Assembly (NCBI GenBank): GCA_031280035.1
Contig: JAITHJ010000040.1
Coordinates: 1 to 38,866, forward strand
Source of the DNA: Spirochaetaceae bacterium
Lineage (GTDB): Bacteria > Spirochaetota > Spirochaetia > Treponematales > Breznakiellaceae
Length of the DNA: 38,866 bases
Direction: 5' to 3'
Shown: in pieces, positions 1 through 38,866 of the stretch
How positions within the stretch are numbered: position 1 is the first letter of the stretch
Layout: the number at the start of each line of letters is the position of its first letter
Translations under genes and position numbers: made by a program
Notes under the pieces: model-generated
Told to the model about the DNA's origin: nothing
Databases searched by the model: none
What the model saw: the letters and a program-made list of their open reading frames with translations, nothing else

Positions 1-453
1 GAGCTGGCGCTGCTGCGAAGATCGAATATCGGCTTTATCTTTCAGGCGTACAACCTGATTCCCGTGCTGACGACGCTCGAAAACGTATCATTCCCGCTGA
101 CCCTTTTGGGCGTGGGCAAAAAAGAAGCGCGGGAACGCTCGCTTGCCGCGCTGCGGGATGTGGGGCTTGAGGGCATGGAAAACCGCCGCCCCAAAGAAAT
201 GTCCGGCGGCCAGCAGCAGCGCGTCGCTATCGCCCGCGCCCTCGTCAAGAAGCCAAGCCTTATCCTCGCCGATGAGCCGACCGCGAATCTTGATTCCAAG
301 ATAGGGCGCGAGATTCTGGAGCTTATGACCTCGCTTAACAAAAGCGCGGGCGTAACGTTTATTTTTTCCACGCACGACGCGATGGTTATGGACTTTGCCC
401 GCCGGCTTGTTATCCTGCGGGACGGGCTTATTGAACGCGAAGAGCGGAAGTGA
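1..453 (+). CDS. ABC transporter ATP-binding protein, LolD/MacB-like (5' truncated by window edge)
   Basis: Frame is open from base 1 (ELALLRRSNIGFIFQAYNLIPVLTTLENV...); Q-loop, signature MSGGQQQRVAIARAL, Walker B LILADEPTANLD, H-loop STHD. Confidence 0.93.
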   Translation, partial: ELALLRRSNIGFIFQAYNLIPVLTTLENVSFPLTLLGVGKKEARERSLAALRDVGLEGMENRRPKEMSGGQQQRVAIARALVKKPSLILADEPTANLDSKIGREILELMTSLNKSAGVTFIFSTHDAMVMDFARRLVILRDGLIEREERK

Positions 454-459
454 GGCGGC

Positions 460-2184
460 ATGACTTTTTCAAGTATCTATGAACTTAAAAGAATGGCGCT
501 GCGTAATTTGGCGCGGCACAAGGTCAAAACAATCCTCTCTGTTCTGGCTGTTACGATAAGCGTAACGGTGTACATCGTGATGGACGGCTGGATTGAGGGA
601 ATGACGATAGATTCGCTGCGGAACCTTGTAAATTACGAGACCGGCGCGGCAAAACTGCAGACCAAAGCCTATTTTGAAAAGCTCGACGACAAGCCCATGT
701 ATGAAAACTTTACTGACTGGGAGCGCTATGCCGCCGCGCTGGATAAAGAAGGCTACGTCAGCACTCCGCGCTTTGTTTTCGCGGGGACGCTGTACAGCGA
801 TTCCGGCTCGGCTCCGGTTGAGTTTAACGGCATAGAGCCGGAAACGGACGGCGCGCTCATGCATCTTTCCGGCACGGTGGAGTTCGGGCGCTTTATTAAA
901 GAAGATGAGTTTGCGATTCTTTTGGGAAGCGTGACGGCGGAAAAGCTCAAAACCGGCATTCCTACACGCCCCACAAAGTTTGAGCTGGAAAACGACATCC
1001 TTCCCACGCTGCCTGAGGCCGAACAGTCTTTTGTCCGCTCGCTTTACACGCAGGCGGAGGTAAAAAAGCCCGGCGCCTTTGCCAAAAAAGAGACGGAGCT
1101 TGCCGAAGGCGACGCCCGCTTTATCTTGCGCAAGGATTTGGGCGCGGCGGAGCTTGACAAATACTGGAAGCTGCTTGCCGAAACAGGCCGGATGAATCTT
1201 CAGATTGCTGCCGTCATTGACATAAAAGCCCCGCCGGACAGCCTGCGCCGCGAAAAATACGACCTTGACCTGAAGCCTCTGCTTACAGACGCCGAGCGCG
1301 GCCTTTTTGAAAAGGCGTACAGCTTTGACGATGTGCTTGACGCATGGATGATAAACACGGATGACGAGGCGCTTCTGGACAGCGTGCTTGCGGCGATGGT
1401 TCGCGCTGACTACAGCGGCGCTATCCGCCATGTGAACCAGCTTCTTTCTGTAGAGCTTGCCGGGACGGTCAATTCGCCTGATCCCAAGCTCAATTACAAC
1501 ACCGCCTTCATCCCGCTTGGCGCGTTGCAGGGAGATTCGGGCATGATGCTCTCCGGCGAAGCTACCGAGCTTATCATCCGCAAAAAGGGCGCGCCGGATT
1601 CGGCGCTGCCCGGCGCGGACGAGAGCGCGGAGGCTGTCACCGCGGCTATCGAAGCCGGAATCGCCGGAACGCTCCCTGATACGCTGGCCGTCCACGACTG
1701 GAAGGCTTACGGCAAGGACGCGCTTGCGGCAGCCGCCGGAGACAACTGGAGCACGCGCATCATGGTTATCATCCTCTTTATCCTCTCTTTTCTTGGCATT
1801 GCCAACACGATGCTCCTTGCGATTCTGGAACGGACGCGGGAAATCGGGATGATAAGGGCGCAGGGCATGACAGACGGCGAGCTTCTCTTCACGTTGATGA
1901 TGGAAGCGGGCCTTGTGGGTCTTATCGGCGCCGCGGCGGGTGTGCTGATAGGCTGCCTAATCACGATACCGATGGTCAATCCCGGAGTAAACTTTGCCGA
2001 AATGACCGACGCTATGGGCGGGGACATCGGCTACCGGATAAGCGGCGTATTCCGCTCGGCATGGAATCCGCCCGTAATCATTTTGAGCGGCATTGCCGCC
2101 AGCGTTCTTTCGGCTCTGGTGGCGTTCTTTCCGGCAAGGCGGGCGCTTACTATGTCGATTACGGACAGCCTTAGGTTTGAATAG
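460..2184 (+). CDS. ABC transporter permease, FtsX/LolE-MacB-like family
   Basis: N-terminal TM, large extracytoplasmic domain, C-terminal FtsX-like TMs (ANTMLLAILERTREIGMIRAQGM); immediately downstream of the ATPase. Confidence 0.88.
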   Translation: MTFSSIYELKRMALRNLARHKVKTILSVLAVTISVTVYIVMDGWIEGMTIDSLRNLVNYETGAAKLQTKAYFEKLDDKPMYENFTDWERYAAALDKEGYVSTPRFVFAGTLYSDSGSAPVEFNGIEPETDGALMHLSGTVEFGRFIKEDEFAILLGSVTAEKLKTGIPTRPTKFELENDILPTLPEAEQSFVRSLYTQAEVKKPGAFAKKETELAEGDARFILRKDLGAAELDKYWKLLAETGRMNLQIAAVIDIKAPPDSLRREKYDLDLKPLLTDAERGLFEKAYSFDDVLDAWMINTDDEALLDSVLAAMVRADYSGAIRHVNQLLSVELAGTVNSPDPKLNYNTAFIPLGALQGDSGMMLSGEATELIIRKKGAPDSALPGADESAEAVTAAIEAGIAGTLPDTLAVHDWKAYGKDALAAAAGDNWSTRIMVIILFILSFLGIANTMLLAILERTREIGMIRAQGMTDGELLFTLMMEAGLVGLIGAAAGVLIGCLITIPMVNPGVNFAEMTDAMGGDIGYRISGVFRSAWNPPVIILSGIAASVLSALVAFFPARRALTMSITDSLRFE

Positions 2185-2191
2185 GAGAAGT

Positions 2192-3466
2192 ATGATAACA
2201 GCAACAAAAACACGCGGCGGCACAGGAGCGCTTGTAACGATTGCGGCGCGCAACATAACGCGCAACAAGCGCAGGACGGTTATGTGCGTTGTGGCCGCCG
2301 GCATTGCGGTATTTTTTACGATTGTGATGCAGGCCATGCTAGGCGGCATGATGAAGGGCATTGAAGATGTGGTTCAGGTGTTTGACACAGGACACGTGAG
2401 CATCGCGTCCGCCGAATTTGAAGCGGACAAAGAGTATATGCCCGTGCAGTATCCTGTCGCGGGCGGAAAGAGCGGCGCGGAGCTTGAGGCCGAAGTCCGC
2501 GCTATGCCCGGCGTCAAAGCCGTATTCCCGCGCATCACCACGTTTGCGACGCTGCAGGACAGCACGGTAAAGCACGCCCAGCTCTGGGGCATCGACGCCG
2601 CGGCGGAAACGGCGCTCAATCATTTTAATCTGACAGAGCGCAGCGACGGCATCACCGAAGGCCGCTATCCGGCGGAGAACTCCAACGAATGCGCCATAGG
2701 CGCCGAGATGGCGAAGAAGGCCGGCCTCCGCATAGGCGACACCATCCCGCTCAAGACGGTTTCCGCGCAGTTTTCAGACAAGATGTGGGAGCCTGTCATC
2801 ACCGGCATCTTCAAGTTCGATTACCTGAAGTTTGACGAAGATGCGATTATCGTGGACTACGAGCGCCTTTCGCGCCTTCTGGTCATGGGCGGGAGCGTCC
2901 AGCAGCTCTTCATCTTCACCGAAAAAAGCGAACAAAGCAAAGCGGTTGCGGCCAAACTGCAAACGATGCTTGGGCGCGGCGATGTGGTGCGCGACTGGCG
3001 GGATAATTACTTTGTCGCCATGATGCAGCAAAGCCAAATCATCTATTATCTTGTGGAGCTGGTATTCCTGATTGTGGCAAGTTTCCTTATAATCAACACG
3101 GTTGTGATGATTATCCACGAGCGCATAAAAGAAATCGGCATGATGGGAAGCCTTGGCATGACGCGGCGCGAAATAGTGCAGGTGTTCTTCTTTGAGGCGC
3201 TGTTTTTAAGCGTTCTGGGGGCGCTCTGCGGCGTGGCGCTGGGAGCCGCCGTAACGCTGGCAGGATCGTTCTTCCCGCTGGACTTCGCGGCGATAACAGG
3301 CGGCGGCATGAAGGAGTTCCCCGTGTCGAATGTGCTGTATCTGCAATTTTCACCGGCTATTCTGGGCGGCGGCTTCCTCTTTGGAGTGGGGATTACCGCC
3401 GTCTGCACCCTCGTGCCCTCGTTAAAGAGCGCGTTTGTTGAACCGGTGGAGGCGCTTCGGAGATGA
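2192..3466 (+). CDS. second ABC transporter permease, FtsX/LolE-like family
   Basis: The ORF track starts at 2093, but ATG 2192 follows AGGAGAAG; NTVVMIIHERIKEIGMMGSLGMTRREI is FtsX-like. Confidence 0.87.
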   Translation: MITATKTRGGTGALVTIAARNITRNKRRTVMCVVAAGIAVFFTIVMQAMLGGMMKGIEDVVQVFDTGHVSIASAEFEADKEYMPVQYPVAGGKSGAELEAEVRAMPGVKAVFPRITTFATLQDSTVKHAQLWGIDAAAETALNHFNLTERSDGITEGRYPAENSNECAIGAEMAKKAGLRIGDTIPLKTVSAQFSDKMWEPVITGIFKFDYLKFDEDAIIVDYERLSRLLVMGGSVQQLFIFTEKSEQSKAVAAKLQTMLGRGDVVRDWRDNYFVAMMQQSQIIYYLVELVFLIVASFLIINTVVMIIHERIKEIGMMGSLGMTRREIVQVFFFEALFLSVLGALCGVALGAAVTLAGSFFPLDFAAITGGGMKEFPVSNVLYLQFSPAILGGGFLFGVGITAVCTLVPSLKSAFVEPVEALRR

Positions 3467-3554
3467 GAGTGAGCGGCGGGATGCCGGATTCGGCGGGGGC
3501 GGGAGAGAGCCGGTATAACGGCCCCGCCGTCAGATCATGATTTCCCGCCCAATG

Positions 3555-3722
3555 ATTTTCTAAAATGACTGGGCGGTTTTCTAAAATGACTGGGCGGTTT
3601 TGCAAAATCATTGGGCGGTAATGCAAAATCATTGGGAGGTTTTGCAAAATGACTGGGCGGTTTTCTAAAATGACTGGGCGATTTTGCAAAATGACTGGGC
3701 GGTTTTCTAAAATCATTGGGTG
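3555..3722. repeat. 8 tandem units of 21 bp, consensus (g/a)ttttctaaaatgactgggcg / gttttgcaaaatcattgggcg
   Basis: Aligned by eye: units at 3555, 3576, 3597, 3618, 3639, 3660, 3681, 3702; an inverted partial copy CGCCCAATGATTTT lies at the left edge. Confidence 0.95.
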
Positions 3723-3775
3723 ATTTTTAGTGGATAGTGAGTAGTAAAATAACTGTATAATAGGAGAAAAACAGA

Positions 3776-4510
3776 ATGAAAAAGGCAATTTTTTTAATGG
3801 TAAGCGCGGTAATGACGGCAGCAACGCTGCAAGCGCAGACCGCGGCGGAGCTTTTAAAGCGCGTGGACGATAACGAGGTTACAGGCACGATTGTTTACGA
3901 AGGCGAAATGATAATCGATTATCAGAACCGCCGCTACGTCAAAGTAATGAAGGCCTGGGGACGGGGCAACGAAGACAGTTTTGTGGAGTTCACAAACCCT
4001 GAGGACAAGGGGACGAAGTACCTCAAAAAGGGGCCGCGCCTCTACGTGTATTCGCCCGACCTTGAAAAACCGGCGCTGATTTCGGGGCACATGCTCAAAG
4101 AATCGATGATGGGAAGCGACCTTTCCTACGAAGACACGGTGAACAACGCCACGCTTTCCAGCCGTTACACGCCGGTTATAGCCGGAAGCGAAAATTACGG
4201 CGGCAGGGACTGCTGGGTGCTGGAGCTTACCGCGATAAACAAGACGGAAAGCTACCCTAAGCAAAAGCTCTGGATTGACAAGCAAAACGGCGATGTTATA
4301 CACAGCGAACAGTTCGCGCTCTCCGGCGCAAAGCTCAAGGAATACACGCTGATTAAGGCCGATGTTTTCGGTTCGCGCCGCTTTCCCGTCCAGTACGAGA
4401 TGCGGGATATGCTTCGCAAGGGCAGCAAGACTACGTTCATCATGAAGAACATAACGCTGGATAAGCCCATACCGGACTCCGTGTTCAGCCAGCGCAATTT
4501 AGGGGGCTGA
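3776..4510 (+). CDS. outer-membrane lipoprotein-sorting-like (LolA-like) periplasmic protein
   Basis: Signal peptide; GTIVYEGEMIIDYQNRRYVKVMKAWGRGNEDSFVEFTNPEDKGTKYLKKGPRLYVYSPDLEK resembles the LolA-like outer-membrane lipoprotein-sorting family. Confidence 0.8.
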   Translation: MKKAIFLMVSAVMTAATLQAQTAAELLKRVDDNEVTGTIVYEGEMIIDYQNRRYVKVMKAWGRGNEDSFVEFTNPEDKGTKYLKKGPRLYVYSPDLEKPALISGHMLKESMMGSDLSYEDTVNNATLSSRYTPVIAGSENYGGRDCWVLELTAINKTESYPKQKLWIDKQNGDVIHSEQFALSGAKLKEYTLIKADVFGSRRFPVQYEMRDMLRKGSKTTFIMKNITLDKPIPDSVFSQRNLGG

Positions 4511-4514
4511 AGTC

Positions 4515-5672
4515 ATGCACAAGACGGCTTTTCTCTTCTGCGCGCTCGCCGCGGGCGCGGCGCTTTATGCCCAAGGGCCGGATTTTTCCGGCCTGCTCGA
4601 CAGCAAGCTCACCCTGAACGCCGGAGCGGGAGAGGCGCAGGCGTTCTCTTTCGGGCTGGAGGAGTACGCTAACCTGCGCCTCCAGTCCAAGCTTGGCGAG
4701 AGGGCGGTTTTTTACGGCGCGTTCAACCTGATAGCCGTTACAGGCAGCGCGGCGCAGGCGGCAAGCGGGCTGGGAGGCGCGTTTGTTTTCGGCGAAAACT
4801 ACGCCGCTTCCATGGAAATTGAAAGGCTCTACGCCCGCTTCTCCGGCAGCTTTGCCGATGTGGACGCGGGCCTTATGCGGCTTGGCTTCGGCTTTGGCCA
4901 GATCTTCGCGCCCTCAGACTTCATGAACGGGCGCAATCCCCTCTTCCCCGACGCCCGCCCCCGCGCCGTGCTGGGAACGGCCGCAAGCTTCTATCCAAAT
5001 GATGACAGCAAGATTTCCGCGTTTGCGACAGGCCCCCGCAATCCTCTGAACGCGGACGGCGGCGGCGTGCTTGCGGGCGCTTCAGCCGAGACGCACTGGG
5101 AGAAGGCGAGCGTGCAGCTCCTCTACGCTTTTGAGACGCCAGAAAAGGGAAGCGGCTTGGGCGTTCACCGCACGGGCCTTTCGGTCAAGGCCGATGTGGA
5201 AATCGGCCTGTGGCTGGACGCGCTCTATTCGTATAACCACGAGGAGCGGACGGATATTGGCGGGCTTTCGGCCTCTGCCGGAGCGGATTATTCGTTTGCG
5301 GGCGGGGACTGCTATGTTCTTGCGGAGTATCTTTGGTCGGGGGAGGAGTCGGTCAGCTCGAACAAGACCGCGCCGGCCTCCGGCTTTGCAAACCGCAATT
5401 ATCTTTACGCGATGTTCCGCTATGCGTTCAACGATTACACGGCTCTGAGCCTTGCCTGTCTTGCCGGAATTGACGACGCCTCATTTTCGCCTGCCGTGAA
5501 CTTTGATTACGACGTGTTTCAGGGCTTTACTCTCAGCGTGAACGCGCGTGTCCCGCTCGACCGCTCGGTCTTTGACGCGGACGGCGCCCGCGGCGAGTTC
5601 GGCCCGCTCCCCCCTGGAGCGAATGCCGGAAGCCGTCTTCTTGTTACGGTAAAAGGAAGGCTCAAAATATAG
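4515..5672 (+). CDS. putative outer-membrane beta-barrel protein
   Basis: Signal peptide, many alternating/Gly-aromatic strands, start 4 nt after the preceding stop. Confidence 0.6.
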   Translation: MHKTAFLFCALAAGAALYAQGPDFSGLLDSKLTLNAGAGEAQAFSFGLEEYANLRLQSKLGERAVFYGAFNLIAVTGSAAQAASGLGGAFVFGENYAASMEIERLYARFSGSFADVDAGLMRLGFGFGQIFAPSDFMNGRNPLFPDARPRAVLGTAASFYPNDDSKISAFATGPRNPLNADGGGVLAGASAETHWEKASVQLLYAFETPEKGSGLGVHRTGLSVKADVEIGLWLDALYSYNHEERTDIGGLSASAGADYSFAGGDCYVLAEYLWSGEESVSSNKTAPASGFANRNYLYAMFRYAFNDYTALSLACLAGIDDASFSPAVNFDYDVFQGFTLSVNARVPLDRSVFDADGARGEFGPLPPGANAGSRLLVTVKGRLKI

Positions 5673-5675
5673 GCT

Positions 5676-6230
5676 ATGAAGTTTGTAACGCTTGATTTTG
5701 AGACGGCTCAGTACGGGCCGGAGAGCGCCTGCGCGGCGGGTCTTGTACGTTTTGAAAACGGCTGCAGAACCGGCAGCTATTATTCACTGATTCGCCCGCC
5801 TTCGCTGTACATCCGTCCCGATTTTACCGCGATTCACGGCATCCGCACAGAGGATGTTGAGTCCGCGCCCCGCTTCTCTGATATTTGGGAGACGGGGATT
5901 CTGCCTTTTATAGGCGGCCTCCCTGTAGCCGCGCACAACGCCCGCTTTGATATGCGCGTGCTCCGCGCCGTTCTGGAGTATTACGGCCTTGGCATCCCGC
6001 GCATTCGCTATTTTTGTACGCTGGAAATTGCCCGTAAGCTCTGGCCTGAACTGCCCTCGCGCGCGCTTACCAAACTTGCGGAGCATTTCGGCATAGAATA
6101 CGAAGCGCATAACGCCCTCGCCGATGCCGATACCTGCGGCCTTGTCGCCCTGCGCGCCGCAAAACAAGCGCAAGCCGCCTGTGTAAAAACGCTCCTCAAA
6201 AAAAGCGGCGTTTCGCTGCACCGGTTTTAA
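5676..6230 (+). CDS. DEDDh 3'-5' exonuclease (DnaQ / Pol III epsilon-like)
   Basis: TLDFETA, AAHNARFDMRVL, HNALADADTCG exonuclease motifs. Confidence 0.88.
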   Translation: MKFVTLDFETAQYGPESACAAGLVRFENGCRTGSYYSLIRPPSLYIRPDFTAIHGIRTEDVESAPRFSDIWETGILPFIGGLPVAAHNARFDMRVLRAVLEYYGLGIPRIRYFCTLEIARKLWPELPSRALTKLAEHFGIEYEAHNALADADTCGLVALRAAKQAQAACVKTLLKKSGVSLHRF

Positions 6231-6249
6231 CCGTCCGTGTAGATAGGCC

Positions 6250-6270
6250 CACCAGAGAGACTGGTGTTTT
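6250..6270 (+). terminator. possible weak intrinsic terminator after the exonuclease gene
   Basis: CACCAG-agaga-CTGGTG followed by TTTT. Confidence 0.35.
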
Positions 6271-6312
6271 GGGTTATTGTTAATTTTTATATTTAGTTGT
6301 AAAATAACCGCC

Positions 6313-8329
6313 ATGAAAAAAAAATATTCGCATCTTGCACTTGTGTTCGTTATTGTTATGTCGTTTTTCTATGCAGTTATTTCAATTCCATTGATACGGC
6401 AGCAATTTGTTTCATTTTTGTGCAGAAACTCTACGCGTCTGTTGTTGGAAAGCATAATAGGACGAACCCTAAATCCTCTTACTTTAGAGTCCAATTGGGA
6501 TAAATTTATCACGAAAATAATTTGGGACGGTACATTTTTATTAATTTTATCAGCGGCTTTATACATAGAATTGTGCGTAATAAACTTCAAACGGAGCCGT
6601 AGCAAAACGGCGGTTGTATGTATTACTGTCTTACTCTATTTTTCATCAATGGGTATGAATACAGTAGGCGGTGATTTACATTTTCATTTAGATAGGATAG
6701 AAGAGCTTGCGTGCGCCATAAGATCAGGAGATATTCCAACTCACTTTGATTACTCTGTTGCTTCAAAAGCAGGTAGTGGTAAGTCGATAGATTATCCAGA
6801 ACTATTTTTATATATTCCTGCCTTACTGCGGGTGTTTGGAGTGCCAATTAGTATCACATATATATTGTTTTACATTCTTATTAATGCAGCAACCATTCTA
6901 ATCGCATATTACTCCATGAACAGGATCACACGCTCAAGATGTATTGCTTTAATATTCTGTGCGCTTTACAGCCTCTGTCTTTATCGTCTTATCGATATGA
7001 ATCTTCGTGCCGCTGTGGGTGAGTCGCTTGGTATGATCTTTGTTCCGCTTACTATAGCGGGAATCTATGGGATTTTTTATGAAAAAGATGAAAATGGTAA
7101 AAGGAAATGGCTTACCCTTGCAATAGCGATGAGTTGCATACTACAAAGTCATGTCATTACATTTCTTTTAACAAGTGTTTTTATAGCTTTTTTTCTGATT
7201 GTAAATGTTAGAAGAATTAATAAGCAAATCATTGCAGCAATAAGCAAGGCCGCCGTTGTATGTATTCTGTTAAACCTATGGTTTATAATACCTTTTATAT
7301 CGTACTATAAATATATAAGACATACAATGCCATTTGACTTGTATCTTACAGCGGTTTTTCCAAGACAGATATTCGCACCATTCGTTACGGATAACAGCAG
7401 ACAAGATTTGTATACACGCGATACAACCGCCGGAGAGATGCCGCTGTCGCTCGGCATAACAACGCTTCTTGGCATCATTGCCTTTATTACAGTGTGGAAA
7501 TCGCCGCTGTTTCAGCGGAAAGTGCGCTTTAACGGCATAAAACAATTTGGTACACAGGCTTTATACTACGGTCTTTTTGCGTTGTTTATGGCATCAACGC
7601 TTTTTCCCTGGGTATCCCCGCCAGAAAGATCAGAATGGATCCCGTTCAATTTCTTTAATCATATTCAATTTGCATGGCGTTTTTTTATTATCGCAGCTCC
7701 TCTGTTGTGTATGACGGGGAGTATAGGATTTTATTTTTTCTATAACTGTAAGAATGGGGGGGGGGGGGCAAAAACGTCTTATTTTTCTCTATACCGCAAT
7801 ATGCGTGGTAGGTAGTCTTTACTACAATATAAGTGTATTTGTAAAACCGGATAAGTATAAAAAAATAGAAAATTATTTTTTTGAATTTAATCCGTACAAA
7901 GGTGCAGATACTGAATATTCGCTTGCACACACTCTTAAGCCTCAGCCTTCTACAGGTGCCATACTCATTACAAATTATAAACAGGAACGCTCTAACATCG
8001 ATCTTTCGTATACTATTGCCGAAGATACCGCTGTGATGCGAAACGCTTTTATAGATTTTCCACTTTACAATTTCAAAGGTTATAAGGCACTGTTTAATAA
8101 AACCGTTCTGCTTAATATAAAAACAGGGACTAACTATTTTATTAGAGTTACCCTCCCCATTGCAGAAAGAAGCGGAACAATAACGCTCCGTTACAAATAC
8201 CCTCCACAATTCTTTTTTGGTTATGCTGTCTCTATTCTTACTCTCGCAGCTTTAATATGGAGGAACTTGTTCTTCAGAAAGTTTACACTACTTCAGAATA
8301 TCTTACAAAAAAGATACAGACAACGCTGA
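6313..8329 (+). CDS. multi-TM membrane protein, PTPS-related/GT-C-like, split into two frames (ORFs 6277..7815 and 7754..8329) by a 13-G tract
   Basis: ORF1 (GGDLHFHLDRIEELACAIRSGDIPTHF..., many TMs) loses frame at the poly-G; ORF2 resumes in frame +1 with a TM (LIFLYTAICVVGSLYYNISVFV); removing one G joins them. Confidence 0.75.
7756..7768 (+). repeat. poly-G tract, 13 G, intragenic (gene out of frame)
   Basis: agaat-GGGGGGGGGGGGG-caaaa read directly. Confidence 0.95.
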
Positions 8330-8380
8330 TTAAATGCTACGTTTGCTGTCTCTTATAATAGTAAATAGAGAAGCCGGTTT

Positions 8381-10348
8381 TTACGGAGACTCTAGGACGA
8401 TGCGGTTTTTGCCGTTCTCAATTACAGCCCGAACGCCATTTGGATACACAGTGTCGTCTTTGGAAAAAACAAATTCTTTTTCAATATCATAACGCTTCAT
8501 TTTTTCACGAATTACGTATTTAAAATAATTTTCATTCAACGCAACATGAATTGTATCATCAGTGCATTGTTTAACTTCAGAAGCAAATTTATCGAAACGA
8601 TCTGTATATACAATGCCGTTGACGGCATTGCCAATAAAAAAAGTACCGCTGTTAATACACACGAGCATAAATAAAACATAAAATAAATTTTTATTTTTAT
8701 TTGTGGTATAGTCCGCCGTCATAATTAAAAAAGCGAATAAATACCAGAAATACGGAATATACCGAGCAAGCCAGTTAATCGGAGTAATAACTGCCAGCAC
8801 CAGTAAAAGAGATGCCGGAAACAGTATTTTTTTATAGGTTGTTGATTTTTTTTCTTTGATAGTAAACAACAGAATCAAGCCTGAAAATACGCAAATTTCC
8901 ACAAATAATAGTCCAAATCCTCCGGTAACGCGGCAATAATTCCGGTGAGCCGCCGCTGAATAAAATAATTTGGCCGGATTAAAAGGCGCCGTATTCAGAT
9001 CATAGTTTATAAAAAATAGAGATAAAGAGCGCAGAACCGGATGCAATTCTAAAAATTTTTCAGACATTATAGTAGAATAAAGAAGCGATGTGTCGTTATT
9101 AAGAGGATAAAAAGGATGCCCGAAATTTTTAAAATTAGTAATATACGGATTATATCCTGTAAATACTGACCCAACTAATAATATCGCTATGCCTGATAAA
9201 ATAAGAGCGAACATTTTTTTATAATTTTTCATTACAAGCTGCTTAACTACATAGCTAATTAAAACGATGCCGCAAATAAATCCGGTAAATTTAGTATTTA
9301 TTGCAAATACGCAGACCGCTATGATAATAAATAAATCTTTGCCCCCCCCCGTTCTCTGCTGCCGCTCATAATCCATACAGGCAAAAACCAGCGTTATTAA
9401 ACACATCCCTAAAAAACTGTCAACGTAATAGGTAAAAATTTGTGACATAACTACAGGATTCGCCGCAAAAATTAGGCTTATTGCCAGTACCGCAAGTTTG
9501 TTTTTCTGATAGAGACTTGTATATTTAAGGGCGTAACAGAGCGTTACCGCAAAAAATATCATCGTATAAGATTTTCCTATTTCAATATTCTTAAAAACAG
9601 ATAACAGTATTGAAGCGAACATCTCGGTAAATTTTGCATAGTGATTATTCCAGAAAAAATCAGATTCAGGCAATATAGTATAAAAAGGATTCCACCCGTT
9701 GCTTAATTGTATTACCGCAACCTGATGATACGCTTGTCCGTCCCATGAATAATCATAAATAAAAGCGTTTATCAAACAAGATAAAATTATGATTCCGTAA
9801 CAAACAGCTAAATGAATTACCGGATTTGACTCTTTGTTTTTAATCCGGTACAGCGTAAAGGAAAGAACAATATGAAGCAGCAGTGCAAATAAAATAACGA
9901 ATACATCGGCATGAACAATTTGCAGTACAAGAAAAATATTTTTCAGAAGATATAAAATAAATATGAAAGATATTAAGAAAAAAGGCTGTTCAATTATTAT
10001 AGTTTTGATTGACGTTCCCCCTATTCGTCTATGCGCTGATTTGCCAAGAAATTTTTCAGCGGCGTTTAAGATATTTCCGGTAAAACCGGATAGTTTTGGC
10101 CACAATGCGGCACAAATAATTACAATGACGCTCAAGGCGCTTCCAAGACAGGAAAGTATTTTTAATTTGTAATGAGCCAAAGAAGGATTAGCAAGGTTTC
10201 TATGTTTTATGTTTTCAGCAGCAGAGATTATAAAATTTTGAACGCCGTCAAAAAATAATAAAAAACATACGATAAAAGCCATAGAAAACAGCGCGATTAT
10301 TATTTTTCGTTCCACCGGCAATTTATTATATTTGTTAAATATTTCCAT
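8381..10348 (-). CDS. polytopic membrane glycosyltransferase-like (GT-C-like) protein
   Basis: 655 aa, about 12 or more TMs, extracytoplasmic YDYSWDGQAYHQ Asp motif; contains a coding-strand G9 (QQRTGGGKD). Confidence 0.65.
   Translation of the reverse strand: MEIFNKYNKLPVERKIIIALFSMAFIVCFLLFFDGVQNFIISAAENIKHRNLANPSLAHYKLKILSCLGSALSVIVIICAALWPKLSGFTGNILNAAEKFLGKSAHRRIGGTSIKTIIIEQPFFLISFIFILYLLKNIFLVLQIVHADVFVILFALLLHIVLSFTLYRIKNKESNPVIHLAVCYGIIILSCLINAFIYDYSWDGQAYHQVAVIQLSNGWNPFYTILPESDFFWNNHYAKFTEMFASILLSVFKNIEIGKSYTMIFFAVTLCYALKYTSLYQKNKLAVLAISLIFAANPVVMSQIFTYYVDSFLGMCLITLVFACMDYERQQRTGGGKDLFIIIAVCVFAINTKFTGFICGIVLISYVVKQLVMKNYKKMFALILSGIAILLVGSVFTGYNPYITNFKNFGHPFYPLNNDTSLLYSTIMSEKFLELHPVLRSLSLFFINYDLNTAPFNPAKLFYSAAAHRNYCRVTGGFGLLFVEICVFSGLILLFTIKEKKSTTYKKILFPASLLLVLAVITPINWLARYIPYFWYLFAFLIMTADYTTNKNKNLFYVLFMLVCINSGTFFIGNAVNGIVYTDRFDKFASEVKQCTDDTIHVALNENYFKYVIREKMKRYDIEKEFVFSKDDTVYPNGVRAVIENGKNRIVLESP
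9342..9350 (-). repeat. poly-G tract, 9 G on coding strand (in frame)
   Basis: ttg-CCCCCCCCC-gtt on + strand. Confidence 0.93.
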
Positions 10349-10626
10349 GAATGATTTTACTCCTCAATTTTGAAAATATTACAGAAATAAATTTAAGCTG
10401 TCAAGGCTATACTATTTTTAATTTTGAATTATTAAACTGAGCGGGTTAAATATTGATATATTTTACAGCATGTTTATCGTTATCACGTTTTCAAGTTTGA
10501 TACCGGACAACTCTGCCACGCGGTAGTTCACTCTTTAGGGTACTTGAATTTTTACTTGATTTATGAAATCATTTTGAAAAATAGAGTTTCCTTCAAAGAA
10601 AATAAAAAAGGAATTTAGGAGAGGAC

Positions 10627-12720
10627 ATGAGCATCGACATCACCAGAATGCGGAATATCGGCATTAGCGCCCATATCGATTCGGGCAAAACGACCCTTAG
10701 CGAGCGTATTCTGTTTTATTGCGACAAAATTCATGCGATTCATGAGGTCCGCGGCAAAGACGGCGTGGGCGCGACTATGGACCACATGGAGCTTGAGAAA
10801 GAGCGCGGCATTACGATTCAGAGCGCCGCCACTCAGGTTGGCTGGAAAGACTACACGGTAAATTTAATCGACACCCCAGGCCACGTTGATTTTACAATTG
10901 AGGTTGAACGGAGTCTGCGTGTTCTTGACGGAGCGATACTTGTGCTTTGCGCGGTTGGCGGCGTACAGTCGCAGTCAATTACCGTAGACAGGCAGCTTAA
11001 ACGGTATCATGTTCCCCGCATTGCATTTATCAACAAATGTGACCGCACCGGCGCGAATCCTTTTAAGGTAAAGAACCAGCTTCGTGAGAAACTTGGCCTT
11101 AACGCCGTACTTATCCAGCTTCCTATCGGGCTTGAGGATAAACTCGAAGGCGTTATTGATTTGGTAAAGATGAAAGCGGTTTATTTTGACGGCGGTTCCG
11201 GTGAAAATCTGCGGTATGCGGAAATTCCCGCTCACATGGCCGATGATACCGCCAAGCACCGCGAAGAACTTATCGACGCGATTTCACTTTTTAGCGATGA
11301 GCTTGCCGAGCTTTTTTTGGGCGGCGAGGAGATCCCTGAGGAGCTTATTCATGCGGCTATTCGCAAAGGTGCTCTTGAGGAAAAATTCGTTCCGGTTATG
11401 ATGGGATCGGCTTATAAGAATAAAGGAATTCAATGTCTTCTTGATGCTGTGGGATATTACCTTCCAAATCCAACGGAAGTTAAGAATTTCGCGCTCAATC
11501 TTGATAAGAATGAAGAGAGCATTGAGTTAACCGCTGATGAAAAGAAATCGACCGTAGCGCTGGGCTTTAAGCTTGAGGACGGTCAGTACGGCCAGCTTAC
11601 CTATGTACGTATCTATCAGGGCGCTCTTAAAAAAGGAGATGAACTTATAAACACCCGCGCCCGCAAACGTTTTAAAGTAGGGCGGCTTGTGCGTATGCAC
11701 TCGAACAGCATGGAAGATATTAATGAAGGTATGCCCGGCGATATTGTGGCGCTCTTTGGCGTGGACTGCGCGTCAGGTGATACGTTCTGTGGCAGTAACC
11801 TTAATTACGCTATGACATCAATGTTTGTTCCCGAGCCGGTCATAAGCCTTGCCATCACGCCGAAGGACAAAAAATCAGCTGACCAGATGGCAAAGGCGCT
11901 GGGACGTTTTACAAAAGAAGATCCTACATTTCAGACTTTTGTTGACCCTGAATCAAATCAGACTATTATCAAGGGAATGGGCGAGCTTCATCTTGAAGTA
12001 TATATCGAGCGGATGAAGCGTGAATACAAATGTGAGGTTGAAACCGGTATGCCGCAGGTCGCCTATCGTGAGACAATAACGGCGCGCGCCGATTTTAATT
12101 ATACGCATAAAAAACAAACTGGCGGCGCCGGTCAATACGGGCGGGTTGCCGGTTATATGGAGCCGTATCCTGACGGCGATTATGAATTCGTTGATCAAAT
12201 TAAAGGCGGCTCGATTCCTCTTGAATTTATTCCAAGTTGTGATAAAGGATTTAAACAAGCGGTTCAAAAAGGAAGTCTTATTGGCTTCCCCATTGTGAAT
12301 ATCCGTTGTCTTATCAATGACGGGCAGTCGCATCCTGTTGACTCGTCGGACATTGCTTTCCAGCAGGCGGCAATCGGCGCGTTCCGCGAGGGTTATAACA
12401 AAGCCAAGCCCTGCATCCTTGAGCCAATCATGAAAGTTTCCGTTGAGGGGCCGACGGAATTTCAAGGGAATATTTTTGCCAGCCTTAATCAAAGGCGCGG
12501 TATTATCAATGCTTCCACCGAAGACGGGGCGTTCAGCCGTGTGGAAGCGGAAGTGCCGTTAAGCGAGATGTTTGGTTATTCGACGGCGCTGCGTGGTATG
12601 ACGCAGGGCAAAGCTGAATTTTCGATGGAGTTTGAAAAATACGGCAAAGTACCGCAGAGTATTTCTGAGGCGCTCGTTAAAGAATATGAAGAAAAACGCC
12701 GTAAAGATATGGCCAAGTGA
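10627..12720 (+). CDS. fusA: translation elongation factor G, mitochondrial/spirochaete (spdEFG)-like type
   Basis: [76 protein letters not shown]. Confidence 0.95.
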
Positions 12721-12786
12721 TAAAAGCATTTTTGAATACAAAATGATCGTGAAATTATTTACAGATAAATAGAAAGCGCGTATTCG

Positions 12787-13944
12787 ATGATACTCAATGA
12801 TCCGTGTCAAGATTCCAGTTGGCTTGATTATGGCGTAACAATACCGTTCCCTGTAGCGCGTCCTCGCAAGATACTGGATTTTCTTGGAGGCCGTTCAAAT
12901 GATTTTCCCGGTCCTGTTATCGAGTTAAACGACGCCGTCAGGCTGTTGGGCAAAGATGCGTCATGGATTATAGACAAAAATGATATTGAGCGCGTTCATA
13001 AAAAAGAATATGCCGGTGTTCTATTTGGAGATCAGGGCGATCAGGCGCAGGCAAACGCACTGCTTGATATTTATGAGCTTATCGACAAGCATGGTAATCC
13101 AAAGCGTTACAATAAAAATCTTGCGAAAAAATCCCTGAAAGATCTTTTTGACAGAGTGATAATCAACAGGCTCTATGGGACATATATTGCTGTGCAGCTT
13201 GCCCTGCAAGATAAATCGGGTTTTTGCTATTATCTTGCAGGAGGGAATCATCATGCGCGTTACGATTGGGGCGCAGGATTTTGCGTATTTAACGATATGA
13301 TTTTCGCCGCGCGTAAATTGCAGGCGGACGGTCAGGCCAAGCTGATATGGCTTATCGATGTTGACGCGCATAAAGGATGCGGCAGCGCGGAAATTGTTGA
13401 ATTCATTCGTACTGGAAAAACCGGTCATCCGTTTGAAAAAGACTGCGATATACTGACGCTTTCAGCGCACATGGCGCGTGGCTGGCCGCTGGATGATGAG
13501 GTTCTCAGCGAAGCGAAACCGGAGCGCGCTCCGTTTATCAGTTCCGATATTGATATTCCCATTGAGAGCGGTGAAGAATCTTTGTACTGTGCAAAACTGG
13601 AGGCCGGATTGCGGCGGCTTGAATTGCTTTCTGCCAAACGCGGACGCAGGTTAAAAGATGCGTTATGTGATTTTGCCATTGTTGTAGACGGCAGCGATCC
13701 TTATGAAGCCGATGGTCTTGAGTCAAGCTCTCTTTTACAGCTTACGCTTGAACAATGCCTCGAACGCGACCGGCTGATTTTCCGGTTTTTGCGTGAACGT
13801 GAAATAAAAAGCGCGTGGGTGCTTGCCGGCGGGTACGGTGAAAGAGCGTGGGAGCCGCACGCTCAGTTTTTATTATCATTGAGCAGGCAGCTTGCGGAAA
13901 TCCGTTTAAATGAAAGCGCTTCGTTGTTTACTCCCAAGCTATAG
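12787..13944 (+). CDS. histone-deacetylase / AcuC-fold family protein
   Basis: LAGGNHHA...GFCVFNDM and LIDVDAHKGCGSAE metal/catalytic motifs. Confidence 0.82.
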   Translation: MILNDPCQDSSWLDYGVTIPFPVARPRKILDFLGGRSNDFPGPVIELNDAVRLLGKDASWIIDKNDIERVHKKEYAGVLFGDQGDQAQANALLDIYELIDKHGNPKRYNKNLAKKSLKDLFDRVIINRLYGTYIAVQLALQDKSGFCYYLAGGNHHARYDWGAGFCVFNDMIFAARKLQADGQAKLIWLIDVDAHKGCGSAEIVEFIRTGKTGHPFEKDCDILTLSAHMARGWPLDDEVLSEAKPERAPFISSDIDIPIESGEESLYCAKLEAGLRRLELLSAKRGRRLKDALCDFAIVVDGSDPYEADGLESSSLLQLTLEQCLERDRLIFRFLREREIKSAWVLAGGYGERAWEPHAQFLLSLSRQLAEIRLNESASLFTPKL

Positions 13945-15074
13945 ATACGTGAGGGATATAGTCCTCTTTGACGCTTAAACCATTCGGCATAGATTTTGTG
14001 GCTTCCGCCGGCGGTAAGCGCCCGTGTTCTTGTCAGTTTAAGATGATAAAACGGCGAAAGACGGGTTGACGCTATTTCTGAAATCAAATCAAACGAGTAT
14101 GGACGGGCGTGTGAATTAAGGCTGCCGGAAGAAAGATCCGCGCCGGTAAGATAAATATTGCCTGTTGTCCAGCCGAGCGCAAAGTCTAACGCCGCAGCGG
14201 TAACGGTTCCGCGTTGAGGCAGAGAAAGAACAGGAAGGCCGTTTTTGGCAAGAAGCGTATTTTGTTCTGAGCTGCCGTCGCTGAACAGTATTACCGGATA
14301 TTTTTTAAAATCGGTCAAGAGAACGGCGTTAAGCGGCGCGGCAATCAGCGGTTTTTTGGGGCAGCGCAGCGTTTCAAACAGGTGAAAGCGCGCCCAATTA
14401 CCGCCGTCGCTGGTAAAAACAATATCGGGCGTTATGCCGTGCGAAAGCAGCGCGCGGACGGCGGACGACACGGAAAGTATAATGCGGTTTTTATTCCGCC
14501 GGATTATTTTTAGGGTGTCAAATTGCGTTTCTAATCCAGGCCCTGCCGCGCACAGAATTATATCGCTGTTTACGGCGGAAGGTTTTTTCAGGGCGTTTTC
14601 CGAAAAAACGCTGATGTTTTTCATAATGTTATTTTGCCATCGTTTGGCAAAGTAGCGGGAAGTTCTTTTATTTGCGTCGGTTATTTTGATAAACGCCGCC
14701 GTTTCAGATAAAATACGCGCGTATGTTTTTCCGTCCAGCGCAAGCGCGGGTCTCCATTCGATTATTTTAATTTTGTCCGATTCTATCTCTTTAATATGCC
14801 GTTCTAAAAAGGCTGTGCAGGTTAAAGAGGATGACGGCGACCATTCCGCATCGGGTTTGTATCCGTCCGCGCCGGATAAATACTTGCTGCTTATATGCAG
14901 GCTTATTAACTTTGCCGAAGGAAATTGAGCGCGCAGCACCGGTATCATATATCCTGAGCCGCACTCGATAAGAATAAAATAAACGATGCCGGGCGGTATG
15001 GTAAGCGAATCTATATATTTTTGCGCTTCTTTCTGCGGATCATACGCTGAATGTATGCGCGGGTTATCAGACAA
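13863..15074 (-). CDS. DUF115 / 6-hydroxymethylpterin-pyrophosphokinase-like (Maf flagellar accessory-like) protein
   Basis: ILCAAGPGLETQFDTLKIIRRNKNRIILSVSSAVRALLSHGITPDIVFTSDGG; the ORF extends to 15128, but TTG at 15074 overlapping the previous gene's stop is a plausible start. Confidence 0.7.
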   Translation of the reverse strand: MSDNPRIHSAYDPQKEAQKYIDSLTIPPGIVYFILIECGSGYMIPVLRAQFPSAKLISLHISSKYLSGADGYKPDAEWSPSSSLTCTAFLERHIKEIESDKIKIIEWRPALALDGKTYARILSETAAFIKITDANKRTSRYFAKRWQNNIMKNISVFSENALKKPSAVNSDIILCAAGPGLETQFDTLKIIRRNKNRIILSVSSAVRALLSHGITPDIVFTSDGGNWARFHLFETLRCPKKPLIAAPLNAVLLTDFKKYPVILFSDGSSEQNTLLAKNGLPVLSLPQRGTVTAAALDFALGWTTGNIYLTGADLSSGSLNSHARPYSFDLISEIASTRLSPFYHLKLTRTRALTAGGSHKIYAEWFKRQRGLYPSRIYSLGVNNEALSFKRISASCLLNDNKN

Positions 15075-17532
15075 GACCCAGATCCTTGAATACCTTTTTG
15101 TATATATCGAATTTATCCGAGTGGGCAAATTCTTCTATTTTATCTTCGGGCAGCGCTTCAAGAAGCTGATCCATGTAGGCGAGCACCGTACGAATTTCGT
15201 TTTTGAATTTTTCGGAGAGGGCGTCGTGCGCCGGCTTGCCGTCCTCTTTCGCGCCTGCTTCAAGCTCCGGATCGGCTGCGGCGATTTCGCCGAGGTCGAA
15301 AGCGGAGTCTTCTTCCTGCAAGGCTTCGAGCTCTTCGGTCGCGTCTGCTTTGAGCTCCGGATCTGCTGCGGCGATTTCGCCGAGGTCAAAAGCGGAGTCT
15401 TCCTGCGAAACATCGGGGACTTCGATCTCTAAAGCCTCGCTTTCGGTATCGCCGTTGCCGAAGGGGTCTTGTTCGTCGGATTCGCTGTCGGCGATTTCCA
15501 CCGCGCCGTCGTCGTCCATGTCCAAATCAATATCGAAGCTCGGCGGCGTAACGTCAACGGCGATGTCATCGTCTCCGGCTTCGGGGTCATCTAAGCCGGT
15601 TTCGGGTTCGTCTAGGCCGGTTTCGGGGTCGTCTAAGCCGGTTTCGGGGTCGTCTAGGCCGGTTTCGGGGTCGTCTAGGCCGGTTTCGGGGTCGTCTAGG
15701 CCGGGTACGGGGTCGTCTAGGCCGGTATCGGGGTCGTCTAGGCCGGTATCGGGGTCGTCCGCGCTGACGCCTGTTTCTTCGGTTACATCCGCCGTATTGA
15801 AGATGTTCTCCAGCTCATTACAGGTCAGCGCTTCACCGCCGTCCGCGCCGTCATCGGGGTCGTCTAAGCCGGTTTCGGGGTCGTCTAAGCCGGCATCGGG
15901 TTCGTCTAAGCCGGTATCGGGGTCGTCTAAGCCGTCATCGGGGTCGTCTAAGCCGGCATCGGGTTCGTCCAAGCCGGTTTCGGGGTCGTCTAGGCCGGTT
16001 TCGGGGTCGTCTAGGCCGGTTTCGGGGTCGTCTAGGCCGGTTTCGGATTCGTCTAGGCCGGTATCGGGTTCGTCCAAGCCGGTATCGGGGTCGTCTAGGC
16101 CGGTTTCGGGGTCGTCTAGGCCGGTATCGGGGTCGTCTAAGCCGGTATCGGGGTCGTCCGCGCTGACGCCCGTTTCTTCGGTTACATCCGCCGTATTGAA
16201 GATGTTCTCCAGCTCGTTACAGGTCAGCGCTTCGCCGCCGTCCGCGCCGTCATCGGGTTCGTCTAAGCCGCCGTCCGCGCCGTCCTCATTGAGGGCGTTC
16301 AGTTCGTTTTCAGTGAGCGCGATGCTCTCGTCTTCTTCGTTAAGCCGGCTCAGCTCGTCTTCGGTAAGCGTGATGCTTTCGTCTTCATCATCGCCTTCCG
16401 CGCCGCCGTCCGGCGAATCCGCCTGTTCTTCCGTCTGACTTTCGTCCGCGCCGCAGTCCGGCGCGTTTTCTACGTTTTCCCCGGACTCAAGGGTGATGTC
16501 CGCGTTATTCAGTACGTTGCTCAATTCCTTGGGGGTGAGGGCCTCTTCGTCCTCGTTTTCCTCACCGTCCGCGCGCGCGCCTGCGCCCGCGTGTATTTCC
16601 GTTTTAACCGCCGAGATTGAGGCCTTGAGCGAGTCCAAATCGGTCTTGATTGAGGAAAGTTCGTTGGCTATTTTCAAAAGAAGCTCGGTTGCGACGTTGA
16701 CGGGCGGGCCGCCGTCCGCCGCGCCGCTTTGCGCGCCGCCGTCCGCATCGAAGACGGCGGCGAAATCCTGCTCCTCCGCGTCCCGCGGCGCGCCTTCTTC
16801 AGAGGCGTCCTCGTCAACGGCGAACGGCTCGCCGTCATCCGCCGCTTCGTCCTCGTCAACGGCGAACGGCTCGCCGTCATCCGCCGCCGCGTCTTCGTCA
16901 ACGGCGAACGGCTCGTCATCATCCGCCGCTTCGTCCTCGTCTTCGGCAAACGGTTCGTCATCGTCCGCCGCCGCGTCCTCGTCAACGGCGAACGGCTCGT
17001 CATCGTCCGCCGCTTCGTCCTCGTCTTCGGCAAACGGTTCGTCATCGTCCGCCGCTTCATCCGCGTCTTCGGCAAACGGTTCGTCATCGTCCGCCGCCGC
17101 GTCCTCGCCTTCGGAAAAATCTATGTCGTCCGCCGCTTCGCCGAATTCGTCCGCCGCTTCGCCGTCCCCGTCTTGCGCCGTTTCATCGCCGTCAACGGAA
17201 AAATCATCATCGTCATAAAAGGAAGCGCGCGAACCGCCGACAGCGGCGGCGTTTTCCTCAACAAAGCCGTCAAAGTCCATGTCCTCGCCGGCGGCGGTAA
17301 AATCGTCAAAATCGCCGTCCGCGTCCTCTTTGGCGCGCGCGCTCTCAAAATCCGCGCCGTCCTCCCGCGCGGCGCGCGCGTCAAAGGGAAATCCTTCGCT
17401 TTCAGCATCCTCAAATAGGGTTTCCGGCTCGGATTTTACCCACACGCCGTATTCGTCAAGTTCATCGGATGAGCCGATAGCCCGTCTATCGTCAAAAATC
17501 GAAGGTTTATTTGTCTTCATGTCGTTCCTCAC
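15067..17532 (-). CDS. large acidic low-complexity repeat protein (heptad DDPETGL and 14-aa [14 protein letters not shown] repeats)
   Basis: 821-aa ORF with a non-repetitive N terminus ([30 protein letters not shown]) and C terminus ([50 protein letters not shown]); abuts the DUF115 gene. Confidence 0.85.
15572..15760 (-). repeat. 21-bp coding tandem array B (about 9 heptads, DDPETGL type)
   Basis: (ggtttcggggtcgtctaggcc)n on + strand. Confidence 0.92.
15846..16160 (-). repeat. 21-bp coding tandem array A (about 15 heptads, [14 protein letters not shown] type)
   Basis: Same 21-bp unit with variant heptads. Confidence 0.92.
16805..17105 (-). repeat. 42-bp coding tandem array (about 7 x 14 aa, D[EA]AADD[DG]EPFA[EV]DE)
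   Basis: (tcgtcaacggcgaacggctcgtcatcgtccgccgcttcgtcc)n on + strand. Confidence 0.9.
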
Positions 17533-17749
17533 CTAAAACAGTCGTATCTTTCAATATCGGCGGATTTAGTATTTATTTTAGGATAACTGTTGAATTTTCG
17601 CATATTTTACGGGAACGGGCGGAGAGGGGAGGGGAGCGCGCCGTTTTGAGATCGCGCGCCGCGCGCCGCGCGCGCCGCCGTGAGTCAACGGTACGCCGCC
17701 GTGTGAATTTCCCGCGTTCGCTCCGGTTACGGCTGCCCAAACATCGTCA

Positions 17750-18066
17750 AGATACGCGCAAACGCCGTCAATGTCCGCGCAAACGCGGATGAGAAGTACG
17801 CAGACGTATCACGGTCTAGACAAACCTCATCACGGTTCGCGTTTCGCTTGACGACCCTCACGTTTCGCTTGACGACCCTCATGTTTCGCTGAACGATGTC
17901 CGCGCGGACGGCGGTGAAGTTCGCGCGTCTTATGATGAGATTGACCCGCGCTCAAATGATTATTGGGTAAACGGCGCGAAAATCCACGCAAACGGACGCT
18001 AGGTTTGCGCGGATTATGCGGACGTTTGCGCGCGCGCCGTAGAGAACGGCGCGGATGTGTGCGGGA
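17750..18066. repeat. diverged intergenic 21-bp-period array (about 15 units)
   Basis: Successive 21-mers align by eye (gatacgcgcaaacgccgtcaa / tgtccgcgcaaacgcggatga / gaagtacgcagacgtatcacg / ... / gttcgcgtttcgcttgacgac / cctcacgtttcgcttgacgac ...); the two cgtttcgcttgacgaccctca copies at 17840 and 17861 are exact. Confidence 0.6.
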
Positions 18067-18116
18067 GAGAGGGCTTTTTCAGGGACGGCGCGGCCTTCGC
18101 GTTGAAGGAGAGCGTC

Positions 18117-20018
18117 CTATTTTCTGCCCCACAGGGCGTTGTAATAATCAGAGCGCCGTCCGATTTCCTTGTTGAGGTACTCCGCGCCGTCCTTCTCAAG
18201 CAGGGTGCGCGTCTGTAACGATCTCCCCAGCGCAAGGCCGTCCCCCTCAAAAGAACCGCCTACAGCCTGAACAAGGAGGGGCAGCATATCGAAGTGAGAG
18301 AGCGCCCTGCCTTTCGCCTGTGCGGGATTGAGCGGCGAATTGATGAAGATGTTCAGCGGATAGCGGTGAGTCTGCGCGCTTTGCGCGTGAAAACCGGCGG
18401 GAAACATCCACGAATCCATGTACAGGTGGTCGCCCAAGATGACAACGGTGGTGTTTTCGTAAAAATCCTGCTTTTGTATCCATGAAACGAAGTCAAAGAG
18501 CATCGTATCGGCGTTGTAAATGACGTTTTTGAACGGCGTATCGAAGATCTGCGCGGCCTGTTTGTCAAGAAATTCCCCCGGCGGGTGCGTATCCACGGTC
18601 AACAGCGCGATAAAGAACGGATTTTCGTCCCCGCGCGCGATTTTCGGGATGATGCGCTTGGCAAAACGGTAGAGCTTGCGGTCCTCAACGCCCCAAAACG
18701 TACGGTATTCTTTGTCAATAAAGCCGTGTTCTTCAAAATAGAGGTAATCGAAGATTTGCGCGTCTTTGTGCGTCTTGAAATACTTGTCCCGCCCGCCGAA
18801 AGCCGCGTCCGACCCGCAGAAAAAGTAGTTCTTGTAACCGGCGGCGGCCAGAATGTCGCCGAGCCCCGAGCCGTTCTCAAGAAAGCGGTCGAACACCTTC
18901 CCGTAATCGTTGACTCCCCTGCCGCGGTTGATAAGAGAAACGGCCAGCGGCGTGCCGGAAAGGTAGGAGGTGATGCCCGCCACCGTCCAGCCTGCGCCGT
19001 TCAGCTGGGTAACGCCGCCTATCCCCTCGCCGGCGCTGAAATTGACGTTCCGGCGCGCGAGCTCCGTAACATGGGGGAGCAGATCCTCGTCAAACGCGCC
19101 GCCGTTTTCCTTGGTGAGGAAACCGGTCTCCAGCGATTCGACAAAAATCACGATAAGATTGCGCTTCTTTTCGGGAAACGCGATCGCGACATCCCGCGGC
19201 GGGATGTAGTTTTCCTCAAAAAAGGACGAGGACGGCTCGTTCAATGCGCGCGCGTAGTAAACGGCGGTCGCGATCACCACGCCGATGGCCGCCACGGACA
19301 CCGCTCCCGCGCAGACCGCGGCGATTTTCTTGAAAAGCTTGAACGGAAGGACGTACACGCGGCCGTTAACCGTTGCCTCATACGAAAAAAGGAACGCTGC
19401 GAAGAGCGCCGGCGCGCCCGAATTGACAAGCGGCGCGAGGATAAGACCGGTAACCATGCTCCAATTCGCCCCGCGGGTGGGAAACATCACGTGAAACAGC
19501 AGCTGCTCGATCGTAACGATCCCGTATTTTGCAAGAAACGAGAGAATTACGCAGACAAAGAACGTAAACAGCCACATTTTGAACAGCGCCGCCGCGGGAA
19601 TCGCGCCCGCGGCCTTGCGCGTTATAACGATCTTCTTCCTGAACGCCGTGTACGCGCACAGAAGGACGCCGTTGAGCGCCGTTGCCGTCGCCACGAACTT
19701 GAGGTTGAACGGCTCCCAGTTAAAAGGAGACGCCAAATACTCCAGCGCGTCGTACGTTGAACGGAGTTTGTACAGCTGGAACAGAAAAAGGTGCGCCAGC
19801 GCGAAAAAAACCGACAGGGAAACGTACCGTTTGACGAGCAGCAGCGCGCAGGATGCGGCCTTTTCGCGCGCCCGCCCGCGTTTTTCGCGCCCGGGGGCGC
19901 CCTCGCGCGCCTCGTGTAAGGCCGCGCGCGCGGACGTGAACAGCCAATACGCGAAATAGGGGGCGGTAACCAGAAAAAACGCGCTTATCAGCGCCCCGAA
20001 GGAGTACTTATCGTTCAT
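18117..20018 (-). CDS. LTA-synthase / OpgB-like phosphoglycerol transferase (sulfatase-fold) membrane protein
   Basis: N-terminal TMs then RNLIVIFVESLETGFL, TSYLSGTP, DTHPPG, VVILGDHLYMD alkaline phosphatase-superfamily motifs. Confidence 0.85.
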   Translation of the reverse strand: MNDKYSFGALISAFFLVTAPYFAYWLFTSARAALHEAREGAPGREKRGRAREKAASCALLLVKRYVSLSVFFALAHLFLFQLYKLRSTYDALEYLASPFNWEPFNLKFVATATALNGVLLCAYTAFRKKIVITRKAAGAIPAAALFKMWLFTFFVCVILSFLAKYGIVTIEQLLFHVMFPTRGANWSMVTGLILAPLVNSGAPALFAAFLFSYEATVNGRVYVLPFKLFKKIAAVCAGAVSVAAIGVVIATAVYYARALNEPSSSFFEENYIPPRDVAIAFPEKKRNLIVIFVESLETGFLTKENGGAFDEDLLPHVTELARRNVNFSAGEGIGGVTQLNGAGWTVAGITSYLSGTPLAVSLINRGRGVNDYGKVFDRFLENGSGLGDILAAAGYKNYFFCGSDAAFGGRDKYFKTHKDAQIFDYLYFEEHGFIDKEYRTFWGVEDRKLYRFAKRIIPKIARGDENPFFIALLTVDTHPPGEFLDKQAAQIFDTPFKNVIYNADTMLFDFVSWIQKQDFYENTTVVILGDHLYMDSWMFPAGFHAQSAQTHRYPLNIFINSPLNPAQAKGRALSHFDMLPLLVQAVGGSFEGDGLALGRSLQTRTLLEKDGAEYLNKEIGRRSDYYNALWGRK

Positions 20019-20049
20019 GATGAGCGCTCCTTAGCGCGGATTAACGCGC

Positions 20050-20061
20050 GGGGGGGGGGGG
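20050..20061. repeat. poly-G/C tract, 12 nt, 31-43 nt upstream of the phosphoglycerol transferase ATG
   Basis: gcgc-GGGGGGGGGGGG-cgaag on + strand (C on the strand of the downstream gene). Confidence 0.95.
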
Positions 20062-20106
20062 CGAAGAAAATCCGGCGCGTTGGAACGCCGGCGCGCCGGA
20101 TTCGCC

Positions 20107-20135
20107 GGCAAACCGCGCAGCGGGCGCGGTTTGCC
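20107..20135. other. perfect 12-bp inverted repeat with 5-nt loop upstream of the phosphoglycerol transferase
   Basis: GGCAAACCGCGC-agcgg-GCGCGGTTTGCC. Confidence 0.9.
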
Positions 20136-20293
20136 ACGCGCGGGATGCGCGCTTTCTTGCCGAAGAGGGCGCGCGCGGACCTAAGGGGGCGGCCTTTCGC
20201 GCGAAAAACGAGCGCGCGCCGCCTGAAATATGCGTGAACTTCATAGCGGAAGTATAATTCAGCCGGAGGTTTTATGCAAGCGTTCTCATACAC

Positions 20294-20377
20294 GGCGCGC
20301 GCGTGAACGGCGTGGAGGCGCGCGTGAGCGGCGTAAAAGCGCGCGTGAGCGGAAAACGGCGTTCACGCGCGCAAGAC
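20294..20377. repeat. 21-bp tandem repeat, about 3-4 units (gcgcgcgtgaacggcgtggag type)
   Basis: gcgcgcgtgaacggcgtggag / gcgcgcgtgagcggcgtaaaa / gcgcgcgtgagcggaaaacgg. Confidence 0.8.
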
Positions 20378-20476
20378 GGGAGCGAAAACGCGCCGTGGGA
20401 GAAGACGGACGCGGCTCTCATGTACACTCTTGAAAAATTTTATCGTAAACGGTATTGTGTACTTTACGAAACCATT

Positions 20477-21163
20477 ATGGAAAAACGGAGTCTTATAAAA
20501 ATTGTTTTATGCGCGCTCTTTTGCGCGCCGCTTTACTCACAGGAAATTGTTACCGCCGATAACTATATGGAACGCCTTTCATCGGTTTACAGCGGATTTA
20601 AGGATTACGAGGCCGTTATCGGAATACGATCGGGCAGCGGTGATATGCGCGGTACGGTAAGTTACCGCAGTCCGTATTTTCTCAGGATAGACTTTATCGA
20701 TCCTGCCGAACAGGTCATCGTTTTTAACGGCGAAATGCTTACCGTGTATATTCCGGCCTATAAAGCGATTCTTAACCAAAGCATATCCGGCGGCGGCAGG
20801 GTAAGCGGCGCGAATCTTGCGACGGGAAACGGCCTTGTCCTGCTGCGCCGTAATTTCGCCGCGTCCTTCGTTACGGGCCCCGCGCCGGTAAAGCTTGACG
20901 ACTCGTCCTCCGAAACGGTCGTAAAAATAAAACTTACGCGGCGGTACGGCTCCGAAGGGTTTAAGGAGATCGTTTTAAGCGTAAATCCGCAGACAATGCT
21001 GATAAGGCGTATGCAGGGAACAACAATAGCGGGCAGTCTTGTCCAGTTTGATTTTACCAATATAAAAACCAATGTCGGCATTCCTGAACTGCGCTTTGCC
21101 TACGATTCCCCGGCTTCCGCTAATATTTACAATAATTTTTTATTTAGGGATACCGAACAGTGA
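20477..21163 (+). CDS. LolA-like outer membrane lipoprotein carrier protein
   Basis: Signal peptide; GTVSYRSPYFLRIDFIDPAEQVIVFNGEMLTVYIPAYKAILNQ LolA-like; ATG 20477 preferred to the ORF start at 20303, which lies in repeat sequence. Confidence 0.75.
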   Translation: MEKRSLIKIVLCALFCAPLYSQEIVTADNYMERLSSVYSGFKDYEAVIGIRSGSGDMRGTVSYRSPYFLRIDFIDPAEQVIVFNGEMLTVYIPAYKAILNQSISGGGRVSGANLATGNGLVLLRRNFAASFVTGPAPVKLDDSSSETVVKIKLTRRYGSEGFKEIVLSVNPQTMLIRRMQGTTIAGSLVQFDFTNIKTNVGIPELRFAYDSPASANIYNNFLFRDTEQ

Positions 21164-22275
21164 AAAATATAGGCGCTAAATTACAGGCCGCCCGTGAGGA
21201 AAAGGGCTTATCAGTAGAAGACGTGGCGCGTGAAACAAATATCGCGCGTAAGTATATCGCCGCTCTTGAGGCCGAAAACTTTTCCGAATTTCCCGCCGAA
21301 GCGTACGTAATCGGCTTTTTGAAAAACTACGGCGGATATCTTGGTCTGGATACTCAGGAACTCTATGCTCAATACAAAATTTTGAAGATTCAAGAACAAC
21401 CCGTTCCTGTAGACGAACTTCTCTATAAATCTTCAAATTTGCCGCGCGTTATGCTCATTTCAGGCGTTGTTCTTTGCGGCGCGGCGTTTATACTGGGCAT
21501 TGCTTTTTTCATCATAAATATAACAAAGCGTCTGCAGTCTAACGCTTCCACCGTCAGGAAATCCATTGAATACAATTTCTCGGACGGTATTTTTGAACAG
21601 CGTCTGTATAAAGAGGATTCCATATCGATTCCCTCTGACGGCAGTGAATACAAAATTGAGCTTCAAAATATAGGTGACGCCGTAACGCTTTCTACGCCGC
21701 GCGGAAACATAATGCTGGAGCTCAATCAGGACGCCACTATCGATATAAACAATAACGGATTATCCGAACTGCTTGTTCAGGTTTTGGATTATGCGCCGAA
21801 CAATATCGGCGTAGGCGCATTGCTGCGCCTTGAGATAAACAACGTCCTGCCTGCAGTCGATCAGGCCGCGCCGGATCAGGCCGGTATCGCCGCTCCCGTA
21901 CAGAACGTTCCCGAGATTCGCCAGACAGCGGCAAGCTCGCAGGTTCTTTTAACCGGAGTGAATCCCTATCCGTTTACTTTGGAAGTGAGTTTTCAGGGAC
22001 ACTGTATGTTCCGCTGGGAAATACTGCGCGAAGCGGGACGGCAGAACCGTAAAGAGCAGTATTTTGTCAGAGGAGATGAAGTGAATATTCAGGCCCAAAA
22101 CGGAGTCCGCCTTTGGATGTCAAACGCCGGCGTAACAAAAATAAAAGCTGTGGGCGGAGGACTGAGCGTACCGCTTGACATTGGTCCGGCCGGAACGGTT
22201 GCCGTAGCGGATATTTTATGGCGGCGCGGCGAAGACGGACGTTACAATCTTATGCTGTCGCGCCTTGAAAATTGA
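21160..22275 (+). CDS. rodZ: RodZ-like HTH membrane protein with C-terminal DUF4115-like domain
   Basis: GAKLQAAREEKGLSVEDVARETNIARKYIAALEAENF HTH, single TM, C-terminal beta domain; GTG start overlapping the upstream stop. Confidence 0.72.
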   Translation: MKNIGAKLQAAREEKGLSVEDVARETNIARKYIAALEAENFSEFPAEAYVIGFLKNYGGYLGLDTQELYAQYKILKIQEQPVPVDELLYKSSNLPRVMLISGVVLCGAAFILGIAFFIINITKRLQSNASTVRKSIEYNFSDGIFEQRLYKEDSISIPSDGSEYKIELQNIGDAVTLSTPRGNIMLELNQDATIDINNNGLSELLVQVLDYAPNNIGVGALLRLEINNVLPAVDQAAPDQAGIAAPVQNVPEIRQTAASSQVLLTGVNPYPFTLEVSFQGHCMFRWEILREAGRQNRKEQYFVRGDEVNIQAQNGVRLWMSNAGVTKIKAVGGGLSVPLDIGPAGTVAVADILWRRGEDGRYNLMLSRLEN

Positions 22276-23555
22276 AAACATACTACGTTGAATCTTTAGG
22301 CTGCGCAAAAAATCAAGTCGATTCTGAACTTCTTATGGCGTCGCTCCAGGTACATGGTAAAAACGCCGGCAGCCCCGATTGCGCGGAAATTATCATCGTT
22401 CAGTCCTGCGGGTTTATTGAAAGCGCAAAACAGGAATCTATAAACGCCGTCCTCTCTTTTAGAAAAAAATTCCCTGAAAAAAAGATCGTGCTTTCAGGAT
22501 GTCTTGCCCGCCGTTATGAAAAAGAACTGCGCGAATCGTTGACTGAAGCCGATCTTATCTTCGGCTCAGACGATATTTCAGCTCTGGTAAAGCTCTGCGG
22601 CGGCACGTTGTCAGAAACCGAAACGCCGTCCGCCGCCGCCCGCCCGCTGCTCTCGCTGCCCGGTTCGGCGTATATTAAAATTGCCGAAGGCTGCGATAAC
22701 CGCTGTTCATTTTGCGCGATTCCGCTCATTCGCGGCGGCCTTAAAAGCAGAAGCATCGCGGAGATAAAGACCGAATTCACTGCGCTTGTGCGGCGCGGCA
22801 TAAAAGAGATAAATCTGATTGCTCAGGATACGGCTTCTTTTGGTTTTGATACGGAAAAAAAATCTTTGCTTGCCGATCTTTTAAAAACCCTGCTGGAAAC
22901 TGAAGGTGCGTTTTGGATACGCCTTCTTTACCTCCATCCGGATCATTTTCCGTCTGATATTCTTGACGTTATGAAACATGACCGGCGCGTTCTTCCGTAT
23001 TTTGACATTCCTTTTCAGCACGCCTCAAAACGGATCTTATCTCTGATGGGAAGGGTTGGAAGCGGCGAGAGGTATCTTGAGCTTATTGAAAGAATACGGG
23101 AGGAACTGCCGGACGCCGTTATTCGCTCGACTTTTCTTACAGGCTTTCCTTCGGAGAGCGCCGCCGATTTTGATGAGCTGTGCCGTTTTCAGCGGAACGC
23201 CCGTCTTGACTGGGCCGGCGTATTTACCTATTCGCGCGAAGACGGAACGCCGGCCTATGATATGGAAAAAACTCCGTCAAAAAGAAAGGCCGCGCTGCGC
23301 AAAACGGTCTTGGAGACTTCCCAGGTGCCGGTTACCAAGAACAATCTTGAGAAATGGACGGGCAGGCATTTGGAGACCCTTGTCGAGGAAAAAATCGACG
23401 GCGGCCTGTATTTGGGCAGAACCTATATCCACGCGCCTGAAGTTGACGGGGTTGTGTCGCTGGAAACGGATCGTGAATTGACGCCCGGCGGCTTTGTCAA
23501 CGCCGTTATAACAGGCCGCGCCGGATTTGATTTCAGAGCGAAGGCGCTGCCTTGA
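22272..23555 (+). CDS. rimO: ribosomal protein S12 methylthiotransferase (MiaB-family radical SAM)
   Basis: ESLGCAKNQVDSELL, GCDNRCSFCAIPLIRGGLKSRS, DIPFQHASKRIL, TRAM-like C terminus. Confidence 0.93.
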   Translation: MKTYYVESLGCAKNQVDSELLMASLQVHGKNAGSPDCAEIIIVQSCGFIESAKQESINAVLSFRKKFPEKKIVLSGCLARRYEKELRESLTEADLIFGSDDISALVKLCGGTLSETETPSAAARPLLSLPGSAYIKIAEGCDNRCSFCAIPLIRGGLKSRSIAEIKTEFTALVRRGIKEINLIAQDTASFGFDTEKKSLLADLLKTLLETEGAFWIRLLYLHPDHFPSDILDVMKHDRRVLPYFDIPFQHASKRILSLMGRVGSGERYLELIERIREELPDAVIRSTFLTGFPSESAADFDELCRFQRNARLDWAGVFTYSREDGTPAYDMEKTPSKRKAALRKTVLETSQVPVTKNNLEKWTGRHLETLVEEKIDGGLYLGRTYIHAPEVDGVVSLETDRELTPGGFVNAVITGRAGFDFRAKALP

Positions 23556-23579
23556 ACGGAGTTCGCGCGCCTTTTTTTT
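23541..23579 (+). terminator. probable intrinsic terminator overlapping the rimO 3' end
   Basis: AAGGCGC...GAACggaGTTC...GCGCCTT followed by a T-run (23572-23579). Confidence 0.5.
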
Positions 23580-23729
23580 GACGCGCCGCGCGCCCGCAGT
23601 CTGTTCCCGCACGCGCCGCTCGTCAGCCGCGCCGCCTCCGGTAACGCGGCGCGCGCGCGGGTATGCCGCGGATTTCCGGTCCGCCGCGTCCGTCCGCCGG
23701 CGGCGGCGTTAAGATTGCGCGAGATGCCG

Positions 23730-24197
23730 TTAAAAGAGCCGTTTGTCGAGAAGATCGAATTTGATGCCGAAGTAAACCGACGATTCGGATGTTACCTGAT
23801 AGAAAACGGATTTGACCATGGTGAATATTTTTATTTTTTCATCGATGCTGAATTCGACAGGGACGTTGAAGAAGAACGCGTTATCCAAAATATCGTACGT
23901 TACGTAAAAGGAGGCGTTGAAGTTTCCGTTGGTGAATTTGTAGAAGCCGAGATTGATGTTGAAGTGGTATTCTTCAAGGTTTGTTATGACGCTTGGTTTG
24001 ATCAGAATGAGGTCGAATAAGGCGAATCCCGCATCGGCCTGTACGGCTATATCCTTGTTAATCGCGTCCAAAGCGAATAATCCTGAGGCGATAAGCCGTA
24101 CCTTCGTGCTTTTTTCTTCCGGCTGCGCAATCTCCTCATCGGCGTAAAGCCCCGCCAATCCTCCAACCATTAAAACCGCCGCTAAAAATTGTTTCAT
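23730..24197 (-). CDS. secreted/outer-membrane hypothetical protein
   Basis: Signal peptide MKQFLAAVLMVGGLAGLYA, beta-rich 155 aa. Confidence 0.6.
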   Translation of the reverse strand: MKQFLAAVLMVGGLAGLYADEEIAQPEEKSTKVRLIASGLFALDAINKDIAVQADAGFALFDLILIKPSVITNLEEYHFNINLGFYKFTNGNFNASFYVTYDILDNAFFFNVPVEFSIDEKIKIFTMVKSVFYQVTSESSVYFGIKFDLLDKRLF

Positions 24198-24248
24198 ACT
24201 ATGCTACTCTCACTGAATTAAAATTATCGTACCGCCGCCGGCCGCGGC

Positions 24249-25829
24249 TTATACGCCGAGTATCTTGCAATACTCGTCCAATACGGAGTCTTCCGATTTT
24301 CCCGAAAGCGCTTTCTTTGTTAAAACCTTTCCGAGCTGTACGCCTTCCTGATCGAAGCTGTTGAGATTCCAGAGAAAGCCCTGAAACATCACTTTGTTTT
24401 CGTAGTGGGCGAGCAGCGCGCCGAGTGTTTTGGGCGTAAGCTGTTTTCCGTAAATCAGGCTGGAGGGCCTGCCGCCCGCGAAGTTCTTATTCAGTTCGGA
24501 ACTGGCTTTTCCTTTGGCGAAGGCGACTATCTGCGCGGCGAGATTGGCGTTGAGTTTTTTCTGGCTGGTCGATCCGTCCACTTCGATGTCGTCGCAGCGC
24601 TGGCATTCTTCAAAGCCGATGAACTGGAGCGGCACAACGCCGGTTCCCTGGTGGAGAAGCTGGTAGAAGGAGTGCTGGCCGTTGGTTCCCGGCTCGCCGA
24701 AGACGACAGGGCCGGTTTCGTATTTGACCGGTTTGCCGGCGCGGTTGACGCTTTTGCCGTTTGATTCCATGTCGAGCTGCTGCAGATGGGCGGGAAAGCG
24801 CAGGAGCGCCTGACTATACGGCAGCACGGCGGTACAGTTGTAGCCCATGAAGTTGCGTTCCCACACGCCGATGAGCGCGTCGAGCGCGGCGGCGTTGTTT
24901 TGGATGTTTGGTTCGAGCGCGCCGAGGTCCGCGTCGTGCGCGCCGCGCAGAATCTCGCGGAACGCGTCATGGCCGTAGGCGAACGCCATCATAATGCCGC
25001 CGACAACGGACGTTGCCGAGTAGCGGCCGCCTATGTAATCGTCAATATAGAACGAGCACAGGTAATCTTTGCTCTTTGCGAGCGGGCTGTTCTGGCTTGT
25101 TACCGCGATAAAGTGTTTGCTCGGATCCATTCCCATTCTGGTAAGTTTACGGCGTATCATCCTTTCGTTGACGAGGGTTTCCTGCGTGGTTCCGCTCTTT
25201 GAAACGAGGATGAAAACCGTTTCCTCGTAGTTGAGGGAGGAGAGAACTTTCACGCCGTCGTCGGGATCGACGTTGGAAATGAAATCGGCCTTCATTTTAT
25301 CGTGATGAAACCGGCTGGCCCAGCCTTCAAGGCCGAGGTAAAGGGCGCGCGGCCCCAAATCGGAGCCGCCGATGCCGACCTGAACGATACGGCGCAGCAA
25401 TTTTCCGGTTGAGCCGACTATCTGCCCCCGGTGGATAAGATCGATAATCTCGTATGACCGGTCGAATTCGTTTCTATAAAAAAGTCCGAGGTCTTTGCGC
25501 CGTTCGGCAACCTTGCCGACAAGATCGCCGCGGGTCAGATGGTGCAGTACTTTGCGCCGCTCGCCGGTGTTATAGACCGCGCCGCCGGCCAAAGCCTTGT
25601 ACTTTTCGATGATGTTCTGTTCATCGGCAAGCTCCTGAAGCGCCGCGAGAACTTCGGGGTGTATCCGCTTCGCCGCCCAGTTGTAATGCAGATGCTCGGT
25701 GATAGGCACGTTGCAGCCCCTGACCGTAACGGCGTCCAGCGCGCCCGCGTAATCAAATTTCTCGAATTTCTTCGCGAGTTTTTTGAGCCTCTTATAAGCC
25801 GCCGTTTTATCAAGATTCATAAATTTCAT
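24249..25829 (-). CDS. pgi: glucose-6-phosphate isomerase
   Basis: QVGIGGSDLGPRALYLGL, FILVSKSGTTQETL, GGRYSATSVVG; ATG 25829 follows GGAGGATTAGT. Confidence 0.95.
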   Translation of the reverse strand: MKFMNLDKTAAYKRLKKLAKKFEKFDYAGALDAVTVRGCNVPITEHLHYNWAAKRIHPEVLAALQELADEQNIIEKYKALAGGAVYNTGERRKVLHHLTRGDLVGKVAERRKDLGLFYRNEFDRSYEIIDLIHRGQIVGSTGKLLRRIVQVGIGGSDLGPRALYLGLEGWASRFHHDKMKADFISNVDPDDGVKVLSSLNYEETVFILVSKSGTTQETLVNERMIRRKLTRMGMDPSKHFIAVTSQNSPLAKSKDYLCSFYIDDYIGGRYSATSVVGGIMMAFAYGHDAFREILRGAHDADLGALEPNIQNNAAALDALIGVWERNFMGYNCTAVLPYSQALLRFPAHLQQLDMESNGKSVNRAGKPVKYETGPVVFGEPGTNGQHSFYQLLHQGTGVVPLQFIGFEECQRCDDIEVDGSTSQKKLNANLAAQIVAFAKGKASSELNKNFAGGRPSSLIYGKQLTPKTLGALLAHYENKVMFQGFLWNLNSFDQEGVQLGKVLTKKALSGKSEDSVLDEYCKILGV

Positions 25830-25989
25830 ACTAATCCTCCGTAATGCTTTGCAGCGAGTATACACGCTCGTGTCAAATATATCAAGAGCGGCGCGCGCGA
25901 GCCGCCTGAGCGCGTACCGCAATGAAAAAAGCGCGCGGGAAAGGGGAGGGCGGACAAGCCGGAAGAGCGCGCCTTAAAGCGCGGGGAAC

Positions 25990-26400
25990 GCGAGCGCCTT
26001 TAAGTAGGAAAGGCGTACGTACCGGTGTGAACGGCGTGCGTACCGGAGCGCCGCGCGGCTCTTGACGCGCGCGTTCAGGCCGTGATAAACTCCAAGGAGA
26101 GCGCGTGCGTGAACGAGGTTGATACAAACGCCGTCAGCGTTGGCGCAAACCACGCCGGAGTTTACGCCAACGGCAGTCCAGCCGCGTAAACCTTGAACGC
26201 GGCGGCGTGAACGGAGTATGCGGCGGCGTAAAGATAAACCGCCGCGGTATAAGGATAAACCGCGGCGGCGTAAAGGGAGAGCGCGGCTGTGTGAACGGAG
26301 GGCGCTTCGGCGTAAGGGGAGGGCGCGGCGGCGTAAACGAAGTATGCGTAGGCGTAAACGGAGAGCGCGTTTGTATAAACGGCGTCATAACGTACGCATA
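25990..26400. repeat. diverged intergenic 21-bp-period repeat region; best register 26121-26393 (about 13 units)
   Basis: gcggcgtgaacggagtatgcg / gcggcgtaaagataaaccgcc / gcggtataaggataaaccgcg / gcggcgtaaagggagagcgcg / ... / gcggcgtaaacgaagtatgcg / taggcgtaaacggagagcgcg. Confidence 0.75.
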
Positions 26401-26411
26401 AAATAAAAAGA

Positions 26412-26431
26412 CCGGCGTTTTGCCGCGCCGG
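26412..26431 (+). promoter_or_regulatory. small hairpin just upstream of the RBS of the 26444 gene
   Basis: CCGGCG-ttttgccg-CGCCGG followed by aaAGGAG. Confidence 0.35.
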
Positions 26432-26443
26432 AAAGGAGTTATT

Positions 26444-27097
26444 ATGGCAAATGGAAAAGATTGGATTCCGAGGAGTGAAGAGAAACTCGTTGAGATGATG
26501 GCCTTCTGGCAGAAAAAACTCGCCGATAAACAGGCGCAGACGCTCTACGAGTGGCCGGAGATCGCCTGTACGGCGCTCATCGCGGCGATTTCGTACTATT
26601 TGGACGCCCGCGCAGCGTATACCGCCGCCCCTACCACGGCGAACCGCGTCGAACGGGACGATTTGAAAAACGCCGCGATCGACGCGGTGCGCAAATTCGC
26701 CCGCGAGCGCATACGAAACAACCCGCTGATGAACGACGGCCAGAAAAAACAGATGGGAATCACCGTGCAGGACAACGAACCCTCCCCGATACCCGTGCCG
26801 GAAACCGGCCCTGAAAGCGAAGCGATGATTAGCGCCCGCGAACCGGGCGTGGTAAAGGTGAAGTACCTCGGCGCGAAGCCCTACGGCGTTGACCGGATAG
26901 AGATTGCGTGGCTCGTTTCACACACCGCCGTCGACAGCCCCGACCAGCTTACCAGCAACCAGACCTTCCCGCGCAATCCGTGGGAGCATACGTTCGGCCA
27001 CGACGAGCGCGGCATGAAGATGTACTATTCTCTGCGCTATTTGACCAAGACCGGCGCAAGCCATTGGTCGGACGTGCGCGAGGTTGTCATCCCCTGA
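26444..27097 (+). CDS. conserved-looking hypothetical protein (218 aa)
   Basis: ATG 26444 with AAGGAG RBS; amphipathic helical N-terminal half, beta-rich C-terminal half (WEHTFGHDERGMKMYYSLRYLTKTGASHWSD). Confidence 0.75.
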   Translation: MANGKDWIPRSEEKLVEMMAFWQKKLADKQAQTLYEWPEIACTALIAAISYYLDARAAYTAAPTTANRVERDDLKNAAIDAVRKFARERIRNNPLMNDGQKKQMGITVQDNEPSPIPVPETGPESEAMISAREPGVVKVKYLGAKPYGVDRIEIAWLVSHTAVDSPDQLTSNQTFPRNPWEHTFGHDERGMKMYYSLRYLTKTGASHWSDVREVVIP

Positions 27098-27157
27098 TCG
27101 CGCAAGGCCGCCCTTTGCGTATTGAAGTCTTTTGAATCGCGGGGTATACTCGCCTTT

Positions 27158-28186
27158 ATGACTACCAATGACGCATACGGCGCGGGCGCCGCCGCCGCCG
27201 GCGCGGATTGTGCCGCCGCCGGCGCGAAAACAGGCGCGGTTTTCCTCTCCGTTGTCGTCCCCTGCTTCAATGAAGAGGCGGCGATAAGGCTGTTTTACGC
27301 CCGCTGCGCGGAAATTCTTCCCGAAATGAAGATACCCTGCGCGCGGGGGGGGGGGGGAGTGAGTTTTGAGCTCGTGTTTGTCGATGACGGCTCGAAGGAC
27401 GGCACGCTGGAAGTTCTGCGCGGCCTTGCGCGCGCCGATGAGCGCGTTCATTACCTGTCGTTCTCGCGCAATTTCGGCAAAGAGGCGGCGATGCTCGCCG
27501 GATTGAGGGCCGCCGCCGGCGATTATACGGCCGTTATGGACGTTGACGGGCAGGATCCGGTGGATCTCGTCCCCGAAATGCTCGCCGTTGTCGCCGCCAA
27601 AGACGCCGACTGCGCCGCCACGCGGCGGGTTGACCGCGCCGGAGAGCCGCCGGTGCGCTCGTTCTTCGCCCGCCGCTTCTACGCGCTGATGGCGAAGATC
27701 ACCGACATCGACATTGTTGACGGCGCGCGGGATTTCCGCCTGATGAGCAGAAAATACCGGGACGCCGTTCTCTCGCTGCCCGAGCGCGGGCGGTTTTCTA
27801 AGGGGATTTTCCCCTGGGTCGGCTTCAAGACGCGGTGGTTTGAATACGAAAATATCGAACGCGCCGCCGGCGATACAAAATGGTCGTTCAAAAAACTGTT
27901 TTTGTACTCGCTGGACGGCATTATCGCGTTCTCCGCCAAGCCGCTCGCGTTCGCCGCCGTCTGCGGCTTCGCAATGTGCGCCGCCGCGCTCGTGTTTATG
28001 GGCGTGATTATTGTACGAAAATTCATGTACCGGCTCCCCGACTCAGGCTGGTCGTCGATTATGTGCGCCGTGATTTTTACCGGCGGCGTTCAGCTTGTCG
28101 CAACGGGTATTCTGGGGCAGTACCTCGTGAAAATATACGCCGAAGTAAAACAGCGCCCCCACTACGTAATACAGGAGGCGCGGTAA
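27158..28186 (+). CDS. GtrB/DPM1-like family 2 glycosyltransferase with two C-terminal TMs
   Basis: LSVVVPCFNEEAAI, FELVFVDDGSKDGTLEVL, MDVDGQDPVDLV, DFRLMSRKY; internal G13 tract in frame. Confidence 0.9.
   Translation: MTTNDAYGAGAAAAGADCAAAGAKTGAVFLSVVVPCFNEEAAIRLFYARCAEILPEMKIPCARGGGGVSFELVFVDDGSKDGTLEVLRGLARADERVHYLSFSRNFGKEAAMLAGLRAAAGDYTAVMDVDGQDPVDLVPEMLAVVAAKDADCAATRRVDRAGEPPVRSFFARRFYALMAKITDIDIVDGARDFRLMSRKYRDAVLSLPERGRFSKGIFPWVGFKTRWFEYENIERAAGDTKWSFKKLFLYSLDGIIAFSAKPLAFAAVCGFAMCAAALVFMGVIIVRKFMYRLPDSGWSSIMCAVIFTGGVQLVATGILGQYLVKIYAEVKQRPHYVIQEAR
27345..27357 (+). repeat. poly-G tract, 13 G, intragenic (in frame)
   Basis: tgcgc-GGGGGGGGGGGGG-agtgag, encodes CARGGGGVSF. Confidence 0.95.
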
Positions 28187-28924
28187 ATGGATTTGCGCGA
28201 AAGCATGCTTGAGAATAAACGCCACCCGTGGGAATTATCACGGGCGGATTGTCTCTTTAACATCGTCAAGAAACATCATTTGAATACCGCCGCCGATATC
28301 GGAGCCGGCGACGGATTCTTTATTAAGAAGCTTGCCTCCGTTATTGCCGGCGGCCTCTACGCCGTTGACGCAGGCTACGCCGAAAAAGAAACATTTTCCG
28401 GCGGCATTCATTATAAAAATGATATTTCCCTCCTGCCCGAGCCTGCGGGGGGGGGGGGGAGCGGAATAATTCTCATGGATGTTCTTGAACATGTTGAAGA
28501 CGATGCGGCGTTTCTTGATAAAATCCTTGAGAAAACCCCCGAAGACGGCTTGATTATCATTACCGTTCCGGCGTTTCAGTTTTTGTTTTCCGCCCATGAC
28601 CTGTTTTTGAAGCATTACCGCAGATACAATAGAAAAACACTGCGCGCTTTGCTGGCCCGCCGTGTGCATATAGAAAAATGCCATTACTTTTACGCAAGCC
28701 TCTTTCTGGCGCGGGCCGCCGGATTCTTTATAAAACGAAAACAGCTTTCAGGTATCGGAACGTGGCGTTTTTCAGAAACAAGCGTTGTAACGCGGTTTAT
28801 TCGCGCTGTTCTGAATTTCGATTTCTATCTGTGCGCCTTTCTCGCGCGGTTTCACTTCTATCCGCCCGGTCTGTCATTGCTTGCCGTATGCCGGAAGACA
28901 CGCGAAAACCGACATTCAAGATAA
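28187..28924 (+). CDS. class I SAM-dependent methyltransferase
   Basis: NTAADIGAGDGFFIKKLA motif I, IILMDVLEHVEDDAAFLDKI; ATG directly after the GT2 stop. Confidence 0.88.
   Translation: MDLRESMLENKRHPWELSRADCLFNIVKKHHLNTAADIGAGDGFFIKKLASVIAGGLYAVDAGYAEKETFSGGIHYKNDISLLPEPAGGGGSGIILMDVLEHVEDDAAFLDKILEKTPEDGLIIITVPAFQFLFSAHDLFLKHYRRYNRKTLRALLARRVHIEKCHYFYASLFLARAAGFFIKRKQLSGIGTWRFSETSVVTRFIRAVLNFDFYLCAFLARFHFYPPGLSLLAVCRKTRENRHSR
28447..28459 (+). repeat. poly-G tract, 13 G, intragenic (in frame)
   Basis: cctgc-GGGGGGGGGGGGG-agcgg, encodes EPAGGGGSG. Confidence 0.95.
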
Positions 28925-28942
28925 TTATAAGGAGACAAACCT

Positions 28943-30688
28943 ATGTTTTTCAATCGTACTATTACAAGCCGCGCCGGTGATTTTTTCAACCGCATCCGTC
29001 CGCCTGTGATACGCAGGGATAAACGGATTATCGCGCTGTTTGTGTTGTTTTTTTGCGGCTGCGCCGCGGTAACGCCCTCTTTTATGCGCGCGTTTATCAT
29101 TGAACTGGCCGAGCGCTTTGTGGTACACAGAAAGCTGACCGCGCCGGTTTGGATGGAATTTTTGCTGCAGGCGTCAATAAAAAGTGTAGCGCTGTCTGTT
29201 CCGGCTCTTTTAGGATACCTTTTTATCGACCTTAAAAAAGGTCTTGAAAAACAGCCGGCGGCGGATTTTTACCGCAGGGCGTTTATAAAGCCGGTTTCCG
29301 GTATGTTTGTACTGTACGCGCTGGGAATGACGAGTATTATCCGCGCTGATTTTCTGTACGGATACGATGATATATTGAGGGCGCTTAGTATAAGGGGGCG
29401 CGAATGGGATTTCAGCCGGCACGTTACCAATTCTCTTGCGGTGATTCTTCATGCGGATACCCGCCCCGCCGATATATCGCCGCTGCCGCAGCTGCTCGCC
29501 GCGCTGTTTCTTGCCGCCGCCGGCGTCCTGCTCGTTTACGCCGTATCCGGCGGCAGAATAACCAAAACCGCCTGCTTTGTAAGTTTATCCGCAGGCCTCT
29601 CCCCGCTCTTTCTTGAATGTCTTGCCTTTAAATTCGATGCGCCCTATATGGCGCTGTCAATTCTTGTCAGCGTTGTTCCGTTCTTATTCGTTAGGGATTT
29701 TGTGGTTTTTTCATTCGTTTCGTTCGTTTCGCTCCTCGTTATGACTATGACGTACCAGAGTTCTTCGGGCATCTATATTATCGTCGTGATTGTTTTGTGC
29801 CTGAAGGCTTGGAACGAACGGAGCGAAACCGGTAAACGGATACTTTGTTTTGCGGGAGTTTCCGCATTGTCGTATTCGCTCGCTTTGGTCTATTTTCGCG
29901 TGTTTTTTATGGAGTCGTTTACAAGACAGAATATAACGACGGATGTTTTTTCTGCCGGCCGCTTGTTTTCCGGCGTTCTGGACAATGCCGTTGTGTATAT
30001 GCGGACTGTAAATAACGACTACGCTTTAGTATGGAAAATTCTGACGATTCTTGTCTGCGTAATGTTTTTGGTAAAAACAGCGGTTTCAACAAAAAGAAAT
30101 AAGGCCGCCGCGCTTGCCGTTTCTCTGGCGGCGCTCACCGCAATGTGCGTCCTTTCCTGCGGCGTTTATTTGGTTTTATCAGGAATGAACTTCTACCGGC
30201 CACGTTACCTGTATGGATTCGGCGTGTTCATTGCCATAGCGGGAATTCATGCCGTTCATGGGGAGGGGGTAATTGGAAAGATAACGGCCGTTCCCGCCGT
30301 TTTATTAAGCTGGTGTTTTGTGGTATTTTCGTTTTTATACGGCAATATGCTTTCCGATCAAAGAAAATACAGTGATTTTAGAGCCGGTATTTTGGTACAT
30401 GATTTGTCGGTGTTGTTTCCCCAAAGAACGGGTGAAAAGATAAAAATAGAAGGCGGCGAGGGCCTTGCTCCGTCTATTCAAAATAGAGTGGCGCGCTATC
30501 CGATACTGCCCAAACTTATTATGACGCGCATCGTGCCGTCGTACAGTGTTCATTATCTAAAAGGTTATTACAACTTCGACCTGCAAGACGATGAACAGAT
30601 AGAAGACGCCGGTTTGGATACCATGCTCGATTCATACTATCACACAATAAAAAGCGACGGAAACCGTATCGTAGTGATACTAAAATAA
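28943..30688 (+). CDS. GtrII-like polytopic glucosyltransferase
   Basis: About 12 TMs, FLYGYDDILRALSIRGREWDFSRHVTNSLAVIL and SPLPQLLAALFLA pattern resembling GtrII (PF14264-type). Confidence 0.7.
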   Translation: MFFNRTITSRAGDFFNRIRPPVIRRDKRIIALFVLFFCGCAAVTPSFMRAFIIELAERFVVHRKLTAPVWMEFLLQASIKSVALSVPALLGYLFIDLKKGLEKQPAADFYRRAFIKPVSGMFVLYALGMTSIIRADFLYGYDDILRALSIRGREWDFSRHVTNSLAVILHADTRPADISPLPQLLAALFLAAAGVLLVYAVSGGRITKTACFVSLSAGLSPLFLECLAFKFDAPYMALSILVSVVPFLFVRDFVVFSFVSFVSLLVMTMTYQSSSGIYIIVVIVLCLKAWNERSETGKRILCFAGVSALSYSLALVYFRVFFMESFTRQNITTDVFSAGRLFSGVLDNAVVYMRTVNNDYALVWKILTILVCVMFLVKTAVSTKRNKAAALAVSLAALTAMCVLSCGVYLVLSGMNFYRPRYLYGFGVFIAIAGIHAVHGEGVIGKITAVPAVLLSWCFVVFSFLYGNMLSDQRKYSDFRAGILVHDLSVLFPQRTGEKIKIEGGEGLAPSIQNRVARYPILPKLIMTRIVPSYSVHYLKGYYNFDLQDDEQIEDAGLDTMLDSYYHTIKSDGNRIVVILK

Positions 30689-30762
30689 CTCTTTTCTTGA
30701 TGTCCGATTGAGATAGGCGCGCTGTCTTTTCACTGATGATATTTTTAGCGTATCATTTACTA

Positions 30763-31323
30763 ATGATTGAATTAGTTAATTCTTTTGAAGAAGATCTTAA
30801 CGCCGCTGTTGAGTATCACGGGCATTTGTGCGCGGGACAGATTATAGGCGTGCGAATGGCGCGGCTTGGTTGCGCGGAACTTGGAATCGCCGCGCCCCGT
30901 TCATACCGTGATTTGTTCGTGTTTGTTGAGGTTGATCGCTGCCTTGCCGACGCTGTAAGCGTGGTTACAGGATGTAAAATCGGAAGGCGGCGTTTAAAAT
31001 TCGTTGATTACGGTAAAAGCGCCGCCGTATTTGCAGATAACGCGGCAGGCGCCGCCGTTCGTATTTCCAGCAAGCGCTGGATAAAAGTTCCAGAGAATGA
31101 AGAACCACTTGATTATTTTAACATCATATCGGATGCGGAGCTGTTTCGTGTTGAACAGGTAAAAATTGGCATTCCGCCGGAAAATCTTCCCGGCCCGCCT
31201 GTAGAAAAAGTTTTATGTTCACTATGCGGCGAGTATATTACGGATAAAAGACATATATTAAAAGAAGGAAAAGCGTTTTGCAAAGCGTGCGTATATGGCT
31301 CATATTACACTATTACAGCATGA
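30763..31323 (+). CDS. FmdE-family protein with C-terminal Cys zinc-ribbon
   Basis: VEYHGHLCAGQIIGVRMARLG, CLADAVSVVTGCKIGRRRLKFVDYGKSAAVF; LCSLCGEYITDKRHILKEGKAFCKACV. Confidence 0.8.
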   Translation: MIELVNSFEEDLNAAVEYHGHLCAGQIIGVRMARLGCAELGIAAPRSYRDLFVFVEVDRCLADAVSVVTGCKIGRRRLKFVDYGKSAAVFADNAAGAAVRISSKRWIKVPENEEPLDYFNIISDAELFRVEQVKIGIPPENLPGPPVEKVLCSLCGEYITDKRHILKEGKAFCKACVYGSYYTITA

Positions 31324-31987
31324 TTATTGTAATGAACGCTTCCAGCGCGCCTATCATAAATCCAAGCATAGCACCAAAAATGTTTATCCATTTAAGCTGA
31401 CCTGATAGTATATTAAGTATGAGGCGCTCAACGTTGATCATATCCATAGAGTCTATGCGGCTGCGTACTGTTCTCTTTATATCAAGCGATTCGGTTATAT
31501 GCGGTATTTCTTTAAGTACATGATCGTACAGTTCATCAATATGTTTTTCTGATAAAATATATTTCTTTAACGATTCGAGCATCGCTTTTGACACGGTATT
31601 TCTTATATTTTCCAGAGAATCCGTAAAGAACGAAAAAATATTTTTACCGGCAAAGGCCGTTTGATCAAATTTGAGCATATAATGCTCTAGAATATTTTCA
31701 GTAATATGCAAGAGCGTTTCTTTGAATTTGTTCTTGAATTCCGGCGTCTTACAACGCTCCATTATTGTATCCGGCGAAAGCAGCTCACGTTCAACCATAC
31801 AGGCGATGCTTTCTGAAAGTTCATGCCTATTACGCGGAATTAATCCCGGAGTAAACGGTATATGCATTTTAAATATATGCAATTCTTTTAGCGGACGAAA
31901 AAGCATTTTAACTGCGATAAAATTCGTTACATATCCTATTGCCGCGCCGGCTATCGGCGTTACAATACAAATAAATAATACTTTCAT
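31313..31987 (-). CDS. DUF445 (YheB-like) membrane protein
   Basis: GAAIGYVTNFIAVKMLFRPLKE...FTPGLIPRNRHELSESIACMVERELL. Confidence 0.85.
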   Translation of the reverse strand: MKVLFICIVTPIAGAAIGYVTNFIAVKMLFRPLKELHIFKMHIPFTPGLIPRNRHELSESIACMVERELLSPDTIMERCKTPEFKNKFKETLLHITENILEHYMLKFDQTAFAGKNIFSFFTDSLENIRNTVSKAMLESLKKYILSEKHIDELYDHVLKEIPHITESLDIKRTVRSRIDSMDMINVERLILNILSGQLKWINIFGAMLGFMIGALEAFITIIML

Positions 31988-31992
31988 TGATT

Positions 31993-32358
31993 TTACTTGT
32001 TAGCGAATTTGCTGGACGCTGTTTGCGCTTGTATTAGAGTATCGTATACTTCCAATTCTTTTTCACGAATCCATCCTGAATAGGTTCCGCGTACGAACAG
32101 CCAGCTTTCGGTTTTGTTTTCCTGTATAACAGGCCATCTTTCAATTATTTCAACGACTGATCCTTTACGCAGAAGGCCGATGGATTTTTTGTCTTCCCCA
32201 CGCATATCATAAAGACGTGAATAACCCGAAGTAATAAGTCCATATCCGATTACGCTTCTTGAAAGCGGCGGCGTTGGCGCCAGTATTATCATATCTTGTG
32301 GTTTTTTGTTACAAGACATACATAAAGAACAAATAACTATAGCGAATAAAAATTTCAT
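31993..32358 (-). CDS. putative SH3-like lipoprotein
   Basis: Lipobox-like ICSLCMSC; YDMRGEDKKSIGLLRKGSVVEIIERW...WLFVRGTYSGWIREKELEVY SH3b-like. Confidence 0.65.
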   Translation of the reverse strand: MKFLFAIVICSLCMSCNKKPQDMIILAPTPPLSRSVIGYGLITSGYSRLYDMRGEDKKSIGLLRKGSVVEIIERWPVIQENKTESWLFVRGTYSGWIREKELEVYDTLIQAQTASSKFANK

Positions 32359-32747
32359 GAGTCAGCCAAAACGGGTTCTATGAAGGGAATAAGCGATAAA
32401 TCCGATGGTATAAAATCGAGGTTTTTTATTTCCTCCAAACTTGCCCACTTCCATTCAGTATGCTCCGTTAAATTAAGATATTCATCGTCTAGATAAATTT
32501 TGTATGCGTATAAAATACGTTTTATTCCTTTATGAGTAAAGCTGGATTCACCAAGCAGTTTATCCGGCGTTATCTTAACTCCGAATTCCTCAAAAAATTC
32601 GCGTACAAGAGATTCCTCACAGCTTTCGCCGGATTCAGCTTTGCCTCCGGGAAATTCCCACTTGCCGCCCATATCGCCGCCTTCAACGCGGCGCGCTATA
32701 AAAATCTTGCCGTTTTTTACGGCTATTCCCGCAATAGATATATTCAT
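32355..32747 (-). CDS. NUDIX hydrolase, MutT-like
   Basis: GGKAESGESCEESLVREFFEEFGV Nudix box. Confidence 0.9.
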   Translation of the reverse strand: MNISIAGIAVKNGKIFIARRVEGGDMGGKWEFPGGKAESGESCEESLVREFFEEFGVKITPDKLLGESSFTHKGIKRILYAYKIYLDDEYLNLTEHTEWKWASLEEIKNLDFIPSDLSLIPFIEPVLADS

Positions 32748-32748
32748 C

Positions 32749-33135
32749 CTAAATAAACATCACCTTAGGAAATAAGAAATGCAGAATTCCGGCAATAATA
32801 CAGCCCAAACCTATAGTTTTCCGGTGAACGGACAAAAACAGCCCCGCGACACGGGGAATATTTTCCTGTTCAGATGGAATTTTGTTAAAATGTTCGTAAA
32901 TCAGAGCAATTCCTGAGGCGAGTCCCGCAAGAGCCGGGATAAGATCGCCTGCTGGAACATCACTTTCAACCGGAGAAATCAGCGTTAGAAGCGCGATGAT
33001 CGCCGTAACTATACCCAGCGAAAACCGGTATGCCCCGTCAAGAAGCATCTGTTTGGCCTCATTGTCTTTGTCCAAGACAAGAACCAACCCTGATGCTATA
33101 TTACAAAATACCGATAAAAAATAAAGCTGTAACAT
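32749..33135 (-). CDS. hypothetical integral membrane protein
   Basis: 128 aa, about 4 TMs, tight spacing to mutT-like gene. Confidence 0.65.
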   Translation of the reverse strand: MLQLYFLSVFCNIASGLVLVLDKDNEAKQMLLDGAYRFSLGIVTAIIALLTLISPVESDVPAGDLIPALAGLASGIALIYEHFNKIPSEQENIPRVAGLFLSVHRKTIGLGCIIAGILHFLFPKVMFI

Positions 33136-33275
33136 TTTTCTATTTTAGCGGGAAACAGCGTGTCATGGAAAGGGGGGAAGACAGGTTTTAAACAGCGCAG
33201 ATAAACGGTAAAAAAATATAAGTTTTTCTTTCTTTTGCCGATATAAAGAATAACCCTATAGGCGGCGGGATGAGC

Positions 33276-34256
33276 ATGAAAAAATATTTTTTGTTTTTAT
33301 TTTGTTTTATTGGTTTTTCTTTATATTGCTTTGCGCAAGACAGCGGCGTTTCAGTTGTTATCCGTTTTTACGATAAAAAAGTTTATTATGCGGAAAATGA
33401 TCCTATTTTTATTCTTGTAACGATAGCGAACAGTTCGCCGTCTGTTTACAGATTCAGAATATCTGATGACCGCGCTTTTTTTGTAGATTTTGATGCGCGG
33501 ACTCCGGCAAACCGGCCGCTCGAACAGGCGGATGTTCTTGAGCGCCGCCGCAGTACTTCAAGTCAAATTTTTTACCGTGATGTCAGTCTTGAAGCGGGTG
33601 AGTCGTTTTCGTTTATTGAAAATCTGCGCGACTATGTAAAAATAAACACGCCGGGCAGTTTTATTGTACAGGCAAAGGTATATCCTGAGCTTCTCGATAT
33701 AGCAAAACGTCAAACGGTAAGCCTTGGTCTGAATTCTGGTGGTAATATGATGTCGAATCGACTGCCGCTGCAGATCAAGCCAAAGGCCGTCATTGGAGCC
33801 GATGGACTGGCGGTTGCGCTTGATGTTGAAACAGGCGCAATAATCGCGCGTGAAAAAATTTCTCCGGATCAGATTGTAACGTGGACTTTACGGGCAAGAC
33901 AAAAATCGGAATGGGAGAAATTTTTTCTGTATTTTGATATTGAAAAAATGCTTATGCGAAGCGGATCGCGGCAAAGGCAGTGGCGCGCTGAGTCAGAGGA
34001 AGGACGCCAGCGCATGGTAGCGACTTACCGTACTGAATTGCAGAAGTCTTTAACCGACAGCGATCTGTCAGCTATTCCAATGTATTTTGAAATTGAAAAT
34101 ACAAATTATAATATGGAAGAAGGAAAAGTTATCGCATTGGAAAAATTTAAGACCGGCGATTATATAGAACGCAAGCGATATACTTATTACTTGGAAAAGA
34201 AAGATGATTATTGGACGATAATTGATTATACAGTTATGAATCTTGGCACAGAGTGA
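33276..34256 (+). CDS. secreted hypothetical protein
   Basis: Signal peptide MKKYFLFLFCFIGFSLYCFAQ; beta-sandwich-like N-terminal domain (KVYYAENDPIFILVTIANSSPSVYRFRISD). Confidence 0.7.
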   Translation: MKKYFLFLFCFIGFSLYCFAQDSGVSVVIRFYDKKVYYAENDPIFILVTIANSSPSVYRFRISDDRAFFVDFDARTPANRPLEQADVLERRRSTSSQIFYRDVSLEAGESFSFIENLRDYVKINTPGSFIVQAKVYPELLDIAKRQTVSLGLNSGGNMMSNRLPLQIKPKAVIGADGLAVALDVETGAIIAREKISPDQIVTWTLRARQKSEWEKFFLYFDIEKMLMRSGSRQRQWRAESEEGRQRMVATYRTELQKSLTDSDLSAIPMYFEIENTNYNMEEGKVIALEKFKTGDYIERKRYTYYLEKKDDYWTIIDYTVMNLGTE

Positions 34257-36354
34257 TTTGAAGAAAAGATGTGAATTATTATCGCCTGCCGGCAGCCCCG
34301 AGTCGCTTTGCGCCGCGGTCAATGAAGGCGCGGATGCCGTTTATCTTGGGCTGAAAACGTTTAACGCTCGTCTTCGAAGCGGGAATTTCGCTTATTCTCA
34401 GTTTCAGGCTGCTGCAAAGGTTCTTCGCGGTATGGGCCGTAAATTATATGTCGCAGTAAATACCGTATGGACTGAACGCGAGACTGATAGAATATACCAG
34501 CATTTAAAATATATTTCTGATATAGGATGTGACGGCGTTATTGTCCATGATTTTGGTACGTTAAGCTTCATACAAAATTATTTTAATAATCTAAAAATAC
34601 ACGCATCTACGCAGATGAATATTGCGTCGGCAAATGCGTGTAACCTGCTTTCAAAACAAAAAGTTTCCCGTGTCGTTCTTTCTCGTGAATTAAGCATGGA
34701 AGAAATAAGGCAAATTCGCGCTCAAACGAATATTGAAATAGAAGTCTTTGTACACGGCGCGTTATGCGTAAGCGCATCAGGATTATGCCTGTTTTCAAGT
34801 TATCTTGGCGGAAAATCGGCGAATCGTGGTTTATGTACGCAAGCTTGCCGGAGATTATACTCCGTAGAGAATTCAGAGGATAATAAATATTACTTTAGCA
34901 TGCTGGATTTGCAGCTTATAGAAAAAATACCTGATCTTGTTAGAGCAGGAGTAGATGCTTTTAAGATTGAAGGACGGATGAAAAGCGCTGAGTATACCGG
35001 AAATGTAACGGCAGCCTATAGAGCGGTTTTAGACGCGGTTTTAAATTCAGAATTTCCCGGCGATGATAGTCAGGAAGTAATAAATGCAGTAAAGAAAGCG
35101 GTTTCTCTTTTGGAAAATGATTTTGCCCGCGCTAAAACACTGTTTCATTTTGAAAAAAATAATCCGAATATATTTCTTAATCCTGATTCTGACGGCGGAA
35201 CGGGGATAAGGCTTGGCTGTATAGCGCGTATAAAAAACAGAGCGTCTCATAAATTGGCGTTTATTGAAAATTCACCGGTTATGCCAACGTCCGGCGATTC
35301 AATCCGGCTGCATAAATTTGACGATAGTGTCCGCAAGACGCGCAAAATAAAATTCATTGAAATAGATGATAAAGGTTCTTTTTGGGTTGATATACCGGAT
35401 GAATTTTATAACGGTGATTCAGTTTATCTTATTCAAACTAAAATTATGTCGAAATATTATCCTGATATTCTGCCCAAAAATTTATCTGTTTTTAAAAAAC
35501 TGCCCGGATATTGCAAAGCGCCTGTTATAGAACTTTGTTTTAAAAACAAATTACAGGAACTGCCTGAAGGATTTTATGTCAGCGTAATGCATATTGAAGA
35601 TCTTTATATAGCCCAGTCTATAAGGCCAAATCGTATTATACTTTATTTGAATAAATTAAATATAAAGCAGCTTATCAGCCGGCAGAAACAACTGCCGTTT
35701 AAGCCGCATGAAATAATACTATGCATGGATCCATTTTTTAATGAAATAGAGAGTAATTATTTTAAGTCTTCAGTACATGAATTAGTTGGCTTAGGATATA
35801 AAACCTATATAGCAAATAATCTTGGGCATATAAATCTGTATAAGAATTTTGATGAAGGCATCACGATTATAGCAGGGACTTGGCTTTATGTATTTAACCG
35901 TTATGCGGCGGATTTCCTTTTACGAACCAGCGTTTCGGGCATTGTATCACCGCTTGAAAATTCAAGACGTAACTTAGAGCATACTTTTGATATAAAACAG
36001 CGCAAAAATGTTTTTGTTACCGTATTTGCGTATCCGTCGTTATTCAGGATACAGTCTGATTTAACCGGATTTTATAAATTCAAAAAACTTAGAGATAATC
36101 ATGACGAATATTTTTCGCTCTCCAGCGGCGGCGGGAATACTCTTGTTACGCCGCAGATTCCATTTTCCATAACCGATAAGATTCCATTTTTACAAAAAGC
36201 GGGTTTTAGGCGCTTTATCGTAGATTTCTCTCCGCATCCGCTGAAAAAAGTATTTTACAAAGATATTATGCGCGCTGTTAAAAATTCCGCTCCCATTAAC
36301 GGAGCATCCAGGTTTAACTGGAAAAACGGCTTTTATGAGCCTAAAACGCAGTAG
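34243..36354 (+). CDS. U32-family peptidase / RlhA-TrhP-like protein
   Basis: ELLSPAGSPESLCAAVNEGADAVYLGLKTFNAR; EVFVHGALCVSASGLCLFSSYLGGKSANRGLCTQACRR; DAFKIEGRMKSAEYTGNVTAAYR; TTG start at 34243 or 34258. Confidence 0.88.
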   Translation: MAQSDLKKRCELLSPAGSPESLCAAVNEGADAVYLGLKTFNARLRSGNFAYSQFQAAAKVLRGMGRKLYVAVNTVWTERETDRIYQHLKYISDIGCDGVIVHDFGTLSFIQNYFNNLKIHASTQMNIASANACNLLSKQKVSRVVLSRELSMEEIRQIRAQTNIEIEVFVHGALCVSASGLCLFSSYLGGKSANRGLCTQACRRLYSVENSEDNKYYFSMLDLQLIEKIPDLVRAGVDAFKIEGRMKSAEYTGNVTAAYRAVLDAVLNSEFPGDDSQEVINAVKKAVSLLENDFARAKTLFHFEKNNPNIFLNPDSDGGTGIRLGCIARIKNRASHKLAFIENSPVMPTSGDSIRLHKFDDSVRKTRKIKFIEIDDKGSFWVDIPDEFYNGDSVYLIQTKIMSKYYPDILPKNLSVFKKLPGYCKAPVIELCFKNKLQELPEGFYVSVMHIEDLYIAQSIRPNRIILYLNKLNIKQLISRQKQLPFKPHEIILCMDPFFNEIESNYFKSSVHELVGLGYKTYIANNLGHINLYKNFDEGITIIAGTWLYVFNRYAADFLLRTSVSGIVSPLENSRRNLEHTFDIKQRKNVFVTVFAYPSLFRIQSDLTGFYKFKKLRDNHDEYFSLSSGGGNTLVTPQIPFSITDKIPFLQKAGFRRFIVDFSPHPLKKVFYKDIMRAVKNSAPINGASRFNWKNGFYEPKTQ

Positions 36355-37590
36355 TCATTTTTCAATCAGGACTTCAATTACTCTGTTGTGACGGATTTTT
36401 GAAATTGTAATTTTCATTCCATAAAAATCAAATATATCTTTATCATGAATTTCTCCGCCTGATTTTTCTAATATCCAGGATGCAAGCGCAGCATCGTTAC
36501 AGTCGTTTATTTCCAGCGAGAAATAATCTCTCAACTGATTAAGCGATGTTTTTCCTTGAACAGCAAAATATCTATCGTCAATCTTTCTGATATTTTCAAT
36601 TATTGTATCATGTTCATCCCAAATTTCACCAACAATTTCTTCTAAAATATCTTCTATTGTAACTATTCCCATAGTTCCGCCAAACTCGTCGATAATAACG
36701 GCGAGATGCGTTTTCTTTTCCTGTAGTATTTTAAGCACGCGCGCGGCTTTTACCGAACTGGGAATATAGACGGCGGGTTTTATAATATCTTTTAATTCCC
36801 GTCCGCCGTCTATAACTTCATAATGAAAATCTTTTAATATTATAAGTCCAGTAATATTATCGATAGAATCTTTGAATACGGGCAGGCGGGAAAAACCGGT
36901 TTCACGGAATTTTTGTCTTACCATTTGTGCGGAATCCAGAACAGAAACGGCGCAAAGATCGACTCTTGGAGTACAAATATCGCCGGCTGTTTTATCATCA
37001 AAATCTATCGTGCGTTTTATCATAACTTCTTCGCGTTCATTTATACCGCCGTCTTGCCGGGCCTCTTCAACAAATGTAAGCAGTTCTTCTTCAGTTATAG
37101 AACGATTTGATTTTATTTTGAGTGATGTGATGATAAATTTCTTCCAGAGCATGGTAAGAAAATTCAGCGGCATAAATAGTACGATAAAGCATTGTAAAAT
37201 GGGCGCGAAAATCATCGCGCAGGTTTCTGGTGATTCGCGGGCAAGCGTTTTGGGCGTAATTTCTCCTGCGATCAATACGGTAACGCTTGTTAGAAATGTT
37301 GCAAGACTGACACCCGCATTGCTTCCTGCAATACTTACAAGGAGCAGCGTGGCAAGGCTTGATAACGCGATGTTTACAACGTTATTTCCTATGAGTACTG
37401 TTGATATAAGCGTGTCATAGTTTTCTATTAGACGTAAAGCCCGCGCCGCCCGCTTTTTTCCCTGCGCCGCAAGATTTTTTAATTTTATTCTGTTGCACGA
37501 AGTATATGCCATTTCCGCCGCAGAGAAGAAAGCTGAAAAAATCAGCAGGGCTGAAATCATTATTAAAATAACGTTTGAAAAATTTTGCAT
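36355..37590 (-). CDS. CNNM/HlyC-CorC family transporter (DUF21 + CBS + CorC_HlyC)
   Basis: FSAAEMAYTSCNRIKLKNLAAQGK, ITPKTLARESPE, TPRVDLCAV, VIIDEFGGTMGIVTIEDILEEIVGEIWDEHD. Confidence 0.92.
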   Translation of the reverse strand: MQNFSNVILIMISALLIFSAFFSAAEMAYTSCNRIKLKNLAAQGKKRAARALRLIENYDTLISTVLIGNNVVNIALSSLATLLLVSIAGSNAGVSLATFLTSVTVLIAGEITPKTLARESPETCAMIFAPILQCFIVLFMPLNFLTMLWKKFIITSLKIKSNRSITEEELLTFVEEARQDGGINEREEVMIKRTIDFDDKTAGDICTPRVDLCAVSVLDSAQMVRQKFRETGFSRLPVFKDSIDNITGLIILKDFHYEVIDGGRELKDIIKPAVYIPSSVKAARVLKILQEKKTHLAVIIDEFGGTMGIVTIEDILEEIVGEIWDEHDTIIENIRKIDDRYFAVQGKTSLNQLRDYFSLEINDCNDAALASWILEKSGGEIHDKDIFDFYGMKITISKIRHNRVIEVLIEK

Positions 37591-37609
37591 TGCTGTTCAG
37601 GGCGCTTGT

Positions 37610-38863
37610 CTAAAATAGTATGCGCAAAACTCTTTTCTTTCCGGCTCGTATAACAAGTTCGCCGTATTCGTTAAGGCTGTCTTTGCCGATCAATGCTGAG
37701 ATATCGGATTGCGGCTGCAGCTCATTGTTTTGTGTAATAAAAGCACCGCCCTGTTCGACAAGCCGGCGCGCTTCGCTTTTGGTTGAACACAGTCCGGCAT
37801 CGTAAAATAAGTCCACAATATTGTATCCTGCGCTAAGCTTTTCAATTTGAAGTTTTTTTGACGGCAGCGCTTCGCGGTTTCCGTCAGTGCAAAACGCCGC
37901 GTGCGCGCCGGCAAGAGCATGGCCGGCTTCGTCTTTGCCGTGGATGAGCGCGGTAACTTCCCATGCAAGCCGTTCCTTTCCTTCGTTTGGATTTTTTAAC
38001 GAGGCAAGCCGTTCGCATTCTTCTACCGGTAGAAAGGTGAATATCAGAAGGAAACGCCGCAGATCTGAATCAGAAATATTACGCCAATACTGAAAGAAAT
38101 CATAGGGACTGCATAATAACGGATCGAGAAACAGCGCGCCTTTTTCGGTTTTTCCCATCTTTGCGCCGCTGCTTGTTTCCAGCAGCGGAAACGTAAGGCC
38201 GAACGCCTGTGCATTTTTCGGCTGACCGTCCGCGTAAAGCCGGCGGATCAGTTCTATGCCGGCGACAATATTGCCCCATTGATCATCGCCGCCTATCTGA
38301 AGGCGGCAGCCGTGCTTTTTGTAGAGCTGTAAGAAATCGTAACTTTGTAGAAGCTGATAGTTAAATTCAATAAATGAGAGCCCTGTTTCAAGCCGTTTTT
38401 TGTACGCCTCAAAGCCCAGCATCCGGTTTACTGAAAAATGGCTGCCGATCTCCCGCAAAAAATCGATGTAATTAAGTTCGGCGAGCCAGTCTTTATTGTT
38501 CTCATAGAGAGTTATTTTCCCGTCGGAATCCTCAAGAAACCGCTGTAACTGCGTTTGTATTGCCGCGGCATTGCCGTCAAGCTGGGAATAATCGAGTATT
38601 TTGCGCATTTCCGTCTTGCCGGAGGGATCTCCAATGCGCGCGGTACCGCCGCCAATTAACGCTATACCGCGGTGTCCTGCCGCGCGCAAATGCCGGAACG
38701 CGAAAAACGGCACTATATGACCTATATGAAGACTTTTGCCTGTTGGATCGCAGCCTACGTAAAAGGTTATAGGATCGCTGTCCATAAGATCGGACAGACC
38801 GTTAATATCGGTACACTGCGCTATAAAACCCCTGGTTTTAAGAGTATTCAGCGTGGAATTCAT
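37610..38863 (-). CDS. tyrS: tyrosyl-tRNA synthetase
   Basis: YVGCDPTGKSLHIGHIVPFFAFRHL, QIGGDDQWGNIVAGIELIRR, KMGKTEKGALFLD, C-terminal S4 domain. Confidence 0.95.
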   Translation of the reverse strand: MNSTLNTLKTRGFIAQCTDINGLSDLMDSDPITFYVGCDPTGKSLHIGHIVPFFAFRHLRAAGHRGIALIGGGTARIGDPSGKTEMRKILDYSQLDGNAAAIQTQLQRFLEDSDGKITLYENNKDWLAELNYIDFLREIGSHFSVNRMLGFEAYKKRLETGLSFIEFNYQLLQSYDFLQLYKKHGCRLQIGGDDQWGNIVAGIELIRRLYADGQPKNAQAFGLTFPLLETSSGAKMGKTEKGALFLDPLLCSPYDFFQYWRNISDSDLRRFLLIFTFLPVEECERLASLKNPNEGKERLAWEVTALIHGKDEAGHALAGAHAAFCTDGNREALPSKKLQIEKLSAGYNIVDLFYDAGLCSTKSEARRLVEQGGAFITQNNELQPQSDISALIGKDSLNEYGELVIRAGKKRVLRILF

Positions 38864-38866
38864 GGA

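Follow-up and report, generated by a model that had tools for sequence, protein, structure and literature searches.

Phase variation has been studied mostly in pathogens, in which it is explained by immune escape. Glycosyltransferase genes of Campylobacter and Neisseria undergo translational phase variation by means of homopolymers. In the spirochaete Treponema pallidum the length of poly-G runs varies in vivo and controls promoters, the loci concerned being tprE/G/J, tprL and tp0126, and the table of the same study also marks runs located within ORFs (PMC7864442). Here we describe a locus in an uncultured member of the Spirochaetaceae, related to termite-gut treponemes, in which a homopolymer of 13 Gs, at positions 7756-7768 of the forward strand, cuts one membrane-protein gene into two reading frames.

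Organization of the split gene

The window, that is, the whole stretch of 38,866 nt that was analysed, belongs to a genome of 1.43 Mb in 74 contigs, 64% complete, of which only the stretches around G runs were read. The nearest relatives by EF-G are mostly Treponema/Spirochaetaceae MAGs, and from their isolate codes we take them to be largely termite-gut samples. Both ORFs of the first-pass annotation were found as described on either side of the G13 run: one at 6277..7815 (+), of 512 aa with the C-terminal end ...NCKNGGGGAKTSYFSLYRNMRGR before its stop, and a second (ORF2) at 7754..8329, of 191 aa, whose ATG takes in the first G of the run. The frame of the first ORF was confirmed and its start was shifted, ATG 6313 being preferred to TTG 6277 because the latter overlaps the -35-like hexamer of a promoter-like site (TTGTTA-17-TAAAAT, 6277..6305, +) that precedes ATG 6313. 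This site is a consensus match only, and promoter-like matches in the region were no commoner than in shuffles. A terminator-like hairpin, likewise a consensus match only, was located at 6250..6266 (+), 3' of the upstream exonuclease gene.

With this start, the 5' part of the gene (ORF1; 6313..7755, +) encodes 481 aa of a helical membrane part resembling PTPS_related/DUF6541. The run itself (7756..7768, +), the presumed slippage site, encodes a glycine loop with a predicted helix on either side. At the present run length an out-of-frame tail (7769..7815, +) terminates the protein, and the 3' part (7769..8329, +) lies in the other frame, forming a 186-residue continuation with one helix, a domain of extracytoplasmic type and a hydrophobic end. 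The claim that 12 or 15 Gs would fuse the frames into a protein of about 670 aa was arithmetically correct, since continuous reading across the run, at a length divisible by three, gives 671 aa. Thirteen Gs leave the gene OFF, as the state of a metagenome assembly consensus whose length may be wrong. Given the gene's own dinucleotide content, a G13 run would be expected in it by chance at 1e-6, so that the length of the homopolymer at 7756 is far beyond chance, as at contingency loci. Words of nine Gs were likewise in excess in the window (20 observed vs 0.21 expected).

Evidence that both reading frames belong to one gene

An unbroken homologue was identified in the spirochaete MAG Spiro_07 (L151), where a single ORF of 804 aa matches both halves in order. 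The match to ORF1 covers residues 101-332 with 36% identity (E 1e-33), and the weak match to ORF2 has 23% identity (E 4e-4) and was equalled by 0 of 1000 shuffles. This homologue was found by chance in an EF-G neighbourhood and not by a similarity search with ORF1; such searches gave no convincing relative in the 202 other genomes of the family, in 394 genomes of the phylum or in genome_contigs, and the two nearest EF-G neighbourhoods that were read for synteny (L109 and L110) were without the split gene. As no copy of the gene was found in the 202 other family genomes, the run is not traceable within the species. The log-likelihood per codon was +0.115 for the downstream frame and +0.109 for ORF1, with all other frames at or below -0.02, and no stop or frameshift besides the run occurs across approximately 2 kb of the gene. 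On the basis of the continuous homologue, the stop-free downstream frame and the equal coding signal, we conclude that the two ORFs are one gene, out of frame in this assembly. The run thus lies inside a single gene and its length sets the frame, as is the case at contingency loci. The first-pass annotation had proposed one gene split by a slippable tract, had remarked that the downstream part has no other in-frame stop and had called for intact homologues to be sought in relatives; no second lesion was seen in either half, and the continuous Spiro_07 ORF bears out the proposal and excludes a split here in every relative.

It had also been considered conceivable that the C-terminal part is made on its own when the gene is OFF, in which case the locus would yield two proteins, a truncated membrane part and a second protein starting at ATG 7754. 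The frame allows such a product, since with 13 Gs ATG 7754 opens the frame of ORF2, but consensus matching found no same-strand promoter-like site near 7754, no Shine-Dalgarno-like sequence was seen ahead of this ATG, and the relative in Spiro_07 encodes one continuous protein; we therefore regard the two-protein explanation as very unlikely. In the alignment of the single gene with the Spiro_07 homologue, the run, surrounded by Lys/Arg, maps to a loop that connects two helices, so that any length divisible by three could plausibly give an intact reading.

The split gene and its convergent neighbour, a polytopic membrane gene (8381..10348, -) with an in-frame G9 run at 9342-9350, form an island of low GC at 6.3-10.5 kb (GC 0.31-0.41 vs 0.52-0.62 upstream and 0.47 downstream), which suggests that both were acquired from elsewhere. 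This island and the patchy distribution among genomes would suit a horizontally acquired pseudogene in decay; however, about 2 kb free of any other stop or frameshift, together with a coding signal that is intact in both halves, makes decay the least probable of the explanations considered here. Elsewhere in the window, an 821-aa acidic protein with long repeat arrays, including GLDDPDT, is encoded at 15067-17532 (-), with long antisense open frames.

Protein family and predicted function

The Pfam models of PTPS_related (PF10131) and DUF6541 (PF20176), with 621 and 646 positions, respectively, fit the 671-aa reading in length. The sole Pfam match of ORF1 was to DUF6541 with 27.9 bits, just under the cut-off of 29 bits, and PF10131 was not matched, whereas the Spiro_07 homologue scored above the Pfam cut-off for PTPS_related. 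The original assignment of the gene as PTPS-related is thus upheld indirectly, through the homologue, and not by ORF1 itself. A Pfam search with the 671-aa read-through protein gave no signal in its C-terminal part, and a sequence search against the PDB gave no match. Hydropathy analysis indicated that ORF1 has many helices and ORF2 a single one, and the C-terminal domain appeared as strands in a low-confidence predicted model of the Spiro_07 homologue; the predicted structures of the homologue and of ORF1 were too poor for fold comparison. A GT-C fold would be expected to have a catalytic acid in its first outer loop; a motif D-x3-H-x2-RIE near residue 121 is common to ORF1 and the homologue. 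The best explanation of these data is a predicted membrane protein, polytopic and of the PTPS_related/DUF6541 type, the family matches being weak, and from the same weak matches the protein is probably a GT-C-like glycosyltransferase that takes part in assembling cell-envelope glycans.

Homopolymer runs in the source genome

The source genome contains 37 runs of at least 9 Gs, many of them intergenic and others inside genes. Two loci in the window are comparable to the split gene: a G13 run at 27345..27357 (+) is in frame in a gene encoding a GT2 glycosyltransferase (27122-28186), and another at 28447..28459 (+) preserves the frame of a methyltransferase-like gene (28187-28924). An intergenic run of 12 Gs (20050..20061, +) lies 32 bases before the start of a sulfatase-domain gene on the reverse strand (18117-20018). 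Further in-frame runs were found in another methyltransferase gene (L069), in a 60KD_IMP-domain gene (L083) and in a GDPD gene (L081). The run in an MBOAT gene (L080) is out of frame, as is probably a C18 run close to the start of a methyltransferase gene (L076 9682). No Pfam or PDB match was obtained for the second half of the MBOAT gene, and the assignment of MBOAT as a split gene therefore relies on the first half and on the frames. A C10 junction (L076 7942) was not counted as a switch, as it may separate two genes. By our own classification, five of the eight longer intragenic runs are in frame, no clear in-frame excess (p 0.09). A pair of similar proteins, each about 900 aa long and encoded at L083 5435-8131 and L074 3039-5744, carries an N-terminal 60KD_IMP (YidC-type) domain, and one of them also matches a sulfatase domain, an unusual combination.

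Short-read assemblies are prone to errors in long homopolymers, and some runs in G089, the third genome of the genus, resemble sequencing artefacts at the ends of contigs (L097). The run at 7756 could accordingly be real while its assembled length is wrong or represents one of several lengths in a mixture, with the gene mostly ON in nature. Against this, neighbouring runs of 13 Gs on this contig (27345 and 28447) are in frame, so the lengths are not simply random, and we consider a misleading length unlikely.

The base preceding the runs in the source genome is C in 32 of 37 cases, and GC precedes 24 of the 37. The run at 7756 is not explained by this flank, because it is preceded by AAT.

Homopolymer runs in related genomes

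Exact G13 runs were present in 120 of 203 genomes of the family, concentrated in few genera. In the sister genome G088 (isolate Cf509_bin6), a homologue (L229) of the L069 methyltransferase, whose two parts are 76% and 57% identical to it, has its run at a different position, where it is out of frame, vs in frame in the source genome. The flanks of the runs in G088 also follow a pattern, with AC before 25 and T[TG]AC before 20 of the 43 runs scanned, and TTGAC directly before seven, as in a promoter spacer; a non-random flank pattern of the kind found in these two genomes was not seen in G089. Runs of 12-17 Gs between a -35-like TTGAC and a -10-like AT-rich sequence occur in G088 at L035 1321, L044 86, L050 1498, L056 1502 and L213 491, and likewise at L226 497, L227 646, L230 506, L231 642 and L233 493. 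The sites with TTGAC before the run are partly near-identical copies, representing a promoter family with a G run as spacer, and transcriptional switching at these spacer runs is therefore likely, judging from their sequence. Stretches of G and C only at contig ends (L097 3187-3275 in G089 and L212 498-568 in G088) look like sequencing or assembly artefacts, so that the run counts for these two genomes are somewhat inflated.

The spacer runs bear on a further explanation of the split gene, in which slippage of RNA polymerase or the ribosome would yield some full-length protein at any DNA length and the run would be a steady-state dosage device instead of a heritable switch. Slippage is known to occur on long homopolymers in general, but no established example involving poly-G was found and the promoter-spacer runs of G088 would act only through a change in DNA length; a dosage device is in our view quite improbable.

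A homologue of the GT2 gene in another genus (L243 1644) has an in-frame C16 run in the variable loop that in the GT2 gene of the window contains the G13 run at 27345. In the homologue of genome G087 (L237 1340-1540) the frame is broken in this loop without a homopolymer. Tentatively, several lineages of the family, including this genus, may run genome-wide poly-G switching, with repeated, independent origins of runs in the same envelope genes. The flank signature would be specific to each genome (GC here, T[TG]AC in the sister), a difference that might mean that the runs are actively generated or have been copied.

Phase variation as the proposed mechanism and comparison with known systems

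We consider slipped-strand phase variation of one membrane-protein gene to be the best explanation of the locus and a probable one, switching being deduced from the arrangement of the gene. The protein would consist of a helical bundle and a short loop of cytoplasmic type, encoded by the G run, followed by a helix, an extracytoplasmic domain rich in beta structure and a hydrophobic segment at the end. Slipped-strand mispairing during replication would add Gs to the run or remove them. Lengths divisible by three would give the full protein, and other lengths would lead to a stop soon after the loop and to loss of the last part; the assembled copy, with 13 Gs, would be OFF. Cells of a population would then differ in this gene and in several other run-bearing envelope genes. 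We infer that the length changes in vivo, that activity is lost in the OFF state and that the protein has an enzymatic role, as we do any benefit of switching.

If this is true, relatives of termite-gut treponemes would possess a large repertoire of envelope-glycan genes that can be switched. Termite hosts are expected to lack antibodies, and such a repertoire would point to pressures other than immune escape, such as phages or attachment to protists or the host. Its existence would be testable directly from existing metagenome reads.

A literature search, incomplete in its coverage, found no report of phase variation or homopolymer switching in termite treponemes, and the split gene would be a clear instance of poly-G switching, a mechanism already known, in such a setting. 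It shares with T. pallidum the occurrence of G homopolymers at many loci of a treponeme. The characterised cases in T. pallidum, however, are at promoters of outer membrane proteins, whereas the run described here lies within a membrane gene of glycan type and would act on translation. In Campylobacter and Neisseria, as proposed here, poly-G or poly-C runs switch envelope glycan genes out of frame; these bacteria belong to other phyla, the enzyme families are different, and variation in length has been demonstrated there, whereas at the present locus it is deduced.

Follow-up and report, generated by a model that had tools for sequence, protein, structure and literature searches.

A probable doubly phase-variable gtr-type glycosylation cassette in a termite-gut relative of Treponema

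Two neighbouring genes of a spirochaete contig, one for a sugar-donor synthase and one for a methyltransferase, each contain a run of 13 guanines, and this raises the question of whether they form a doubly switched glycosylation operon or carry these runs for another reason. In this work, the whole stretch of 38,866 nucleotides was analysed (the window), which is contig C7 of a metagenome bin (1.43 Mb, 74 contigs, 64% complete). We propose, with a probability of about 0.72, that the locus, from a relative of Treponema in the termite gut, is a gtr-type glycosylation cassette in which two genes are switched on and off independently at the level of translation. The two neighbouring genes probably act in turn on a surface sugar, the first in making it and the second in methylating it.

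The first gene (27158..28186; this and all other features of the cassette are on the plus strand) encodes a GT2 protein of 342 aa. It matches PF00535 (8.9e-29), PgfS (3.7e-91, under the PgfS equivalog cut-off) and the structure 5ekp, the GtrB-type enzyme sll0501 of Synechocystis (1.7e-64); by these matches, it is the GtrB-like polyprenyl-phosphate sugar synthase of a gtr operon. A promoter-like site, TTGAAG-N17-TATACT (27122..27150), ends 7 nt 5' of the GT2 start, and with 9 of 12 matches in a consensus scan it is weak by itself. The GT2 stop codon TAA (28184-28186) abuts the methyltransferase ATG (28187-28189) in a 0-nt junction, and an AGGAGG Shine-Dalgarno site (28173..28178) can be read 8 nt 5' of this ATG. 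The methyltransferase gene (28187..28924, 245 aa) is followed after 18 nt by a third gene (28943..30688) with a Shine-Dalgarno site of its own, AAGGAGA (28929..28935). Its 581-aa product carries no tract, matches PF14264 (4.7e-34) as a GtrC/GtrII-type membrane glycosyltransferase does, and is 33% identical to the product of the gene after gtrB-gtrA in L108, a locus from another genus. This layout agrees with the preliminary description, which had placed the methyltransferase directly after the GT2 stop within one operon, and the three genes are presumably co-transcribed. A polar effect of GT2 loss on the two downstream genes, also raised there, is uncertain: it may occur but is not favoured, since each of these genes has a good Shine-Dalgarno site. 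With no gene between GT2 and the methyltransferase, gtrA is not in the operon, and the cassette is therefore named gtr-like rather than a complete gtrABC operon with its GtrA flippase. In the (incomplete) bin, a GtrA domain was found only on contig C48, as a fusion with another GT2. The fourth gene of L113, a Treponema locus from the termite gut, was considered as a GtrII homolog and rejected for want of sequence support.

The window contains G13 runs at 7756-7768, 27345-27357 (in GT2) and 28447-28459 (in the methyltransferase), and a G12 run at 20050-20061. Besides these four, no G run is longer than 6 and the longest C run is 9, whereas first- to third-order Markov models predict only 1.6e-4 to 1.7e-3 G runs of at least 12. 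The two tracts of the cassette are thus long in-frame mononucleotide tracts beyond chance, and at the genome's own density, at least two tracts in a 3.5-kb operon have a P of about 0.003, a post hoc value that assumes uniform density. The lengths are the assembly consensus of one genome and could be off by one. The coordinates and reading frame given for the methyltransferase tract in the preliminary description are exact, the peptide EPAGGGGSG just before GIILMDVLEHV is borne out by the sequence, and the stated distance of about 1.1 kb corresponds to 1,089 bases between the two tracts. At G13, both genes are full length (ON). GT2 is cut to 67 aa at G12 and 70 aa at G14, the methyltransferase to 93 and 100 aa, and G10 and G16 restore full length in both. 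One base lost or gained therefore turns either gene off, as in a contingency locus, so that the two proposed switches each have a clean OFF state.

We hypothesize that each G13 would gain or lose a base during replication by slipped-strand mispairing. Any length of 3n+1 (10, 13, 16) would keep the gene in frame, and other lengths would stop translation within about 10 codons. With GT2 OFF, the lipid-linked sugar donor would be gone; with the methyltransferase OFF, the sugar, or the glycan carrying it, would be left unmethylated. The four phenotypes named earlier (glycan absent, unmethylated, methylated, and enzyme without substrate) are a plausible reading of this 2x2 design, not a result. That the locus is a contingency locus is well supported and probable.

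The GT2 run occupies a loop which is shorter in most of 12 aligned orthologs. In L108, whose operon is gtrB-gtrA-gtrII, a C16 run coding for prolines is present in the same loop, also in frame; since the coding strand has poly-G here and poly-C there, the two tracts appear to have independent origins. Of 21 GT2 orthologs in relatives, 4 carry a tract within or shortly upstream of the gene where 0.6 would be expected (P of about 0.003, post hoc and at uniform density), and in-gene tracts alone show no enrichment (1 against 0.5 expected, likewise post hoc). The frameshifted GT2 of L106 (genome G003) was examined as a tract-switched gene and rejected, as it is without a long tract and would reflect decay or another kind of event.

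The methyltransferase has a glycine-rich motif I (DIGAGDGF), an AlphaFold model with a mean pLDDT of 90 and Foldseek matches to diverse SAM methyltransferases, which together identify it as a class I Rossmann-like SAM methyltransferase; its match to PF13489 is borderline (26.9 bits, cut-off 27). Its G13 consists of the third base of a GCG codon and the four GGG codons after it, codes for AGGGG, and falls in a predicted loop (residues 83-91 in the AlphaFold model) just before the strand with ILMDVLEH. The Gly run at this site is unique to this protein in an alignment of 26 homologs. The sequence is LPEPAGGGGSGIILMDVLEH here and FPK-LNTTGSVVLLMDVLEH in the termite-gut Treponema ortholog (L113/L137, 52% identical), where LNTT stands in place of the Gly run. 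The gene is found in five family members, and only the present one has an in-gene tract. A search of phage records for the methyltransferase found nothing, and neither did a search of viral contigs that used its flanks on either side of a tract of variable length.

A scan of GTDB genomes recovered 28 methyltransferase homologs, several of them in termite-gut bins (Fibrobacterota, Treponema), a label which rests on sample codes such as Nt197 and Th196 that also appear in papers on termite guts, PMC7024585 among them. Most of the closer homologs of the methyltransferase have a GT2 as immediate neighbour, and these pairs are mostly without tracts. Neither congener has the pair at the thresholds used, and the cassette is patchily distributed. 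The closest relative of the methyltransferase is in a Fibrobacterota bin (L133-L139), with 59% identity against at most 53% for the Treponema orthologs, which suggests that the pair has moved horizontally within the gut. L143 (Treponema sp. Im510_bin3) has the methyltransferase first, then GT2 and then a second methyltransferase (MT2), with a C14 run about 25 nt before the start codon of the first gene and a G16 run inside MT2. The MT2 family is also present in the genome studied here, ON at G10 (L041:2615-3337, contig C33), and the G16 of L143 (L143:6383-7081, ON) lies at the same codons; in a congener (L170), MT2 is OFF with a G12 at a different loop. Variation between species is thus seen in tracts similar to those of the cassette.

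It could be argued that both switches are real but unrelated, with the methyltransferase acting on something other than the GT2 product and no joint glycan phenotype. The borderline Pfam match, the diversity of the Foldseek matches and the lack of a GT2 neighbour in some distant homologs fit such a reading. We consider it unlikely, as a GT2 of the same type adjoins the methyltransferase in Fibrobacterota, Treponema, Bacteroidetes, Deltaproteobacteria and Firmicutes, and because the pair recurs across phyla, the shared pathway assumed in the preliminary description is probable. The chief argument for a likely link between methylation and donor synthesis is this recurrent pairing, and the cassette sugar is the presumed substrate of the methyltransferase. 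A different objection concerns selection: G/C runs may lengthen by biased slippage, and survive and mutate where frameshifts cost little, in accessory surface-sugar genes and intergenic DNA, and not be maintained as switches. Many of the tracts in the bin are indeed intergenic, the number of G/C runs of at least 10 varies from 0 to 157 among family relatives (40-genome sample) against 32 in the bin, and the patchiness of the cassette agrees with drift as well. On the other hand, the tracts in recognised genes are mostly in glycosyl-, acyl- and methyltransferases, two genera retain the MT2 tract at the same codons, the same GT2 loop acquired poly-G here and poly-C elsewhere, and MutS is present, so that drift appears distinctly improbable. 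Loss of mismatch repair was rejected as the cause of the many tracts, given that MutS_I was found in this genome and in 38 of the 40 searched.

The remaining two explanations deny genetic switching in different ways, and both have very little probability in our judgement. Short-read data are prone to errors in poly-G length, and in a fragmented, incomplete metagenome bin the runs, or at least their lengths, might be assembly errors. Both tracts are nevertheless mid-contig, in conserved genes and at an in-frame length; relatives from other assemblies have coding-strand poly-C, and the MT2 tract is common to an independent bin. The runs might also be fixed glycine linkers or sites of programmed transcriptional slippage, which would yield full-length and truncated protein in a fixed ratio; as assembled, both genes are ON, and a Gly run can act as a loop. 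Homologs do without the Gly run, however, GGG is used in both tracts though Gly is preferentially encoded by GGC in the window, and out-of-frame translation terminates at once in products of no apparent function. A doubly switched cassette thus remains the preferred reading.

The mechanism of such a cassette is already familiar from pathogens, and in kind the cassette joins the lgt genes of Neisseria and the capsule genes of Campylobacter. In Neisseria, lgtA, lgtC and lgtD (poly-G) and lgtG (poly-C) encode phase-variable LOS glycosyltransferases (PMC6400993), and as here, several glycan-transferase genes each carry an in-gene homopolymer which acts by frameshift and truncation. The enzymes and the lineage are different, switching is demonstrated there and inferred here, and there is no methyltransferase among the lgt genes. 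The capsule heptose methyltransferase cj1426 of Campylobacter jejuni is itself phase variable, and capsule/LOS genes including cj1420-1422 have poly-G tracts (PMC8437040), so the combination of a glycan methyltransferase with switched neighbours is shared; strain NCTC11168 has 29 poly-G/C tracts (PMC8437040), a number close to the 32 counted here. In this unrelated organism, however, the locus is a capsule locus and not a gtr-type cassette, and phenotypes were measured. The gtrABC operons of Salmonella and Shigella (PMC3688519; PMC2909390) have a GtrB-like donor synthase and a GtrC-like transferase, with phase-variable expression in Salmonella by a DNA-methylation-dependent mechanism (PMC2909390). 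Control there is by promoter DNA methylation, with neither a homopolymer nor a methyltransferase gene, and gtrA is missing from the operon here. In Treponema pallidum, with which the genus name is shared, poly-G length also controls expression, as in tprL (PMC7864442), but the tracts there are in promoters of outer-membrane protein genes and not in the reading frames of glycan enzymes. No relevant paper on phase variation or slipped-strand mispairing in termite treponemes was found, and this absence is not proof.

Most work on surface-glycan phase variation has dealt with human pathogens; the 32 tracts, the two adjacent switches and a second similar cassette suggest that this strategy is also used by gut symbionts. 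Based on the poly-G and poly-C in the same GtrB loop and on tracts in three different methyltransferases, we tentatively suggest, at somewhat less than even odds, that homopolymer switches have arisen several times independently in the donor-synthase and methyltransferase modules of insect-gut treponemes, with phase-variable glycan methylation as a standing strategy. If true, such methylation would help symbionts, in defence against phages for instance, and would not be chiefly a device of pathogens. The locus itself is a defined 2x2 of donor synthesis by methylation, in which the joint states could be counted directly on long metagenomic reads.

Elsewhere in the same genome, the assembly has four further transferase genes that a single base puts out of frame (OFF). 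The second cassette, on contig C48 (L047:5721-10077), contains the GT2-GtrA fusion, a PMT_2 protein and a methyltransferase. Its PMT_2 gene is OFF at C10 and would encode 712 aa at C11, and its methyltransferase, a third one besides the two above, is OFF at C18, with 268 aa at C17; by prediction, the cassette is a second transferase-plus-methyltransferase double switch. An MBOAT O-acyltransferase gene (L050:8320-9824, contig C62) is OFF at G10 and gives 501 aa at G11. In the window, the third G13 splits a DUF6541 membrane protein gene (6277-8329), which yields 500 aa here and 671 aa at G12. A homolog in L141, where it comes after a GT2-methyltransferase pair, aligns to both sides of the tract in two frames, weakly on the second side (E 0.007), and the DUF6541 protein may be another phase-variable transferase, OFF here. 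Among single genomes of the family, G349, G414, G010 and G013 have 150 to 285 G/C runs of at least 10, and G402 has none, although nearly all of the genomes checked have MutS. An 898-aa protein with a YidC-type 60KD_IMP domain (L054:5435-8131, contig C69) has an in-frame G13, which is unusual for a membrane-insertase relative; the DNA similarity of this contig to the methyltransferase tract was discounted, as it seems to come largely from the G run. The G12 of the window is located 32 bases upstream of a minus-strand gene with a sulfatase domain (18117-20018) and 242 bases before a plus-strand LolA-like gene, and could act on a promoter or leader.
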